Part shown: positions 1 through 64,000 of the stretch, piece after piece
Layout of the letters: each line of letters opens with the position of its first letter
Numbering within the stretch: the stretch's first letter is position 1
NCBI GenBank assembly: GCA_020846145.1
Contig: JADLEL010000007.1
Coordinates: forward strand, 1-64,000
Direction of reading: 5' to 3'
DNA from: Pirellulales bacterium
GTDB lineage: Bacteria > Planctomycetota > Planctomycetia > Pirellulales > Thermoguttaceae
Length of the DNA stretch: 64,000 nucleotides
The notes under the pieces: model-generated
Told to the model about the DNA's origin: nothing
What the model saw: only the letters and a program-made list of their open reading frames with translations
The model's database searches: none
Made by a program: the position numbers and the translations under genes

Positions 1-31
1 ACATGGACCTGTCCCCTTCCCGCGGCGCGAG

Positions 32-112
32 GGGGACAGTCCCATTTTCGCGGCGATTAAGCACTTTTACGGCACCATCATCTTTTGCGCCGCGAAAATC
101 GGGACAGTCCCC
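32..112. repeat. Inverted repeat with GGGACAGTCCC cores
   Basis: Arms at 32-55 and 88-112 match as an inverted repeat; each combines a GGGACAGTCCC palindrome with ATTTTCGCGGCG or its complement. A partial GACAGTCCCC copy lies near 17965. This is a dispersed repeat rather than a gene. Confidence 0.7.
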
Positions 113-167
113 TGTGAACGGTTACGAGTTTTCTATGGGGCATGAGTACGCGAGAACCGCTGAAAAT

Positions 168-345
168 CGGACCGTTGAAGATCGGCCCCAGGACCAAACC
201 CCGCCGGTGCCGGCGTTGGCGGAGATCATCCAGCGGCAAGCGCGGAAATTCCGGAACTGCGGGACGAAATCCAGAAGTAAGCTGAAGGGGACCACGCGGC
301 GGCCCACGCTCAAGCCGAGCAGCCTTCTCCAGCCGCGACCGCCAC
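168..345 (+). pseudogene. Degenerate N-terminal fragment of a transposase
   Basis: Read with two frame changes, this stretch gives [10 protein letters not shown], then [12 protein letters not shown], then [17 protein letters not shown] heptad-type helix followed by a basic, Pro-rich segment resembles the start of IS66-like or related transposases that begin with a coiled coil and an LKG...RP...KPS segment. No downstream DDE catalytic domain follows; the sequence instead abuts a glyA fragment on the other strand. I infer a relic of an insertion event. The family assignment is from pattern memory only and could be wrong; the frame breaks make it non-functional in any case. Confidence 0.4.
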
Positions 346-350
346 GAGGC

Positions 351-572
351 CCCGTAATGGGCCATATCGACCGACAACTTCGCCCCGCAGGAGCGGGCGT
401 TCTCGGCGAATTTGCCGTGCTCCATTTCGCGCGGATACGCGATCGCGCCGGCGACGATCATCTTCGGCTTGTGTTCCTGGCAAGCCTCGAGCATCGCCAT
501 GCAGTTCATCGGGTCCTTGGCGTTGGCCAAAACCTTCGCGATGGTTATCGCTGGGGCGAAGGATTTCGCCAA
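351..572 (-). pseudogene. glyA: Internal fragment of serine hydroxymethyltransferase
   Basis: The minus-strand frame contains [17 protein letters not shown], then [20 protein letters not shown]. This matches the SHMT segment before the PLP lysine (usual form HKPK-hydrophobic-GASAYPR...VDMAH.AGLVA). The match stops just after VDMAHYGA: the expected AGLVA and THKTLRGPRGG segments are missing and unrelated sequence follows. The upstream half of the enzyme is also absent. It is therefore an isolated piece of about 70 codons. The functional copy must lie elsewhere. It sits next to a transposase relic, which suggests a rearrangement or gene-conversion scar. Confidence 0.65.
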
Positions 573-609
573 GGACCGCGCAGTGCAGATCGAGCGGACG
601 AACGCAAAG

Positions 610-2202
610 TTATCCGCGTAAAAATCTCCTCCCGACGATTACGGCGGCCAGACCGGCGGCTAATAGGAGGAAGAGGTTGGGTTCGGGGACGGCAACGGTT
701 TGCGGCGTGCCGAGAATCAAGGCCGATTGGGTGATGGAAGCCGCGGTGAGCGAGGCACCGTCGTCAACGAGCAGGGTGCCCGCGCCGGTAATCGTGCCCA
801 ACAGGTGGCTGCCTTCTTCGATGCGCAGCATCGCGCCGGCCGCGACGTAGATTGCCGAATCGGTGGAGATATTGCCGCCGAGTTCCAAGGCCAGGGTGCC
901 GGATTCGACGCGCGTCGCGCCGCGATAGGTATTGTTGCCGCGGAGCATGACTTTGCCGCGTCCGGTTTTAACGATTCCGAACGCGCCGCCCGATTCGCCG
1001 ATTACGCCGCCGATGGTCAAATCGCCGCCGGCCGAGTGAAAAAATCGATTGCCGCCGTCGAGCAAGAGCGGCATGGCGAGGGTGATCGGTTCGACGCTCA
1101 GCGTACTCACGTCGCCGGTGAGTTTTAACGCATTCCCGTTCACGAAGAAGCATCCGCTGGCGATCGTGATCGAACTGTTGGCGGTATTGGCGGGCAAATC
1201 GTTGTTCAGGAATTGGCAGCCGGCGCCGGTGCCGGCGAATCGCCAAGCTTTCCCGGAACTCGGCGTCTGGCCGTTCCAATTGGCTGGATTGGAGATTAGT
1301 CCGTCGTTTCCGCCGTTATTCCAGACGATTTCGTTCGCGGGATTTCCCACGGTCGTGAGGTCATCGAGGGCGAAATACGTCGGCGTGTTGATGCCGAAGG
1401 CCGAGGAATCGGTCGAGAACAGGCGGAATTCCAACCCCGCGGCGGGACCGCCGAAGCTCGACAGATCGACCCACGTCCATTGGTTGCTGATGTAATTGCC
1501 CTTGACGGGATTGTCGGGCCGGCTGGCCGGATCGCGGAAATCGGCGAGATAGTAATCGACGCTTACGTCGCTGCCGTTCACGTTCAATCCGACGATCGTG
1601 AGCTTGAAGTAATCGCCCGTGGTGAATTGACGCGCCCAGTGCAAGGGGTCGCCTTCCTTCATGACGTAGTATGCCCAATTGTTGTTGGCCACATACATTC
1701 CGTTCAGCGTTGTCGGGGCGGAAAAGGCGACGGTCGGCTTAAAGGTCGTAGATACATAACCCATCGCATAATTGCCGGCGGGCGTGGCGGGATTCGCATC
1801 GCCGCCGGGGACCGCGTAAAACTCGCTCGCCCAGCCGGTAGGCACGGGATGCGGATTGCCGTTCGAGCCGTCGCCGGGATTGCCGTCGCCGGGCATGTAG
1901 TCGGCGGGATTGTGGGTCATGTTCGAATAGGCAAAGCCGGCATAGCTGTAATAGTTCAGGCTGTAACTATTGGAGAAATCGACGCCCGCACTCGTGAATT
2001 TTCCGATTTGCAGATCGTCCTCCCAAGGAGTCGTCTGATGCACGATCTGGCCGTTGGGGTCCGGCCCGCTCCAATGGCTTTGCGGGGCAAGCGCGAGGTC
2101 CTCGAAATCGACGGTTACGGCGCGAACTTGAGATACGCAAATCAACGCGCAGGCCGCGAGGGCCACGGGGGAGACACGGGAGAATGACGGGCAGCATTTC
2201 AT
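610..2202 (-). CDS. PEP-CTERM anchored exported protein with DUF4465-like and autotransporter-repeat regions
   Basis: A 530-residue exported protein. Residues 1-29 form a signal peptide (basic start, [10 protein letters not shown]-type hydrophobic core). Residues about 30-290 begin VDFEDLAL and carry GNYAMGYVS and YYLADFRDP stretches typical of DUF4465 secreted proteins. Residues about 290-500 contain a beta-helical region with one clear autotransporter-associated repeat ([20 protein letters not shown], then ESGTLAL). The C-terminus has VPEP near residue 505, a hydrophobic helix and a final RRFLRG: the PEP-CTERM sorting signal recognised by exosortase. The protein is probably processed and displayed at the surface or in extracellular matrix. 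No exosortase gene is in the window. ATG at 2202 is chosen because it directly precedes the signal peptide. Ligand unknown. Confidence 0.85.
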
Positions 2203-2479
2203 GATGAAAAAAGTCCTTTCAGGGGAATAAATGAAAATTGCAATGGGCGAAACTATTTAGTTTCTGTTGCGGAACCATGCGTAGGGTGGATCAAGCGCAG
2301 CGCCGATCCACCACGAGTATTTTCCCGATTTTGGTGGGTCGGCTTTCCTTTTCCAGGAGATCGGTTGGCCCGTTGGGCCGAACCAATGCCAACCGCTTTC
2401 GCTCCCCAGGGCGTTGCCCTGGGCTGGGCGAACGGCTGCCCCTTTGGGGCAAATTCGACATGTATTTGTTTTGCGATCC
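2203..2479. other. Intergenic region with a short inverted repeat
   Basis: No gene is seen here. GGTGGATC (2285-2292) and GATCCACC (2305-2312) form a short hairpin; the surrounding text (GTAGGGTGGATCAAGCGCAG) is a type of dispersed repeat rather than a strong terminator, since no T-run follows on either side. Confidence 0.5.
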
Positions 2480-3328
2480 TTAAAATTCGCCCGGCGGTTC
2501 GCCGCCGTTGCGGGTGCAGAGGGCGGCGAGAATTTTCAGGTCGATTTCGTTGCGGAAAAAGCGCGCGGAGCCGTCGGCCAGCAATCCGTTCACGCCGCCG
2601 GGGTGCTTGCTGCGGGGATCGTTCTCGAAGGCCGGCGCGGCGTTGAGCGCGTAGGCCACGTCGAAAACGTTCAAGCCGTTGATCCACTGCATGTTCTTGC
2701 ACAGGCAGTCCTCGGAAACCATCAGCGTGTGGGCGGTGCCGTCGGCGATATCGCGGATGCGGACGGATTGACCGTAGAGCATCACTCCCCGCGGGGGATT
2801 GTTGCCGCTTACGATCCGCTCGCCGTAGATGCCGCCGTAATCGCACGCCCCGCGCCCTTGAATGAGGAACGATTGCCGGCTCACGCTGGGACACAAATAC
2901 ACGGGGATGATTTCGGCGGCGGCCCGTGCATTCTCCGGGCTGTCGAACGCCTTTTTGAAGTCGATCCGGCCGGCCAGCGACTTCAACTCGAGGTACGGCA
3001 GAATGTAGGCCGACCAGGCCAACTGCCTGCCGTTCGGATAGAGCAGGCTCCCGCTGGGAGAGACCAACATTCGCATTTCCACGCCGCCTTCGGGAAACCG
3101 CTTGTGGCAATCGTGATAGCTCAGCAAGCCGATGCCGATCTGATGCAGATTGTTCGAGCAGCCCAAGCGTCGGGCGGCCTCGCGCACCGCTTGCACGGCG
3201 GGCAGCAGGAGCGAGATCAACAGCCCGATAACGGCGATCACGACCAGCAATTCGACCAGCGAAAAGCCGGCGCGGCGCAAGCTACGGGAATGCGGCACCG
3301 AATCCAACCGATTACGTCGAGGCGACAT
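2480..3328 (-). CDS. DUF1559 family pseudopilin-like protein
   Basis: 282 residues. Near the N-terminus RRAGFSLVELLVVIAVIGLL is a type IV prepilin-like cleavage/methylation motif (G before F, Glu at mature position 5) leading into a hydrophobic helix. It is followed by LLLPAVQAVREAARRLGCSN, the hallmark start of the DUF1559 domain, very expanded in Planctomycetota. The C-terminus has HPGGVNGLLADGSARF, the usual H...DG end motif. The role of these proteins is not established; the N-terminus predicts processing by a prepilin peptidase and membrane insertion. Start ATG 3328. A cobalamin riboswitch lies about 155 bp upstream on the same strand, but a small broken frame and a palindrome intervene, so B12 control is uncertain. 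Confidence 0.9.
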   Translation of the reverse strand: MSPRRNRLDSVPHSRSLRRAGFSLVELLVVIAVIGLLISLLLPAVQAVREAARRLGCSNNLHQIGIGLLSYHDCHKRFPEGGVEMRMLVSPSGSLLYPNGRQLAWSAYILPYLELKSLAGRIDFKKAFDSPENARAAAEIIPVYLCPSVSRQSFLIQGRGACDYGGIYGERIVSGNNPPRGVMLYGQSVRIRDIADGTAHTLMVSEDCLCKNMQWINGLNVFDVAYALNAAPAFENDPRSKHPGGVNGLLADGSARFFRNEIDLKILAALCTRNGGEPPGEF

Positions 3329-3355
3329 GGAGTACCTGACCTCGGCACGGATCGT

Positions 3356-3445
3356 TTAAGTAGGACAGGTTTCTAACCTGTCTCGAAAACTTATGACAGG
3401 TTGGAAACCTGTCCTACGAACTTTCACCGCGCCTAGCAACGACAT
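3356..3445 (-). pseudogene. Truncated remnant of the riboswitch-controlled gene
   Basis: ATG at 3445 is preceded on the minus strand by GGAGG with 8 nt spacing, directly downstream of the cobalamin riboswitch. Translation gives MSLLGAVKV and then runs into a palindromic repeat (3361-3416), ending after 29 residues. The ribosome-binding site and start look genuine, but the product beyond about 9 residues is repeat-derived. I infer that the original B12-regulated gene (often a transporter or B12-independent isoenzyme in other bacteria) was lost by deletion or insertion. It cannot be identified from what is left. Confidence 0.55.
3361..3416. repeat. Palindromic repeat (GACAGGTTGGAAACCTGTC type)
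   Basis: Arms at 3361-3382 and 3395-3416 are near-perfect inverted copies of TAGGACAGGTTTC-AACCTGTC, and each arm is itself partly palindromic. A REP-like dispersed element inserted in the leader between the riboswitch and the DUF1559 gene. Confidence 0.85.
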
Positions 3446-3453
3446 ATTCGCGG

Positions 3454-3472
3454 CCTCCGACCCTCGCGGAGG
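3454..3472 (-). promoter_or_regulatory. Expression platform: SD/anti-SD hairpin of the cobalamin riboswitch
   Basis: On the minus strand CCTCCG (3472-3467) can pair with CGGAGG (3459-3454), which is the Shine-Dalgarno sequence of the ATG at 3445. A hairpin that hides the ribosome-binding site directly after the aptamer is the usual layout of translation-controlling B12 riboswitches. No T-run follows, so termination control is less likely. Confidence 0.6.
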
Positions 3473-3483
3473 AACCGACGTTT

Positions 3484-3698
3484 CGCGTTGGTAGGTCTTC
3501 TGACTCCCGAGCAGGGGGCAATCCGGCCTTCTCATCCCGCAAGAGGAAATATCGATTTCCACTATGCGGGACAATGGCCACAAAAACAGAGAGGATTGTC
3601 CTTCTTACGCTCGGTCACAGCGGCGGGGCCGTCCCGGTTTAATGCCGGAGTTCCCTGTTCGTCGGCGCTTCGAGCAGAAGCCGCCGACCACCAACGCG
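3484..3698 (-). promoter_or_regulatory. Cobalamin (B12) riboswitch aptamer
   Basis: Read on the minus strand, the region contains in order AGGGAACTCCGG, AAACCGGGACGGCCCCGCC, GCTGTGACCGAG, GGGATGAGAAGGCCGG, and GGGAGTCAGAAGACCTACC. These are the conserved blocks of the cobalamin aptamer, including the B12-box-like part and the 3' AGTCAGAAGACCTACC. The closing stem P1 is visible: CGCGTTGG (3698-3691) pairs perfectly with CCAACGCG (3491-3484), extended by GGTC/GACC. In the family, adenosyl- or methylcobalamin binding turns expression off. The next full gene on this strand is the DUF1559 protein, an unusual target. Confidence 0.9.
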
Positions 3699-4028
3699 CC
3701 GAAGTATGTTTTGAATTTAGCAGAAGCGTGCTCGTTTGTAAAGGGGGGCGATATCGAAAAGCAGAAGCCGAATTGAAAATAATCCGCCACCCCGTTATTT
3801 AGTATCGCCATCCCCGCCGCGCGACGGGTTTTTTCGCCTCTCTCATCTCGATCACCCTTCCGGCTTGCAAAATCCCGGTTAAAGCCTAAAATGATTCTCT
3901 TTTAGATTTGCCATGACTATCGAGACGGTTTTGCGGCTCCCCAAGTGCGGGTGGATCGCGACCGACGAGGCCAGGGCACACATGAACGGTAGAAAGTCCG
4001 GAAACGGCCGAGGAGCTTATTCGACGCG
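3699..4028. other. Intergenic region upstream of nuoA
   Basis: No convincing gene. It must hold the promoter of the riboswitch transcript (minus) and of the nuo operon (plus). A 44-codon frame from ATG 3913 overlaps the nuoA start out of frame and has no recognisable features. Confidence 0.5.
3865..3892 (+). promoter_or_regulatory. Possible sigma-70 promoter of the nuo operon
   Basis: TTGCAA (3865-3870), 16 nt spacer, TAAAAT (3887-3892): a fair match to TTGACA/TATAAT, about 135 bp before nuoA. No other good candidate was noticed in the gap; unproven. Confidence 0.35.
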
Positions 4029-4670
4029 ATGTTGCCGATTGTCCTAGTTGCCTATCTGGTCTTGTTTATCGCGGTAGGCGTATTGTTCTTGTTCGTATCG
4101 CTCTTGATCGGGCGTTTCATCCGTCCCGCCGCGCCGTCGCAAGCCAAAGGCGAGGCTTACGAATGCGGCGAGCCGGCGGTGGGATCGAGCTTTATTCAAT
4201 TCGATCTGCGGTTTTACGTGGTGGCGCTGCTGTTCATCATCTTCGAGGTCGAGTTGGCCTTCTTTTTCCCGCCAGCGGTGGTGTTCGGAAAATTGAATCA
4301 ACTGCGAAGTCCTTCGTTCGGGCGGAAATTCGAGAGTTCGGCCGTCGATACGCCTCTTCAGCTTACGCCCCCCGCGAGAGAAAAATTCGCGGAATTGGGC
4401 ATTCCGGCGGAGAGCGTGGAAGGATTGGCAACGGATGCCTCGGGGAACATTGTGCCGGCGAATACCGCCGGGCGGCGTCTCGATGCCGACTTGCAAACGC
4501 TCTCGCTGATGGCGATGCTCGATATCGGCGTGTTTTTCGTGGTGCTGCTGGTAGGCTTCGCTTTCCTTTGGAAGCAGGGGGATTTGAACTGGATTCGCGC
4601 CGTTGCGCGGCCTTCGGCCGAGAAGAACATCAAACTTGCATTGCTGCCGCAGGCGGGGGAGGGGCGATGA
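4029..4670 (+). CDS. nuoA: NADH-quinone oxidoreductase subunit A, long form
   Basis: Small membrane subunit of respiratory complex I, at the junction of the peripheral and membrane arms. It has three transmembrane segments: residues about 2-30, 61-85 and 158-181. Conserved points are YECG at 44-47 and FDLRFYVVALLFIIFEVELA around 58-77. At 213 residues it is far longer than the usual 115-140. The excess is mainly an insertion of about 70 residues between helices 2 and 3 (residues 86-157), plus a tail. The insertion is hydrophilic, with no recognised motif, in the segment where the family has a short loop. Start ATG 4029. It is the first gene of the nuo operon and overlaps nuoC by 4 bp (ATGA). 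Gene identity is certain; the role of the insert is unknown. Confidence 0.92.
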   Translation: MLPIVLVAYLVLFIAVGVLFLFVSLLIGRFIRPAAPSQAKGEAYECGEPAVGSSFIQFDLRFYVVALLFIIFEVELAFFFPPAVVFGKLNQLRSPSFGRKFESSAVDTPLQLTPPAREKFAELGIPAESVEGLATDASGNIVPANTAGRRLDADLQTLSLMAMLDIGVFFVVLLVGFAFLWKQGDLNWIRAVARPSAEKNIKLALLPQAGEGR

Positions 4671-5197
4671 TCGTTCAGGCGATTTTCGATCGGTTGAGCG
4701 GACCGTTTTCATCCCTTATGACGGGATTGAACGTCGAAGCCTTGGATCCTTGGATCGAGATCAAAGCGGAGGGCTTGCCGGAAATCGCTCGCTTCCTGCG
4801 CGACGAGCCGGATTTGGCGTTCAACTACCTGCATTGCATTACGGCGGTCGATTATTTCGAGCCGGATGCCAAAAAGGCCGCGGCGGCCGAATGGCAGCCG
4901 CACGTAGAGTTGATCTACCATTTGTCGAGCATGACGCATCGCCACCGATTGGTTTTGAAAACCAAGCTGCCGCGTTGGCGGAACGATATCGCGGGGCAAC
5001 TACCCGAGGTCCCCAGCGTCAGTTCCGTTTGGAGCACGGCGGAGTGGCACGAGCGGGAGGTCTATGACCTGATGGGAGTGATTTTCACGGGCAATAATGA
5101 CCTGCGGCGGATTCTTTGCCCGGAAGATTGGGTGGGGCATCCGCTAAGAAAAGATTATGTGATGCCGGAAGAATATCACGGAATTCGGGCGAGGTGA
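4667..5197 (+). CDS. nuoC: NADH-quinone oxidoreductase subunit C
   Basis: 176 residues; the 30 kDa-type peripheral subunit of complex I that packs against NuoD. The signature is near the C-terminus: EWHEREVYDLMGVIFTGN, then DLRRILCPEDWVGHPLRKDY, matching the family consensus (ERE-YDLFGI..HPDLRRIL.PEDW.GHPLRKD). The start ATG 4667 overlaps the nuoA stop, indicating translational coupling. In most bacteria nuoB lies between nuoA and nuoC; here it is missing and the two genes are directly joined. The following 95-bp gap contains a short (GATTTGA)-type heptamer repeat. Separate C and D genes, not a CD fusion as in E. coli. Confidence 0.95.
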   Translation: MIVQAIFDRLSGPFSSLMTGLNVEALDPWIEIKAEGLPEIARFLRDEPDLAFNYLHCITAVDYFEPDAKKAAAAEWQPHVELIYHLSSMTHRHRLVLKTKLPRWRNDIAGQLPEVPSVSSVWSTAEWHEREVYDLMGVIFTGNNDLRRILCPEDWVGHPLRKDYVMPEEYHGIRAR

Positions 5198-5204
5198 GGG
5201 GCGA

Positions 5205-5262
5205 GGGGCGAGGGATTTGAGATTTGAGATTTGAGATTGGAAATTAGAGATTAGAGAAAAGG
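5205..5262. repeat. Heptamer tandem repeat (GATTTGA type)
   Basis: GATTTGAGATTTGAGATTTG and degenerate units with 7-bp period fill the nuoC-nuoD gap. Confidence 0.7.
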
Positions 5263-5292
5263 AAAGTGGTTTATAACAAGAGCGATTAGCCA

Positions 5293-6498
5293 ATGGATTT
5301 CGAGCGCGGCATTCGCGAAGCGGACGAAACCGACCTTCGCACCGACGAGTTGGTGATCAACATGGGACCGCAGCATCCCAGCACGCACGGCGTGCTGCGC
5401 CTGGTGCTGCGGACCGATGGGGAGGTGGTGTCGGAGATCGTGCCGCATATCGGCTATTTGCACCGCTCGGCGGAGAAGATCGGCGAAAACCTCAGCCCGC
5501 GGCAATTCCTCCCTTACTCCGACCGGCTCGATTATCTGGCCGCGATGAACATGAATCTCGGCTGGGCTTTGACGGTGGAAAAGCTGCTGGGGATGGAGGT
5601 CAGCGAGAAGTGCCGCCACCTGCGGACGATCGTGTGCGAGTTGGACCGGATTTCGAGCCATCTAGTCGCCGCCGGGTGTTATGGGTTGGATTTGGGCAGC
5701 TTTACGCCGTTCACCTGGACGTTCCGCGAGCGCGAGAAGATTTTGAATCTTTTTGAAGCCATTTGCGGCGCGAGACTCACGTACAGTTATATTACCGTGG
5801 GGGGCGTAACGGCCGACGCTCCGCCCGGCTGGCTGAAACAAGTGGAAGAGTTTTTGGACGAGTTCACGCCGGTGATCGACGAACTGCACGCGGTGCTGAC
5901 GAGCAATTCGATTTTCATCCAGCGGACGGCGGGCGTGGGCGTGCTCTCGCCGGAGAAGGCCGTCGATTACGGTTGCAGCGGGCCGGTGCTGCGCGGCAGC
6001 GGCGTCGGCTGGGACATGCGCCGCGACGGCGAGCCGATTTATGCGCGGATGTACGAAGGATATAAATTCGAGGTCATCGCCTCGGTGAACGGAAGCTATC
6101 CGCAGGACGAGAAATATCCGCCCGTGCCCGTCGAGGCGATCGTCGGCGATAGCTGGCACCGGTTTTACGTGCGGATGCTGGAAGTCGTGCAGTCGATGAA
6201 GATCGTGCGGCAGGCGATCGAGAAGTATTCGCAGTGCGGCGGCGACGTGGGCAAGCCGATCGCGCTGAAGATGAAGTTGCCCAAGGGGGAATCGTATTTG
6301 GAAACCGAGGCGCCCAAGGGCCAGATGGGTTTCATGATCATCGGCGACGGTACGCCCGTGCCGTGGCGGGTGCGCATCCGCAGCAGCAGTTTTTGCCATG
6401 CCTCGGTGATTCCCGAACTCTGCCGCGGCCTGTTGATTGCCGACGTGCCCGCGATTGTCGGCTCGCTGGACGTGGTGCTGGGGGAGATCGATCGGTGA
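5293..6498 (+). CDS. nuoD: NADH-quinone oxidoreductase subunit D
   Basis: 401 residues, the normal length for the 49 kDa-type subunit that, with NuoB, forms the quinone-binding cavity. The N-terminal block NMGPQHPSTHGVLRLVLR carries the His implicated in quinone binding. Other conserved blocks are HIGYLHRSAEKIGE, LPYSDRLDYLAAM (with the quinone-site Tyr region), and the C-terminal PKGQMGFMIIGDGTPVPWRV, RIRSSSFCHASV. The enzyme belongs to the NiFe-hydrogenase large-subunit superfamily but lacks the metal-binding CxxC pairs, as expected. Start ATG 5293. Its obligate partner NuoB is not encoded nearby. The stop is followed by heptamer arrays. Confidence 0.96.
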   Translation: MDFERGIREADETDLRTDELVINMGPQHPSTHGVLRLVLRTDGEVVSEIVPHIGYLHRSAEKIGENLSPRQFLPYSDRLDYLAAMNMNLGWALTVEKLLGMEVSEKCRHLRTIVCELDRISSHLVAAGCYGLDLGSFTPFTWTFREREKILNLFEAICGARLTYSYITVGGVTADAPPGWLKQVEEFLDEFTPVIDELHAVLTSNSIFIQRTAGVGVLSPEKAVDYGCSGPVLRGSGVGWDMRRDGEPIYARMYEGYKFEVIASVNGSYPQDEKYPPVPVEAIVGDSWHRFYVRMLEVVQSMKIVRQAIEKYSQCGGDVGKPIALKMKLPKGESYLETEAPKGQMGFMIIGDGTPVPWRVRIRSSSFCHASVIPELCRGLLIADVPAIVGSLDVVLGEIDR

Positions 6499-6499
6499 G

Positions 6500-6692
6500 A
6501 AGGAAAGGATGAAGTATGAAGGATGAAGGATGAAGGATGAAGGATGAAGGATGAAGGATGAAGGATGAAGGATGAATGACGAATGATACAGGGTGAATGA
6601 GGATCGGAAGGACTATTTCAAATCCCAAATTTCAAATCCCTACCCCCTATCCCCTATCCCCTATCCCCTGCCCCCTATCCCCTATCCCCTGC
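6500..6692. repeat. Heptamer arrays (ATGAAGG and CCCCTAT types)
   Basis: Two different 7-bp repeats occupy the nuoD to hypothetical-gene gap: about ten units related to GGATGAA (6505-6580) and about eight of CCCTATC (6640-6692). Confidence 0.85.
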
Positions 6693-6695
6693 CCG

Positions 6696-7040
6696 ATGCA
6701 CTTTCAAGCCCAAATGACGGTCCGCCTGAAGCAGCCGGTGCCGCTGGTCGAGAACGGCAAGGCGCACGAGGGGAAGGCGACGGGCTATTTGATCATCGTT
6801 TGGGTGAACGCCGAGAAAATTTCCGAAGCGACGATTTTGGCCGAGGAAGTCGCCTTGAATCCGAAAAACGCCGACGGCAAGCGAATCTCGTACAAAGGCT
6901 ACGTCGAGGAAGCGGAAGTTCAAGAGATCGAAAGAAATCAGGTGCCCGAAGAGATACTCGCCACGGCAGGGGACGTCGAGCGGCCGGGGGTGTATGCCGC
7001 GACGGCGCTGATGTTTTTCGAGCACGAGGAGGAGGGGTGA
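6696..7040 (+). CDS. Hypothetical protein encoded inside the nuo operon
   Basis: 114 residues from ATG 6696, which lies right after a CCCTATC repeat array; no Shine-Dalgarno is visible. The product is soluble, acidic and mixed alpha/beta by eye, without signal peptide, membrane segment or cysteine motif. It contains GKATGYLIIVWVNAEKISEA and a C-terminal PGVYAATALMFFEHEEEG. I do not recognise the family. It occupies the place where nuoE, F, G or I would normally lie, but shows no thioredoxin fold, flavin, NADH or Fe-S signature, so it is not one of them. Codon usage looks like its neighbours. A complex I accessory or assembly role is only a guess from position. Confidence 0.7.
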   Translation: MHFQAQMTVRLKQPVPLVENGKAHEGKATGYLIIVWVNAEKISEATILAEEVALNPKNADGKRISYKGYVEEAEVQEIERNQVPEEILATAGDVERPGVYAATALMFFEHEEEG

Positions 7041-7071
7041 GGGACGTGGGGTGCGGGGCGTGGGAGAGAAT

Positions 7072-7182
7072 TAAAATATTGCAAATTGGTAATTTCAAAT
7101 TGCAAATTTCAAATTGAACAAAGTCGGAACGGGAGTTTGTTCAATTTGCAATTTGCAATGACCAATTTGCAATTTGCAATAA
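7072..7182. repeat. Inverted pair of CAATTTG heptamer arrays
   Basis: Left array (7078-7117, AATTTGC-type complement) and right array (7138-7181) are inverted relative to each other and can form one long hairpin in the gap before nuoH. Related arrays occur at 8418-8460 and 32603-32640. Confidence 0.85.
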
Positions 7183-8466
7183 ATGATTATGGCCGAATAC
7201 TTAATCCCCTACATTTCACCGTGGCTGGCCTACCTGCTGGTGGGACTGGTGCAGTGCGGCCTGCTGTTGACGGTCGTGCTGCTGGTGGCGGCGGTCTGCA
7301 ACTGGCTCGAGCGGAAAGTCTCCGCGCGGATCCAAGACCGCTTAGGTCCCACGCGGACGGGCGGGCGGTTTGGCTGGCTGCAATCGCCGGCCGACGGCAT
7401 CAAACTGCTGACGAAAGAAGACCTCGTTCCGGCGGCCGCCGATCGAAGGCTATTTCTAATCGCGCCGTACGTGAGTTTTGCGATATCGCTGGCGGTGTAT
7501 TTGGCGATTCCCTGGGCGGGCGGGAACGCATTTTCCGCCGATCCCCAAAAGGCCCACGATTGGACCTGCGTGCGGCTCGACGCGGCCGTGTTTTTCATCA
7601 TGGCCGTTTCGGGCTTGGAGGTTTTCGGCGTAATTTTAGGCGGGTACGCCTCCGGCTCGAAGTGGTCGCTCTACGGGGCGATGCGCGAGGCGGCGCAGGT
7701 CATCAGCTACGAAATTCCGCTGGGCCTCTGCGTGGTCATACCCGTGCTCATTGCGGGGACGATGGATCTGGTGCAAATGGGCAACCAGCAGTCGGGCTGG
7801 TTCTGGAATTGGTATCTGCTGCACGATCCGTTCACGTTCGCCACGTTTTGGATTTATATTACCTGTGCGGTCGCCCACACCAACCGCGCGCCGTTCGATC
7901 TGCCCGAGGCCGAAAGCGAACTGGTGGCCGGTTTCCTCACCGAGTATTCCGGCTTCCGCTGGACGATTTTTTTCATGGCGGAGTACGGCGCGATGTTCGC
8001 CATCAGCGCGCTGGCGGCAATTTTGTTCCTCGGCGGCTGGAACGGCCCGATTCCGGTGGCACAAATCTTGGGGCTGACGTGGGAGCACGGCGCGATCGCC
8101 GGCTACGCGGGTGACGTGCTGGGATTCTGCAACCTGTTCGCCAAGGCGTCGGCCGGCGTGATCTTCATGATGTGGCTCCGCTGGACGCTGCCGCGATTGC
8201 GCATCGACCAGGTGATGACTACCTGCTTGAAATACTGTCTGCCGTTGGCGTCGATCATGCTTGCCGGCGTACTGGCTTGGAATTTTACTTTGCCCGGAAG
8301 AATGTTTTTCGGGATATCGCCCGGTTCGCCGCCGCGGATGGAAAAGCAAGCCGAGACTATGGATGAAAGTTCATCGGAAGGCGTCGCCGTCTCGCTGAGC
8401 CGCGATCCGCAAGAAAGAATTGCAAATTGGCAATTTCAAATTGCAAATTGCAAATTGAACGACTGA
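7183..8466 (+). CDS. nuoH: NADH-quinone oxidoreductase subunit H
   Basis: 427 residues; the eight-helix membrane subunit that forms the roof of the quinone channel. Signatures: NWLERKVSARIQDRLGPTRT near residue 45, GWLQSPADGIKLLTKED, and the acidic loop PFDLPEAESELVAGF, then TEYSGFRW. It may start at ATG 7183 or 7189 (MAEYL). The natural C-terminus should be near the last membrane helix around residue 370. The final residues (ERIANWQFQIANCKLND) are translated from a CAATTTG heptamer array, so the tail is repeat-derived and frame-sensitive to array length. It is followed by nuoJ after a REP-like hairpin. Confidence 0.95.
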   Translation: MIMAEYLIPYISPWLAYLLVGLVQCGLLLTVVLLVAAVCNWLERKVSARIQDRLGPTRTGGRFGWLQSPADGIKLLTKEDLVPAAADRRLFLIAPYVSFAISLAVYLAIPWAGGNAFSADPQKAHDWTCVRLDAAVFFIMAVSGLEVFGVILGGYASGSKWSLYGAMREAAQVISYEIPLGLCVVIPVLIAGTMDLVQMGNQQSGWFWNWYLLHDPFTFATFWIYITCAVAHTNRAPFDLPEAESELVAGFLTEYSGFRWTIFFMAEYGAMFAISALAAILFLGGWNGPIPVAQILGLTWEHGAIAGYAGDVLGFCNLFAKASAGVIFMMWLRWTLPRLRIDQVMTTCLKYCLPLASIMLAGVLAWNFTLPGRMFFGISPGSPPRMEKQAETMDESSSEGVAVSLSRDPQERIANWQFQIANCKLND

Positions 8467-8479
8467 AAACGAAGACCAA

Positions 8480-8508
8480 CGCCCCCGCGTGGACGCGGGG
8501 GCTAAACT
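8480..8508. repeat. REP-like hairpin (CCCCCGCGTGGACGCGGGGG)
   Basis: Perfect inverted repeat CCCCCGCG-TGGA-CGCGGGGG followed by CTAAAC. Related copies lie at 31433-31455 and 57032-57056, each next to TTTAG or CTAAA. Confidence 0.75.
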
Positions 8509-8544
8509 GAGCACTGACCAGTGGCCACCGACCACTACCCCCAC

Positions 8545-9138
8545 ATGCCCCCCATCAACTGGCCGAGCGTGTTTTTCCTGTTTTTCGCGATTACCGCCTG
8601 CGCGTTCGCGGTGGCGGTGGTGGTGACGGGAAATATCGTGCGCATGGCTTGTTATTTGGTGGTGTCGCTCTCGGCGGTGGCGGGCTTGTTTTTCCTCGCC
8701 GGGGCGGAGTTTTTGGGGGCCGCGCAATTGCTGGTTTACGTGGGCGGCACGATGGTGTTATTGGTCTTCGGCGTGATGCTCACCGCGCAAGGTCCGTTCG
8801 TCTCGATGCGCACCGGCGGCGGGCAATGGGTAATGGCGCTGCTGATCGTCTGCGCGCTGGCGGTCATTTTGATATCGGTATCGACCATCGTTCCCGCGTG
8901 GAACAAACCTTTGCCGGCCAATGAAAAGCCGGTAGCCTCGACGGCCTCCGAAAGTGCGCGGCTGGGCATGGGGCTGCTGGGCTTGCGGACCGAACGGCTC
9001 GAATCGCCCCCGGATCCCGCGGCCGGCGGCATGTCGGGCTATTTGCTGATGTTCGAAATCATCTCGGTGCATTTGCTGGTGGTGTTGATCGGCGCGGCGT
9101 ACCTTGCGCGGGCAAGAAGACGGAAGGATGAAGGGTGA
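8545..9138 (+). CDS. nuoJ: NADH-quinone oxidoreductase subunit J
   Basis: 197 residues with five predicted membrane helices. The family block EFLGAAQLLVYVGGTMVLLV (helix 3, including the pi-bulge region) is clear. I place the start at ATG 8545 (MPPINWPSVFFLFF); the frame is open from GTG 8521, but those codons are a CCACTGAC-type repeat. A 60-residue loop (NKPLPANEKP...) between helices 4 and 5 is longer than in E. coli. The subunit couples quinone chemistry to the antiporter-like subunits. nuoI, which normally precedes nuoJ, is absent. Confidence 0.93.
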   Translation: MPPINWPSVFFLFFAITACAFAVAVVVTGNIVRMACYLVVSLSAVAGLFFLAGAEFLGAAQLLVYVGGTMVLLVFGVMLTAQGPFVSMRTGGGQWVMALLIVCALAVILISVSTIVPAWNKPLPANEKPVASTASESARLGMGLLGLRTERLESPPDPAAGGMSGYLLMFEIISVHLLVVLIGAAYLARARRRKDEG

Positions 9139-9146
9139 ATGATGCA

Positions 9147-9303
9147 AGTACTGAGTACCGAGTACCGAGTACTGACCACTAACCACTAGCCACTAACCAC
9201 TAGCCACTGCCCACTAGCCACTGCCCACTAGCCACTGCCCACTAGCCACTGCCCACTAGCCACTGCCCACTAGCCACTGCCCACTAGCCACTGCCCACTA
9301 CCC
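9147..9303. repeat. Long heptamer array (CCACTAG/CCACTGC)
   Basis: About twenty 7-bp units, first GAGTACC-type, then alternating CCACTAG and CCACTGC, ending one base before the nuoK start region. Confidence 0.9.
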
Positions 9304-9304
9304 C

Positions 9305-9640
9305 ATGGAACTCCTAACGCAACCTATCGGCCTGTCGCACTACTTGGTGGTGAGCGCGTTGCTGTTCGTCTGCGGCGTGGCGTGCATGGCCACGAAGCGG
9401 AACTTGCTGGGCGTGTTGATGGGCATCGAATTGGTCTTGAGCGGCGCGAACTTGAATTTCGTGGCCTTCGGCAGCCCTTATTTGCAAAGCAAAAGCTTGG
9501 GAATGGACGGCCAGATGATCGCCCTGTTCGTGATCGTGTTGGCCGCCGCCGAAGCCGCCGTGGCGCTGGCCATCGCGTTGAATTATTACCACACCCACGC
9601 GACGGTCGATGTGGATAAGGCGGATGAATTAAAAGGGTGA
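9305..9640 (+). CDS. nuoK: NADH-quinone oxidoreductase subunit K
   Basis: 111 residues with three membrane helices, as usual for NuoK (an MrpC relative). Conserved features are the buried glutamates in the second and third helices: LGVLMGIELVLSGANLNFVA and IALFVIVLAAAEAAVALAI, both part of the central proton pathway. It starts at ATG 9305, only 2 nt after the heptamer array, so no Shine-Dalgarno is present; initiation probably relies on coupling or a leaderless-type mechanism. The gene ends before another heptamer mosaic (9650-9728). Confidence 0.95.
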   Translation: MELLTQPIGLSHYLVVSALLFVCGVACMATKRNLLGVLMGIELVLSGANLNFVAFGSPYLQSKSLGMDGQMIALFVIVLAAAEAAVALAIALNYYHTHATVDVDKADELKG

Positions 9641-9648
9641 GGGGCGAG

Positions 9649-9684
<36 letters not shown>

Positions 9685-9730
9685 CTGCCTACTGCCCACT
9701 AACCACTCGCCACTAGCCACTGACCACTGC

Positions 9731-12172
9731 ATGGACACCTTACCGCTGCTTTTGGGAACGGCATGGCTGTTGCCGCTGGCGTCGTTCGCGCTGATCTTGC
9801 TTTTCGGCTCGCGGATGGGCAAGGCGGGACGCGGCGCGGGATTCGTGGCGACGGCGGCGATCGTAGCGGCGTTCGTGCTTTCGGCCACCGCGCTGACGGT
9901 CTGGCTGTCCGCGCATCCGATCGAAGCGCCCGCCGGACATTCTTCCGCTACGGCCGATTCCGCCGAACACGGCGCGGCGGCGAAAGAAAATCATGCCGCG
10001 GATACTCACGCGTCGGCGGGCGAAACCACTGCCGCGAAAAAGATCATCCCTCCGGTCGCCGGCGATTGGTACGAATTGGGCGCTTTCGGCACGAAGCGGA
10101 TCACGATCGGCTATTATATCGACGCCCTGACGATCGCCATGTTCTTCATGGTAACGATGGTGGCGTCCTGCATCCATATTTACTCCTTCGGCTACATGCA
10201 CGAGGAGTTGTCGGAGGTAACCGACCACCAGGTTACGCTCGCAAGCGGCCAGCACCTGCACCGCCGGGGCCGGTTCCACCGCTTTTACCAGTACCTTTCG
10301 CTGTTTTGTTTCAGCATGTTGGGATTGGTGATCGCGGGGAACATTGCGATGGTCTTCGTGTTCTGGGAGTTGGTGGGGATCTGCTCGTATTTCCTGATTG
10401 GCTTTTACATCGAACGCAAGTCGGCATCGAACGCCGCGAACAAGGCGTTCATCGTCAACCGCGTGGGCGATTTCGGCATGATTATCGGCCTGATGGCCGT
10501 CTGGACCGGCATGGGCACTTTCTCCTTCGGCGATTATGAGATGAAAGATGCGCAAGGCCGCGAAACCATGCGGCCCGGCATCTTTAGCCAGGCGCGGCCG
10601 GCGGGAAACGATTTCCAACTTCAAGCGCCCGACGGGATGGTGAAATTCGCCAAGCGGGATGAAATCGCCGAGATCGTCCAAAAGAGCGAAAACGCCGCCG
10701 ATGCGGAACTACAGATCGAAAAACGGATCGACGGCTGGCGGAAAGACGGTTTCGGCTACGGCTGGCTGATCGTCGCCGGACTGGGCATCTTCTGCGGCTG
10801 CGTGGGCAAGAGCGCGCAGTTTCCGCTGCACGTCTGGCTGCCCGACGCGATGGAAGGCCCGACCCCGGTGAGCGCGCTCATTCATGCGGCGACGATGGTC
10901 GCGGCGGGGGTGTATTTGGTGGGGCGGTTCTATCCGGTTTTTACGCCGGAAGTGCTGATGGTCATCGCGTACATCGGTTGCATCACGCTTTTCATCGCCG
11001 CGACGATGGCGCTGGTGGCGACCGACATCAAGCGCGTGCTGGCGTTTTCGACGGTCAGCCAGTTGGGTTACATGATGCTCGCCTTGGGATTCGGCGGCTG
11101 GTTGGCGGGCATTTTTCATTTGTTCACTCATGCGTTCTTCAAGGCGCTGCTGTTCCTCTGTTCCGGCTCGGTCATTCACGCCACGCATACGAACGAGATG
11201 CCGCGGATGGGCGGGCTTTTGAAGAAAATGCCCTATACCGGCATCACCATGCTCATCGGCTGCCTGGCGATCGCGGGGGCGGGCATTCCTTGGATCATCG
11301 GCCTAAGCGGCTATTACTCGAAAGATTTCATCATCGCCCAGGGATTGGTCTATCAACACGCGAATCCGCTGCACGGCTGGCTGTTTTATTTCTCCGTGGC
11401 GGGGGCGGGCATGACTTCGTTCTACATGTTCCGCCTCTGGTACATGACGTTCCTCGGCACGCCGCGCGACAAGCACGTGTACGACCACGCCCACGAATCG
11501 ACGCCGTCGATGCTCGTGCCGCTGGTGATTTTGGCGGTGATGAGCGTCATTTCAGGGTGGAAAGTGCCCTTTACCAATTTGGAACTGCCGGCGTTACTGA
11601 CGCAGGCGATACCTTCCGGCACGGAGGAGGGCGCCGTTTCGAATTTGACAAAATTTTATATCCCCGCGGAGCATCTTTCCCATGAGAGCGGCGTGCATTT
11701 CTTTGCGACGGGGATTGCCTTCCTGATGGCTTTGCTGGGTTTCGTGCTGGCGACGGCGTTTTACGGCACTAAGAGGCTCGATCCGAACGACGCCCGGCGG
11801 ACGTTCGCAACGCTCTACCGAATCTTCATTCATAAATGGTATTTCGACGAAGCGTATCAAAAAATCTTCGTGCGTCCGGCACTGGCGATTTCCGGCTGGA
11901 TCGCATGGCTCGATAAAAACGGCTTGGATTGGATTGCGGACAATTCCGCCCGGCTGATGGGTTTATGTGCGCGGCTGGACGATTGGTTCGACCGCAAGTT
12001 CGTCGATCGGCTGATCGATCTCGTGGCGGCGGGAACCTATCGGCTGGGCATTCGCCTGAAAGCCTTGCAAACCGGCAGCCTGCGGCAGTACGTCATGCTC
12101 TTGGCCGTGGGCTTGGCGGCGTTGTTCATGATCATGAATTTTTATTGGAATTTCGCGATGTCGAAAATGTAA
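9731..12172 (+). CDS. nuoL: NADH-quinone oxidoreductase subunit L
   Basis: 813 residues; the distal antiporter-like proton-pumping subunit. Key blocks: VFVFWELVGICSYFLIGFY (conserved Glu), CVGKSAQFPLHVWLPDAMEG, PTPVSALIHAATMVAAGVYL (conserved Lys and His), and a long amphipathic C-terminal region ending in a final helix (ALFMIMNFYWNF). It is longer than the E. coli protein (613). One insertion, about residues 60-105, is Ala/His-rich and hydrophilic. Another, about residues 270-335, lies between helices where the family has a short loop. Start ATG 9731, immediately after a heptamer mosaic. Confidence 0.95.
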   Translation: MDTLPLLLGTAWLLPLASFALILLFGSRMGKAGRGAGFVATAAIVAAFVLSATALTVWLSAHPIEAPAGHSSATADSAEHGAAAKENHAADTHASAGETTAAKKIIPPVAGDWYELGAFGTKRITIGYYIDALTIAMFFMVTMVASCIHIYSFGYMHEELSEVTDHQVTLASGQHLHRRGRFHRFYQYLSLFCFSMLGLVIAGNIAMVFVFWELVGICSYFLIGFYIERKSASNAANKAFIVNRVGDFGMIIGLMAVWTGMGTFSFGDYEMKDAQGRETMRPGIFSQARPAGNDFQLQAPDGMVKFAKRDEIAEIVQKSENAADAELQIEKRIDGWRKDGFGYGWLIVAGLGIFCGCVGKSAQFPLHVWLPDAMEGPTPVSALIHAATMVAAGVYLVGRFYPVFTPEVLMVIAYIGCITLFIAATMALVATDIKRVLAFSTVSQLGYMMLALGFGGWLAGIFHLFTHAFFKALLFLCSGSVIHATHTNEMPRMGGLLKKMPYTGITMLIGCLAIAGAGIPWIIGLSGYYSKDFIIAQGLVYQHANPLHGWLFYFSVAGAGMTSFYMFRLWYMTFLGTPRDKHVYDHAHESTPSMLVPLVILAVMSVISGWKVPFTNLELPALLTQAIPSGTEEGAVSNLTKFYIPAEHLSHESGVHFFATGIAFLMALLGFVLATAFYGTKRLDPNDARRTFATLYRIFIHKWYFDEAYQKIFVRPALAISGWIAWLDKNGLDWIADNSARLMGLCARLDDWFDRKFVDRLIDLVAAGTYRLGIRLKALQTGSLRQYVMLLAVGLAALFMIMNFYWNFAMSKM

Positions 12173-12173
12173 T

Positions 12174-12262
12174 ACTTGGGTCTTAGGACTTTGGTCTTGG
12201 GTCTTAGGACTTAGGACTTAGGTTTTTTCTAAGACCCAAGACCCAAGACCTAAGACCAAAAT
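12174..12262. repeat. Inverted heptamer arrays (ACTTAGG/TCTTGGG)
   Basis: CTTGGGTCTTAGGACTT... (12176-12223) is mirrored by AAGACCCAAGACCCAAG... (12231-12258), giving a long hairpin between nuoL and nuoM with a TTTTTT loop. Confidence 0.9.
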
Positions 12263-12265
12263 TTT

Positions 12266-14124
<1,859 letters not shown>

Positions 14125-15729
14125 GTGAATTTATCCGATCTTCTACAAGATGTTCTCAGCAGCACGACCGGCCCGCTCATGGGGTCTTTCCGGCCGGAGG
14201 TGGTTATATCGATCACGATTCTCGTCATCCTTTTGCAGCGCACGTTTCTGCCCGCGTGGAAATTGGGGGCGTTCTATCTCATGCTGTTGGGCTTGGGCAC
14301 GGCGTTCTACTTCGTCGTTCCGTGGCACGGCACGATGGAAGGGATGAAATCTCCCCCACCGTTTACCGGGATGCTCGTTGCCGACAGTTTCTCGGTTGGT
14401 TTGCGGACGCTGTTGTATTTATTCACGTTGCTCTTAATCCCTTTCACCCAGATTTCCGGCGTGCCCAAACGCGAGGATGCCGCCGAGTTCTACGTGCTCG
14501 TCCTTGGCGCGCTGTTGGGCATGTCGCTGATGGTCGCGGCGAACCACTTGATCGTCGTGCTGGTGGGCATGGAAATGGCGAGCTTGCCCTGCTACGTGCT
14601 GGCCGGCTGGCAGCGGAATCGCCGCTTCGGCAGCGAAGCGGCGTTGAAATACGCCGTGTTCGGCGCGGGCGCGGCGGGCGTCATGCTCTTCGGCATGAGT
14701 TTGTTGGCCGGCGCGCTCGGTTCGGCGCATCTGCCCACGATGGCTTCCAAGTTGATTGCGCTCTTCGAACTGTTTCCCCAGGAGCGGTCGGCCGTCGTCG
14801 CCACGAGCGGACTCTTGATGCTCGGCGGACTGATGCTGTTCGTCGGCATCGGCTTCAAATTGGCCGCCTTCCCCTTCCACTTTTGGGCGCCCGACGCCTT
14901 CGAAGGCGCGTCCGCCGAAGTGGGCGCGTTCATTTCGGTCGCCTCGAAAATTGCGGCCCTGGGATTGCTCGTGCGGCTGGCGCTCGCTTTCTCCGCCGTC
15001 CCCGATCCCGGCGCCTTGGAAAAACTCGCGCCCGCCCGGGAGTATCTCGTCATTTTGATCTCCACGCTGGCCGCGATAACCTGTACTTTCGGCAATTTGG
15101 CGGCTTATGGGCAAACGAACATGAAGCGGCTCTTGGCCTATTCGACCATCGCTCACGCCGGCTACATGATGATGGCGGTCGCGGCGGCGGTCGCGGTGGC
15201 GGGGAATGCCGATCGTTCCGGCGCGGAGGAAGCCATCGCCTCGCTTGTGGTTTACGCGGGGATTTATCTGTTCATGAATTTGGCCGCCTTCGCGGGCGTC
15301 GCTTTCTTGCGCAACGTGCTGGGAAGCGAAGACTTGCACGAATACGCCGGACTCGTCCGCCGCTCGCCCGGCTTCACGGTTTGCATGGCGCTGGTCATGT
15401 TCAGCCTGCTGGGATTGCCGCCGCTGGCGGGTTTCACGGCGAAGTTCGCCGTCTTCAAGGCGCTCTACGAGACGGGGAAGTCGCCCATCCACGCGCTGTT
15501 GGCGATCGGCGTACTGAATACGGTTCTGAGTTTGTTCTACTATCTCCGCGTGGTCAAAGTGATGGTCATCGATCCCGAACCCGCCGACCGAACCGCGCCG
15601 GAAATACCCTTGCGTTCCGCTGCGGGCGGATATTTTTTCCTGCTCGCCTCGTTCATGCTGCTGTTGTTTTTCTTCTCCGGCGGCGTGGCGAATTGGGCGC
15701 GGCGGGCCGTCGAAAGCCTGTTGATGTAG
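14125..15729 (+). CDS. nuoN: NADH-quinone oxidoreductase subunit N
   Basis: About 534 residues if translation starts at GTG 14125 (VNLSDLLQDVL); an upstream ATG at 14056 is in frame but its codons come from the repeat array. Third antiporter-like subunit of complex I: LVGMEMASLPCYVLAGWQ holds the conserved Glu and GFKLAAFPFHFWAPDAFEGA the Lys, then the second Lys in the ASKIAALGLL helix. NMKRLLAYSTIAHAGYMMM is also typical. It closes the nuo operon; three palindromic units follow the stop and may act as the 3' end. Confidence 0.94.
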   Translation: MNLSDLLQDVLSSTTGPLMGSFRPEVVISITILVILLQRTFLPAWKLGAFYLMLLGLGTAFYFVVPWHGTMEGMKSPPPFTGMLVADSFSVGLRTLLYLFTLLLIPFTQISGVPKREDAAEFYVLVLGALLGMSLMVAANHLIVVLVGMEMASLPCYVLAGWQRNRRFGSEAALKYAVFGAGAAGVMLFGMSLLAGALGSAHLPTMASKLIALFELFPQERSAVVATSGLLMLGGLMLFVGIGFKLAAFPFHFWAPDAFEGASAEVGAFISVASKIAALGLLVRLALAFSAVPDPGALEKLAPAREYLVILISTLAAITCTFGNLAAYGQTNMKRLLAYSTIAHAGYMMMAVAAAVAVAGNADRSGAEEAIASLVVYAGIYLFMNLAAFAGVAFLRNVLGSEDLHEYAGLVRRSPGFTVCMALVMFSLLGLPPLAGFTAKFAVFKALYETGKSPIHALLAIGVLNTVLSLFYYLRVVKVMVIDPEPADRTAPEIPLRSAAGGYFFLLASFMLLLFFFSGGVANWARRAVESLLM

Positions 15730-15734
15730 ATTCG

Positions 15735-15835
15735 GTAGGCTATGCTTCAGCATAACGAGTCGGTAGTCGGTAGGTTATGCTTTAGCATAACGAGGAAGAT
15801 GCGATGATTATTTCGTTATGCTGAAGCATAACCTA
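15735..15835. repeat. Three copies of GTTATGCTTCAGCATAAC palindrome
   Basis: Copies at 15735-15757, 15770-15793 and (inverted) 15812-15835. Each is a perfect or near-perfect hairpin flanked by GTAGG and CGA. The same unit recurs at 49697-49718 and 49873-49894. REP-like element after the nuo operon. Confidence 0.9.
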
Positions 15836-15859
15836 CATATTTGGATTTGGATCGATTAT

Positions 15860-16309
15860 ATGCTCACGCTGACTTATTCCGCCGATATTCTTGTATTGCT
15901 TCACGGCGTGTTGCGGACGCTCTGCCGCGGATTGCCGCAATATTTGGCCGAGGCCCATCCGTGGCGGCAAAGCACGGATGCCCGCTTTCTCGCCGCGCTG
16001 GGGCGGCTCATCGCCGATCAGCGCCATTATGCCGGCCGCACGGCCGAGGCCATTGCGGGACGCGGCGGCCGTCCCGATCCCGGAACTTTTCCCCTGGAAT
16101 ACGCCTCGATCAACGATCTTTCGCTCGATTTCATGAAGGATAAAATCATTGCCCAGCTTCACGAAGATTACGCAACGTTGACGGGCGCCGCGAGGCGGCT
16201 TGCCGATCAACGCGACCTGCATGAATTGGTCGAGGAGATCGTGGGCAATTACCGCGGGCATTTGGAAATGCTGGAGGAAGGGGGAAGGCGGAAGGCGGAA
16301 GGCGGATAA
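15860..16309 (+). CDS. Hypothetical helical protein
   Basis: 149 residues from ATG 15860 (MLTLTYSADILVLLHGVLRT). All-helical by eye, consistent with a small four-helix bundle such as the Dps/ferritin-like or DinB-like shape. His/Glu pairs occur (QRHYAG; EEIVGNYRGHLEMLEE) but I cannot identify a diiron motif, so the family is not assigned. The last residues (GGRRKAEGG) are read from a CGGAAGG heptamer array, so the true end may be near MLEE. It lies just upstream of tatD in the same direction, separated by an inverted heptamer pair. Confidence 0.6.
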   Translation: MLTLTYSADILVLLHGVLRTLCRGLPQYLAEAHPWRQSTDARFLAALGRLIADQRHYAGRTAEAIAGRGGRPDPGTFPLEYASINDLSLDFMKDKIIAQLHEDYATLTGAARRLADQRDLHELVEEIVGNYRGHLEMLEEGGRRKAEGG

Positions 16310-16400
16310 AGTCATAACCGTTCTTGGTTCGGCTAATAAAAAACGCGCTATTTTTGTTAAACAATATTCCCCCTTCCGCCTTCCGCCTTCCCCCTTTCTC
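16266..16400. repeat. Inverted CGGAAGG heptamer pair
   Basis: Left array GGAAGGCGGAAGGCGGAAGG (about 16268-16306) and right array CCTTCCGCCTTCCGCCTTCC (about 16370-16396) face each other around an AT-rich 60-bp centre; tatD starts at the next base. Confidence 0.88.
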
Positions 16401-17186
16401 ATGTTCCTCATCGACACCCACGCCCATCTCGATCAGGAAGAATTCAGCGCCGATCGCGCCGCGGCGATCGAACGGGCGGTGGCGGCGGGAGTGGAAAAGA
16501 TACTCTGCGTGGGTATCGATGCTGCCTCGAGCGCGGCGGCCGTCCGGTTGGCCGAGAAGTTTCCCGAAGTCTCTGCGGCGGTGGGCGTTCATCCCAACTC
16601 GGCTGCTGCCGCCGCGCCCGGCGATTGGGATTGCATTCTTAAACTGCTCGATCATCCCAAAGTCGCGGCTCTGGGGGAAACCGGCTTGGACAGATACTGG
16701 GACGCCACCCCGATCGATTTGCAGCGGGAATATTTTTTACGGCATTTACGGCTTTCTCGGGAGCGAAACCTGCCGGTCATCATTCATTGCCGCGATGCGT
16801 GGGACGAGCTGATGCCAATGTTGCGACACGCTGCCTCAGCGGGACCGCTTCACGGCATCATGCACGCCATGAGCGGCGACGCGGTAATGGCCGCGGAGTG
16901 CGTTGCGCTCGGCTTGCACATCAGCTTCGCCGGCAACGTAACCTATAAAAACAAGAAGTTCGAGCCGCTCCGCGCCGCGGCGGCCGCCGTGCCTTGGGAT
17001 CGGCTGCTCGTGGAAACCGATTCTCCTTATCTTACGCCCGAACCGCTGCGCGGGAAACAAAAGCGCAACGAACCGGCGAATATCGTGCATACCGCGTCCT
17101 TTTTGGCCGAGTTGCGCGGCGTTTCCCCGGTAGAACTGGGCAACCGAACCGCGGAAAATGCGCGGAGATTGTTCAACCTATCGTAA
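16401..17186 (+). CDS. tatD: TatD family metal-dependent hydrolase (DNase)
   Basis: 261 residues, normal TatD length. The metal-binding motifs of the TIM-barrel amidohydrolase fold are in place: FLIDTHAHLD at the start (HxH), AALGETGLD (Glu), VIIHCRDAWDE (His), HGIMHAMSG (His), and LLVETDSPYLTPEP near the end (Asp). TatD proteins are 3'-5' exonucleases or DNases linked to DNA repair and turnover; they are not part of Tat secretion despite the name. Start ATG 16401, immediately after a CCTTCCGCC array. Single gene, followed by a redoxin gene after 85 bp. Confidence 0.92.
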   Translation: MFLIDTHAHLDQEEFSADRAAAIERAVAAGVEKILCVGIDAASSAAAVRLAEKFPEVSAAVGVHPNSAAAAAPGDWDCILKLLDHPKVAALGETGLDRYWDATPIDLQREYFLRHLRLSRERNLPVIIHCRDAWDELMPMLRHAASAGPLHGIMHAMSGDAVMAAECVALGLHISFAGNVTYKNKKFEPLRAAAAAVPWDRLLVETDSPYLTPEPLRGKQKRNEPANIVHTASFLAELRGVSPVELGNRTAENARRLFNLS

Positions 17187-17271
17187 ACCGTTCTTGACTC
17201 TCTGCCTATAATCGTTTGTAGCCGTATTTTTGGATTTCGGAATTGCCGCCATTCGCAAAGGAGCATCAAAG

Positions 17272-17850
17272 ATGGTCAAAACCGCGAGCACCATGCTGCC
17301 GCTGGGAACGCAGGCGCCGGATTTTTCCTTGCCGGATACGAACGGTCGGCGGGTTTCGCTGGACGATTTTTCGCGGCAGCCGGCGCTCCTGGTCGCATTC
17401 ATCTGCAATCATTGTCCCTATGTGAAGCACGTGGCGGACGGTTTCGCGGAGTTGATCCGGGAATATCGAAAGCGGGGCGCCACCGTGGTGGCGATCAACT
17501 CGAACGACGCGGCGAACTACCCGGAAGATTCGCCCGCCAAAATGGCCGACGAGGTAAAGCTTCGCGGCTACGAGTTCCCGTATCTTTACGACGAGACGCA
17601 AGCGGTGGCGAAAGCGTACGGCGCCGCTTGCACGCCGGATTTTTTCGTCTTCGACAAGGACCGCAAACTGGTCTATCGCGGGCAGATGGATTCCAGCCGC
17701 CCGAATAGCGGAGTCCCGGTAACCGGAGAAGACTTGCGCGCCGCGCTCGACGCCGTGCTGGCGGGCAAGCCGGTGTCGAGCGATCAGAAGCCCAGCATCG
17801 GCTGCAATATCAAATGGAAACCGGGCAACGAGCCGCCGTATTTCGGATGA
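17272..17850 (+). CDS. Thioredoxin-family redoxin (AhpC/TSA-like)
   Basis: 192 residues from ATG 17272, with a clear Shine-Dalgarno (AAAGGAG, 17257-17263). The N-terminal block APDFSLPDTNGRRVSLDDF is typical of peroxiredoxin/TlpA-like folds. The active-site region is AFICNHCPYVKHV, a CxxC in the variant family where the second Cys precedes Pro-Tyr. There is no signal peptide, so it is cytoplasmic. The fold continues with TPDFFVFDKDRKLVYRGQ and a C-terminal PSIGCNIKWKPGNEP stretch that is typical of this subgroup. Likely a thiol-disulfide oxidoreductase or peroxidase; the substrate is not known. Confidence 0.88.
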   Translation: MVKTASTMLPLGTQAPDFSLPDTNGRRVSLDDFSRQPALLVAFICNHCPYVKHVADGFAELIREYRKRGATVVAINSNDAANYPEDSPAKMADEVKLRGYEFPYLYDETQAVAKAYGAACTPDFFVFDKDRKLVYRGQMDSSRPNSGVPVTGEDLRAALDAVLAGKPVSSDQKPSIGCNIKWKPGNEPPYFG

Positions 17851-18302
17851 GAGCGGTTCAATCGTCTATACTGCATTCGGTTGAGCTTGTCCAATTTCAA
17901 GCGAGCCGGTGGATTTATCCTCTCAGCTAGAAATGTGGGATTGCTTGGCGATTCCAGCCGAGGAGACAGTCCCCAACACCCCCCCAATCGGCTGGTTCGC
18001 CGGCATGTCGAATAGCGAAAATTTCTAACGAATACAATATCTACCCCGCGCGGTCATTGTCGCGAAAACTTTCACCAGTGGAGACATTTGTCTCATATCT
18101 GGCAGTTTGCATTATAACTGGACTTTTGCAAATTGCGAATTCGCGATCCACTCCCCCTCTGAGTGAGGGATTTGGTGAGGGCTGTTTCGGCAAAAATGAC
18201 TTGCCTTGTTTATCCGTTTTACCAAGACTTCACCCCCTGCCCCTCTTCCAAATGGGGAGGGGCAAAATTTGCAAAAGTTCAGTTATAACTCACAAACATG
18301 CC
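17851..18302. other. Gene-free region at the left edge of the sulfur cassette
   Basis: About 450 bp without a credible gene. By eye it is more AT-rich than the surroundings. It contains a GACAGTCCCC repeat half-site near 17965 and the palindromic element at 18111-18290. Confidence 0.55.
18111..18290. repeat. 180-bp element with terminal inverted repeats
   Basis: ATTATAACTGGACTTTTGCA (18111-18130, continuing AATT) and its inverted copy AATTTGCAAAAGTTCAGT (18267-18284, continuing TATAAT-like bases) form arms of about 24 bp with one mismatch. The interior has no reading frame. The shape is that of a MITE or large REP-type element. It ends 13 bp before the promoter of the ArsR gene. Confidence 0.65.
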
Positions 18303-18331
18303 TTGACTTGCCGAAATAGCTTATGTATTAT
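18303..18331 (+). promoter_or_regulatory. Sigma-70 promoter of the ArsR-rhodanese operon
   Basis: TTGACT (18303-18308), 17-nt spacer, TATTAT (18326-18331). One of the best housekeeping promoter matches in the window, 27 bp before the start codon, so the transcript has a very short leader. Confidence 0.65.
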
Positions 18332-18353
18332 TCAATTAAACAATTGAGTATTA
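18327..18353. promoter_or_regulatory. Likely ArsR-type operator
   Basis: TCAATT (18332-18337) and AATTGA (18342-18347) form a perfect dyad around AAAC, within a longer imperfect dyad (ATTATTCAATT...AATTGAGTATTAT). AT-rich dyads with TTCAA-type half-sites overlapping the -10 region are typical of autoregulated ArsR/SmtB genes. Confidence 0.6.
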
Positions 18354-18357
18354 TACT

Positions 18358-19062
18358 ATGGACTCCAACCGGCAATTTACTGACGTTATTTACGATCAAT
18401 TCGCGCGTATCGGTAGGGCGGTAGCCAGCCCAAAGCGAATCGAGCTCCTGGACCTACTGTGCCAAGGGCCGAGGAGTGTGGAAGCTCTCGCCGCTTTGAC
18501 TGGCCTATCTGAAGCCAATGCCTCGCAGCACCTCAAGGTTTTGCGGGGAGCGCGTTTGGTGGAGGCCGAGAAAATGGGGGTGAGGGTCGTTTATCGACTT
18601 AGCGGACAAGAGGTAGCCGATTTTATCCGCAGTCTTCGCACCTTAGCAGAGATGCGTCTCGCCGAAGTAGAGCAGACTGTTCGGATTTTTCTGAAAGGCC
18701 ATCAGGGATTTGCGGGAGCGAACCGGGAAGAGTTACTTCGGCGTGTTCGCAACGGAGAAGTGACGGTGCTTGATGTACGACCAATTGAGGAGTTTCGCGC
18801 CGGCCACCTGCCTCAGGCTATCTCCATACCGTTGGAAGAATTGAACACCCGTCTAGGAGACCTGCCCAAAGATCGGGAGATCGTGGCCTATTGTCGAGGT
18901 CCGTACTGTGTCCTCGCGATCGAGGCCGTGGAATCGCTCAAGAGGGCGGGCTTTCGCGCGGCTCGATTGGATTTAAGCATTTGGGACTGGAAAGCGAGGG
19001 GGCTGCCGGTCGAGACCGGTAGTTCCCTTGCGCAGGAGGAAGTACGCAATGCGGCCTATTAA
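18358..19062 (+). CDS. ArsR-family regulator fused to a rhodanese domain
   Basis: 234 residues. Residues about 10-105 form a winged helix of the ArsR type (IELLDLLCQGPRSVEALAAL, then SEANASQHLKVLRGARLVEA). Residues about 125-225 form a rhodanese domain (VTVLDVRPIEEFRAGHLPQA, then IVAYCRGPYCVLAIEAVESL). The active-site loop CRGPYC keeps the catalytic Cys plus a second Cys. The usual ArsR metal-site cysteines are not evident, so the rhodanese Cys (persulfide state) may be the signal input; that is inference. Start ATG 18358, behind a strong promoter/operator. The stop overlaps the next gene by 14 bp. First gene of a sulfur-handling operon, probably autoregulated. Confidence 0.9.
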   Translation: MDSNRQFTDVIYDQFARIGRAVASPKRIELLDLLCQGPRSVEALAALTGLSEANASQHLKVLRGARLVEAEKMGVRVVYRLSGQEVADFIRSLRTLAEMRLAEVEQTVRIFLKGHQGFAGANREELLRRVRNGEVTVLDVRPIEEFRAGHLPQAISIPLEELNTRLGDLPKDREIVAYCRGPYCVLAIEAVESLKRAGFRAARLDLSIWDWKARGLPVETGSSLAQEEVRNAAY

Positions 19063-19705
19063 CCTTACTTGGTTAACTCTTGGTGGCCTCATCATTCTGG
19101 GATTGCTTTTCTGGACGCCCCTGGCCTATTTCGCGGCGGCAATGATGATTTTCGCCGGGCTAGCCAATATCTGTCTATGGGAGAGGTTTTTTACCAAAAC
19201 TTTCGGCGCTGCGAATTCCCGTTCGAGAATCACCGGCGTCAGGATTTCAGATGCAGTACGGGCCGATTGTTTGTCCGCAGGGCAGACTCCTCGTCCTGTC
19301 GCTGAAGATCGCGGCGAGGAACGGAACGGAGAACGGATTTCCAGCGAAGGCCGAGAGACGAGCGGCGGACGAAGGAGCAAAGAGATGAAAATGGGATTGG
19401 TGCTCTCCACGAACGATCCCGAAACCAATTACAACGCGCTGCGCCTGGCGAACTTCTGCAAAGCTCAGGGTGATGAAGTCGCGGTTTTTCTTCTCGGAAA
19501 AGGTGTGGAGGTTGACCGGATCAACAGCGAGAAATTCGAGGTGCGCGGACAAGCTGAAGCGCTGCTCAAAGCGGGCGGGCGCATTGCTGCTTGCGGCACG
19601 TGCCTGCGGGTGAGGAGCCTAGAAGGATCGGAGACGTGTCCTATCTCAACCATGAAGGACCTCTATGAGTTGATACGGGAATCCGACCGTGTTGTCAGCT
19701 TTTAG
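19049..19705 (+). CDS. Membrane segment plus DsrE-like sulfur-relay domain, apparent fusion
   Basis: 218 residues from ATG 19049, which has an AGGAGG Shine-Dalgarno at 19034-19039 and overlaps the ArsR gene. Residues 1-50 hold a hydrophobic hairpin (LTLGGLIILGLLFWTPLAYF) resembling small YgaP/DUF2892-type membrane proteins. Residues 55-112 are charged and low in structure. Residues 113-218 form a DsrE/DsrF-like domain (MGLVLSTNDPETNYNALRLA ... GGRIAACGTCLRVRS ... CPISTMKDLYELI) with Cys 182, 185 and 197 as possible persulfide carriers. An internal ATG at 19385 with its own AAGGAG (19372-19377) could start the DsrE part separately. So this may be one fused gene or two genes joined by a deletion. 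Confidence 0.75.
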   Translation: MRPINLTWLTLGGLIILGLLFWTPLAYFAAAMMIFAGLANICLWERFFTKTFGAANSRSRITGVRISDAVRADCLSAGQTPRPVAEDRGEERNGERISSEGRETSGGRRSKEMKMGLVLSTNDPETNYNALRLANFCKAQGDEVAVFLLGKGVEVDRINSEKFEVRGQAEALLKAGGRIAACGTCLRVRSLEGSETCPISTMKDLYELIRESDRVVSF

Positions 19706-19739
19706 GTTGAGAATTCCCCGGTTACGGAGGACGGAAACA

Positions 19740-20921
19740 ATGCGTCGCGTTTATCTCGACTACAACGCCAGCACTCCTATCGCTCCGGAAGTCGTGGAAG
19801 CGATGAGTGGTTCTCTGAAAGCGAACTTCGGCAATCCATCAAGTTCCCATTGGGCTGGAAGGCCGGCACGGGCAGCCGTGGCGCAGGCGCGCAAGCAAAT
19901 TGCCGCTTTGCTGGGGGCTTCGCCGGATGAAATTGTGTTTACCAGCGGCGGGAGCGAGGCGAATAACTACGCCATCAAGGGCGCGTTCATGGCCCTGCGC
20001 AGCCGCGGCCGTCACATTATCACCACGCGAATCGAACACCCATCCGTCATCCAGCCCTGCCGTCATTTAGAAACGTTGGGCGCCGAGGTGACGTATGTTC
20101 CGGTAGATTGCACGGGGACGGTCGATCCGGATGACATCCGTAAAGCGATCACGAACCGAACCATTTTAATTTCGGTGATGCACGCCAACAACGAGGTGGG
20201 AACCATCCAACCGATTGCCGAAATTTCCCGTCTTGCCCATGAACGCGGGTTGTTGTTCCACACTGACGCAGCCCAGACCGTGGGCAAAATTAGCACGCGG
20301 GTTGAGGAGCTTGGGGTAGATCTGTTGTCGATTGCGGGGCACAAGTTTCATGCACCCAAAGGAGTAGGAGCGCTATATGTTCGGCAGGGCGTCGCGCTGG
20401 AATCCCTCATCCACGGCGCGGGGCATGAAGGGGGGCGTCGCGCGGGAACGGAAAATGTCCTTCTGGATGTCGGATTGGGAGCCGCGTGCGAACTGGCACG
20501 GCCTCGCATCGGCAGGCAGTCGGAGGTTCGGCAACTCCGCGACCTGCTCTGGGCACGGTTGCTGGAGTCATTTGGCAATCATGTCGTTCTCAACGGCCAT
20601 CCAGAACATCGTTTACCCAATACGGTGAATGTTTCATTTGTTGGCAAGGTGGGAGCGGATATTCTGTCAAAGTTGCCCGACGTGGCCGCATCAACCGGCT
20701 CGGCATGCCACGACGGGGCGGTAGAACTCTCGCCAGTCCTCCGAGCGATGGGGATTCAGCCGAATTTTGGCATGGGGGCCATTCGCTTTAGTATGGGGAT
20801 GGACACTACCTCGAAGGAGATCGAGTGGGTCGTGGATCGCTTGAGACAAGCGATGGGCTTCACCAATGAAAGTTGCATGGAGATGGAAGAAGACGAGTTC
20901 GTGCCGGACTATAGCATCTGA
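19740..20921 (+). CDS. Cysteine desulfurase (NifS/IscS family)
   Basis: 393 residues from ATG 19740 with GGAGG at 19726-19730. PLP fold-type I enzyme that strips sulfur (or selenium) from cysteine and hands it on as a persulfide. Motifs: YLDYNASTPI at the start, IVFTSGGSEANNYAIKGAFM, HANNEVGTIQPI, HTDAAQTVGKI, the PLP lysine in SIAGHKFHAPKGVGALYV, and AGTENV. The catalytic Cys loop is STGSACHDGAVELSPVL, of the longer class I/NifS type. The C-terminal tail is acidic (MEMEEDEFVPDYSI). Together with the rhodanese and DsrE proteins upstream it makes a sulfur-relay operon. No IscU or other Fe-S scaffold gene is adjacent, so delivery may be to a dedicated target rather than general cluster assembly. 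Confidence 0.92.
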   Translation: MRRVYLDYNASTPIAPEVVEAMSGSLKANFGNPSSSHWAGRPARAAVAQARKQIAALLGASPDEIVFTSGGSEANNYAIKGAFMALRSRGRHIITTRIEHPSVIQPCRHLETLGAEVTYVPVDCTGTVDPDDIRKAITNRTILISVMHANNEVGTIQPIAEISRLAHERGLLFHTDAAQTVGKISTRVEELGVDLLSIAGHKFHAPKGVGALYVRQGVALESLIHGAGHEGGRRAGTENVLLDVGLGAACELARPRIGRQSEVRQLRDLLWARLLESFGNHVVLNGHPEHRLPNTVNVSFVGKVGADILSKLPDVAASTGSACHDGAVELSPVLRAMGIQPNFGMGAIRFSMGMDTTSKEIEWVVDRLRQAMGFTNESCMEMEEDEFVPDYSI

Positions 20922-20961
20922 TGGATCGCGGAGATTTCTATCGAGTCAACACGCGATCCTA

Positions 20962-21378
20962 TTATTCGGGCGCGATCGTCGGCACGACCGTCCGATTCGA
21001 CTTGCGATAGATGCGGAAATCGCGGTCGAGAGTCAAAACGGAACTGCCTGGGATCGTCTCGGCCATGCGCACCAAACAGGCGTCGGCCAGCGACATGGGA
21101 ACGTTGGCGTATTTCTTGAGCGATTGGGATATAGGTTCCAAGTGGTCTTCCAAGTGAAAGGCAATTCGCACTACGCCTCGACGGACAAAATCCAAAATTG
21201 TGTTGCTGCCGTTGGGAATTGCCCGCACCAAATAACATGCTTCGGCGAGTACGGGTTCGCACGTCAACAGGGGACGTTCGATATTCGTCCATTGTTCCGC
21301 CGACCATGCGTGGAAAATGTCATTGCGAAAAAGGTGCGCGACCAACGGCCCGGTATCCAGAATCACGAGACCTTTCAT
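20962..21378 (-). CDS. vapC: PIN-domain toxin (VapC-like)
   Basis: 138 residues. The PIN-domain acidic residues are present: LVILDTGPLVA (first Asp), LTCEPVLAEACYLV (Glu), MSLADACLVRMAE (Asp), and SVLTLDRDFRIYR (last Asp). VapC-type PIN proteins are Mg-dependent RNases. The start ATG overlaps the stop of the upstream antitoxin gene by 4 bp, the usual VapBC arrangement. It converges on the cysteine desulfurase gene with a 40-bp gap. Confidence 0.88.
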   Translation of the reverse strand: MKGLVILDTGPLVAHLFRNDIFHAWSAEQWTNIERPLLTCEPVLAEACYLVRAIPNGSNTILDFVRRGVVRIAFHLEDHLEPISQSLKKYANVPMSLADACLVRMAETIPGSSVLTLDRDFRIYRKSNRTVVPTIAPE

Positions 21379-21614
21379 TGACCGAAACCTTCCATGTAAT
21401 TCTTATTTGTCGAAAGATCGGGGGGACCGTCGAAAATTCCACAAAGATCGGCGGTCAAATCATAACAGGAAACCTTTTTCGCCGGGGCGGTTCCGTTAAG
21501 ATAATCTTCCAAGACCTCTCGCACCACGGCCGACTTGGTCCGCTTGGACCGGCGCGCCGCCGCGGAAAGTTTGGAATCCAACGCTTCGGGCAATTTGAGG
21601 GAAATGGTTTTCAT
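21375..21614 (-). CDS. vapB: Ribbon-helix-helix antitoxin of the PIN toxin pair
   Basis: 79 residues. The N-terminal MKTISLKLPEALDSKLSAAA segment and following KRTKSAVVREVLEDYL form a CopG/MetJ-type ribbon-helix-helix DNA-binding fold; the acidic C-terminus (LCGIFDGPPDLSTNKNYMEG) is the likely toxin-binding part. Translationally coupled to the PIN gene (ATGA overlap). Expected to repress its own promoter in the 60-bp gap to mqnD. The short leader CATAATTGTAATACC near 21640 is AT-rich but I do not assign exact promoter boxes. Confidence 0.87.
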   Translation of the reverse strand: MKTISLKLPEALDSKLSAAARRSKRTKSAVVREVLEDYLNGTAPAKKVSCYDLTADLCGIFDGPPDLSTNKNYMEGFGQ

Positions 21615-21674
21615 GCGATCACCGTATTACCTTTCTGCCATAATTGTAATACCTTTATCCGCGGATGTCAAGCG

Positions 21675-22532
21675 TTACTCCGCGAATTCCGGCGCCACCA
21701 GAGCGGGAATCGCGCCGGCACGGTGTCCCCGGGCGAGCAGTTCGGCGACGGCTTGACGGCCTTTCGGCCCGAAATCGAGCGTCCAGTCGTTGACGTACAT
21801 CTGCACGAAGCGGTCGGCTTGGCGGGAATCCAGGCCGCGGCTGAAACTCAACGCGTAGTCCAACGCTTCTTCGCGATGCTCCAATCCGTAGGCAATGCTC
21901 TCCTTGAGCAGCCGCTGCACGTCGCGGATGACCCTTGGCCCCAAATCCTTGCGGACCGCGTTGGCTCCCAGCGGCAACGGCAAACCGGTCTCGTCGAACC
22001 ACCACTGGCCGGTATCGATAATCAGTTCCAGCTTTTGGTTGCCGTAAGTGAGTTGCCCCTCGTGAATGACCAGCCCGGCGTCGATTTTCCGGCCTTCGTG
22101 CTCGCCGGCGGCGACGGCATCGAGGATTTTATCGAAGGGCACGACCACGTAGGGATATTTTCCGCCCAGGCAGAGCTGCAGGGCGAGAAAGGCGGTGGTC
22201 AATTCGCCGGGCACGGCGAACGTCGCCGCCTTCAAGGTTTCGAGCGGCATTTTCCCTTTCGCCACGACGATCGGCCCGTAGCGATCGCCCATGCTCGCGC
22301 CGCACGTGCAAAGCATATAGCGGTCGGTGAGAAAGGCATAGGCGTGAACGCTGACGGCGGTAAGTTCGAGTTCGCCTCGGAAGGCGCGGCGGTTGAGGGT
22401 TTCGATATCGACCAGTTCGTGGACGAAGCGGTAGCGGCCGGTATCGATTTTCCCGTTCGCCAGGGCGTGAAACATGAAGGCGTCGTCGGCGTCGGGGCTA
22501 TGGCCGACGCGAATCGTAATCGTGGAATCCAT
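21675..22532 (-). CDS. mqnD: 1,4-dihydroxy-6-naphthoate synthase (futalosine pathway)
   Basis: 285 residues, the length of MqnD. It has a periplasmic-binding-protein-like fold but no signal peptide, as expected for the cytoplasmic enzyme that converts cyclic dehypoxanthinyl futalosine to dihydroxynaphthoate in menaquinone synthesis. Family blocks: GHSPDADDAFMFHALANGKI, LTAVSVHAYAFLTDRYMLCT, GPIVVAKGKM, AGLVIHEGQLTYG (with the His of the active site), and a C-terminal MYVNDWTLDFGPKGRQAV. Other mqn genes are not in the window. It shows that the quinone pool for the complex I encoded here is probably menaquinone. Confidence 0.92.
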   Translation of the reverse strand: MDSTITIRVGHSPDADDAFMFHALANGKIDTGRYRFVHELVDIETLNRRAFRGELELTAVSVHAYAFLTDRYMLCTCGASMGDRYGPIVVAKGKMPLETLKAATFAVPGELTTAFLALQLCLGGKYPYVVVPFDKILDAVAAGEHEGRKIDAGLVIHEGQLTYGNQKLELIIDTGQWWFDETGLPLPLGANAVRKDLGPRVIRDVQRLLKESIAYGLEHREEALDYALSFSRGLDSRQADRFVQMYVNDWTLDFGPKGRQAVAELLARGHRAGAIPALVAPEFAE

Positions 22533-22659
22533 CGCGGCGTGGCTCCAAGAATATTCGGGGATACGCTATTTTGCGGTAGTATATCGCGATTGCATCATCG
22601 CTACAAGGACGGGCGGGAAGAGGTGCGGTTCTAACGTGCACTTCTCGCAATAATTCAAC

Positions 22660-22812
22660 ACGGAGACGCGGAGGACACGGAGAAGAAGGATCGATAGGTA
22701 TTTTTTCGCAAGGAACTTTCTGAAATAGCATGAAATCAATAATTCGATTTATAAGCGAATTTTTCGACATTCGTGGTCAAATACTCCGTGGCCTCCGTGT
22801 CTCCGTGGTGAG
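22660..22812. repeat. Inverted CACGGAG-type repeat
   Basis: AACACGGAGACGCGGAGG (22659-22676, continuing ACACGGAG) and its complement CTCCGTGGCCTCCGTGTCTC (22787-22806, continuing CGTGGTGAG) flank about 100 bp without genes. This class of repeat (cacggagacacggagg) recurs in many bacterial genomes; here it lies between mqnD and fliS. Confidence 0.75.
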
Positions 22813-22821
22813 ATATCCGGG

Positions 22822-23313
22822 CTATGCTTCCACCGAGAAACCGGTCCAAGGGAGATCGTCGAAAGCGTTGAAGACCGGGGCGGGCGGGAGGCTTTCCGAG
22901 GCGGCGGGAATGAACTCCGTCTGCTCGCCGGTCGCTTTTCCGCCGAGTTTATCGCAAATCCGCCGCCACGTTTCCCGTTCCACGTTCAACACGCGCAGCG
23001 CGTCGTCCAGGTTTTTCTCGTCGCGGTCGGCGGCGGCTTCCATCAGGCTGCGGAGGATGAACAGGTAGATGCCGGCGACGTTTTTCACGAGGTCCGATCG
23101 GTCCTCGAAATCCAAGGAGGAAAGGATTTCGCCCACGATTTTTTGCGCGCGGATCAAGCAATGGAAGGCCGGTTGGTTCTCGTTCTCGCGCCAATGCCGC
23201 CGCGCGGCTTCCACGGAGCGGATCGCGGCTTCGATCAGCATGAGTTGGAGCTTCTGCGGCGCGGCGGTCATCACTTCCGTCGCGAGATAGCTGTCCGAGG
23301 CGTTGATGTTCAT
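22822..23313 (-). CDS. fliS: Flagellin export chaperone FliS
   Basis: 163 residues; helical bundle that caps the flagellin C-terminus in the cytoplasm and delivers it to the type III export gate. The typical block is APQKLQLMLIEAAIRSVEAA near the start and the SSLDFEDRSDLVKNVAGIYL segment, then FILRSLMEAA. A 35-residue C-terminal extension (EQTEFIPAASESLPPAPVFN) exceeds the usual length of about 130. It follows fliD with a 17-bp gap and is the last gene of the leftward flagellar group. Confidence 0.92.
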   Translation of the reverse strand: MNINASDSYLATEVMTAAPQKLQLMLIEAAIRSVEAARRHWRENENQPAFHCLIRAQKIVGEILSSLDFEDRSDLVKNVAGIYLFILRSLMEAAADRDEKNLDDALRVLNVERETWRRICDKLGGKATGEQTEFIPAASESLPPAPVFNAFDDLPWTGFSVEA

Positions 23314-23330
23314 GGCACGATCTTCAACCG

Positions 23331-26162
23331 TTAATTGCCGTTCGAGAAGAGGCCGTTGCCGCCGTTATTGTAATCGGTGATCCAGTCGATGGAGCTTAAG
23401 GCATTCAAGTTGCTCTGCAATTTGGAGACGGCAAGCTCCATGTTGTAGAACTTGATGAGGAGCAGGTCGCGGTCTTGGTCGAGCCGCGCTTGCATGGCCT
23501 CGATTTGGGCCTTATTTTCGCGGATCGTTTTGTCGAGGCCGTTGATATTCAGCGCGAGCAGCGAATTGCCCTCTCCGCTCAACGAGTCGAGGAGGCTCTT
23601 GAATTTATCGGACGCGCCGGCGGTTTTTGTCGTGAAAAACTGCTTGACGCCTTCGAGATCGGCGGCCAGCCGCGTCTCGAGCCGCGCGGCATCCAAGGCG
23701 AGCGTGCCGTCGGCCTTGACGGTGAAGCCGAGCGCGAATAACGAATGGATCGAGCCCGCGTCGTCGAACTCGCTCGTCAACAATTCGTACATGCGGCTGC
23801 CCAATTGCAGTGCCGCCGTATCGCCGGTCAAGACCGAGGCGGTGTTGGTCGTCTCGTCGTAGGCCATGTCTTCCGACAACTTCTTTTGAAATTGGTTGAA
23901 GGCCGAAACCAGCGATTGCATCTGGGTTACGATGGAGGACGTGTCGCTGGAGACCGTAACATTGACGGCGGCGCCGGAGACGCCCTGGATCGTGAGCGCG
24001 GCGCCCGGCAACACTTGGTCAAAGGTGTTGGTTCGCGAAGAGGCGAGCACCCGCGAAGCCGCGCCGCTCGATCCGAGAAAGAGCAGGGCGTCTTGGGCCT
24101 GGGCATTTTCCGCGAAAACCAGCGGCGCGATCGAGGTGTCGAGCAAAAATCGGCCGGAGGCGCCCGTCGAATTGCCGGCGATCGCCAGCCGATAGGGCCG
24201 GTTCGATCCGTCGTTCAGGATCGAGGCCGTAACGCCCGCGCCCAGCGCGTTGATTTGGTCGCGGAGATTTTCGAGCGTGTCGGTGTTCTTCAGCGTGACG
24301 GTGCGGGTCAGGGAGCCATCGACGACTTGCGCGTTCTGGCCGCCGATGACGACGAATTTCGGCTTCCCCAGGAGATTGAGGTCCTTGGCCGTGGTGGAGC
24401 CGGCGTCCTCGACTTTGATCTCGCCGCCGCCGTCGGCCAGATCGCGAATGACGATGCCGTCGCCGGTATCGTTGATGTCGGCATGGACTTTGGCATGGAG
24501 CAGCGCGGCGTTGACGGCTTGGAGAAGCTCGCCCACGGTGGAGATTTTTTTCCCGTTGATGGTTTTGGCGAGATCGATTTTATCGTTGCCGCCCAGGCTG
24601 TCGGTAATGCGGATGCTGCCGAGGACCACGCCGGCGCCGCCGTTCAATTCGGCAAGCAGCGTGTTATAGCCGACGGTTTGCAGACGTAGATCGCCGCCGA
24701 CCAACGAAGCGGCGGCCGTATTTCCGGCGATTTTCAGTTTGTCGGCCGTGCCTATTCCGTCGCCGCCGTTGGCCACGAGGAGATTTCCCGTGCCGCCGCT
24801 GTTGTCGGTCAGCAGAATGCCGTTCTTGGCTCGATTGACGCTCGCGGCGATATTCAAGCCGGAGGCATTCAGCGCGTCGAGGACGTCTTCCAGCGTTTGC
24901 GCTTGCGAAAGATCGACGTCGGCGGTTAGCCCCGCGCGGTTGGTAAGCGAGACCGCGCCCAAGGCGCCGAATCCGCGCCCGCCGTTGAGGCTCGATAGCA
25001 GCACGGTTTTCGCGCCGGCCAAAATCTTGCCGCCGACGATGGTTCCCCCCGCGGGATTTCGGGCCAATCCCAAACCTTCGACGGCGCGGGAATCGTTTTC
25101 CGACTGGAATTGGAAGTCGAAACCGCCGGTCGTCAAATCGGTGAGCACCAGGCTTTCGCCGTCGGCGGATATTTCCACTGCCATTTTTCCCGGCGCCGCG
25201 GCGTTGATCTTATCGAGCACGCCGCCGAGAGTTTTTTCGGGGATGGTTTTCGCGATGCCGGTCGCGGGATCGGTCGTGAGGGGCGAGAGGTCGATTTCGC
25301 CCGTCGTGCCGTCGCGCAAGGTGTATTTGATGTCGGCCAGGGAGTTGTGAATGCGAATGCCGAGGCCGTCGTTCAGGGCATTGAGGTCCAGATTTCGGGA
25401 AAGATAAAAGATGTCTTCCCCTTCGGCGGCGTTCGCGGCGATATTGACGTTCGACAGCCCCAACGAAGCGGCCGTGGTCCCCTGGCCTACTTCCTGGACC
25501 ATTAAGTTCGAAGCGGATTGACCGGTCAGATCGACCAGCCGGAGCCGGCCGCCGATAGCTTGCGCGGCGACGTTGATATCCACGTTGTTATTGATGGCGT
25601 CGAGCACGTCGTCGATGTTTTGCGCGGCGGAGAGATCGATCGTCGCCTGATTGCCGCCGCGATCGGTAATGCGGATTTTTCCGGGTTGGAAACCTCGTCC
25701 CCCGCCGATGGAATCGAGGCCGGCCGAGCGTTCGAGATGATCGCCGAAACGAAAGCTTATCGTGCCGCCGCCGAGCGGATCGGTTGCGCTCTGCAATCCA
25801 TCGGAAATGAATTGTTGGGCTTGAGCCGGCCGCAGGGGCGTAAATTGATAGCTTCCCACGGCGGGCGTGCCGGTAACGACGGCGGCGAGCAAACCGGTGT
25901 TGCTGCTCGAGATGCCGGTTGCCTTATAGAGCGCGTTTTGTCCCAGGCCGCCGAAGACGGATTTCAAGGACTGCAAATAGGTGGCCAACTCGGTGTAGGC
26001 CGTTTGGATTTTCGTGAGAGTGTCGTTGCGGGCTTTTAGAAGATCGCGGGGTTTGGCCTGGAGCGCGATAAGCTTTTCGACGGTGCCGCCGATGTCCATC
26101 CCCGTAATCAAACCCAGTGCGGATGAAATCGTGCCCGAACCGGACGAAAGGATTCCCGCCAT
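23331..26162 (-). CDS. fliD: Flagellar filament cap protein FliD, long form with repeated IN modules
   Basis: 943 residues from ATG 26162 (MAGILSSGSGTISSALGLIT); longer starts read upstream have no coding character. The terminal D0/D1 helices are clear: GLITGMDIGGTVEKLIALQA at the N-terminus and QARLDQDRDLLLIKFYNMEL at the C-terminus. The centre holds tandem Flagellin_IN-like modules, near residues 151-237, 259-365, 390-480 and 503-598, with a weaker one at 616-680. Each follows I-x-DxxG...(I/V)DL..A..(I/L)(D/E)DVLDAIN...LxLxD.sGg. Most FliD proteins are 450-650 residues with one or two such modules. It caps the filament and helps fold incoming flagellin. Confidence 0.93.
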   Translation of the reverse strand: MAGILSSGSGTISSALGLITGMDIGGTVEKLIALQAKPRDLLKARNDTLTKIQTAYTELATYLQSLKSVFGGLGQNALYKATGISSSNTGLLAAVVTGTPAVGSYQFTPLRPAQAQQFISDGLQSATDPLGGGTISFRFGDHLERSAGLDSIGGGRGFQPGKIRITDRGGNQATIDLSAAQNIDDVLDAINNNVDINVAAQAIGGRLRLVDLTGQSASNLMVQEVGQGTTAASLGLSNVNIAANAAEGEDIFYLSRNLDLNALNDGLGIRIHNSLADIKYTLRDGTTGEIDLSPLTTDPATGIAKTIPEKTLGGVLDKINAAAPGKMAVEISADGESLVLTDLTTGGFDFQFQSENDSRAVEGLGLARNPAGGTIVGGKILAGAKTVLLSSLNGGRGFGALGAVSLTNRAGLTADVDLSQAQTLEDVLDALNASGLNIAASVNRAKNGILLTDNSGGTGNLLVANGGDGIGTADKLKIAGNTAAASLVGGDLRLQTVGYNTLLAELNGGAGVVLGSIRITDSLGGNDKIDLAKTINGKKISTVGELLQAVNAALLHAKVHADINDTGDGIVIRDLADGGGEIKVEDAGSTTAKDLNLLGKPKFVVIGGQNAQVVDGSLTRTVTLKNTDTLENLRDQINALGAGVTASILNDGSNRPYRLAIAGNSTGASGRFLLDTSIAPLVFAENAQAQDALLFLGSSGAASRVLASSRTNTFDQVLPGAALTIQGVSGAAVNVTVSSDTSSIVTQMQSLVSAFNQFQKKLSEDMAYDETTNTASVLTGDTAALQLGSRMYELLTSEFDDAGSIHSLFALGFTVKADGTLALDAARLETRLAADLEGVKQFFTTKTAGASDKFKSLLDSLSGEGNSLLALNINGLDKTIRENKAQIEAMQARLDQDRDLLLIKFYNMELAVSKLQSNLNALSSIDWITDYNNGGNGLFSNGN

Positions 26163-26330
26163 GATGCACCAGTTAGAGGAAAAACAAGTAGGAAAGTTAT
26201 CGGAACCTAATGGTTCGACAACCGTAACATGAGAGGTTGTTGGGATGGCAGTTGCACTGCCATCCCTGGGGCGACAGTTCAACTATCGTTCCAACATGAA
26301 CCTGTCAAATTGTATTTGTCGGACCACTAA

Positions 26331-26432
26331 CCGGGATTATTCATAAACATTGTAGATGCGGCATCCTGCCGTATTTTAGGCAAAAGCGGCAAGATGCCGC
26401 TTCTACAAATCGCTTCCATGAATAATCCGGGC
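26331..26432. repeat. Nested palindromic element
   Basis: Outer arms CCGGGATTATTCAT (26331-26344) and ATGAATAATCCGGG (26419-26432); inner arms TGTAGATGCGGCATCCTGCC (26351-26370) and its inverted copy (26388-26407). Whole element 102 bp, no coding content, between fliD and fliC. Confidence 0.85.
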
Positions 26433-26595
26433 TAATCCTCCGCTTCGGAGATAATCGGCAAATAACCGGGGTGAAGTTTAGGGATTCGGCGCAAGATGGG
26501 CGATTTGTTGGGGACGAATCAATAAAGTGGATTTCGCTCCGGCGCAACGACGAAGACGGCCAAGATGCCCTCGGCTCCCGCGCAATCGATCGTGC

Positions 26596-26637
26596 AACAA
26601 ACAAACCGGTCCGCCTCGAGTTTGGAGACGGACCGGT
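26596..26637 (-). terminator. Rho-independent terminator of fliC
   Basis: ACCGGTCCG (minus 26637-26629) pairs perfectly over 9 bp with CGGACCGGT (26613-26605), followed on the minus strand by TTTGTTTGTT. It lies 30 bp after the flagellin stop. Confidence 0.85.
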
Positions 26638-26667
26638 GGATTACGCGAGCGGCGAGCGAGCGCGTCC

Positions 26668-28449
26668 CTATTGTAGCAGGGCGAGCACGTTCTCGGGATT
26701 CTTATTGGCGATCTGCAAGACCTTCATGCCCGATTGGGTAAGGATTTGGGCGCGGGTTAGGTTGGCGGTTTCCGCGGCGAAATCGGCGTCCGTGATGGTG
26801 CTTTGGGCGCTCGAAAGGGCCTGCACGGTGTTGGTCAACGTGGCGATGTTCGCCTTGACGGTCGTTTTCTGGAACGCGCCCAACTGGCCGCGCAGCATCG
26901 TAACTTGATTGATGGCCTGATCGACGATGTTGGCGGCGAGCGAGGGATTGGTGGCCAAATCGGCATTGCTGCCTTTCTTCAATTGATACAACCAGCCGGC
27001 GGTTCCGCCGAGGTGCCCGGTATCCGTGCTTTGGATTCCCATGCGGGTCTGTTGGCTGGAAATGACGTTCGGTCCGAGTTGGAACAACGCGCCGCCGCCG
27101 GTAATGGTGAAGCTGAAAGTGCTGCCGTTGGCCAAGCCGGCGGCAACCGTGGCGGTCATGTTCAGCGTGCCGGTATTGACCGAAAGGGTGTTGCCGTTGC
27201 CGGCGGCGTTAATGCCGTTCACCTTGGCGACGACATCGGTGCCCGCGGCATACGTTGCGCTGAGACCGGAAGCGAAAGTGCCGCCGACGCCTTCGGAACC
27301 CGGAATGACTTCGACTTTGACCGTGCCGACCTTGCCGTAATCGACGGATTTGAAGCGGAGGACGTTGGCCGCGTCCGGAGCGAGGCCGAAAGTGGCGATA
27401 ACGCCGATGGCGTCGGACGCGGCATTGATCGCGTCGCGAATTTGGGTGCCCGTGGTTCCGGCTTTGAATTGGAATACCTGGGAACCTTTATTGCCGGCGA
27501 CCGAGAACGACACGTCGGCGACGAGGCCGCCCGAATCGGAACCGCCGATGAGATTTTGCGGCGTGAAGGTCAAGTTGTCCACTCCGAAGGACCACTGGGT
27601 TGCGGTGCCGGTAACGGCGAAGACGCCGCCGCCGCCCGCCGCTTCGATGGCGGTTTCCAAGTTCGCGTAGGTGGTGTTGGCCGTGCTGCTGACCTGCACG
27701 GTCAAGACTTTCGCCGTGGAGTCGTAGGTGGCGACGGGAGTCGCCGCCGCGACGCTCGCGTTTTGGACGATGTTGATACGGGTGCCGTTCATGGCCGAAC
27801 CGGCCACGGCGGCGGTAATCGTGAGGGTGCCCGTGGCCAATGTCCACGAGGAGGCCGCCGCGATCGATCCGGCGGTGGAAATCGTGTTGGTAAGCGTGCC
27901 TTGAGTGGCCGCCGTGGTGAGCGTAGCGCTCACGGTCATGCTGCCGGTCGTGCCCAAGTTGGCCTGTTGGATGTTGGAGGTAACCACGTTGGTGGGATTC
28001 GTCCAGGAGCCGGTAATGAAGCCCAGCGAGCCGTCGAGCAAGTTCTTGCCCTGGAACGCCGTGGTTTGGGCGATGCGGTTGATGGCCTCCAAGGAGGAAT
28101 CGACCACCGACTGATTCGCCGCGATTTGATCCGCGCTCATGTTGGCGGTGTTCGCCGATTGGGTGGCCAAACCGCGGATGTCCTTGAGCAAGGAACTGAT
28201 TTGCGACAAGGCGCTGTCGGCCGTGTTGATCATCTGATCGGCCGATTGGCTGTTGGTGATCGCCTGGTTCGTGTTGTGGATGCTGCTTTTCAGTATTTCA
28301 CCGGCGATCAGGCCGGCGGGATCGTCCGCCCCGGTGTTGATCCGCATACCGGTGCTCAACCGTGTCAAAGCGGTTTGCAACTGTTCGTTGGATCGCGCCA
28401 GACTGTTCTGGGCAGTGAGAGAACTGACGTTCGTGTTGATACGGGTCAT
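26668..28449 (-). CDS. fliC: Flagellin
   Basis: 593 residues. The D0/D1 ends are canonical: MTRINTNVSSLTAQNSLARS, LSTGMRINTGADDPAGLIAG and NQSVVDSSLEAINRIAQTTA at the N-terminus; TLTNTVQALSSAQSTITDAD and ANLTRAQILTQSGMKVLQIA at the C-terminus. The surface-exposed middle (about 145-490) is a Thr/Ala/Gly-rich beta region. One segment (residues 206-270, with NGTRINIVQN and YDSTAKVLTVQV) is the same module found four times in FlgL here. Only one flagellin gene is in the window. The leader has AAAGG 9 nt before ATG, partly inside a short CCTTT-ATG-AAAGG hairpin. A terminator follows. Confidence 0.95.
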   Translation of the reverse strand: MTRINTNVSSLTAQNSLARSNEQLQTALTRLSTGMRINTGADDPAGLIAGEILKSSIHNTNQAITNSQSADQMINTADSALSQISSLLKDIRGLATQSANTANMSADQIAANQSVVDSSLEAINRIAQTTAFQGKNLLDGSLGFITGSWTNPTNVVTSNIQQANLGTTGSMTVSATLTTAATQGTLTNTISTAGSIAAASSWTLATGTLTITAAVAGSAMNGTRINIVQNASVAAATPVATYDSTAKVLTVQVSSTANTTYANLETAIEAAGGGGVFAVTGTATQWSFGVDNLTFTPQNLIGGSDSGGLVADVSFSVAGNKGSQVFQFKAGTTGTQIRDAINAASDAIGVIATFGLAPDAANVLRFKSVDYGKVGTVKVEVIPGSEGVGGTFASGLSATYAAGTDVVAKVNGINAAGNGNTLSVNTGTLNMTATVAAGLANGSTFSFTITGGGALFQLGPNVISSQQTRMGIQSTDTGHLGGTAGWLYQLKKGSNADLATNPSLAANIVDQAINQVTMLRGQLGAFQKTTVKANIATLTNTVQALSSAQSTITDADFAAETANLTRAQILTQSGMKVLQIANKNPENVLALLQ

Positions 28450-29090
28450 GCGAAAACGCCTTTCATAAAGGATTTACGTTCAAGCTACACCGGAGGGCAG
28501 GGAGATCACGATCCAGGCGAGCTTTGCCACCTACCGCATTTCTTTGGTGATGCGCGGGGGCAGCGTCGTTGAGGTTGTGGGTTACTCCATAAGGAACATT
28601 TGGATCGTAGCGCATGGCCGGCAGCCGGGCATCAACCGCCCGGTTTTCACGCGGGCAGCCGCAATCGGCCGCGACTTTGCGCTAAGACTTATCGAAAACT
28701 ATCGACTTGGCAAACTGGACGCTATAGGCAAAATGAAAAACATTGGATATTTTTTTCCCAAATGCTCTCTTTACAAAAAAAACTCGGCACGATCATTACA
28801 AAACGAAAGCAAAACCCACTCCGTGAACCCGATAGCTGAATACGGTGCCCATATAGACAATACATCCGTTAAGACTATTCGTCATCAAGGAGTTCTGGCT
28901 GTCGCAGAGCGAATAGATATGCCGGAAAGACATCCGCCAAAGCGAAAGATCGGAGTTGGAACGAGAAGTGAAACTGTGGATTATGACGATCTTTCCGTCT
29001 TTCACTGCTCGATGGTTGCCGACGTCTATCCGTCAACCGTACTGATGTATCCCTTCTGAGTTTAATTGAGAGGGCGAATCCCGTCGGCAA
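28450..29090. other. Long gap between csrA and fliC
   Basis: 640 bp with no gene I can support; open frames here lack family features. It presumably contains the fliC promoter and a long leader. I looked for sigma-28 (TAAA-N15-GCCGATAA) and sigma-54 boxes on the minus strand and found no convincing match. Confidence 0.5.
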
Positions 29091-29282
29091 TTAGGCATTG
29101 AGTTGGCGGGAATTGCGATTTTCTCTCTGAATCGCCTCATAAACTTCCTGCCGATGCACGGGAATTTCACTGGGAGCTACGATGCCCAGCCGGACCTTGT
29201 CGCCGCGGATGTCAACGATCGTTACGACGACCTTGTCGCCGATGATGATGCTCTCGTCTCGTTGCCGGGATAAAACAAGCAT
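29091..29282 (-). CDS. csrA: Carbon storage regulator CsrA
   Basis: 63 residues from ATG 29282, with a strong AAAGGAG Shine-Dalgarno just upstream. The whole CsrA fold is present: [54 protein letters not shown]. The dimer binds GGA-containing hairpins in mRNA leaders to block translation. In bacteria with flagellin-linked csrA (for example Bacillus) it represses flagellin synthesis and is antagonised by FliW; fliW is not seen here. Its position directly upstream of fliC on the same strand suggests the same target. Confidence 0.95.
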
Positions 29283-29726
29283 CGCCAACTCCTTTCCGAT
29301 ACTACAACATGAAATACTGGTTGTCTGCGGAATATATATCGGACAGCGCAAAAGAGGATATGTAAATAATTTACAGAATATACGCAAACATGAACGAGAT
29401 TCTCTACGTACAATCAGGCAATTTACGCTAAATTACCAGCTTTGTCTTACCGGCTTAATCGGTGGATCGATCGGCGGTTATTGCGCGAGGACTCGGCAAG
29501 TTCCGCATCTTGGAATCAACCATCCGGAACCTCGGTATTCACGTCTTGAGGAAAATCATTTCGGTAACCTCCTTCTAAACAACAACTTAACGCCGTTCGT
29601 GAAAAAAACGCGGTCGAACCCGACTCATCGGCACGACGCTTGCTAGAAGGCGGCTGCACGGAATACAGCCACTGATCGGGAGTTGTAAAAACAAAATTGA
29701 TCGCAACCATCCTTGAATTGTGAACC
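29283..29726. other. Divergent control region between csrA and flgF
   Basis: About 440 bp, AT-rich toward csrA. It contains the sigma-54 promoter of the flgF operon. On the csrA side no promoter is assigned. Confidence 0.6.
29629..29644 (+). promoter_or_regulatory. Sigma-54 promoter of the flgF operon
   Basis: CGGCACGACGCTTGCT matches the TGGCACG-N4-TTGCW consensus with GG at 29630-29631 and GC at 29642-29643, the obligatory 12-bp offset. The predicted start is near 29655, about 70 bp before flgF. It implies RpoN and an enhancer-binding protein control the rod, ring and hook-junction genes. Confidence 0.65.
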
Positions 29727-30482
29727 ATGCCCTACGGATTGTACATTTCGGCGGAAGGCGCAAACGCCCAATCGATGAAGTTGGAGGCCATTTCCAACAA
29801 TTTGGCGAATGTCGATACCGTGGGCTTCAAGCGCGAACTGGCGATTTTCCAGGCACGCTACGCGGAAGCGATCGCCGGCGGCGCGGTCGTGCCGGGCACC
29901 GGCGCGTTGGAAGACCTCGGCGGCGGGGTGGAGGTTAAGGGTACGAAGACCGATTTTTCCGCGGGACCGCTGAAAAACACGAAGAATCCCGGCGACCTGG
30001 CGATCTCCGGCGAGGGATTTTTTCAAGTTCAAAAAGGGGAGGAAAAGTATTTAACCCGAGCGGGAAATTTTCAAGTTACCGCCCGCGGCGAATTGATCAC
30101 CCCGCAAGGTTACCCGGTGTTGAACGACTCCGGCCAGCCGGTAGTGCTCAACCCCGACGAAAAGACCTTTGAAATCAACGATGCCGGCGAACTCATGCAA
30201 AAGGGGAGCAGTCCGCAAAAGCTGGCGCTCGTCAAGCCGGAGTCGCTCGCCGACCTCGTCAAGCAGGGCGAGAACTTGTTCCGCTGCCCTACGGAGGTGC
30301 AGCCGGTTCCCGACGGCCAGCGGCGGGTCGCCGCCGGCTTTTTGGAAGGCTCGGCGGTGAAGCCCGCCTTGGAAATGACCGCCATGATCGAAGCCTCCCG
30401 CATCTTCGAGGCCAACGTGAACATGATCAAGACCCAGGATCAAACGCTGGGTTCGCTCATCAGTCAAGTGCTGCGCGTGTGA
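29727..30482 (+). CDS. flgF: Flagellar basal-body rod protein FlgF
   Basis: 251 residues. The N-terminal rod motif MPYGLYISAEGANAQSMKLE, AISNNLANVDTVGFKRE and the C-terminal ALEMTAMIEASRIFEANVNM frame a central domain with GEGFFQVQKGEEKYLTRAGN. The order (before flgG), the length and the less regular N-terminus identify it as FlgF, a proximal rod component. It is exported by the flagellar type III system; no signal peptide. First gene behind the sigma-54 promoter. Confidence 0.9.
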   Translation: MPYGLYISAEGANAQSMKLEAISNNLANVDTVGFKRELAIFQARYAEAIAGGAVVPGTGALEDLGGGVEVKGTKTDFSAGPLKNTKNPGDLAISGEGFFQVQKGEEKYLTRAGNFQVTARGELITPQGYPVLNDSGQPVVLNPDEKTFEINDAGELMQKGSSPQKLALVKPESLADLVKQGENLFRCPTEVQPVPDGQRRVAAGFLEGSAVKPALEMTAMIEASRIFEANVNMIKTQDQTLGSLISQVLRV

Positions 30483-30561
30483 ACATAAAATATCAAAAGA
30501 TGGATGATGGAGTCGAAAGGTTTTCAAGCGGTTCATTGCGAAGCCGCAAGCGGCTTTCACT

Positions 30562-30608
30562 CATCATTCATCACTCATCATTCATCATTCCCTAATCCCC
30601 AATCCCTT
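30562..30608. repeat. Heptamer array (TCATCAT then TAATCCC)
   Basis: Four or more TCATCAT-type units followed by CTAATCC-type units just before flgG. Confidence 0.75.
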
Positions 30609-30616
30609 CTCCCGCC

Positions 30617-31423
30617 ATGACTATTCAAGCCCTCTACACCGCCGCGACCGGTCTGAATGCGATGGAAACGAAGTTGGACGTGATCGCCAACAATCTCGCC
30701 AACATGGAGACCACGGCGTATAAAAAAGACCGCGCGAATTTCGAGGACCTGTTCTATCGGCACGAAAGGCTTCCCGGCGCCCAAGATTCGGCCGGGCAAT
30801 ACACGCCGATGGGCATCGCCATCGGCCTGGGCGTGCGGACCCAGAGCATTCAGAGCGATTTCGTGCAAGGCGCCTTCAAGCAAACCGGCAACAAGCTCGA
30901 TATCGCCATCGACGGACCGGGATTCCTGCAAGTGCAGAATCCCACCGACAACACCACGGTTTACTGCCGCGCCGGCAATTTGTCGAAAAACTCCAACGGG
31001 CAGCTCGTCATCGGATCGGCGAGCACCGGACGGCTGCTGGAGCCGCCGATTCAAATTCCCCAAGACGCCACCGATATCCTCATCAGTCCCGAAGGCCAGG
31101 TTTCCGTGCAGCAGCCGGGGAATCCCCAGTTGCAGGTCGTCGGCCAGATTCAATTGGCTATTTTCATCAATCCGCAGGGCCTGATCAAGCTGGGCGAAAA
31201 CCTCTACCAGGAGAGCGACGGCTCCGGTCCGCCGACGCAAAGCAACCCCGGCCAGAACGGCGTGGGCACCTTGCAGCAAAGCATGTTGGAACTCTCGAAC
31301 GTCGAACCGGCCAACGAGTTGATCGACATGATCACCACGCAGCGCGCCTTCGAGTTGAATTCCAAAGCCATTCATACGGGCGACGAAATGCTGCAAATCG
31401 TCGCGAATTTGAAGCGAATATAA
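30617..31423 (+). CDS. flgG: Flagellar basal-body rod protein FlgG
   Basis: 268 residues, typical of the distal rod protein. N-terminal TIQALYTAATGLNAMETKLD, VIANNLANMETTAYKKDRAN, then FEDLFYRHERLPGAQDSAGQ with the FlgG-specific loop, VRTQSIQSDFVQGAFKQTGN, and C-terminal MLELSNVEPANELIDMITTQ, RAFELNSKAIHTGDEMLQIV. It forms the distal rod that passes through the P and L rings encoded just downstream. Confidence 0.96.
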   Translation: MTIQALYTAATGLNAMETKLDVIANNLANMETTAYKKDRANFEDLFYRHERLPGAQDSAGQYTPMGIAIGLGVRTQSIQSDFVQGAFKQTGNKLDIAIDGPGFLQVQNPTDNTTVYCRAGNLSKNSNGQLVIGSASTGRLLEPPIQIPQDATDILISPEGQVSVQQPGNPQLQVVGQIQLAIFINPQGLIKLGENLYQESDGSGPPTQSNPGQNGVGTLQQSMLELSNVEPANELIDMITTQRAFELNSKAIHTGDEMLQIVANLKRI

Positions 31424-31472
31424 GCGGAGTTTAGCCGCCGCGTCCACGCGGGGGCGATACGGGGATCACTCG

Positions 31473-32492
31473 ATGAACCACCTCTTTCGAATAATCCTGA
31501 TGATCGCGGCCACGTTCGCCGTCGCCGTTTCGGCGCGGACGGCGGAATTGCGGTTGCATCAGCAATGCACGCCGACGAGTTCCCTGGTTACGCTGGGCGA
31601 TTTGGCGGAAATTATCGCCGCCGACGCGGGGGAAGCCGAGAGCCTCAAGCGGATCGATTTGTTCCCCGCGCCCGCTAGCGATCGCCCGCGCGTGCTGCGC
31701 GTGAGAGAATTGCAGGACCTGCTGGCGCTGCGGGGCGTGAACTTGGCCGCGCATCGGTTTTCCGGCGCGGCGCAAGTGCAAATCGTCTCCGAAAACCGCC
31801 GCGCCGATCCTCCCGAACAACCGCTTAACGAACACGCCGCAAAGCGCGCGCAACGCCGCGTTCAAGAGGCAATCCTTGCCTACTTGAAGATTCAATCGCC
31901 GACCGGTCGGCCTCCCGTTTTGCAGTTCGATTTGACCGCCGCGCAGCAGCGCACCGCGGCGAACTTCTCCCTGCCGATAACGGTTCGCGGCGGCAATCCG
32001 CCCTGGAGCGGCGTGCAACGGTTTGAAGTCTCGATCGCGGGCGGCGACGGCCGGACGGATTTTCCGCTCGACGTTCGCGTGCGGATGCCGTCGCTGGTGG
32101 TGGCGGCCTTGCACGCCTTGCCGCGCGGCGCGATCGTCCAAGCGGCCGACGTGACGTTAGTACATGGCGATCCGCGCGACGAGGGCGAGAACGGCGCGTT
32201 CCGCGCGGTGGAGGAAGTAGTAGGTAAACAGACCACGAAGACCATCGTGGAGGGGAAAGTCCTCGCGCCCGACGCCGTAAAGGCGCCGCTCATGGTTCGC
32301 CGCGGCGACGTGGTTACGGTTTACGCGAAAGCGGCGGGAATCCGCATCCACACCACCGCGCGGGCGAAAGACGACGGCGCGCTCGGCGATCTGGTGGCCG
32401 TCGAATCGCTCGCCGACCGCAAGTCGTTCACCGCGCGCGTCTGCGGGCCGCGCGAGACCGAAGTGTTCGCCCAAGCCGCCAGGGCGGAGTGA
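31473..32492 (+). CDS. flgA: Flagella basal-body P-ring formation protein FlgA
   Basis: 339 residues, longer than the E. coli protein (219) because of an N-terminal extension with repeats of the same fold. It has a signal peptide (residues 1-23, MNHLFRIILMIAATFAVAVS) and acts in the periplasm as chaperone for FlgI polymerisation. The C-terminal half contains the SAF-type beta-clip: LPRGAIVQAADVTLVHGDPR, VVGKQTTKTIVEGKVLAPDA, VRRGDVVTVYAKAAGIRIHT. A REP-like CCGCGTCCACGCGGGGG hairpin lies in the 50-bp gap upstream. Confidence 0.9.
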   Translation: MNHLFRIILMIAATFAVAVSARTAELRLHQQCTPTSSLVTLGDLAEIIAADAGEAESLKRIDLFPAPASDRPRVLRVRELQDLLALRGVNLAAHRFSGAAQVQIVSENRRADPPEQPLNEHAAKRAQRRVQEAILAYLKIQSPTGRPPVLQFDLTAAQQRTAANFSLPITVRGGNPPWSGVQRFEVSIAGGDGRTDFPLDVRVRMPSLVVAALHALPRGAIVQAADVTLVHGDPRDEGENGAFRAVEEVVGKQTTKTIVEGKVLAPDAVKAPLMVRRGDVVTVYAKAAGIRIHTTARAKDDGALGDLVAVESLADRKSFTARVCGPRETEVFAQAARAE

Positions 32493-32496
32493 AGGC

Positions 32497-32537
32497 GCAG
32501 GGGATAGGGGATAGGGGATAGGGGATAGGGGATAGGA
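32497..32537. repeat. Heptamer array (GGGGATA)
   Basis: Five consecutive GGGGATA-type units between flgA and flgH. Confidence 0.85.
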
Positions 32538-32551
32538 AAAGCGAGAACTAA

Positions 32552-33292
32552 ATGAACAACAACATAAAAAATTATTTTGAGATCGATTCCGGCCGTAAGT
32601 CGTTCAATTTGCAATTTGAAATTTGCAATTTGAAATTTTCAATCATCATCGCGGCGATCGGTTTGACGCTCGCCTTCGCCGGCGAAAGTTTCGGCCAGAA
32701 TTCGAGCCTGCTCGGCCCGGAAAACCAAAGGCAGGGCCTGACGCTCGAACGTTCCTCCTGGACCTATCAAAAAGTGCTCGAAGCGCGGCCCATCGGCTTG
32801 AACGATCAGGTAACCGTCTTAGTCAACAATAAATCGGTCTTCATCAACGACGGGCAAATGGACCGCAAGAAGAACGGCTACGGCAGCCTGAAGCTCTCCG
32901 ATTGGATTTTGCTCAAGGGCTTTTCGGTGATTCCCGATCCGCAATCGGCGGGCGATCCGAAGATTCGCGGCGAAGTCGATAATAAACTTCGTTCCCAGGC
33001 GAATTTGGAAACCCGCGAGCAGTTGGAATTCAAAATCTCCTGCAAGGTGGTCGATATCCGCCCCAACGGCATCCTGGTGATCGAAGGCACCAACTTCGTG
33101 GAGAACAACGACGAGGTTTCGAATTACTCGCTCTCCGGCGAAATCCGCGCGGAGGACATCAAGCCCGACAACACCGTGCTCAGCTCGTCGATCGCCAGTT
33201 TGCGCATCAAAAAGTACGAAGAAGGCCACGTCCGCGACGGTTATCGGCGCGGCTGGATGTTAAAGTGGCTCGACAAGTATCAACCGTTTTAA
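32552..33292 (+). CDS. flgH: Flagellar L-ring protein FlgH
   Basis: 246 residues. The mature part is a clear FlgH: GLNDQVTVLVNNKSVFINDG, the segment RGEVDNKLRSQANLETREQL and the C-terminal RAEDIKPDNTVLSSSIASLR. It forms the outer-membrane ring. The N-terminus is odd: residues 20-32 (KSFNLQFEICNLKF) are encoded by a CAATTTG/GAAATTT heptamer array, followed by a hydrophobic IIIAAIGLTLAFAGESFGQ. FlgH is normally a lipoprotein with Cys right after the signal; no lipobox Cys is present. The start at ATG 32552 is the only one that includes the hydrophobic stretch. Confidence 0.88.
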   Translation: MNNNIKNYFEIDSGRKSFNLQFEICNLKFSIIIAAIGLTLAFAGESFGQNSSLLGPENQRQGLTLERSSWTYQKVLEARPIGLNDQVTVLVNNKSVFINDGQMDRKKNGYGSLKLSDWILLKGFSVIPDPQSAGDPKIRGEVDNKLRSQANLETREQLEFKISCKVVDIRPNGILVIEGTNFVENNDEVSNYSLSGEIRAEDIKPDNTVLSSSIASLRIKKYEEGHVRDGYRRGWMLKWLDKYQPF

Positions 33293-33297
33293 GAAGA

Positions 33298-33420
33298 AGG
33301 GGGAAGGCGGAAGGCGGAAGGCGGAAGGGGGAAAGAGTGATCGTTTTCGTCATTCGTCATTCGTTCTTCGTACTTCAACTTTCCGCCTTCCTCCTTCCTC
33401 CTTCCCCCTTTCCCTCACCT
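33298..33420. repeat. Inverted CGGAAGG heptamer pair
   Basis: GGGAAGGCGGAAGGCGGAAG... (33300-33335) faces TTCCGCCTTCCTCCTTCCTC... (33382-33417); flgI starts 4 bases later. Confidence 0.88.
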
Positions 33421-33423
33421 CCC

Positions 33424-34539
33424 ATGCAAGCCAAAAAACTGTTTACCATCGGCATCCTGATTCTTTTTGCGAGCGGCGTACTTTCGAGGGCGGCCGCGGC
33501 GCACACTTCCATCAAAAACATTTGCCGGCTCAAGGGTCAGGAAGAAAACACGCTGCAAGGAGTGGGCATCGTGGTCGGCTTGAAGGGATCGGGCGACGGG
33601 GGCAACTTTTTGCCCACCCTGCGAAGCGTGGAAAAAATCATGAAGGTGATGGGCGATCCCACCACGATGAAGGAGATCAAGGACGCGAAAAACGTGGCCC
33701 TGGTGACGGTGACGGCCACGATCCCCGCCGCCGGCGCGCGGCAGGGCGACAAGATCGATTGCGTGGTTAGCTCCCTCGGCTCGTGCAAGAGCCTGGCCGG
33801 CGGCCGGTTGTTCCTCACGGCGATGATCGGGCCGGACCCCAAGAATCCGCGGGTTTACGCGATGTCCGAAGGGCCGATCACCCTCGACGATTCGGCGACG
33901 CCCACCACCGGCCGCGTATTCCAAGGCTGCCGTTTGGAAGAGGAGTTCATGAATCTCTTCTTCCAGGACAATAAAATCACCTTGGTTTTGGACAAGTATC
34001 ACGCCGATTTCCAAGTCGCCAGAGACGTGGCGAACACCATCAATAACCACCTTTCTTCCTCGGGCAGAATTGCCGGCGATGCGAACGCCGAGACCGTCGA
34101 TAAGTCGGACGCGAAAGCGAATTTCGCCAAGGCGCTCAATCCGGTGAACGTCGAGGTGGCGATTCCCCCCGCCTACGCCGACGATCCGGTGGATTTCGCC
34201 GCGCTGGTGCTGGGATTGCCGCTGCTCGAACCGAAGAGCGTCCCCCGCGTGGTCATCAACGAGCGGTCGGGGAGCATTGTGATCAGCGGCGACGTGGAAA
34301 TCGGCGCCGTCGCCGTGACGCACAAGAATATCGTGATCGAAACCGCCGAAGCCCCCTACGCCAAGCGTTTCGTGGGGCTCGATCCGTCCGATCCCACTCC
34401 GCAAAATCCGACAAATCCGAAACTGAAGGCCCTGGTCGAAGCCCTGAACGCCTTGCACGTTGCCGCGCCGGACATCATCGATATCATCAAAGGCTTGGAT
34501 AAGAATGGAAAACTGTACGCGCAGTTGGTCATTGAGTAG
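33424..34539 (+). CDS. flgI: Flagellar P-ring protein FlgI
   Basis: 371 residues, the usual length. Signal peptide at 1-26 ([20 protein letters not shown]). Signature blocks: [71 protein letters not shown], and a C-terminal [38 protein letters not shown]. It assembles into the periplasmic P ring around the rod. Start ATG 33424, directly after the heptamer pair. Confidence 0.96.
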
Positions 34540-34816
<277 letters not shown>

Positions 34817-34824
34817 AAAAAAAC

Positions 34825-35139
34825 ATGAACGCCATCCTCCCCACTTCTCCGCTCACGAACGTCGCCGCGGTCGCGCCCGTATCGCAACCGGCGTTGCGCG
34901 GGAAAGATGAAACCGAATTGCGGCAAGCCTTCGACAGCTTCGTAGGCGAAACGTTTTTCGGACAGATGCTCAAGGCCATGCGGAAATCGGTCGGCAAACC
35001 GGCTTATTTTCACGGCGGACGCGGCGAAGAAATTTTCCAGGAGATGCTCGATCAAACCTTGGCCGAGGATATCGCCCGCGCCAGCGCCGATCAATTCACC
35101 GGGCCGATGTTCGAGTTGTTCACGATGCAAAGGAAATAG
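34825..35139 (+). CDS. flgJ: FlgJ-type rod-binding protein (short form)
   Basis: 104 residues containing only the rod-binding domain: [60 protein letters not shown]. The C-terminal peptidoglycan hydrolase domain of E. coli FlgJ is absent, as in many bacteria outside the gamma and beta classes, so a separate muramidase must open the wall. It follows flgI across a heptamer mosaic and starts after an AAAAAAA run with no Shine-Dalgarno. Confidence 0.9.
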
Positions 35140-35215
35140 TGGACAGTGGACAGTGGACAGTGGACAGTGGTCAGTGGTTAGTGGTCAGTGGTTAGTGGTC
35201 GGTAGGCGGTAGTTT
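35140..35215. repeat. Heptamer array (AGTGGAC/AGTGGTT)
   Basis: About ten AGTGGNN units directly after the flgJ stop. Confidence 0.88.
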
Positions 35216-35306
35216 GCAAGTTGCGTTTTCGTCATTTGTCATTTGAATTTCGTCAAAACTACTTTCTTCGACGCTAAAAAAAATTTAGGTATTACAAGGC
35301 TCTTCC

Positions 35307-35792
35307 ATGCAAACTACTTGGGAAGCGGAAATTGCGCAATTGCTCACCGAACTCTCGGACTCCCAGGACGAGTTGTTCGCCATCTTAGCCAAAAAGCGGT
35401 CGATGCTGTTGGCATCCGATCATGCGGGCCTGACGTCCTTGTTTCCCGCGGAAGAGCGACTGCTCGAAAAAATGAAAGCCTGCGCGACGAAACGGGAAAC
35501 GTTGCTGATCCGGGCAAGAAAAGAAGGAATGCCTTCGCAGAGCATCGCTTCGCTAAGCAACGCCTTGCCTGCATCGAGGAGGGGCGATTTGCCGGAACGC
35601 ATCGTTCAGGCGAATGCCCGCACGCGCTTGCTGCAGAATCAAAGCATTACAAATTGGATCGTCATTCAACGGACGCTCATTCATCTTTCGCAGATGTTAG
35701 AGATTATCGCAACCGGAGGACGCTTACAACCGACATACGGAGAAGGAGAACCCGTGAATGCCAGCGGATCGCTGGTAGATCGCGCTGCATAG
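35307..35792 (+). CDS. flgN: FlgN-type export chaperone
   Basis: 161 residues, nearly all helical: WEAEIAQLLTELSDSQDELF, AILAKKRSMLLASDHAGLTS, EERLLEKMKACATKRETLLI. The pattern of a long N-terminal helix with E-L-L and K-R-x-x-L, followed by a variable tail, fits FlgN, the cytosolic chaperone for FlgK and FlgL, which are encoded immediately downstream. Sequence conservation of FlgN is low, so the position does much of the work in this call. Confidence 0.8.
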   Translation: MQTTWEAEIAQLLTELSDSQDELFAILAKKRSMLLASDHAGLTSLFPAEERLLEKMKACATKRETLLIRARKEGMPSQSIASLSNALPASRRGDLPERIVQANARTRLLQNQSITNWIVIQRTLIHLSQMLEIIATGGRLQPTYGEGEPVNASGSLVDRAA

Positions 35793-36016
35793 GAAATGTG
35801 GGCTATATGAATAACATTATCCCTTGGCGAATATAATGCATAAAAGAAAGGTCTAAAGCGTATTTGAAAAACTATTGGTGTCTGCGATCTCTAACCAATT
35901 CCACCCTCACCTCCAGTCGCTCTTCCGACCAACCTTCGGTTTGCCCCGGAGAGGGGGCCATAACCAACCTCAAAATCCCACGCGCTCGCCACCGAATCCC
36001 CTAATCCTATCGCTCC
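35793..36016. other. Gap between flgN and flgK
   Basis: 224 bp without a gene; no heptamer array here, and no convincing promoter noticed. Confidence 0.4.
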
Positions 36017-37714
36017 ATGTCGCTATTCAGTTCCATTCAGATGGCGGGCAACGCACTGCGGGCGAATGAAATCGCCTTGCAGGTGGCGGGGCAGAATATC
36101 GCGAACGCGAATACGCCGGGCTACCTGCGCGAGGAAATCCAGCTTAAGCCCGGCCCCACGCAGCAATTGGGAAGTTTACTGTTGGGGACGGGAGTGCAGG
36201 TCGAGGCCATTACGCAGGTCATGGACCGCTTTTTGCAACTGCGTTTGCAGGCCGCCATCAGCGACAAGGCCGGTTTCGATACTTTGAAGCAAACTTATTC
36301 GCAATTGGAAAGCATCCTCGGCGCGCTCGAATCGGCGAGCCTCAACGATTCGATGACCGCTTTTTTCAACGGCATCTCCCAGATCATGAATCAGCCGGAG
36401 GATGCCTCGGTCCGCAATCAAGCGGTGCAGCAGGGGCTTTCCCTGGCGCAAAACATCAACGGCATGTCGCGGCGGGTCGAGTCGCTGCGGAAGGATCTCA
36501 ACGACCAAGTCTTGTCGATGAGCGACAATATCAACACCTTGGTGGAAGACATCCGCGCGCTGAACGTGCGAATTTCCGAAACCGAAGGCGGATCGGTTTC
36601 CAAAAGCGACGCGGTCGGCTTGCGCGATCGGCGCACCAACGCGCTGGAAAGCCTCGCGCAACTCATCAACATCCAGGCGATCGAGCAATCCGACGGCACG
36701 ATCTCGGTCTATTCGGGAGGGAGTTATTTGGTCTTCGGCGGCACCGCGCGGAAGGTGGGCGTGGTCTTGGACAGCAACCGCGGGCTGTCGGTGGCCGATA
36801 TCCACCTCCTCGAAACCGATGCCTCGCTCGACACCAATTCGGGTCAGTTACACGGCCTGCTGACTTCCCGCGATGAGGTTTTGGGCGGATTCCTCGATCA
36901 ATTGAACGCTTTCGCCGGCACGCTGGCCTACGAATTCAACAAAGTCTATTCCGGCGGCCAAGGACTGAAGGGCTTCACCTCGCTTACGAGCACGTTTACC
37001 GTTCTCGACGCCGTAAAGCCGCTGAACGACGCGGGCTTGAACTTTACGCCCCAAAACGGCGCCTTTCAAGTCCTGGTCCGCAACAAACTGACCGGACTGA
37101 CCGAGGCCACCGACGTAACCGTCAACTTGGGCATGCCGGGGCGCGAGACCGCGCTTATCGATATCGTGAACCAATTGAACGCGATCAGCGGCGTGCATGC
37201 GGAAATCACGATCGACAAAAGGCTGAAAATCGCGCAAGCCTCGAAGGACGACGAAATCGCCTTCGCGGACGACACCAGCGGACTGCTGGCCGCGCTGGGA
37301 CTGAACACATTTTTCACGGGCAGCGCGGCGGGCGATTTGGGCGTCAATGCGATGCTGCAAAATGATCCCACGCTGTTCGCGGCCAGTTCGGGCGGGATCG
37401 GCCACGACACCGACAACGCCCGGGACCTGGCGGTCTTCATCGATCGGCCGCTGAGCGCGGCGAACGGCGCTTCGCTGGCGATCGTTTACGATCGGATGAT
37501 CGGCAACGCGGCGCAAGGATCGAATCAAGCGCAAGCCGCCGCCAGCGGGGCCGACACCTACGAAGCCACCCTCCGCGGCCAGAAATCGTCGATCAGCGGC
37601 GTGAACCTCGACGAGGAGGCGATCAACATGATTCAGTATCAGCAGGCGTATCAGGCGGCGGCGAAATACATCGCCACCCTCGCCGACTTGCTGGAGCTTT
37701 TAGTGAAACTATAA
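36017..37714 (+). CDS. flgK: Flagellar hook-associated protein 1 (FlgK)
   Basis: 565 residues. The N-terminus SLFSSIQMAGNALRANEIAL, QVAGQNIANANTPGYLREEI is the HAP1 form of the rod/hook motif; GQLHGLLTSRDEVLGGFLDQ, LNAFAGTLAYEFNKVYSGGQ is the conserved middle; the C-terminus GVNLDEEAINMIQYQQAYQA, AAKYIATLADLLELLVKL is typical. Residues about 348-430 contain a single IN-like module (VTVNLGMPGRETALIDIVNQ, LNAISG...). It forms the hook-filament junction. It ends one base before flgL. Confidence 0.95.
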   Translation: MSLFSSIQMAGNALRANEIALQVAGQNIANANTPGYLREEIQLKPGPTQQLGSLLLGTGVQVEAITQVMDRFLQLRLQAAISDKAGFDTLKQTYSQLESILGALESASLNDSMTAFFNGISQIMNQPEDASVRNQAVQQGLSLAQNINGMSRRVESLRKDLNDQVLSMSDNINTLVEDIRALNVRISETEGGSVSKSDAVGLRDRRTNALESLAQLINIQAIEQSDGTISVYSGGSYLVFGGTARKVGVVLDSNRGLSVADIHLLETDASLDTNSGQLHGLLTSRDEVLGGFLDQLNAFAGTLAYEFNKVYSGGQGLKGFTSLTSTFTVLDAVKPLNDAGLNFTPQNGAFQVLVRNKLTGLTEATDVTVNLGMPGRETALIDIVNQLNAISGVHAEITIDKRLKIAQASKDDEIAFADDTSGLLAALGLNTFFTGSAAGDLGVNAMLQNDPTLFAASSGGIGHDTDNARDLAVFIDRPLSAANGASLAIVYDRMIGNAAQGSNQAQAAASGADTYEATLRGQKSSISGVNLDEEAINMIQYQQAYQAAAKYIATLADLLELLVKL

Positions 37715-37715
37715 C

Positions 37716-40700
37716 ATGTCGAACTCCATCACCGGCATCCCGACGTCGCGCGTTACCGAAGCGTTCACGCGCAATCAGATTCTGCGGCAGTCGCAGTTCA
37801 ATCAATTGGCATTGAGCCGGCTGGAAGCGCAGCTCGGTTCGGGATATCGATTCCAGACCCCCAGCGAGGAGCCCATCGCCGCCATGCAGGCCATCGGCCT
37901 GCGGCGATTGATCCAGCGCAAGGAACAAGTCAACACCAATCTCGATACGACGCAATCGTATCTGCGGGCGACCGACACCGCGCTCGGGAGCCTCTCCGAT
38001 TTGCTCGTCCAGGCGCGCGTTACCGCTTTGAGCGTCGTGGGCACGACCACCACCGAAACCCAGCGTCTGACCGCCGCACGGCAAATCGACCAGGCGATCC
38101 AACAGATGTTCAACACCGGCAATCAGCAGTTCCGGGGGCGGTATTTGTTCTCCGGCTCGGAATCGCTCAGCGCGCCGTTCGTGACGAACTCGGCCGGTTT
38201 GATCGAGTATCTGGGCAACGACAATCACCTGATGAGCTATTCCGATCTGAATCTGCTCACCAGCACCAACGTAACGGGCAACGAGGCGTTCGGCGCGATC
38301 TCCGCGGAGGTCCAAGGCGCCGCGACCGTCATCCCGACGCTGACCTACGATACCCGGCTCGCCGATTTGCGGCAGGGCCAGGGCATCAGCCAGGGGAGCA
38401 TCGCGGTATCCGACGGAACGACGAAAGCGGACGGCTCGTTGAACGAGGTCGTCATCGATTTGAGCGGCGCGAAGACGATCGGCGATATCGCGGCGCTGAT
38501 CAAGTCCAATCCGCCCCAAGGCCGGCAACTTTACGTCGATGTCACCAACGAGAAGCTGACGATTCGGCTCGATGCGGCGCTCGGCGGAAATCTCACCATT
38601 CGCGAGGTCGGCAGCGGCACCGTGGCCGAGGAGTTGGGAATCCGCAACCAAACGGGAACGGGCACGAATCCGATCGTCGGGCGGCCTTTGGAACCCATCT
38701 TGCGGAGCACCACTTCGCTCGACAACCTCTTCGGAGCCTACGCGGCGACGGTCGTCCATTCGCGCGGAAACGACAACGACATTCGGCTCCGGGCCGACGC
38801 GATGGGCAGCCAAACCGCGGCGGGCGTCGATTTGAACGGCGTCAACGTGGTTTTCCAGCCCGATTTTTCCGTCGTCGCCGGCGGCGAATTCGTCGATCCG
38901 ATCGCCGGCGGGGTCCTGACGGTTCACGTTGCCGGCAACGGTTTGAGCCGTGCCTATCAGGTCGTCGCCGCGATCAATACGGCCCATCAAGCCGGGACGA
39001 TTCCCTTCGCGGCCGACATCGACCCCTTGGACAACCTCAGCGGCGGTCTCGGCTTCGTGGACCTCGGCGCCGCGGGAATAACCGGCGGAGGAGGCGGAGA
39101 ATCCTTCGACAAAAACCACGGACTGCGGATCGTCAACAACGGCAAGGAGCAAACGGTCGATTTTTCCACGGCGAAAAACCTCGGCGACGTGCTTAACATT
39201 TTGAACGGCTCCGGCGCGGGAGTGCGCGCCGAAATCAATCCGACGCAAAACGGCATCGATCTCTTCTCCCGCGTCAGCGGCTGCGATTTCGAGGTTGGCG
39301 AGAACGGCGGCAAAACCGCCGCCCAATTCGGCATCCGCTCGCTAGGCGATTCGACCGCCCTGAGCGAATTGAACTACGGCTTGGGCGTAAACGCTTCGAA
39401 AAACTCCACCGCGATTTATGCGGAAGCCGTCCTCAACTCCACGGCGAGCAACGCCAATTTGACGATTCGCGCCAAGAAGTCGGCGGACGACCCCGGCGCG
39501 AACTATTGGAACGGATTCATCGTCTCGATGACGGACACCGGCGACGATCCGCCGTCGGTGATTTACGACTCGGCCGCCCGCACGTTGACGGTCGGCGTCA
39601 AGCCCGGCACGACCACCGCCAACGACGTCATTCAAGCCGTAAATCTCGGTGCCGCGAGCGCCGATTTCGAAGCGGTCGCCGCCAACAATGCCGGCGGATC
39701 GGTCTCGAACGGCACGGGCTTGGTCGATGCCGGAACGGCCGTTACGGAGGGCGGCGTTCCGGTCGGCAACGATTTCACCGTCACGCGCTCCGACGGCGTG
39801 AGTTTATACATCGATGTCTCCGCGGCACGCACGATCGAGGACGTCATCGCGGCCATCAACAATGATCCGCACAACGTCGTTTTGCCCCCCACGCCCGGAA
39901 ATCCGAATCCCGATAAACTTTATGCCCGGTTGGCGCTCTACGGCAACGGGATCGAGCTTGTGGATCGCAGCGGGGGTCAGGGAGACGTGGTCGTCGCGCA
40001 GAATAAGTTCTCCAATGCGGCGGTCGATTTAGGCTTGGTTCCCCAAGGGAAAACCACCAGCAATCCGGGCATCCCCGACCATGCCGCGACGCTGATTCCC
40101 ACCACTCCCCAGAGCGGCATCCTCATTCGCGGGCGCGATCCCAGCGCTCCCATCAACGGCGTGACGGTCGTCTTGGACGGCACGGCATCGGGCGTGGTTT
40201 ACAACGAAAACACCCGCACCCTCACCGTAGGATTCACTCTCGGCGCGACCACGGCGTCGCAAGTGGTCGATGCGATCAATAACAGTCCCGCCGCGACGCT
40301 ATTCGAGGCGGAATTGGCTCCCATCCCCAACGACGGCTCGGGGGCGATTGCGAACGGCGGTCCTTTCGTCATGTCGGGAGGCTCCGGGACGAACAAAGCC
40401 CAAGCCAACGCCGTCATGCCCGGATTCAACAACGACCTGATTTTCGCGGCAAAAAATCCGGGAATCGCCTACAATAACGTGCAGATTCAGTTCACGGGAA
40501 TTCCCGGCGGACCGGGCGGCGTGGCGGGGGCCGTCAACTTTTCCCGCGTCGGCAATACGATCGCGGTCACCTACGATTCCATCCTCGGCGCCGACGCCAA
40601 TCAAATCGCGGCCGCTTGGGGCAATGCCGCCAATTGGCCGGTGGACGATCCCGCCCGCAGCGAACTTACCGTCGCGCTCGATCCCGCCGATGGCATCCCC

Positions 40701-41132
40701 AATTTAGGCGGCGGTCTGGCGGCCGACGCCACCGCCGCGATTGCACCGATGACGACCGGCGTGAAGATCATCACCGGCGACGACGTCAATCCCCAGGAAA
40801 CTCTGGGCATCTTCACCGCGCTGATGCGGATGCGCGACGCGATCCGAAGCAATAATTTGCCGGAGTTGGGACGCTCGGTCGATATGCTCGACGAGGCGAC
40901 CACGAATTTGAACTATACGCGCGCGGAACTCGGCTCGCGGCAGCAAGGCTTGCAGATGGTGCAGGACTCCCTGGCCACGGAAGACATCGACCTGCAAAGC
41001 GCGCTCTCGCAGAATCGCGATGTCGATATGGTGCAAGTCGTATCCGAACTCGCCGCCCGGCAAGCCGCCTATCAGGCCTCGTTGATGTCGCTGGGAAAAA
41101 TCATGCAGATTTCACTGCTGAATTATCTCTGA
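37716..41132 (+). CDS. flgL: Flagellar hook-associated protein 3 (FlgL), giant modular form
   Basis: 1138 residues, against 300-500 in most bacteria. The ends are standard: TEAFTRNQILRQSQFNQLAL, ETQRLTAARQIDQAIQQMFN, GRYLFSGSE, and C-terminal NYTRAELGSRQQGLQMVQDS, VVSELAARQAAYQASLMSLG. The insertion at about 220-970 is an array of two module types. IN-like modules lie at 223-310, 466-545 and 682-775 (DLSGAKTIGDIAALI, DVSAARTIEDVIAAIN). A second type lies at 352-420, 578-648, 802-860 and 908-970 (N-x-V..., YDSAARTLTVGVKPGTTTAN). It follows flgK directly and is last in the rightward group. Confidence 0.93.
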   Translation: MSNSITGIPTSRVTEAFTRNQILRQSQFNQLALSRLEAQLGSGYRFQTPSEEPIAAMQAIGLRRLIQRKEQVNTNLDTTQSYLRATDTALGSLSDLLVQARVTALSVVGTTTTETQRLTAARQIDQAIQQMFNTGNQQFRGRYLFSGSESLSAPFVTNSAGLIEYLGNDNHLMSYSDLNLLTSTNVTGNEAFGAISAEVQGAATVIPTLTYDTRLADLRQGQGISQGSIAVSDGTTKADGSLNEVVIDLSGAKTIGDIAALIKSNPPQGRQLYVDVTNEKLTIRLDAALGGNLTIREVGSGTVAEELGIRNQTGTGTNPIVGRPLEPILRSTTSLDNLFGAYAATVVHSRGNDNDIRLRADAMGSQTAAGVDLNGVNVVFQPDFSVVAGGEFVDPIAGGVLTVHVAGNGLSRAYQVVAAINTAHQAGTIPFAADIDPLDNLSGGLGFVDLGAAGITGGGGGESFDKNHGLRIVNNGKEQTVDFSTAKNLGDVLNILNGSGAGVRAEINPTQNGIDLFSRVSGCDFEVGENGGKTAAQFGIRSLGDSTALSELNYGLGVNASKNSTAIYAEAVLNSTASNANLTIRAKKSADDPGANYWNGFIVSMTDTGDDPPSVIYDSAARTLTVGVKPGTTTANDVIQAVNLGAASADFEAVAANNAGGSVSNGTGLVDAGTAVTEGGVPVGNDFTVTRSDGVSLYIDVSAARTIEDVIAAINNDPHNVVLPPTPGNPNPDKLYARLALYGNGIELVDRSGGQGDVVVAQNKFSNAAVDLGLVPQGKTTSNPGIPDHAATLIPTTPQSGILIRGRDPSAPINGVTVVLDGTASGVVYNENTRTLTVGFTLGATTASQVVDAINNSPAATLFEAELAPIPNDGSGAIANGGPFVMSGGSGTNKAQANAVMPGFNNDLIFAAKNPGIAYNNVQIQFTGIPGGPGGVAGAVNFSRVGNTIAVTYDSILGADANQIAAAWGNAANWPVDDPARSELTVALDPADGIPNLGGGLAADATAAIAPMTTGVKIITGDDVNPQETLGIFTALMRMRDAIRSNNLPELGRSVDMLDEATTNLNYTRAELGSRQQGLQMVQDSLATEDIDLQSALSQNRDVDMVQVVSELAARQAAYQASLMSLGKIMQISLLNYL

Positions 41133-41282
41133 TGAAGATGCGGCTCGCGCTGTTTTTCGGAAAACTTTTTGATGGCGTTGCGGAGCAAGGTTCCGGGCAT
41201 GGCTCGAAGATGTCTTCTCAAGAGATGATGGCGATTTGCCGCGATCCCGCAACGAAACGCCTTCTCCGTCCATGCCGATCAT

Positions 41283-44200
41283 TCAATCCACGGCAAGAAG
41301 GTTTTGGTCTTCGTTGAGTTCGATTTCGGCGCGATTCTCCTCAATGAGTCGCCGGCCGGCATTTCTCCCGATCGTCCAGAACAATGCCGGCCGCACGAAA
41401 AATTCGAGGAGCGTGCTGCTGATGAGTCCGCCGATAATGACTGTAGCCACCGGGTAGAGGATTTCCTTGCCCGGTTCCCCGGCGGCCATCGCCAGGGGAA
41501 CCATGCCGATACCCGCCGTTAGCGCGGTCATCAACACGGGGGCCAGCCGCTCTTGACCGGCCCTAATGATCATCTGCCGGGACCACGTTTCGCCCTCGAA
41601 TTTTACGAGATGCAGGTAGTGGTCCAACAGCAAGATGCCGTTTCGGGTGGCGATGCCGCAGAGCGAAATAAATCCGACCATGCCGGCGATGGTGAGCGTT
41701 TGGCCGGTCAAAAGGATTGCGGCCACCGCGCCGATAAAGGCCATCGGCAAGGCGGCCATCACCTGGAGCGCGAAATTGACCGAGCGGAACATCGTGAACA
41801 GCACGAGAAACATGCCTGCGAGCGATATACAAAACAGCACGGCGATCATTCGCGAAGCCGATTGTTGGCTTTGGAATTGCCCGCCGTACTCGATGAAGTA
41901 GCCGGCGGGCAGCGATTCTTGGATGGGTTTGAGCCGCGCTTGAATATCCTTCACGACATCGACCATGCCCCGCCCCGCCGTGTTGCACTGCAAGACAATT
42001 CGCCGCCGGACCTGTTCCCGATTGATCGTGTTGGGACCGCCCGCCGTGTAAATCTTGGCCACCGAATCCAGCGGCGTCCTCCCACCTTCGGGCAAATCGA
42101 GCGACATTCGATTCAACTCGTCGAGATTCTCGCGGAATCGCTCGTCGAGCCGCAGGAACAGATCGAACGTCCGCTGTCCTTGAAGCACTTCGGAAATGAC
42201 TTTGCCGTGCATGGCCGTCTCGACGAACTCGTTCACGTCGCCCGGCGTAAGGCCCTTGCGGGCCAGTCGATCGCGGTCCAATTCGATGCGAAGTTGCGGA
42301 ATCGAAATTTGCGGTTCGGCCATCAAGTCCTTCACGTCGGGAACGCCGGCCACGATCTTCTCCATTTCCTTGATTTTGGCCCGCAATACATCCAAGTCAT
42401 CCCCGTAGAGCTTGATGGCCACTTGCGCCTGAACGCCGGAGAGCATCGCCGAGATCAAGTGCGCCAGCGGTTGCTCGACGCTGGTAACGATGCCGGGAAT
42501 GTCGGCCATTGCTTCGCGGATGTCGTCGAGCACTTCCTCGCGGCTGCGCCCGCTCTGGGGATCGAAACTAATGATGAACTCGCTCATGTTGACGCCGATA
42601 ATATGTTCGTCGAGTTCGGCCCGTCCCGTGCGGGCGACGAATCCCTCGACGCCCTCGATTTTCCGCAACCGCCGTTCGACCATCGTGGCGACTTCCTTGG
42701 ACCGCTGAAGGGAAGTCCCCGGCGGCAAGAGCACGTTCAGTTGGGCAACGCCCTCGTCGAAGGGCGGCATGAAGTCGCTCTGCATGCGCAACATCGCGAT
42801 GCCGCTCAAAACGACCGCCAGTAGCGCGGCGAGCAAAACCGGCTTCGGCATTCGCAGGCTGAGACCGATAACTCGGGCTGCTAACCATTTCAGTCCGCGG
42901 AGGACGAAGCTCTCTTTCTCACGATGAGCGACGCGGGAATTGGGCAACAGCCAATAGGACAAGACCGGCGTCACGGTAAGCGAAACCACGAGCGACGCGA
43001 GAATCGAGACGATATAGGCGACTCCCAAGGGCGTGAACAATCGTCCCTCCATCCCGCCGAGAGCAAACAACGGAATGAACACCAGCACGATTATCAGCGT
43101 GCTAAAGACGATGGAGTTGCGAATCTCCGCGCTGGCTTGAAAAACGACCAATAAAGGCGGCTTTGGACTGGCGCTCAGCCGGTTCTCTCGCAGTCGGCGG
43201 AAAATGTTTTCCACATCGACGATGGCGTCATCGACCAATTCGCCGATCGCCACGGCCAGGCCGCCCAGCGTCATGGTGTTGATCGACATCTCGAACCACT
43301 TGAACACCAAGCCCGTAACCACGATGGACAACGGGATGGCGGTAAGCGTAATGAAAGTCGTGCGGAAATTGAGCAGAAACACGAACAGGATAATGGCAAC
43401 CAGTATCCCGCCGTCGCGCAACGCTTGGAGAACGTTATGGATCGCCAGGTCGATGAACCGCTTCTGTTGGTATAACTCGGGGGCGATGCGGATATCCGGC
43501 GGGAGCGAAGCCTTCAGTTTCTTCAAGGCTTCCGTAACGTCCTCGGTCAATTGCCGGGTATCGGTCCCCGGCTGCTTGTTGACGGTCAAGAGGACGGACG
43601 GACCGCCCGCAAAATCGCCGTTCTCTTGCCGCACGAACGCGGAGCTGTCGCCGCGCTTGACTTCCGGCCCTTCGGCCACCTGGGCCACCTGCTCCAAGAG
43701 GACCGGGGATTCGCCGCGAATCTTCACCGCCAGTTTGCGCAAGTCCTCGACCGATTGGATTCGCCCCAGCGAGCGGACCAGTAATTCCTTCGGTCCTTGG
43801 GCATCCAGGTAGCCGCCGGTAACGTTGCTGTTGCTCTTTTGAAGGGCGGTCTCGATCTCGTGCAAGTTGACGCCGTAGGAGAGCATCGCGTCGGGATTGA
43901 CGAGCACTTGGAACTGTTTGCGGCCCCCGCCCATCGGCAAGACCTGCGAAACGCCGGGAATGGTCAAGAGCCGCGGCCGCACGACCCAATCGGCCAGGGT
44001 GCGGAGTTCCAGCGGGCTGGTTTTGTTCCCCTCGCTCCATAGGCCGATGATCATGATTTGCCCCATGATCGAGGAAATCGGCGCCAGTTGCGGCTTCACG
44101 CCCGCGGGCATGCGGCCGGCGACCAAGGATAGTTTCTCGGCGACGATCTGCCGGTCGATGTAGATGTCGGTGCCCCAGTTGAATTCCACATTCACCACAG

Positions 44201-44471
44201 AGAGGCCGATGCCGGAGGAACTGCGAACGGCCTGCACCCCGGTGGCGCCGTTGAGCGCCGCTTCCAACGGAATGGTGATCAGGGCCTCGACTTCCTCGGG
44301 GGCCATGCCCGGCGCTTCGGTCATCACGGCGACGCGCGGGCGGTTCAGGTCGGGAAAGACGTCGATGGGCAGGTGAAACAGTTGCCAGCCGCCATACCCC
44401 AGCAGGAGCAGCGCCCCGGCAATGACGAGCAACCGATGTTGCAGCGAAAAACGGATGATGGCGTTGAGCAT
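41283..44471 (-). CDS. Heavy-metal efflux RND transporter, CusA/CzcA family
   Basis: 1062 residues from ATG 44471 (MLNAIIRFSLQHRLLVIAGA); codons upstream come from a GAGAGTG heptamer array. Inner-membrane proton-driven pump with 12 helices and two large periplasmic loops. HME-RND hallmarks: LPIDVFPDLNRPRVAVMTEA, PGMAPEEVEALITIPLE, the helix-4 block GGLAVAIGELVDDAIVDVEN with acidic relay residues, QSDFMPPFDEGVAQL and the C-terminal GIATRNGILLLDHYLHLVKF. The metal (Cu/Ag or Zn/Co/Cd) cannot be fixed by eye. Partner membrane-fusion gene is directly upstream; no outer-membrane TolC-like gene is adjacent. Confidence 0.93.
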   Translation of the reverse strand: MLNAIIRFSLQHRLLVIAGALLLLGYGGWQLFHLPIDVFPDLNRPRVAVMTEAPGMAPEEVEALITIPLEAALNGATGVQAVRSSSGIGLSVVNVEFNWGTDIYIDRQIVAEKLSLVAGRMPAGVKPQLAPISSIMGQIMIIGLWSEGNKTSPLELRTLADWVVRPRLLTIPGVSQVLPMGGGRKQFQVLVNPDAMLSYGVNLHEIETALQKSNSNVTGGYLDAQGPKELLVRSLGRIQSVEDLRKLAVKIRGESPVLLEQVAQVAEGPEVKRGDSSAFVRQENGDFAGGPSVLLTVNKQPGTDTRQLTEDVTEALKKLKASLPPDIRIAPELYQQKRFIDLAIHNVLQALRDGGILVAIILFVFLLNFRTTFITLTAIPLSIVVTGLVFKWFEMSINTMTLGGLAVAIGELVDDAIVDVENIFRRLRENRLSASPKPPLLVVFQASAEIRNSIVFSTLIIVLVFIPLFALGGMEGRLFTPLGVAYIVSILASLVVSLTVTPVLSYWLLPNSRVAHREKESFVLRGLKWLAARVIGLSLRMPKPVLLAALLAVVLSGIAMLRMQSDFMPPFDEGVAQLNVLLPPGTSLQRSKEVATMVERRLRKIEGVEGFVARTGRAELDEHIIGVNMSEFIISFDPQSGRSREEVLDDIREAMADIPGIVTSVEQPLAHLISAMLSGVQAQVAIKLYGDDLDVLRAKIKEMEKIVAGVPDVKDLMAEPQISIPQLRIELDRDRLARKGLTPGDVNEFVETAMHGKVISEVLQGQRTFDLFLRLDERFRENLDELNRMSLDLPEGGRTPLDSVAKIYTAGGPNTINREQVRRRIVLQCNTAGRGMVDVVKDIQARLKPIQESLPAGYFIEYGGQFQSQQSASRMIAVLFCISLAGMFLVLFTMFRSVNFALQVMAALPMAFIGAVAAILLTGQTLTIAGMVGFISLCGIATRNGILLLDHYLHLVKFEGETWSRQMIIRAGQERLAPVLMTALTAGIGMVPLAMAAGEPGKEILYPVATVIIGGLISSTLLEFFVRPALFWTIGRNAGRRLIEENRAEIELNEDQNLLAVD

Positions 44472-44640
44472 GGGTAGTGGGCAGTGGAGAGTGGAGAGTG
44501 GAGAGTGGGTAGTGGAGAGTGGGTAGTGGAGGGTGTTCGCTGCGGATGTTCCTTCTGTTCGTTGTATTCTTGTGCTTCTTTCCGCGACCACTGGTCGCGG
44601 CTTTGTTTTAAACTCTCCCCTCTCCCCTCTCCCCTCTCCA
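44472..44640. repeat. Heptamer arrays (GAGAGTG, CTCCCCT)
   Basis: GTGGAGAGTGGAGAGTGGAG units (44472-44532) and CTCTCCCCTCTCCCCTCTCC units (44607-44637) lie between the two efflux genes, inverted with respect to each other. Confidence 0.85.
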
Positions 44641-44645
44641 CTTCG

Positions 44646-46115
44646 TTAATGGTTGTGGCCCGCGTGCGGATCGGGCGCGCCGCCGGCTTTGTTCTTCATG
44701 GCCAAGTGAAGCTGATACGCGCCGGAAACGACGACCTTTTTGCCGGGCTTGAGCGTGCCGTCGTTGGCGATGACGGCCGAGTATTCGTCGCGGTATTCCA
44801 CGCGCACGGCGCGGCGGTCGTAATGGCCTTCATTCTCCTCGAAGACGTAGGATTCGGGGCCGTCCTGCACCACCGCATTCGCCGGCAGGACGATCCGGTC
44901 CGCCCATCGTTCCACGGGAACCAGGAGTTCCACTCGTTGGCCCGGTTTGAATCGCCAAGCCGAAAAACGATGGCCGTCGATTTCCCGATCGCGGATCAAC
45001 TCGTTGGGCAGTTGCACGTAGAACGGGAAGGCGCGGGAGTCGGGTTCGATTTTGTTGGCGACGTAAAGCAGCCGCAAATCGGGCACGGTTTGGCGCTTTT
45101 GCGCATTCCCCTCGATCGCGGCGGCGATTCGCCAGTGGTTGTCGGCGGCCTTGTTGAGCGCGGGGGCATCCTGCTCGAAGGCCTTGCCTTGAATGTACAG
45201 TTCGGCATGATCGGCAAGGACGCACAGCGGATCGCCCGCCTTGACGTGCTGGCCGTTTTCGACCTTGAGTTCCTGAACCTGAAGCACGCGCGGGTCATCG
45301 CTGCGCACCGCGTCGCGCGAGGGTTCGGGCACGTAAACCGTCAATCCGCTCAGCAGCGTGCGCTTCGCGAGAATGGCGTTCACTTGCGTTTCGGAAAAGC
45401 CGTGCAACAACAGCCGCTGACGCTGCGAACGCTGCGCGGCCTGCAACTTTTGCTGCTCGTACTTGCGTTCCAGCAACGTTTTGCCGGAGATCACGCCGTC
45501 GGCGGCGACCTTCTCCAGGCGGTCGATTTCCCGCTGCACCACGTCCAGTTCTTCGGCCGTCTGGAGGAACGCCGCCTGCGCTTCGACGACCTCCTCGTGG
45601 GTCAGGCGGAGATCGAAGAGCGGTTGGCCGGGATTCACCGATTCGCCCTGGAGCGGCCAAACGCGCGTAATCGCGCCGGTCAACGGCGCGGCGATCTGGA
45701 TGCTGGAGCGGCCGGGGCGTTCGACGATCATCGCCGGGACCGTCATGGTCCGCTCGAACGGCTTCAATTCCACCGCCGCCAATTGCAAGCCGACGTTTTC
45801 TCGCGCCGCCGTGCTGAGCTTGACGGCGTCGGATTCATCGTGCTTGTGGTCCGGCGCCGCCGATGCGACGTGCCCGGCCGCTTCGTGCGCGGAATCCTCG
45901 GGACCGTGGGCGGCGGAGGCCTCGTTCGCGTGGTCGTGCGCCGCGTTTAGCGAACGATCCGGCCTTGGAATGCCGAACGCCGCCATCGCGGGTTGTCGAA
46001 TTTGGGGAATGCAAAAAGCGGCGATCGCCAGTCCGGCGACTGCGAGCGGCAGTGCCGCCAAGAACCACCAGCGCCGCTTTTGCGGCAATATTTTGCGAAG
46101 GATCGGGGTATTCAT
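44646..46115 (-). CDS. Efflux RND periplasmic adaptor, CusB/CzcB family
   Basis: 489 residues from ATG 46115. A signal-anchor (RRWWFLAALPLAVAGLAIAA) is followed by a His/Asp-rich stretch, with AAHDHANEASAAHGPEDSAH, HEAAGHVASAAPDHKHDES at about residues 55-95, a likely metal-binding arm. Then the lipoyl/barrel-sandwich (IQIAAPLTGAITRVWPLQGE), an alpha-hairpin coiled coil (ERKYEQQKLQAAQRSQRQRL), and beta-barrel domains. The C-terminus ends PDPHAGHNH, again His-rich. It bridges the RND pump to an outer-membrane channel. Middle gene of the operon. Confidence 0.9.
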   Translation of the reverse strand: MNTPILRKILPQKRRWWFLAALPLAVAGLAIAAFCIPQIRQPAMAAFGIPRPDRSLNAAHDHANEASAAHGPEDSAHEAAGHVASAAPDHKHDESDAVKLSTAARENVGLQLAAVELKPFERTMTVPAMIVERPGRSSIQIAAPLTGAITRVWPLQGESVNPGQPLFDLRLTHEEVVEAQAAFLQTAEELDVVQREIDRLEKVAADGVISGKTLLERKYEQQKLQAAQRSQRQRLLLHGFSETQVNAILAKRTLLSGLTVYVPEPSRDAVRSDDPRVLQVQELKVENGQHVKAGDPLCVLADHAELYIQGKAFEQDAPALNKAADNHWRIAAAIEGNAQKRQTVPDLRLLYVANKIEPDSRAFPFYVQLPNELIRDREIDGHRFSAWRFKPGQRVELLVPVERWADRIVLPANAVVQDGPESYVFEENEGHYDRRAVRVEYRDEYSAVIANDGTLKPGKKVVVSGAYQLHLAMKNKAGGAPDPHAGHNH

Positions 46116-46302
46116 GGATCGACCTCTTCCGCCTGGGGCGGCGATGGGGAAATGCAAATCGGGCAACAAATTATTTCGATGAAATTGGGGGCATGCCCGC
46201 TCAAACGCTGCGATGACGCCCGTCGTTTGGCAACCGGGAGAAGCTCGTATTGCCTCCATGCGCGCAGCGTCGCACGGCAAACGGCTTAACGTAAGAGTTC
46301 AA

Positions 46303-46701
46303 TCAAATCAGCAAAACTTGATTGAGCAGGTGGAGACGAAGGGGCATGGGGATCCGGCCCGAGGCGGAGAACCGTTGCTCGGAGCCAATGCCCTTCGGAG
46401 AAATCGTTCCCTCGATTAGCGGTACAATGAATACCGAAAGAGGTTGAGTCGGCGAATCGTTAGCGACCGGACTTGGGCGAACGAACGAACACTTTTCCCC
46501 TTGGCACCGCTGCGAACCGGGATTCGAATGATCCGTGTCTTTATCGCAATCTTCGGAACAATGTGTCTCGAAAAAAGCAGATCCCCGAATCGGAGGCGAG
46601 TGCCTCATGTCATCGCAGGCGTGCGCATGGTGGACGCAACAGCCCAGCAAAAGATGAGCCATGAGCACCACGGCGGTGAGTATGCGAAACAATCGGATCA
46701 T
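46303..46701 (-). CDS. Small exported Cys/His-rich protein of the metal-efflux operon
   Basis: 132 residues. A signal peptide (MIRLFRILTAVVLMAHLLLG) is followed by CCVHHAHACDDMRHS, HCSEDCDKDTDHS and RCQGEKCSF. Seven cysteines and six or more histidines lie within residues 21-72, and the C-terminal half is plain. The L-L-G-C-C context could be a lipobox. First gene of the efflux operon, 187 bp ahead of the adaptor gene. No family recognised. Composition and position suggest a periplasmic metal chaperone or buffer; this is inference. Confidence 0.7.
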   Translation of the reverse strand: MIRLFRILTAVVLMAHLLLGCCVHHAHACDDMRHSPPIRGSAFFETHCSEDCDKDTDHSNPGSQRCQGEKCSFVRPSPVANDSPTQPLSVFIVPLIEGTISPKGIGSEQRFSASGRIPMPLRLHLLNQVLLI

Positions 46702-46983
46702 TCAATTCCTCGCTTATGACGTAATCGCCTAAATTGCCATCATACACGTTTTTCTCGAAGAAGTCCACCCGGTTTTCTACCGGCGGCCGGTTGGCCGACT
46801 GCCTCGACGCGGTTCACCGCGATGAACACGGTCCGCACGCGGCCCGATGAAAACGGGGACTCGCTCCACTACATGTTGTATTGTCGTCCTATACCGACCC
46901 CTATTAAACGATAAATTCCCCCCCATCCCCATATACTAATGGCATCAACGGCTTTGTGCGCCGCCCCGCCGCATCGGAACCGG
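46702..46983. other. Gap between mtnA and the efflux operon
   Basis: 282 bp without a gene. A hairpin-like ACCGGCGGCCGGT (46779-46791) is the only structure noted. It should contain the promoter of the efflux operon on the minus strand; no clear MerR- or Cop-type dyad was found. Confidence 0.45.
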
Positions 46984-48111
46984 TCAAACGGCCTTATCGG
47001 AATCCGACGCAGTCGTTTCATTCGTTGCTCCCGATTTACCTTCCTGCTCGCGCGCTTTCAAAAAGCAGCGGGCGATGGTTTTTTCATTCACCGGCCGGAT
47101 CACGCCTTTTTCGCAGATGATGGCGGCAATGAGCTCGGCGGGGGTGACGTCGAAGGCCGGGTTGTAAACTTGAATGCCGTCGGGGGCGGTTTGGCGGCCG
47201 AAGCCGTGGGTGATTTCGCGGGGATCGCGTTGTTCGATGGGGATTTCCGCCCCCGAGGAAATCGAGAGGTCGAACGTGCTCGACGGCGCGGCGATGTAGA
47301 AGGGAAGATCGTGGGCGCGGGCGAGGACGGCAAGGCAGTAGGTGCCGATCTTGTTGGCCGCGTCGCCGTTGGCGGCGATGCGGTCCGCGCCGGTAACGAC
47401 GGCCTGCACTTTTCCTTCGCGCATCACCTGGGCGGCCGTCGAATCGCAGATCAAGGTTACGTCGATCCCTCGCTGCTGCAATTCCCAGGCGGTGAGGCGT
47501 GCGCCCTGGAGGAGCGGGCGGGTCTCGTCGGCGAAAACGTGCAGGGTCTTGCCCGACTCGGCGGCGGAATAAAAGACGGCCAGCGCGGTGCCGTAATCGG
47601 CGGTGGCCAATCCGCCGGCGTTGCAGTGGGTGAGCACGCCTTGGCCGTCGCGGAGCAGTTCCGCGCCGTGCCGGCCGATGGCGCGGCACATCTGCCGGTC
47701 TTCTTCGTGGATCGCGCGGGCTTCGGTCAAGAGCGATTCGGCGATCTTCCGCACCGGCCGGCCGCGAAGCGAATCGGCCTTGGTTTCCATGCGTTTAAGC
47801 GCCCAAAAGAGGTTGACGGCCGTGGGGCGGCTGGAAGCGAGGTATTCGACCGTTTCGCGGAGGCGGCGGAAGAAGGCCGGCTCGTCGGCGTCGAGGACGG
47901 TTTGGAGTCCCACGCAAACGCCGTAGGCCGCCGCGATGCCGATCGCCGGCGCGCCGCGGACGCGCAGCATTTTGATGGCTTCCCAGACCGCGGCCGCGTC
48001 GCGGCAGTCGATTTCCGCGAACTCGACGGGCAGCCGCGTTTGATCGATCATTCGCAGGCAGCCATCGACGCCGCCGATCCATTTTAGGGTTTCGTGCTGT
48101 TCGGTTGGCAT
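46984..48111 (-). CDS. mtnA: S-methyl-5-thioribose-1-phosphate isomerase
   Basis: 375 residues from ATG 48111 (MPTEQHETLKWIG); 15 upstream codons belong to a GGGGATA repeat. Methionine salvage enzyme converting methylthioribose-1-phosphate to methylthioribulose-1-phosphate; it is homologous to eIF2B subunits. Blocks: MLRVRGAPAIGIAAAYGVCV, LTHCNAGGLATADYGTAL (catalytic Cys), VFADETRPLLQGARLTAWEL, VVTGADRIAANGDAANKIGT (catalytic Asp), PAFDVTPAELIAAIICEKG. The slightly Ser/Thr-rich C-tail adds about 25 residues. Other salvage genes are not adjacent. Confidence 0.94.
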   Translation of the reverse strand: MPTEQHETLKWIGGVDGCLRMIDQTRLPVEFAEIDCRDAAAVWEAIKMLRVRGAPAIGIAAAYGVCVGLQTVLDADEPAFFRRLRETVEYLASSRPTAVNLFWALKRMETKADSLRGRPVRKIAESLLTEARAIHEEDRQMCRAIGRHGAELLRDGQGVLTHCNAGGLATADYGTALAVFYSAAESGKTLHVFADETRPLLQGARLTAWELQQRGIDVTLICDSTAAQVMREGKVQAVVTGADRIAANGDAANKIGTYCLAVLARAHDLPFYIAAPSSTFDLSISSGAEIPIEQRDPREITHGFGRQTAPDGIQVYNPAFDVTPAELIAAIICEKGVIRPVNEKTIARCFLKAREQEGKSGATNETTASDSDKAV

Positions 48112-48117
48112 TGAGGC

Positions 48118-48152
48118 AGGAAGTAGGGGATGGGGGATAGGGGATAGTAGGA
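48118..48152. repeat. Short heptamer array (GGGGATA)
   Basis: About four GGGGATA-type units upstream of mtnA. Confidence 0.7.
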
Positions 48153-48157
48153 GCATT

Positions 48158-48238
48158 GCAAAGTCGGCAGGACAGGCATTCCTGCCTGACTTTTCAGCCA
48201 GGCAAGAATGTTTGGCCTCCTGGTTTATGCGACTTTGC
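48158..48238. repeat. Nested palindromic element
   Basis: Outer arms GCAAAGTCG (48158-48166) and CGACTTTGC (48230-48238) enclose GGCAGGACAGGCATTCCTGC and CAGCCAGGCAAGAATG pieces of a second inverted repeat. No coding content. Confidence 0.65.
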
Positions 48239-48367
48239 TGTTATCCTGAAGGGGATCGGATTGACGGCAAGCCCTAAAGGCGGTAGGATAGCACGTGTGT
48301 TTTCATTGGATTATTGCTCGAATAATTCTCTTCAGTGAGGTTATTCGCCGCGGCGGAGGGCAATACG

Positions 48368-49693
48368 ATGTTTTGCGAGACCGGATTTCTTGCTAGAAAA
48401 ATTTTATATCTAGCTTTGTTGTTTTATTTTCTTTCCGGGTCGGCCCTCTTTGCGCGGGTTTGGACCGATCGGCAGGGTCGCCAAACCGAAGCGCAGTTCG
48501 TCCGGCTGCGGGGCGACAGCGTGGTGCTGCAAAAGGGCCTGAAGCCGTTGGTCATTCCGCTGAAGGAGTTTTGCGACGAGGATCAAGAGTACATCAAGGA
48601 GTTGACGAAAGGCAAGGGGGGGGCGAAATCGCCGGCCGTTTCCAAGAGCGGCGATGCGGCGGAAAATGCCGCTGCCCCCGCGCCGGCGTTGAAGGCGATC
48701 AAACCGAAAAAAGCGGATGAGGACGATCCCTTTTTGACCGACGCGGAAAAGGCCGCGAAAACGAAAGCGACCGGGGAGGCGAATCCGCCCCTGACCGACG
48801 CGGAAAAATCGGCGGCGGACGACTCGAAAAAAACGGCGGTCAAACCGCAGGGCGAGAAAGTGGAACCGCCCAAGATCAACGCCGAAGGAGGCTTCGACGC
48901 GCGGACCTGGACGGATCGAAAGCACAACAAACTCTCGGCGAATTTCGCGCGGCTGGAGGGGAAAACGGTCGTCCTGCTGAAAGACGGCATGGAGCGGCGC
49001 TATCCGCTCGATGATTTCAGCTACAACGACAAGCTCTACATTCGGCTAGCGGCGCTGGAACTGCAGAAGTACCAGAAGTTCGCCGGCAACCGGCAAAGTC
49101 CGCTTCAACAGCCGGGGATGCCCGTGCAAGGGATGCCTTCGATGTCCCCCGGCTATGGCGGCGGCGGTGCGCCGTTCAATTCGCCGTTTCAGGGGATGAA
49201 TCAGTCGATGGCTCAGCAGCAGGCCGAAGCGGCGCGGCAGGCGCAGGAGGCCAGGGCGGCGGAGCAAGAACGGGCGCGGCAGGCGGAAGCGGCCCGGCAG
49301 CTACAAATGGCCGAGCAGGATCGCCAGCGCCGGGAGGAGCAGCAGCGATTGGCCGATATCCAGCGGCAAAACCTCGAACAGCAGCGGATCGCGCAGCAGC
49401 AAGCCCGGAATATGCAACCGCCGTCGATGCCGGTTCCGCCGTCGATCGATCCCACGCCATTCTCGCAGCAGATGGTCGCCGCCAAAATCTGTTTGAAGTG
49501 CAAGAAAACCGTGTCCAGCACCTCCAAGGCGGGCGATAAATGCCCGCATTGCGGCGTTATCTGGGACGTGGAGGAAGACGAGAAAGGAAAGATCGTCGGC
49601 CGATCGATATTGGGTAACGTGAAAGCCATCACCGGCCTCGTGGTGCTGGTGATCATCGGCATCGGCGGATTAGTCAAATTATTCAACCGATAG
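48368..49693 (+). CDS. Membrane-anchored protein with two SHD1 domains and a zinc ribbon
   Basis: 441 residues from ATG 48368, with GGAGGG 7 nt upstream. A signal-like hydrophobic start (ILYLALLFYFLSGSALFARV) leads into SHD1 domain 1 (VWTDRQGRQTEAQFVRLRGD, then LVIPLKEFCDEDQEYI) and, after a charged Ala/Lys linker, SHD1 domain 2 near residues 178-235 (TWTDRKHNKLSANFARLEGK). A Met/Pro/Gly stretch and a Gln/Arg/Ala-rich coiled coil (about 285-375) follow. Then comes a CxxC-x14-CxxC zinc ribbon (KICLKCKKTVS ... KCPHCGVIWD) and a C-terminal membrane helix (ITGLVVLVIIGIGGLVKLFN). SHD1 proteins are abundant in Planctomycetota; function unknown. Confidence 0.85.
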   Translation: MFCETGFLARKILYLALLFYFLSGSALFARVWTDRQGRQTEAQFVRLRGDSVVLQKGLKPLVIPLKEFCDEDQEYIKELTKGKGGAKSPAVSKSGDAAENAAAPAPALKAIKPKKADEDDPFLTDAEKAAKTKATGEANPPLTDAEKSAADDSKKTAVKPQGEKVEPPKINAEGGFDARTWTDRKHNKLSANFARLEGKTVVLLKDGMERRYPLDDFSYNDKLYIRLAALELQKYQKFAGNRQSPLQQPGMPVQGMPSMSPGYGGGGAPFNSPFQGMNQSMAQQQAEAARQAQEARAAEQERARQAEAARQLQMAEQDRQRREEQQRLADIQRQNLEQQRIAQQQARNMQPPSMPVPPSIDPTPFSQQMVAAKICLKCKKTVSSTSKAGDKCPHCGVIWDVEEDEKGKIVGRSILGNVKAITGLVVLVIIGIGGLVKLFNR

Positions 49694-49696
49694 TAT

Positions 49697-49894
49697 GTAG
49701 GTTATGCTTCAGCATAACTGATATGCCATTAGTTTTCAGGATTGAGGAATTATCCGCAAAGTTTTTCGTTTAGCCCGGAGCCAACGGCGACGGCGGGCGT
49801 AAGGGGCACCGGAAAACTCCACCCGCCGTCTCCGTTGGCGCCGGACTAAACGATTGGTTGCAGCTTCGCCGTGTTATGCTGAAGCATAACCTAC
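49697..49894. repeat. Composite nested inverted repeat
   Basis: Outer arms GTAGGTTATGCTTCAGCATA (49697-49716, plus AC) and its inverted copy (49873-49894) are the same unit as after nuoN. Inner arms at 49768-49799 and 49821-49852 are an inverted pair of the TTTAGCCCGGAGCCAACGG type. It fills the convergent gap between the SHD1 gene and the ABC permease gene. Confidence 0.9.
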
Positions 49895-49918
49895 GCTCGA
49901 GGATCGGTCGAGAGAATT

Positions 49919-50875
49919 TTACGCCAGATCGCGGTCCTCGAAGAGCAGCAGCGCGAGCAGCATGGCCACGCCGCAGTAGAGCAGGCAATACAGACCGGCC
50001 AATCCGAGATAGGCGGGCGGGACGGTTTTGCCCGGCTCGAAGAAGGCGATTGCGGTAACATTAAAATTCTCGAGCACGGGCAGCACGGCCGAGAGCAGGC
50101 CCGCCACGAAGCCGACCTGGGGAATCTTTCCCACTGCCGAGTTCGCCAAAAGCGGCACCAAATGCCCGAGGAAGTAGATCGAGCCGCAGATCACCAGATT
50201 CGCGAGCATGGGCAAGCGGGTGGAGATGGCCACGCTGATCGCCGCCAGAACCGCGGCTTCCATGAAGACCAGCGCCAAGCCGGGAGCGATCTGCTCGATT
50301 TGTTCGAGGCAGACCTCGGCCGTCGGATCTTGTTGCGACGTTTCGCGGGCGTCGTAGGCCACTTTGTAGGAAACGCAGCTTAAAAAGACCGCTCCCAAGA
50401 CGATAAACATCACCGCCACCGGCCAGAGGATGCCGAGAAACTTCCCCACGATGAATTGCCAGCGGGCAATGGGTTTGGAGAGCACGGTGAGCGCGGTGCG
50501 GCCTTCGATTTCCTCGGCGATGGAAAGACTGGCGGTCCAGAGAGCGAGCACCACGCTGAGGATCATAATGAGCGTCAGCCCGCCGTCCTTGTAAATCTTG
50601 AGGTCTTCGCCGAAGGTGTTATAGGGCAGGATCGTGAACAAGACGAGCAGGAAAATGCCCAAAATGAGGATCAGAAAAAAGAGGGGCTGCGCGACCGCTT
50701 CCTTGGCGGTGGTGCGAGCGACGGCGGTCATTCGGGGCGCGAGCAATTGAAACAAGAGGAAAATAGCGTACAATGCCGCCCCCGCAAGGATCGCGCCCAA
50801 GGCAACCCGCCATAAGGGGTGTATCCAGGCGTTGGTGACGGCAATAAGCGGCAAAAAGTCGAAGGTGGAATTCAT
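49919..50875 (-). CDS. ABC-2 type transporter permease
   Basis: About 318 residues from ATG 50875 (MNSTFDFLPLIAVTNAW); ATG 50884 is equally possible. Six or so membrane helices: WRVALGAILAGAALYAIFLL, PLFFLILILGIFLLVLFTIL, LTLIMILSVVLALWTASLSI, and others to the C-terminal LYCLLYCGVAMLLALLLFED. The motif SIAEEIEGRTALTVLSKPIA, then RWQFIVGKFLGI, is the signature of ABC-2 permeases related to NosY/DUF-type subunits, in which E-I-E-x-R-T is conserved. No ATPase gene is adjacent on this strand, so the partner must be elsewhere. Substrate unknown. Confidence 0.85.
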   Translation of the reverse strand: MNSTFDFLPLIAVTNAWIHPLWRVALGAILAGAALYAIFLLFQLLAPRMTAVARTTAKEAVAQPLFFLILILGIFLLVLFTILPYNTFGEDLKIYKDGGLTLIMILSVVLALWTASLSIAEEIEGRTALTVLSKPIARWQFIVGKFLGILWPVAVMFIVLGAVFLSCVSYKVAYDARETSQQDPTAEVCLEQIEQIAPGLALVFMEAAVLAAISVAISTRLPMLANLVICGSIYFLGHLVPLLANSAVGKIPQVGFVAGLLSAVLPVLENFNVTAIAFFEPGKTVPPAYLGLAGLYCLLYCGVAMLLALLLFEDRDLA

Positions 50876-51118
50876 AACGGCCATAATTCGATGAAAACGT
50901 GGTAATGACCAAAGTTTCATGGTAAATCATGGCCTGAAAAAAGTCCACCACCGCTCGAACGCGAAATTGCAAATCTACAATACCCCTCACCCCTGTCCCT
51001 TCGGGATAGGCATTCTGGCATTGACCCAACTGCCCGTTCTTATACAATGCCCCCACCTCTGATTGCGCATCGCGGCATATTGTCATTTATTTCATGCACT
51101 TTCCCCAGAATTCGCTCC

Positions 51119-52660
51119 ATGACTGAACAGCGCAACAAACAATCGAAAGATAACGATGATAATGCTGGCCAGGAAGCCAGTTCGGGTACTTTACAAGAAG
51201 CGAGACGCAACAAACTGCGCAAAATAGAAGAACTGGGTTTTGACCCCTGGGGTGGCCGGTTCGATGGCAATCAACCGATCGGCGAGATTCGTGATCGGAT
51301 CGGGGAGATCACCGTTACGCCGCCGGCCGAGGAAGGGCAACATGCCGAAGAGCATGGGCCGAAAGTTCGGGCGGCGGGGCGAATTGTCTTGCGGCGGCCG
51401 TCGGGCAAGGTGCATTGGCTGCAACTCCGCGACTGGACTGGCACGATCCAGGTGATGATCGGCAAGAACCAGGTCGGCGAGAAGAATTTCGAGTTGGCGC
51501 AGAATTTCGATCTCGGCGACCTCATCGGCGTGGATGGCGAATTCCACCGCACGATGAAAGGCGAGCCGACGATCTTTGCCGAGAATCTGCATTTCATGAG
51601 CAAGTCGCTCGAACCGCCGCCCGAAAAATGGGCGGGCCTGAGCGATCCCGACTTGCGGCAGCGGATGCGCTATCTCGATTTGATTCATACCGAAGGCGTT
51701 TTGGAACGCTTTTTGCGCCGCACGAAAATCGTGCAGTCGATCCGCAATACGCTCAATTCGCAACGCTTCGTCGAGATCGAAGGCCCCACGCTGCACGCCA
51801 TTGCCGGCGGAGCGGCCGCACGTCCGTTCACCACGCATCACAACGCACTCGACATCGATCTCTTCATGCGGATCGCGCTCGAACTGCACTTGAAGCGGCT
51901 ATTGGTGGGCGGAGTCGAGCGGGTTTATGAACTGGGCCGCGTGTATCGCAACGAAGGCGTCAGCCCGCGGCACAATCCCGAGTTCACCATGCTCGAAGCC
52001 TATCAGGCGTACGGCAACTACGAAACGATGATGGACCTCACCGAGCGAATCATCGTCGAAGCGATTCAAGCCACCGGCCAGAAATTGAAGCTGCCCTGGG
52101 GCGAGAAGGAAATCGATTTCACGCCCCCGTTTCAGCGAAAAACCTACGACGAGTTGTTCCGCGAGCGTACCGGCATCGATCCGGCCGATGCGGCGGCGGT
52201 CAAGGCGGTCGCCGAGAAGATCGGCTTCGAGACCAAGGGCAAACACCCGGACGTCATTAAAAGCGAGGTTTTTGAGGAGAAGGTGGAAGACGCGCTCATG
52301 GGTCCGATTTTTGTGATCGACTACCCGGCGAGCATCTGCCCCTTGACCAAGCGAAAACGCGGGAGGCCCGAAATCGCCGAACGGTTCGAGCTGTTCATCC
52401 AGGGGATGGAAGTGGCCAACGCCTACACCGAACTCAACGATCCCGAGTTGCAGGAGCAGCTTTTCTCGAAGCAGCTCGAAGGACAGGCCGAGGAAGACTC
52501 GATGGCGAAAATGGACCGCGATTTCATCCGCGCCCTGCGGCACGGCATGCCGCCGGCGGGCGGATTGGGCATCGGCATCGACCGCTTGGTAATGCTGCTT
52601 ACCGACACCCAGACGATCCGCGAGGTGATTTTATTCCCCCTGTTAAGGCCGGAAGCGTGA
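51119..52660 (+). CDS. lysS: Lysyl-tRNA synthetase, class II
   Basis: 513 residues from ATG 51119. The N-terminal OB-fold anticodon domain spans about 55-170 (AAGRIVLRRPSGKVHWLQLR, DWTGTIQVMIG). The catalytic core includes motif 2 (RVYRNEGVSPRHNPEFTMLE) and motif 3 (PPAGGLGIGIDRLVMLLTDT). The substrate loop reads CPLTKRKRGRPEIAERFELF where the family usually has SPLAK...NP. It charges tRNA-Lys in the cytoplasm. The extended N-terminus (TEQRNKQSKDNDDNAGQEAS) is hydrophilic. Other in-frame codons upstream of 51119 lie in the intergenic region. Confidence 0.95.
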   Translation: MTEQRNKQSKDNDDNAGQEASSGTLQEARRNKLRKIEELGFDPWGGRFDGNQPIGEIRDRIGEITVTPPAEEGQHAEEHGPKVRAAGRIVLRRPSGKVHWLQLRDWTGTIQVMIGKNQVGEKNFELAQNFDLGDLIGVDGEFHRTMKGEPTIFAENLHFMSKSLEPPPEKWAGLSDPDLRQRMRYLDLIHTEGVLERFLRRTKIVQSIRNTLNSQRFVEIEGPTLHAIAGGAAARPFTTHHNALDIDLFMRIALELHLKRLLVGGVERVYELGRVYRNEGVSPRHNPEFTMLEAYQAYGNYETMMDLTERIIVEAIQATGQKLKLPWGEKEIDFTPPFQRKTYDELFRERTGIDPADAAAVKAVAEKIGFETKGKHPDVIKSEVFEEKVEDALMGPIFVIDYPASICPLTKRKRGRPEIAERFELFIQGMEVANAYTELNDPELQEQLFSKQLEGQAEEDSMAKMDRDFIRALRHGMPPAGGLGIGIDRLVMLLTDTQTIREVILFPLLRPEA

Positions 52661-52663
52661 GAA

Positions 52664-52821
52664 AGCAGTGGCTAGTGGTTAGTGGCTAGTGGTTAGTGAA
52701 AAAACGGAAGAAGAAATCCATTGCACTGCTTACTGCTTACTGCTTACTGCCTACTGCCTACTGCCCACTGGCCACTAGCCACTAGCCACTAACCACTGCC
52801 CACTGACCACTGCCCACTGCC
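52664..52821. repeat. Heptamer mosaic (AGTGGCT, GCTTACT, CCACTAG)
   Basis: AGTGGCTAGTGGTTAGTGG units (52668-52698), then TACTGCT/TACTGCC units (52726-52768), then CCACTAG/CCACTGC units (52769-52820). The first and last blocks are complementary. The next gene begins one base later. Confidence 0.9.
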
Positions 52822-54468
52822 ATGTACAAACTCCTCCTCTGTTGGCGGTATCTTCGCACGCGGTACATCGCGCTGGTGTCGATCATCAGCGTGATGCTGG
52901 GCGTGGCCACGATGATCGTGGTCAACAGCGTGATGGAAGGCTTCAGCGGCGAGATGCAGAACCGCATTCACAACTCCACCTCCGATATCGTGATCGACGC
53001 GCTCGATTTCGCCGGCATGCCGGACGCCGAATATCAATTCGAGCAGATTCGCAAGGCGGCGGGCGAGGACATCGAGGCGATGTCGCCGGTGGTGCTCACC
53101 ATCGGCATGCTCAATCTCTCGCCCGGCGGCCGAAGCATCTCGATGCCGGTGCGGGTGATCGGCATCGACGAAGCCACGCAGGGCCTGGTGAGCGACTTTA
53201 ACAAGTATCTGCAGCATCCCGAAAACCGCAAGAAGATGAGCTTCGCGCTGCGCGAAGACAAATACGACACGCGCGATCATCAAGCCGACGGAGACGCTCC
53301 CGACCGTTCGATCATGGCCGAAGCCGGCTGGAAACGCCGCCGCATGATCGCCGAGAGCCTCGCCCGGGAGCAAAAGAATCGCTGGGAGAATCCGGCGGGA
53401 GCGGAGATTCGGCGGCAATCCTACGTGGAAGGGGCGGAGGGCGGCGCCGCGGCGCCGCGCGGCGCGGCGGAAGGCGATCCCGAAGGAAATGTCCCGCCCC
53501 CCGTCGAAAACGTGCCGACCGGGGACATCTTTCAGCAAAATCCCGCGCTCGCCGCCGCCGCGGCTCCGGCCTTCGACATGGCGAAAGATCAGCACACGGG
53601 AATCGTCCTGGGCATGTTGCTGGCAAGCAGACGCTTTTTGCTCGATAGCGACGAACCGAACGGCGGCTGCGAGGATCGCTTTTACGTCCTGCCCGGCGAA
53701 GACGTGAAATTGACGTTCCCCACGGCGGGCACGCCGCCCAAGGTCGCCAGCGACACCTTCACCGTGGTCGATTTTTTCGAGAGCAAGATGAGCGAAAGCG
53801 ATTCGAGCTTCGTGTTCGTGCCGATTCGCGAATTGCAACGCTTGCGGGGGATGAGCGCCTCCGCGGCCGACGCGGGAATGATCAATCAAATTCTCATCAA
53901 GCTCAAGCCGGGCGTCGATGGCGACCGCGTGCGCGACAAACTCAAAGCCATTTATCCGGAGACGATGTATTCGGTCCAAACCTGGCGCGACCAGCGCAGC
54001 CCGCTGTTGGCCGCCGTGCAATTGGAAACCACGATCTTGAACGTGCTCTTGTTCTTCATCATTGCCGTGGCGGGCTTCGGCATTCTGGCGATCTTTTACA
54101 TGATCGTAGTCGAAAAGACCCGCGATATCGGCATCTTGAAATCGCTGGGGGCGTCGCGCGGCGGCGTGATGGGTATTTTTCTGGCCTACGGCCTCTCGTT
54201 GGGATTGGTCGGTTCGGGGGCGGGCCTGGTTATCGGCTTGCTGTTCGTTCAGTACATCAATCAAATTGCCGATTTTTTGAGTTGGGTCCGGGGGATGCCG
54301 GTCTTCGATCCCACCATTTACTACTTCAACAAAATTCCCACGAGCCTCGTCCCGCAAACCGTGATATCCATTGTTGTCGGCGCCGTGGCGATCGCCGTCT
54401 TGGCGAGCATTCTGCCCGCCCGCCGCGCCGCGCGCCTGCATCCCGTGGAGGCCCTGCGCTATGAGTGA
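52822..54468 (+). CDS. ABC transporter permease, LolC/LolE-MacB family, with a large loop insertion
   Basis: 548 residues. One N-terminal helix (YIALVSIISVMLGVATMIVV), a large periplasmic domain, then three C-terminal helices (LLFFIIAVAGFGILAIFYMI; GIFLAYGLSLGLVGSGAGLV; VISIVVGAVAIAVLASILPA). The segment VVEKTRDIGILKSLGASRGG, just before helix 3, and the final ARRAARLHPVEALRYE are FtsX-family hallmarks. About residues 155-255 form a hydrophilic insertion rich in Arg, Ala and Pro that is not part of the core fold. It overlaps the ATPase gene by 8 bp. With it, it should extract lipoproteins or move another envelope substrate. Confidence 0.9.
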   Translation: MYKLLLCWRYLRTRYIALVSIISVMLGVATMIVVNSVMEGFSGEMQNRIHNSTSDIVIDALDFAGMPDAEYQFEQIRKAAGEDIEAMSPVVLTIGMLNLSPGGRSISMPVRVIGIDEATQGLVSDFNKYLQHPENRKKMSFALREDKYDTRDHQADGDAPDRSIMAEAGWKRRRMIAESLAREQKNRWENPAGAEIRRQSYVEGAEGGAAAPRGAAEGDPEGNVPPPVENVPTGDIFQQNPALAAAAAPAFDMAKDQHTGIVLGMLLASRRFLLDSDEPNGGCEDRFYVLPGEDVKLTFPTAGTPPKVASDTFTVVDFFESKMSESDSSFVFVPIRELQRLRGMSASAADAGMINQILIKLKPGVDGDRVRDKLKAIYPETMYSVQTWRDQRSPLLAAVQLETTILNVLLFFIIAVAGFGILAIFYMIVVEKTRDIGILKSLGASRGGVMGIFLAYGLSLGLVGSGAGLVIGLLFVQYINQIADFLSWVRGMPVFDPTIYYFNKIPTSLVPQTVISIVVGAVAIAVLASILPARRAARLHPVEALRYE

Positions 54469-55366
54469 CGATCGCGAACGGATTCCGCATCCTACGACTT
54501 CGATCGATCCGCATCGACACTCGATGCCACGAGTGCCTGGTTCTCCGCTGTTTAGCGGTCCCCATTTTCAAGTTCCGAAAACGGAAAGAGCAGAAAAAGC
54601 GATTTCCACCTCGGTAACGATCATCCCCATGATTAATGCCTCGCCAACCGAATCTCCCCTTCCGGCGGAAAATCAAATCGATCATTTGCGAACGATCGAT
54701 TTATATAAAAGTTATCGGAAGGGTTCGGTCGAAGTGCCGGTATTGCGCGGCGTGGAAGTCAATATCCGCCCGGGCGAATTTTTGGCCATCGAGGGCCAAA
54801 GCGGTTCGGGCAAAAGCACGTTGTTGCATCTGATGGGCACTTTGGACGGACCCGACAAGGGCGAGATTCATTTTCATGGCCGGCGGATCGACAATCTGCC
54901 TGCTCGAAATCGGGATACCCTCCGAAATAAACGCATCGGCATGATTTTCCAGTTTTACCACCTTCTGCCCGAGTTATCGATGCTGGAAAACGTTCTCTCG
55001 CCGCTGATGATTGCCGATGGCGTGTGGAGTTATCTGAAAAACCGGCGAAAATACCGCGAAACGGCCAAATCGTTGTTGAATTTGATGGGTCTTTCGCACC
55101 GGCTCAAGCACAAGCCTCGCGAACTTTCGGGCGGCGAAATGCAACGCGCGGCCATCGCCCGGGCGCTCATCGCCCGGCCGGAATTGCTCTTGGCCGACGA
55201 ACCCACCGGCAATCTGGACCAGGCCACCGGCCGGGAGATTCTTAAAATCCTGCGAACCTTGAACGAAGAGCAAAACATCACTATAGTGATGGTTACTCAC
55301 GATCAGTCCCTCGCCGCCCAAGCCGACCGCATCGTCCGCTTGAAAGGCGGGGTGATTGAGGGGTAA
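54461..55366 (+). CDS. lolD: ABC transporter ATP-binding protein, LolD family
   Basis: 301 residues if started at ATG 54461, which overlaps the permease stop; a second candidate is ATG 54629 (MINASPTESPLPAENQ), giving 245 residues, nearer the family size. All ATPase motifs are present: Walker A EGQSGSGKSTLLHLMGTLDG, Q-loop GMIFQFYHLLPELSMLENVL, signature ELSGGEMQRAAIARALI, Walker B LLLADEPTGNLDQATG and switch His VMVTHDQS. The 56 residues between the two starts look low-complexity and partly repeat-derived (CCACGAGTGCCTGG). Partner of the preceding permease. Confidence 0.93.
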   Translation: MSDDRERIPHPTTSIDPHRHSMPRVPGSPLFSGPHFQVPKTERAEKAISTSVTIIPMINASPTESPLPAENQIDHLRTIDLYKSYRKGSVEVPVLRGVEVNIRPGEFLAIEGQSGSGKSTLLHLMGTLDGPDKGEIHFHGRRIDNLPARNRDTLRNKRIGMIFQFYHLLPELSMLENVLSPLMIADGVWSYLKNRRKYRETAKSLLNLMGLSHRLKHKPRELSGGEMQRAAIARALIARPELLLADEPTGNLDQATGREILKILRTLNEEQNITIVMVTHDQSLAAQADRIVRLKGGVIEG

Positions 55367-55440
55367 CAGCAAGGGATTGGGGATTAAGGATTGGAATATC
55401 ACCACTCTAATCGCTAATCCCTAATCCCCAATCCCTTATT
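55367..55440. repeat. Inverted heptamer pair (GGATTGG/TAATCCC)
   Basis: GGGATTGGGGATTAAGGATT (55372-55391) faces CTAATCCCTAATCCCCAATC (55415-55434). Confidence 0.88.
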
Positions 55441-55456
55441 ACTTCCTCACGGTTTC

Positions 55457-56344
55457 ATGGCTCCACAAATCTACATCAGCGGCGAACTATACGACAAGGA
55501 AAATGCCAAGATCAGCGTCTTCGACCACGGATTGCTTTACGGCGACGGCGTGTTCGAGGGCATTCGCAGCTACGGCGGCAAGGTCTTTCGGCTGGAACGG
55601 CATCTCGACCGGCTCTGGGAATCGGCCAAGGCCATCTGGCTGGAAATTCCCCTGACGAAGGACGAAATGGCCGAGGCCATCTACAATACGCTCGCGGTCA
55701 ACGGCGTGAAGGACGGCTACATCCGCGTGGTGGTAACGCGCGGCGAGGGCACCCTGGGGCTCGATCCGAACCGTTGCGCCAATCCCGAAGTCATCATCAT
55801 CGCCGACCGCATCGCGCTTTACCCGAAGGAATACTACGAGAACGGCTTGGAGATCATTACCGTAAGCGTGATGCGAAACCATCCCGCCGCGCTCAGCCCG
55901 CGGATCAAATCGTTGAACTATTTGAACAACATCCTGGCGAAGATCGAGGGCCTGCAGGCGGGCTGCATCGAAGCGCTGATGCTCAACCACAAGGGCGAAG
56001 TGTCCGAATGCACGGGAGACAACATCTTCATCGTTCGCCGCGGCGCGCTGCTCACACCGCCCAACGAAGCCGGCATTTTGGAAGGCATTACGCGCGATGC
56101 GGTGATGGAGTTGGCGCGGAAGGCGGGCATCGAGGTCCGCGAAACGCCGCTCACCAAGCACGACGTGTACGTCGCCGAGGAATGCTTCCTCACCGGCTCG
56201 GCCGCCGAAGTCGTGCCTGTCATCAAGGTCGATGCCCGCACGATCGGCGGCGGCAAGCCTGGACCCGTCACCCGCGATCTCATGGCGCGATTCCACGAAT
56301 TGACGAAGTCCGCAGATAGTTCGAACTGCACGAACCATCGATAA
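55457..56344 (+). CDS. ilvE: Branched-chain amino acid aminotransferase
   Basis: 295 residues, the class IV PLP aminotransferase length. SVFDHGLLYGDGVFEGIRSY at the N-terminus, GYIRVVVTRGEGTLGLDPNR, the PLP lysine in SPRIKSLNYLNNILAKIEGL, VSECTGDNIFIVRRGALLTP and the C-terminal EECFLTGSAAEVVPVIKVDA all fit IlvE. The cytoplasmic enzyme interconverts Leu/Ile/Val and their 2-oxo acids with glutamate. D-amino acid aminotransferase is a related alternative, but EGIRSY and the KSLNYLNN form favour IlvE. dedA starts 5 bp after the stop. Confidence 0.93.
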   Translation: MAPQIYISGELYDKENAKISVFDHGLLYGDGVFEGIRSYGGKVFRLERHLDRLWESAKAIWLEIPLTKDEMAEAIYNTLAVNGVKDGYIRVVVTRGEGTLGLDPNRCANPEVIIIADRIALYPKEYYENGLEIITVSVMRNHPAALSPRIKSLNYLNNILAKIEGLQAGCIEALMLNHKGEVSECTGDNIFIVRRGALLTPPNEAGILEGITRDAVMELARKAGIEVRETPLTKHDVYVAEECFLTGSAAEVVPVIKVDARTIGGGKPGPVTRDLMARFHELTKSADSSNCTNHR

Positions 56345-56349
56345 ACGCC

Positions 56350-57024
56350 GTGGAAACGCTTCGCCACATCATCGACCTCTTCCTGCATCTCGACGTGCAT
56401 TTGCGGGAAATCGTGGCGCACTACGCCGGATGGTCCTACGCCATCCTGTTCGCGGTGATTTTTTGCGAAACCGGCCTGGTGGTAACGCCCTTTCTGCCGG
56501 GCGATTCGCTGCTGTTCGCCGCGGGCGCGATCGCCGCCACCGGGGCGCTCGATCCGTGGTGGCTCTTTCTCGCGCTCAGCGCGGCCGCGATCCTCGGCGA
56601 TACGGTCAACTACTGGCTGGGGCATTATGTCGGTCCGCGGGCGTTCACGGGAAAGGTGCGGTTTTTGAAGAAGGAGCATCTCGACCGCACGCACCGGTTC
56701 TTCGAGAAATACGGCGGGAAAACGATCATCCTCGCCCGCTTCGTGCCCATCGTCCGCACCTTCGCGCCCTTCGTGGCCGGAATCGGGGCAATGAGCTACG
56801 GAAAATTCATTCTCTATAACGTTGTCGGCGGGATCGCTTGGGTGGCGATCTTCATCTATGCCGGTTTCAAGTTTGCCAAAAACGAATTCGTGCAGAAGAA
56901 TTTTTCCCTGGTCATCCTAGTCATTGTCATCATCTCCGTCCTGCCGATGGTTTTCGAGTATTGGCGGGCGAGGAGGGAAGCGAAGAGGGGAGAGGGGAGA
57001 GGGGAGAGGGGAGAGAAAACATAA
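56350..57024 (+). CDS. DedA family membrane protein
   Basis: 224 residues, starting at GTG 56350 (next ATG would truncate the first segment). Membrane protein with the DedA core: ETGLVVTPFLPGDSLLFAAG, GDTVNYWLGHYVG, FFEKYGGKTIILARFVPIVR, TFAPFVAGIGAMSYGKFILY. The E-x-G...PG-E/D and the R-F-x-P-x-x-R motifs are conserved. DedA proteins take part in lipid flipping and envelope homeostasis. The C-terminal RGEGRGERGEKT is translated from a GGGAGAG heptamer array, so the native end is likely near EYWRARREA. It probably shares a transcript with ilvE. Confidence 0.9.
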   Translation: METLRHIIDLFLHLDVHLREIVAHYAGWSYAILFAVIFCETGLVVTPFLPGDSLLFAAGAIAATGALDPWWLFLALSAAAILGDTVNYWLGHYVGPRAFTGKVRFLKKEHLDRTHRFFEKYGGKTIILARFVPIVRTFAPFVAGIGAMSYGKFILYNVVGGIAWVAIFIYAGFKFAKNEFVQKNFSLVILVIVIISVLPMVFEYWRARREAKRGEGRGERGEKT

Positions 57025-57031
57025 GCACCGT

Positions 57032-57056
57032 TTAGCCCACGCGTCCATGCGGGGGC
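57032..57056. repeat. REP-like hairpin (CCACGCGTCCATGCGGGGGC)
   Basis: TTTAGCCCACGCGTCCATGCGGGGGCTAG is a variant of the hairpin at 8480-8508 and 31433-31455, with the same TTTAG flank. It sits in the convergent gap between dedA and aat. Confidence 0.65.
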
Positions 57057-57099
57057 TAGCGATGCCGCCGCCATTGCCCGCCTAGACAGCGGGGCGAAA

Positions 57100-57774
57100 C
57101 TATCGTTCATTAAGAAAATCCACCGGCTGCTTCAACGCCTTGGCCAGCCGCTGGAGATATTCGCGGCGGGAGATTTCGATCGCGCCGAAGCGGGCGGTGT
57201 GCGGCGTGAGTTGTTGGATGTCCAATAACGAGTAGCCGCGCGATTGGAGATGTTCGACCAAGCGGACGAGCGCCACCTTCGAGGCTTCCGGTACGCGGTA
57301 AAACATCGATTCGGCGGCGAACAGGCCGGCGATGGCGATGCCGTACGCCCCGCCCGCCAAGCGGCCTTCCTGCCACGCCTCGACGCTGTGCGCGTGCCCG
57401 AGTTCGTGCATGCGGATGTAGGCCGCGATCATCTTCGGCGTGAGCCAGGTGCCGCCTTTTCGTCCCCGGCCCGAAGCGCAGCCGCGAATCACGGCGGGGA
57501 AATCGCGGTCAAACGAGATCTCGAACCGCCCGCTCTTGCAAACTCGCAGCAGCCGCCGCGGCACGTGAAAACGCTCGAATTCGAGGATCGCCCGCGGATC
57601 GGGCGAGAACCACGGCATGGGCGTGTCGCGCTCGCCCATCGGCCAAGGAAAGATGCCGTGCCGATATGCATCCAAGAGCCATACGGGCGTCAATTCGCCG
57701 CCGAAGCCGATGAATCCCTCCGGTTCGGCGTCCTCGGCGGGAGGAAAATATCGGGATGGAGGGAGGAGGGGCAT
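57100..57774 (-). CDS. aat: Leucyl/phenylalanyl-tRNA-protein transferase
   Basis: 224 residues, as expected for Aat, which adds Leu or Phe to N-terminal Arg/Lys of proteins, marking them for ClpAP degradation (N-degron pathway). Motifs: FPPAEDAEPEGFIGFGGELT, YRHGIFPWPMGERDTPMPWF, SPDPRAILEFERFHVPRRLL, GTWLTPKMIAAYIRMHELGH, AHSVEAWQEGRLAGGAYGIA, and FAAESMFYRVPEASKVALVR. All key regions are intact. Start ATG 57774. Single gene, converging with dedA. Confidence 0.95.
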   Translation of the reverse strand: MPLLPPSRYFPPAEDAEPEGFIGFGGELTPVWLLDAYRHGIFPWPMGERDTPMPWFSPDPRAILEFERFHVPRRLLRVCKSGRFEISFDRDFPAVIRGCASGRGRKGGTWLTPKMIAAYIRMHELGHAHSVEAWQEGRLAGGAYGIAIAGLFAAESMFYRVPEASKVALVRLVEHLQSRGYSLLDIQQLTPHTARFGAIEISRREYLQRLAKALKQPVDFLNER

Positions 57775-57943
57775 GGAGGAAATGATGAATGCGGAATGAT
57801 GAATGATGAATGTTTAGCCGCGACCGTGCATCGACCGAAGGTTGGTCAGGGATCGCTTTGGGAAAGTAACATTGAACGATGATTGTTTACGAAGTCGCAG
57901 ACTGTTTTCATTCATCATTCCGCATTCATCATTTTCCCCCATT
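57775..57943. repeat. Heptamer arrays (GATGAAT and inverse) between aat and the channel gene
   Basis: GAATGATGAATGATGAATG (57795-57813) faces TTCATTCATCATTCCGCATT (57909-57928) and a partial ATCATT. A possible hairpin of short stem. No gene. Confidence 0.7.
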
Positions 57944-60900
57944 TTACGCCGCTTTGCGATTTTTTTCATCTCCTTCTGCTTGGCCGAAAACTCCCGCCCC
58001 TGCTCCCCAATTGCCGGTCATCGAGCGGACGTGAATATCGTGCTGCGGGAAGGCGATTTCGATCGCGTTTTCGCGGAACAGGCGGTCGATCTCCATGTTC
58101 AAATCGTGGACCGCGTGTTGGCGGCTCTCGAGGTTCGGCAGGAAACAGCGCAGCACGAATTTCAGCGAACTGTCGCCGAACGCCTCGAACGTAACCAACG
58201 GCGGCGGGTCTTTCAGCACGTGGGGATGATTCGCGGCGGCCTCGCGCAGCAGTTTGGCGGCCAGGGCGGTATCCGATCCGTAGGCGATGCCGATCGCGAT
58301 TTGAATCCGGTTGACCTTGTCCGAAAGCGTCCAGTTGAGCACTTTGCCGGTGATCACGTCCTTGTTGGGGATGATGAGTTCCTTGCGATCGCCATCGACG
58401 ATGGTCGTGGCCCTCATGCGGATGCGGGAGACCATGCCGGAGACGTCGGCGATGGTGATCACGTCTCCCACGCGAATCGGCCGCTCGAGGAGAATGATCA
58501 AGCCGGAGACGAAATTGGCGAATATTTCCTGCAAGCCGAAACCCAATCCCACGCTGATGGCGGCCACGAGCCATTGCACCTTCGACCAACCCAGCCCGAC
58601 GCCGTTGCAGACGAAAATCAGGCCGACGACGGTGATCAGATAGCGCGAAACCGTGGCCGCGGCATAGCGCGCGCCGGCATCGAGCGGCAGGTGCTGTAGA
58701 ACGGCCATTTCCAGCAGGCCGGGAATGTTCTTCGCGGCGATGAGCGTGGTCGCCAGCACGAGCATCGCCAGGCCCAGATCGGCGAGGGTGACGGACGCGA
58801 TGGGCATGCCGGTTTCCGACTTGACGATCGCGGCGGCCGTTTCGGCGGTTTCGGCCGTCGCGGCATTCTCGGCGATGCGGAAGGCGGGCCAAATTTCGAC
58901 GCGGTTGAGAATTCCCAAGGCCGGCAGCACATCGACCCAAACGCACCAGACGACGAACAGCCCCGCCAGAACCAAGGTATATTCCACCAGATGCCGCGTT
59001 TGAATGTTGATCGTGGCCAAATCGCATTCGACCGGCGGTGCGGCGGGCAGATCGGCGGTTAAGAGATTGCCGCCGTTATTCTGGCCCGACGCCAAACGCT
59101 GCTTCACCTGGGCGTTGGCGATTTTTCTTCGATTCACGCGAATCCAGCGCAGCAGGATCGAGCGCAGCAGGATCAAGCCCAGCAACAGATAGATCGACAG
59201 CACCATTCGCGCGGCGAGTTGTTGGCTGGTGTAGTAATAGCCCGCGACCGCCATGCCCGCCAGCGTGAGCGGCAATAGCACCGCCGCGGGATACCAGAGG
59301 TAGCGGGTGCGGTCCATCCAGCCGCCGCGGCGCGCGGCGAGAAAGTCGCGGAAGACGCCGCCGCCGGGTCGGAGGATGCGTTCGACGAAAATCGCGAAAC
59401 ACGCCAACGCGGCGATGAAGGCGATCCGCCCCAGCGAATCGTTCCGGCGTTCGTTTTCCTGCGAATGCAGCATGGCGACGAGGAAGACCAGCGGCAAGAC
59501 GGCTGCGCAGAGCCACTTGACGTGCCGCCGCAGGAGGGCCAGGTTTTCGCCGGGCCAACCGAAGTGCGCTTCGCCGAGCCCGCGGGGGCGGCCCAAGGCG
59601 CGGAGCAGTTCCAAGACGAAATAGATCCGCGCCGCGGCGGCCAAGCCCGCGCCGAACGACTTGCACGATTCCGACGCGTCTTCCGCCGAAATGAGCCGCC
59701 AGGAAAAGTAGGCGAGAACGCCGGGCCATAACGCGGCGATCGCAATCGTCAGCAAAATGGCCGCGAGCGTGGGCGTCATGCGGTAGCATTGCGTTCCTTC
59801 GGCCACGTCGCCGATGCGCTGAATTTTCCACCGCATTTGCCGCCGCAAAATGAAAAGCGGCGCGAAAACGGCGAGGGCCGCCAGGGGCGCCGGCGGATTT
59901 TGCCCGGCGTCGAGAAGCAGTGCGCGGCCGATTTCCCAGAGCGCTTTGGGACCGAACAGATGCCACAACGCATCGCCCGCCTCGGCGGCGTCGGAGCGGC
60001 TCATGCCGGCGGCGCTGGCGATCCACAGCACGCGCTCGTCGATGTATTTCGTGCAAGCTTCGGTTTGCGCGATCAGTTGCCGTTCGGCGTTCACCAGCCC
60101 GATAAGTTTGTCGAAATACGTGTTGTGGTCGCCGATCGAGGCGTCGAGGTACTCGGTTTCGGTATGCAAGGTTTCGCGGACGGCCTTCTCCAATTCCTCG
60201 ACGTTGGAAGGATCGGCCGAAGTTTCGAGATTTTGCATGGCCAACTTGACTTGCTGCTCCATATTGGCCAAGGCCGAACGCCGTTCGTCCAATTGCAGCG
60301 TGGATAATTGGCTCTCGCCGATGGCCGATTGCAAGACGTCGATATGGCGGCGCGTCGCGCTGACGTTCGGCAGCATTTCGCGCTGCTTGCGGAGCAACAG
60401 TCCGATGGTGTTCGTCATGCCCGCCGCTTTGACTTTGTTCCGCGCCCCGTTGAATTGCACGTTGAGCTTGGCCAACTCCTCCTTGGTGCGTTCGAGCTGC
60501 CGGGTGATTTCCGAAATTTTGCCGGCAAGCTGCTTGCGGCTTTCGGCCAACGCGGCGTTTTCGCGAGCCAGGCGCTTGACCGCCGGATGGGCGCGGGCTG
60601 CCTCGAGCCGGGCGCGGCGGAGTTGTCCATCGGCCTCGGTCTGTCGGCGTTGATTGGCGACCTCGTGCCAACGTTTCAGTTCCTCTTCGGCCAGAACGAC
60701 GCGGCGGGCGGCCAAATCGCGCTGCAAGGGGAGCAGTTCCACCGTGGCCTCGTACGCGGCAATTTCCTTCTCGTACAAAAGAAGTTTCTGCACGAAAGCG
60801 CGGCGTTGGCCGTGCAATAAAACGCGCTGCGCGGCGGTCAAGGGCGGCGGTTCGCCCTCGGGCGCGGGCGACCGCAGTTGTTCTTCGACTCGATTGAGTT

Positions 60901-61402
60901 GCTCCCGCGTCTCGCTCGTATTTTTGGGGAGTTCGAGCCGCCGCGCCGCCCGATTCTTCGGCTCGGCCTCGAGCGCCGTGAGTTGCGTCCGCGCTTCGTC
61001 CAGTTCGCTTTGCTTTTTGCCGATGAGTTGATCGATCTGCGGCAGCGTTAGATCGTCCGGTTTCTCCACGACGGATTTTGCCGGCAATTTGGCAAGCGCG
61101 ATCTTGGTTTCTTGCAGCTTGTCCCCGGCCGTCGCGATCGCCTGCTCGAAGTTGGCGATTTTCGCGGCCCGGTTCTTGATCGCTTCCAGTTCCGGCAGCG
61201 CTTGCTGGTAGCAATCGCGGATTTTCTGTTTGACGGCTTCCTCGATGTCTTTCGCGTCGTCGAGTTGCTTGATCCGCGTTCGAACGCTTTCGGCCGAAAT
61301 GCCCTCCGGCTCGGCGGCTTTCTCGGACGGCGTTTGCGCCCGCGCATACGCCAACGGAAACAGAAATAGGAACAGGCAGAAAATATACGTGTTCGTTCGC
61401 AT
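57944..61402 (-). CDS. Large mechanosensitive channel of the MscK/KefA type
   Basis: 1152 residues. Signal peptide (TYIFCLFLFLFPLAYARA), then a long periplasmic coiled-coil region (about 30-470; for example QLNRVEEQLRSPAPEGEPPP, LERTKEELAKLNVQFNGARN), about ten membrane helices (500-950), and the MscS-type core at the C-terminus. The pore region is LVAAISVGLGFGLQEIFANF, then VSGLIILLERPIRVGDVITI, followed by the beta domain (VSRIRMRATTIVDGDRKELI, IPNKDVITGKVLNWTLSDKV). The architecture is that of MscK (1120 in E. coli). It releases solutes under turgor stress; some members need K+. Start ATG 61402. Confidence 0.9.
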   Translation of the reverse strand: MRTNTYIFCLFLFLFPLAYARAQTPSEKAAEPEGISAESVRTRIKQLDDAKDIEEAVKQKIRDCYQQALPELEAIKNRAAKIANFEQAIATAGDKLQETKIALAKLPAKSVVEKPDDLTLPQIDQLIGKKQSELDEARTQLTALEAEPKNRAARRLELPKNTSETREQLNRVEEQLRSPAPEGEPPPLTAAQRVLLHGQRRAFVQKLLLYEKEIAAYEATVELLPLQRDLAARRVVLAEEELKRWHEVANQRRQTEADGQLRRARLEAARAHPAVKRLARENAALAESRKQLAGKISEITRQLERTKEELAKLNVQFNGARNKVKAAGMTNTIGLLLRKQREMLPNVSATRRHIDVLQSAIGESQLSTLQLDERRSALANMEQQVKLAMQNLETSADPSNVEELEKAVRETLHTETEYLDASIGDHNTYFDKLIGLVNAERQLIAQTEACTKYIDERVLWIASAAGMSRSDAAEAGDALWHLFGPKALWEIGRALLLDAGQNPPAPLAALAVFAPLFILRRQMRWKIQRIGDVAEGTQCYRMTPTLAAILLTIAIAALWPGVLAYFSWRLISAEDASESCKSFGAGLAAAARIYFVLELLRALGRPRGLGEAHFGWPGENLALLRRHVKWLCAAVLPLVFLVAMLHSQENERRNDSLGRIAFIAALACFAIFVERILRPGGGVFRDFLAARRGGWMDRTRYLWYPAAVLLPLTLAGMAVAGYYYTSQQLAARMVLSIYLLLGLILLRSILLRWIRVNRRKIANAQVKQRLASGQNNGGNLLTADLPAAPPVECDLATINIQTRHLVEYTLVLAGLFVVWCVWVDVLPALGILNRVEIWPAFRIAENAATAETAETAAAIVKSETGMPIASVTLADLGLAMLVLATTLIAAKNIPGLLEMAVLQHLPLDAGARYAAATVSRYLITVVGLIFVCNGVGLGWSKVQWLVAAISVGLGFGLQEIFANFVSGLIILLERPIRVGDVITIADVSGMVSRIRMRATTIVDGDRKELIIPNKDVITGKVLNWTLSDKVNRIQIAIGIAYGSDTALAAKLLREAAANHPHVLKDPPPLVTFEAFGDSSLKFVLRCFLPNLESRQHAVHDLNMEIDRLFRENAIEIAFPQHDIHVRSMTGNWGAGAGVFGQAEGDEKNRKAA

Positions 61403-61494
61403 GATGGAAGCGGAATTCTTGCGAAAAGATCGTGTAATTTCACGCGTTTTCGGGGACGTATGTACCGCGCTCCCGCATTTCGAGCAAGGGCAAA

Positions 61495-61818
61495 AACGAA
61501 GGCGGAAGGCGGAAGGGGGAAGGGGGAAGGCGGAAGGCGGAAGGCGGAAGGGGGAAGGCGGAAGGGGGAAAGCGGAAGGGGGAAAGCGGAAGGGGGAAAG
61601 CGGAAGGGGGAATACCGTAAGCGGTAGGAAGTAGGGGGGAAGTATGAAGGATGAATGGAGAAACGCAAGCAGTAGGATTTACATCTCGACTCTGCTTACT
61701 GCTTACTGCTTACTGCCTACTGCTTACTGCCTACTGCCTACTGCCTTTCCCATTCATCCTTCATCCTTCATCCTTCATACTTTTCCCCCTTCCCCCTTCC
61801 CCCTTCCGCCTTTCCCTT
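61495..61818. repeat. Mirror-ordered heptamer mosaic
   Basis: Left to right: CGGAAGG units (61499-61615), GAAGTATGAAGGATGAATGG (61639-61658), GCAAGCAGTAG (61666-61676); then the complements in reverse order: TACTGCT/TACTGCC (61691-61744), CATTCATCCTTCATCCTTCA (61751-61770), CCCCCTTCCCCCTTCCGCC (61790-61811). The whole block can fold into one nested hairpin between the divergent channel and kinase genes. Confidence 0.9.
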
Positions 61819-61833
61819 TCTATACTGATTCTT

Positions 61834-63930
61834 ATGAGCACCGATCCCACGCAAATCCAACAGAGTGAAGAACGGCTGGTCTCCCGCGAAATGAGTCTGA
61901 AGCGCGGGCGTCCCCCCACGCAGGTGCCTGGCTATGATCCCGAACGTTTTTTGGGCATGGGGGCTTATGGGGAAGTCTGGGTAGCCATCGAACGGAACAC
62001 GGGCCGACGGGTGGCGATCAAATTCTACTCCCATCGCGGGGGTCTCGATTGGTCGCTTTTAAGCCGGGAAGTGGAAAAACTCGCCTTTCTTTTCGCAGAC
62101 CGTTACGTGGTGCAATTGTTGGCCGTCGGTTGGGACTCCACTCCTCCTTACTATGTAATGGAGTATCTTGAGAAGGGATCGCTCGCGGATCGATTGCACC
62201 AAGGCCCTTTACCGGTTGATGCAGCGGTTGAAATGTTCCGCGAAGTCGCCATTGGACTAGTCCACGCGCACGGCAAGGGCGTTTTGCATTGCGATTTGAA
62301 GCCCGCCAACATTCTTTTGGATCAGGACAACAAGCCCCGGCTGGCCGATTTCGGTCAATCGCGGCTCTCGAACGAGCAGATGCCGGCCTTGGGCACGATG
62401 TTCTACATGGCCCCCGAACAAGCCGATCTCGATGCCGTCCCCGATGCCCAATGGGACGTTTATGCCCTGGGGGCCTTGCTCTATTGCATGTTGACGGGCA
62501 ATCCGCCGCATCGAACGGGCGAAACGGCCGAGGAATTCGATCGCACGCCCGAGCTGCGCAAACGATTGGAGCGCTATCGGCATCTCATCGAGCAAGCGCC
62601 GCCGCCGGAAGCGCATCGTCAAAGTCCGGGCGTCGATTCGCAGTTGGCCGATATCGTCGATCGTTGCCTGGCGTTCGATCCGAGGGAACGCTATCCCAAC
62701 GTCCAGGCGGTGCTCGGCGCCTTGGATGACCGCGCCGCGCGCCGCGCGCGCCGCCCGATGATGATTCTGGGCGCCGTCGGGCCGATTTTGCTGCTGGCCG
62801 TGGTGGCTTGGTTCTCTTGGCGGGGATTCAGCGCGGCGATGCAGGAATCGAACGCGGCCTTGACCCGCAAGGCGTTGGAGAGCAACGGATTCGCCGCCAA
62901 GTACATCGCCCGAACCGCCGCCAAGGAATTGGACCGCCGCTTTCAACTCGTCGAACAGGTGGCCGGCGACGATCGGTTGTTGGAGGCATTGAAAGCGGCG
63001 TTCGAGAATCCCGAATTGCGCGAGATGTCGGCGAAACTGGGCGATCCGAAGATTAGCGAAGCGGAAAAACAATCGCTTCGGGAAAAATTCCGCGACAACC
63101 CGGATCGAAAAAAATTGCAGAAAAGCTTCAGCGCGCTCATTCCCCCCTCGGTGCGGCCGCGGTCCGAAGAAGAGGTGCAAAGTTGGTTCTTCTGCGATGC
63201 CCAAGGGATTTCGACCGTGCGGGTGCCGGAGGGAAGCACCTTGGGCAAGGATTTTGCCTGGCGGAGTTTTTTCCACGGCGGACCGCGGGATCGGGCCGAG
63301 TCCTGGCGTCCGGAGCCGGGGAAGAATCTGCGGGCAACGGCCATCTCGGCGGTGTTTCGCTCGCAAGCGACCGCGAAATGGGTGGTCGCCGTTTCCACCC
63401 CGGTTTTCGACGATTCGCCGGAAAAGAAATTTCTCGGCGTGGTCGCCTACACCTCCGAAGTCGGCAAAATCATCGAAGAACCCGATGATGAACGGCAGTT
63501 CGCCGTGGTGGCCGATTTGCGCGCGGGGGACAATCCCGGCGTAATTTTGCAGCATCCCTTGTTCAAAAAGATGATCGATAATTACGGCAAGCTGCCCGAC
63601 CGCTTCAAGGACTACCGCGTCTCGGCCGGCGATTTGCCCAATGATCCGCAGCGCGAACGGAACTACGATGATCCGCTCTCGAAAGATGCGGAAGGCGCGA
63701 TTTACGACCGCCACTGGCTCGCGCGGATGGAGCCGATCAAGGTGCGCGACGAGAAGACCGGTTGGGTGGTGATCGTCCAAAAAGCCTACGACGAGGCCAT
63801 CGGCACCACGTTGAGCGACTTGCGCCGGGGTCTCATCCGCTACGGCATCGCCGCGCTCTCGATGATCGCCCTCGTCATGGCGCTCCTCTGGGCCTGGACC
63901 TTGAAAATGAGCGCGAAACGCCGTACGTGA
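61834..63930 (+). CDS. Membrane Ser/Thr protein kinase with an extracytoplasmic sensor-like region
   Basis: 698 residues from ATG 61834; codons upstream are from repeats. Residues about 35-300 form a Hanks-type kinase: GMGAYGEV (41-48), AIKFYS (Lys 63), Glu 79, LHCDLKPANILL (HCD in place of HRD, Asp 154 kept), ADFGQSRLS (Asp 172), GTMFYMAPEQAD, WDVYALGALLYCMLTGNPPH. A helix at about 309-328 (MILGAVGPILLLAVVAWFSW) leads to about 330 extracytoplasmic residues resembling a Cache/double-Cache sensor (FFCDAQGISTVRVPEGSTLG, KWVVAVSTPVFDDSPEKKFL, GVVAYTSE). A second helix lies at 668-690. It probably senses a small ligand and phosphorylates cytoplasmic targets; ligand and targets unknown. Confidence 0.88.
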   Translation: MSTDPTQIQQSEERLVSREMSLKRGRPPTQVPGYDPERFLGMGAYGEVWVAIERNTGRRVAIKFYSHRGGLDWSLLSREVEKLAFLFADRYVVQLLAVGWDSTPPYYVMEYLEKGSLADRLHQGPLPVDAAVEMFREVAIGLVHAHGKGVLHCDLKPANILLDQDNKPRLADFGQSRLSNEQMPALGTMFYMAPEQADLDAVPDAQWDVYALGALLYCMLTGNPPHRTGETAEEFDRTPELRKRLERYRHLIEQAPPPEAHRQSPGVDSQLADIVDRCLAFDPRERYPNVQAVLGALDDRAARRARRPMMILGAVGPILLLAVVAWFSWRGFSAAMQESNAALTRKALESNGFAAKYIARTAAKELDRRFQLVEQVAGDDRLLEALKAAFENPELREMSAKLGDPKISEAEKQSLREKFRDNPDRKKLQKSFSALIPPSVRPRSEEEVQSWFFCDAQGISTVRVPEGSTLGKDFAWRSFFHGGPRDRAESWRPEPGKNLRATAISAVFRSQATAKWVVAVSTPVFDDSPEKKFLGVVAYTSEVGKIIEEPDDERQFAVVADLRAGDNPGVILQHPLFKKMIDNYGKLPDRFKDYRVSAGDLPNDPQRERNYDDPLSKDAEGAIYDRHWLARMEPIKVRDEKTGWVVIVQKAYDEAIGTTLSDLRRGLIRYGIAALSMIALVMALLWAWTLKMSAKRRT

Positions 63931-64000
63931 ATTCGATTCGGAACCCGCGGGTCGGCGCCCCGTGAAGTCCGAGAAAGTTTTGCGAGGGGAATGGAACTAT
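63931..64000. other. Window end, no assignable gene
   Basis: GTG 63962 or ATG 63991 could start a further gene on the plus strand, but only a few codons are inside the window. Confidence 0.3.

Follow-up and report, generated by a model that had tools for sequence, protein, structure and literature searches.

The question raised by this locus is what a cobalamin riboswitch controls when the gene that follows it encodes a DUF1559 pseudopilin. In the preliminary description two answers were offered, both regarded as unusual: either the switch had been decapitated and its own gene lost, or it now controlled the pseudopilin transcript. The window, i.e., the whole stretch of 64,000 nucleotides analysed, carries the following features in and around the locus:

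3714-3742, minus strand: promoter-like site TTTACA-17-TAAATT with TG before the second hexamer (9/12 matches, a weak consensus match)
3473-3710, minus strand: cobalamin riboswitch aptamer, RF00174 (76.0 bits, gathering cut-off 31.5)
3454-3472, minus strand: P13 hairpin, CCTCCG[CGAGGGT]CGGAGG (stem covariation across 55 riboswitch loci)
3356-3445, minus strand: short leader ORF of 29 codons, MSLLGAVKV... (probable chance ORF, ATG not conserved)
3360-3417, no strand assigned: dispersed repeat of REPIN-like type, formed by an inverted pair of GACAGGTT palindromes (97 hits at about 40 distinct places of the genome)
2480-3328, minus strand: DUF1559 pseudopilin (PF07596) of a riboswitch-linked clade, with prepilin N-terminus and H-X9-DG motif
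610-2202, minus strand: putative B12-binding protein of secreted appearance, comprising a DUF4465 domain (PF14717), an autotransporter-type repeat and a PEP-CTERM-like tail

The RF00174 match spans model positions 1-189, the full length of the model (cmscan, E 6.1e-17), with a score far over the family threshold, and a complete cobalamin riboswitch is therefore present as had been described. The perfect P1 stem was likewise confirmed, the inner strands GCGUUGGU and ACCAACGC being fully paired. This match (3710-3473) was the sole Rfam match found by cmscan within the window, and no second cobalamin riboswitch was found by whole-genome search in the 5.8-Mb assembly of the window's own genome (Thermoguttaceae, Pirellulales; labelled G000). 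The promoter-like site stops 4 nt ahead of the aptamer. As in the E. coli btuB riboswitch, which serves as the model of an off-switch, the aptamer is of the AdoCbl type and has a P13 hairpin taking part in a pseudoknot (PMC11162775). The E. coli riboswitch differs in that it controls a TonB-dependent receptor and that a separate helix, P14, masks the Shine-Dalgarno (SD) sequence there (PMC11162775); no conserved equivalent of P14 was found in leaders of the type seen in the window.

The hairpin behind the aptamer had been taken as an anti-SD/SD device. The hairpin itself, its GGAGG, the 8-nt spacer and the ATG at 3445 are all present, but the hairpin is better described as the P13/L13 pseudoknot element. 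Its loop (CGAGGG) is complementary to L5 (CCCCGC; CCCCGCCGCTGT), as in a kissing-loop interaction. Across the 55 loci, 82 compensatory cells were counted in the P13 stem versus 31 +/- 7 in shuffles, with none of 2000 shuffles as high, and this support is strong but short of decisive because the shuffles ignore the relatedness of the loci. The 3' strand of P13 is SD-like in the window (GGAGG) and mostly not SD-like among relatives, so that sequestration of the SD was rejected as the general expression platform.

The loss of a gene, by which insertion of a repeat or a deletion would have removed a B12 gene starting with MSLLGAVKV and left an orphan switch, draws on the short frame behind P13. 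From the ATG at 3445, which a good SD precedes by 8 nt, this frame is translated as MSLLGAVKVRRTGFQPVISFRDRLETCPT followed by a stop (29 aa), and it does run into the GACAGGTT palindrome of the dispersed repeat as described. However, no conservation of an ATG after P13 was seen among the leaders of relatives, and the leader ORF was accordingly rejected as a conserved peptide. The lack of conservation of this start codon, together with a P13 whose 3' strand does not resemble an SD in most relatives, makes MSLLGAVKV most likely a chance ORF. Moreover, removal of the 58-nt repeat leaves the frame out of register with DUF1559, which excludes the ORF as a severed N-terminus as long as the flanks were left unchanged by the insertion. 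The pseudopilin for its part has a normal N-terminus, with a segment of about 20 residues before the motif and its own weak GAGGT site. Together with DUF1559 being the next gene in relatives as well (see below), these results make decapitation of the riboswitch highly improbable.

REPIN/RAYT repeats are short palindromes in inverted pairs that are dispersed through a genome, with Y1 transposases encoded in the same genome. The GACAGGTT palindrome noted in the preliminary description is present at 3360-3417, and the repeat there resembles REPINs in its inverted palindrome pair, in its dispersal in G000 and in the Y1 transposases encoded by that genome; it was absent from all 80 other riboswitch leaders. 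Based on its approximately 40 copies, the Y1 transposases and its absence from the other leaders, it can be read as a REPIN-like insertion that is probably tolerated in the riboswitch leader. The distance from the end of the aptamer to the pilin motif is 204 nt in the window and variable among relatives (median 206 nt), which indicates that extra leader sequence is tolerated; by the same wide variation, leader length was rejected as a means of spotting the insertion. The first palindrome with a T-rich stretch (3395-3413, minus strand) resembles a weak intrinsic terminator. An intrinsic terminator in the leader was rejected, the repeat palindrome being the sole candidate and showing no excess over shuffles.

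Placed downstream of P13 and ahead of the DUF1559 gene, the repeat could alter control. The operon might be ancestral and its control broken or changed in G000 alone, e.g., if the repeat acted as a constitutive attenuator at this position, for which role the terminator-like first palindrome would be a candidate in spite of its lack of excess over shuffles. The intact aptamer and P13 and the variable leader length of relatives argue against such a change, and we regard it as unlikely.

The gene after the leader encodes a DUF1559 pseudopilin, in agreement with the preliminary description (PF07596, 148.1 bits with a cut-off of 23.3; PF07963, 26 bits with a cut-off of 21.2; H-X9-DG motif, 33.5 bits). 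The prepilin N-terminus, DUF1559 domain and C-terminal H-X9-DG motif are those of the DUF1559 (SBP_bac_10, PF07596) family, which with 68 members outnumbers every other paralog family in Planctopirus limnophila, is apparently restricted to Planctomycetes and has no assigned function (PMC10632474). In G000, DUF1559 genes number about 48 and make up roughly 1% of all genes. Orthologs in Pirellulales share 52-60% identity with the pseudopilin of the window and have invariant blocks including DYGG and a C-terminal CTR. The structure model of this protein (pLDDT 50) was set aside.

Cobalamin riboswitches were detected in 55 of 60 genomes of the same family and order, each from another genus. The DNA downstream of the 80 other riboswitch matches was searched with profiles built from that same set, the window making the 81st. 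DUF1559 was the next gene after 45 of the 81 riboswitches (44 of 80 without the window), with a chance expectation of approximately 1 in 81; the binomial p is about 2e-58 at a generous 1.5%, although genomes related by descent do not count as independent draws. DUF4465 was found downstream of 34 of the 81, and 24 had both DUF1559 as the next gene and DUF4465, while a few had the opposite order. At loci without DUF4465, another PEP-CTERM protein often followed DUF1559, and two riboswitch-DUF1559 operons also carried the corrinoid adenosyltransferase BtuR/CobO (PF02572; L074:2799-3320 and L104:1495-2013). The checked riboswitches outside the module mostly precede standard genes of the B12 regulon, i.e., those for ribonucleotide reductases, NrdD, MetE, CobU with a CobT-type phosphoribosyltransferase, a BtuB-like TonB receptor, TonB, BtuF and CbiX. 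At three loci cobalamin riboswitches occurred in pairs, arranged back to back, divergently or in succession within one operon (L133, G027:C58:8197-8683; L094, G033:C418:2149-2705; L108, G037:C2:430917-432561).

The order of riboswitch and DUF1559 gene is thus conserved in relatives, and the gene loss of the preliminary description did not hold. The order is common, though not invariable, and comes near to the condition that the preliminary description had named for its own refutation. For the other reading, control of the pseudopilin transcript by the switch, there is support at the level of a prediction, with the difference that the arrangement is a conserved one and not a recent accident. 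Assignment of the riboswitch to the pseudopilin operon is strong.

The pseudopilins at these loci also stand apart from the wider DUF1559 family (PMC10632474) by their phylogeny. In a tree of 50 DUF1559 proteins from riboswitch loci and 40 paralogs of G000, 41 of the former, including that of the window, formed one clade (support 99/94) with none of the 40 paralogs inside; of the remainder, eight fell into a second clade (100/100) and one stood alone. The riboswitch-locus label required 3 changes on the tree versus 29.6 in shuffles. Scores with the DUF1559 profile were 342-404 bits for named genomes outside the training set, versus at most 231 bits for the 40 paralogs; the profile was trained on riboswitch loci, and its tight scores there are partly circular. 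The second clade comprises eight loci in which DUF1559 follows a cobalamin riboswitch without DUF4465 (L097, L130, L091, L112, L101, L092, L093 and L123).

In the preliminary description the gene next to the switch was said not to be B12-related, and the gene after the pseudopilin (2202-610) was overlooked: it carries the B12-binding DUF4465 domain, which makes the operon B12-related. The encoded protein has 530 aa (PF14717, 132.7 bits with a cut-off of 25, 2.4e-38), and its PEP-CTERM-like tail is C-terminal. B12 binding was shown experimentally for the DUF4465 proteins BtuJ1 and BtuJ2 of Bacteroides thetaiotaomicron (PMC12751083) and, in all, for eight divergent members of the family, one of them from the planctomycete Mucisphaera (PMC13398666). 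The domain in the window retains the HI loop NTPxYF including the tyrosine that contacts B12 (motif from PMC13398666). The AlphaFold model has a mean pLDDT of 69, with mostly 77-93 per ten-residue block in the domain core and parts of low confidence. In a structure search with this model, the top match was 9hmu, a B12 complex (E 1.8e-13), with BtuJ1 and BtuJ2 among the next matches; by its best matches (9hmu, 4jqr, 9qpm and 9fct, E 1.8e-13 and weaker) the modelled domain has the augmented beta-jellyroll fold. Judged from domain, loop and predicted fold, the protein would bind B12. The DUF1559 and DUF4465 genes are separated by 277 nt including repeats, and their operon is a prediction; inverted repeats CCCAGGGCAACGCCCTGGG and TGGATCGGCGCTGCGCTTGATCCA occur in this interval (2202-2480). 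Elsewhere in the window, a serine hydroxymethyltransferase-like fragment of about 50 profile residues lies beside the contig start (78-572, minus strand) and is probably a gene remnant, and simple tandem repeats of GGATGAA and CCCCTATC occur between nuo genes (6500-6690).

The locus is comparable to the btu operons of B. thetaiotaomicron, in which a cobalamin riboswitch stands upstream of the secreted DUF4465 proteins BtuJ1 and BtuJ2, and the window protein shares with these the predicted fold and the conserved NTPxY loop (PMC12751083; PMC13398666). The partners differ: BtuB/TonB receptors, BtuG/BtuH lipoproteins and ABC genes in B. thetaiotaomicron (PMC12751083; PMC13398666), a DUF1559 pseudopilin in the window, where the DUF4465 protein has a PEP-CTERM-like tail rather than being a lipoprotein, and where the locus is devoid of a TonB receptor. 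In a published study of DUF4465 gene neighbourhoods the reported partners are of the TonB and ABC kinds, and neither DUF1559 nor pilins are mentioned in its text (PMC13398666); in the open-access literature searched no paper was found that ties DUF1559, pilins or PEP-CTERM to cobalamin riboswitches of planctomycetes. The arrangement is a conserved and apparently undescribed planctomycete variant of the locus for B12 acquisition under riboswitch control, in which a pseudopilin takes the position expected of a TonB receptor.

This difference extends across phyla. A total of 84,980 species genomes were scanned with a DUF4465 alignment, a narrower one than the first broad alignment, which had no stretch conserved enough for searching, and the best 80 loci were kept. 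Many of them lie on cut contigs, so that the presence counts given here are lower bounds. A cobalamin riboswitch was located upstream on the same strand in 65 of these best 80 loci. Among the same 80, a DUF1559 gene was present at 41 of the 46 planctomycete loci versus 2 of the 34 others (Fisher 9e-15), both of the latter titled merely 'uncultured bacterium', and a BtuB-like TonB receptor at none of the 46 versus 14 of the 34 (9e-7). The DUF1559 gene of Pirellulales loci is placed after the riboswitch and before DUF4465; that of Phycisphaerae loci scores lower (75-108 bits) and is found some 1.5-3 kb downstream from where DUF4465 starts.

The B12 economy of the genome is consistent with import. 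MetH and a BtuC-like permease are encoded in G000 and no CbiC was found there, so that the bacterium probably uses B12 without de novo synthesis by the CbiC route. No TonB receptor was present among the gene calls of the window operon; the sole PF00593 match of the genome is on another contig (C81) and could be its BtuB. Among 15 relatives without a detected TonB receptor, 12 carry the module (counted by hand).

Based on these results, it is quite probable that the locus is an operon for B12 acquisition controlled by a cobalamin riboswitch, in which a DUF4465 capture protein and a pseudopilin would act together and pseudopilin-aided delivery would replace a linked BtuB/TonB receptor. At low B12 the empty aptamer would leave the operon expressed, yielding the pseudopilin and the secreted PEP-CTERM/DUF4465 protein, whose domain would capture B12 outside the cell. 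The pseudopilin may help to move the captured B12 over the outer membrane, in place of a linked receptor, and a BtuC-type ABC permease would then import it. When B12 is abundant, P13 would be locked by the bound ligand together with the kissing of L5 and L13, and the operon would be turned off. Repression by B12 is presumed here as it is usual for such RNA. The E. coli btuB riboswitch acts on translation and through Rho (PMC11162775), and by analogy the off-switch may be a block of translation, Rho-dependent, or both; the long distance from P13 to the gene start would make Rho or other control at the transcript level as likely as direct occlusion of the ribosome-binding site. The sequence-based parts of this model are the aptamer, the P13 covariation, the conserved gene order, both protein families and the finding that the locus contains no TonB receptor. 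The B12 role of the operon is well supported by inference, and the role of the pseudopilin in delivery would be its least certain step.

The gene context would fit equally a pseudopilin that moves B12 and one that serves secretion or display only. In the latter case, the operon would still be controlled by B12, the pseudopilin would be a type II secretion-like factor for the DUF4465 protein, and uptake would proceed by the lone TonB receptor or a porin. DUF1559 proteins do resemble type II secretion pseudopilins, the DUF4465 protein must get to the surface, and G000 has its one TonB receptor. On the other hand, other phyla export DUF4465 proteins without a DUF1559 partner, as the 2 of 34 loci above indicate, and the module persists in the 12 relatives that lack a detected receptor. 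A role confined to secretion or display is thus a reasonable contender, though we lean against it.

The preferred reading, acquisition of B12 aided by the pseudopilin, could be extended to planctomycetes in general, in which a dedicated DUF1559 pseudopilin and a surface DUF4465 B12-binding protein would together bring B12 through the outer membrane independently of TonB, and further to DUF1559 paralogs, which would serve a pilus-like machinery for nutrient uptake as partners for particular substrates. This extension is tentative and rather doubtful; if true, the dozens of DUF1559 paralogs per genome would be such partners. A DUF1559 clade under cobalamin riboswitches, beside a B12-binding family and with the usual receptor absent, gives DUF1559 a specific and testable substrate link, and it bears on how planctomycetes that depend on B12 and possess few TonB receptors, or none, are supplied with it.

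Two further observations concern loci in other groups. At two deltaproteobacterial loci, c-di-GMP-type riboswitches (RF03167 and RF01051; L193:3538-3615 and L254:1937-2033) are in tandem with a cobalamin riboswitch upstream of DUF4465, which suggests double control of the DUF4465 B12 protein. A PEP-CTERM-type family that starts with AGPFAPAAGQPGSTAI and lacks its own Pfam domain was seen repeatedly in proteobacterial and planctomycete cobalamin-riboswitch loci, often beside DUF4465, with members at:

L244:2962-3786
L260:2954-3739
L118:613-1443
L062:1567-2472
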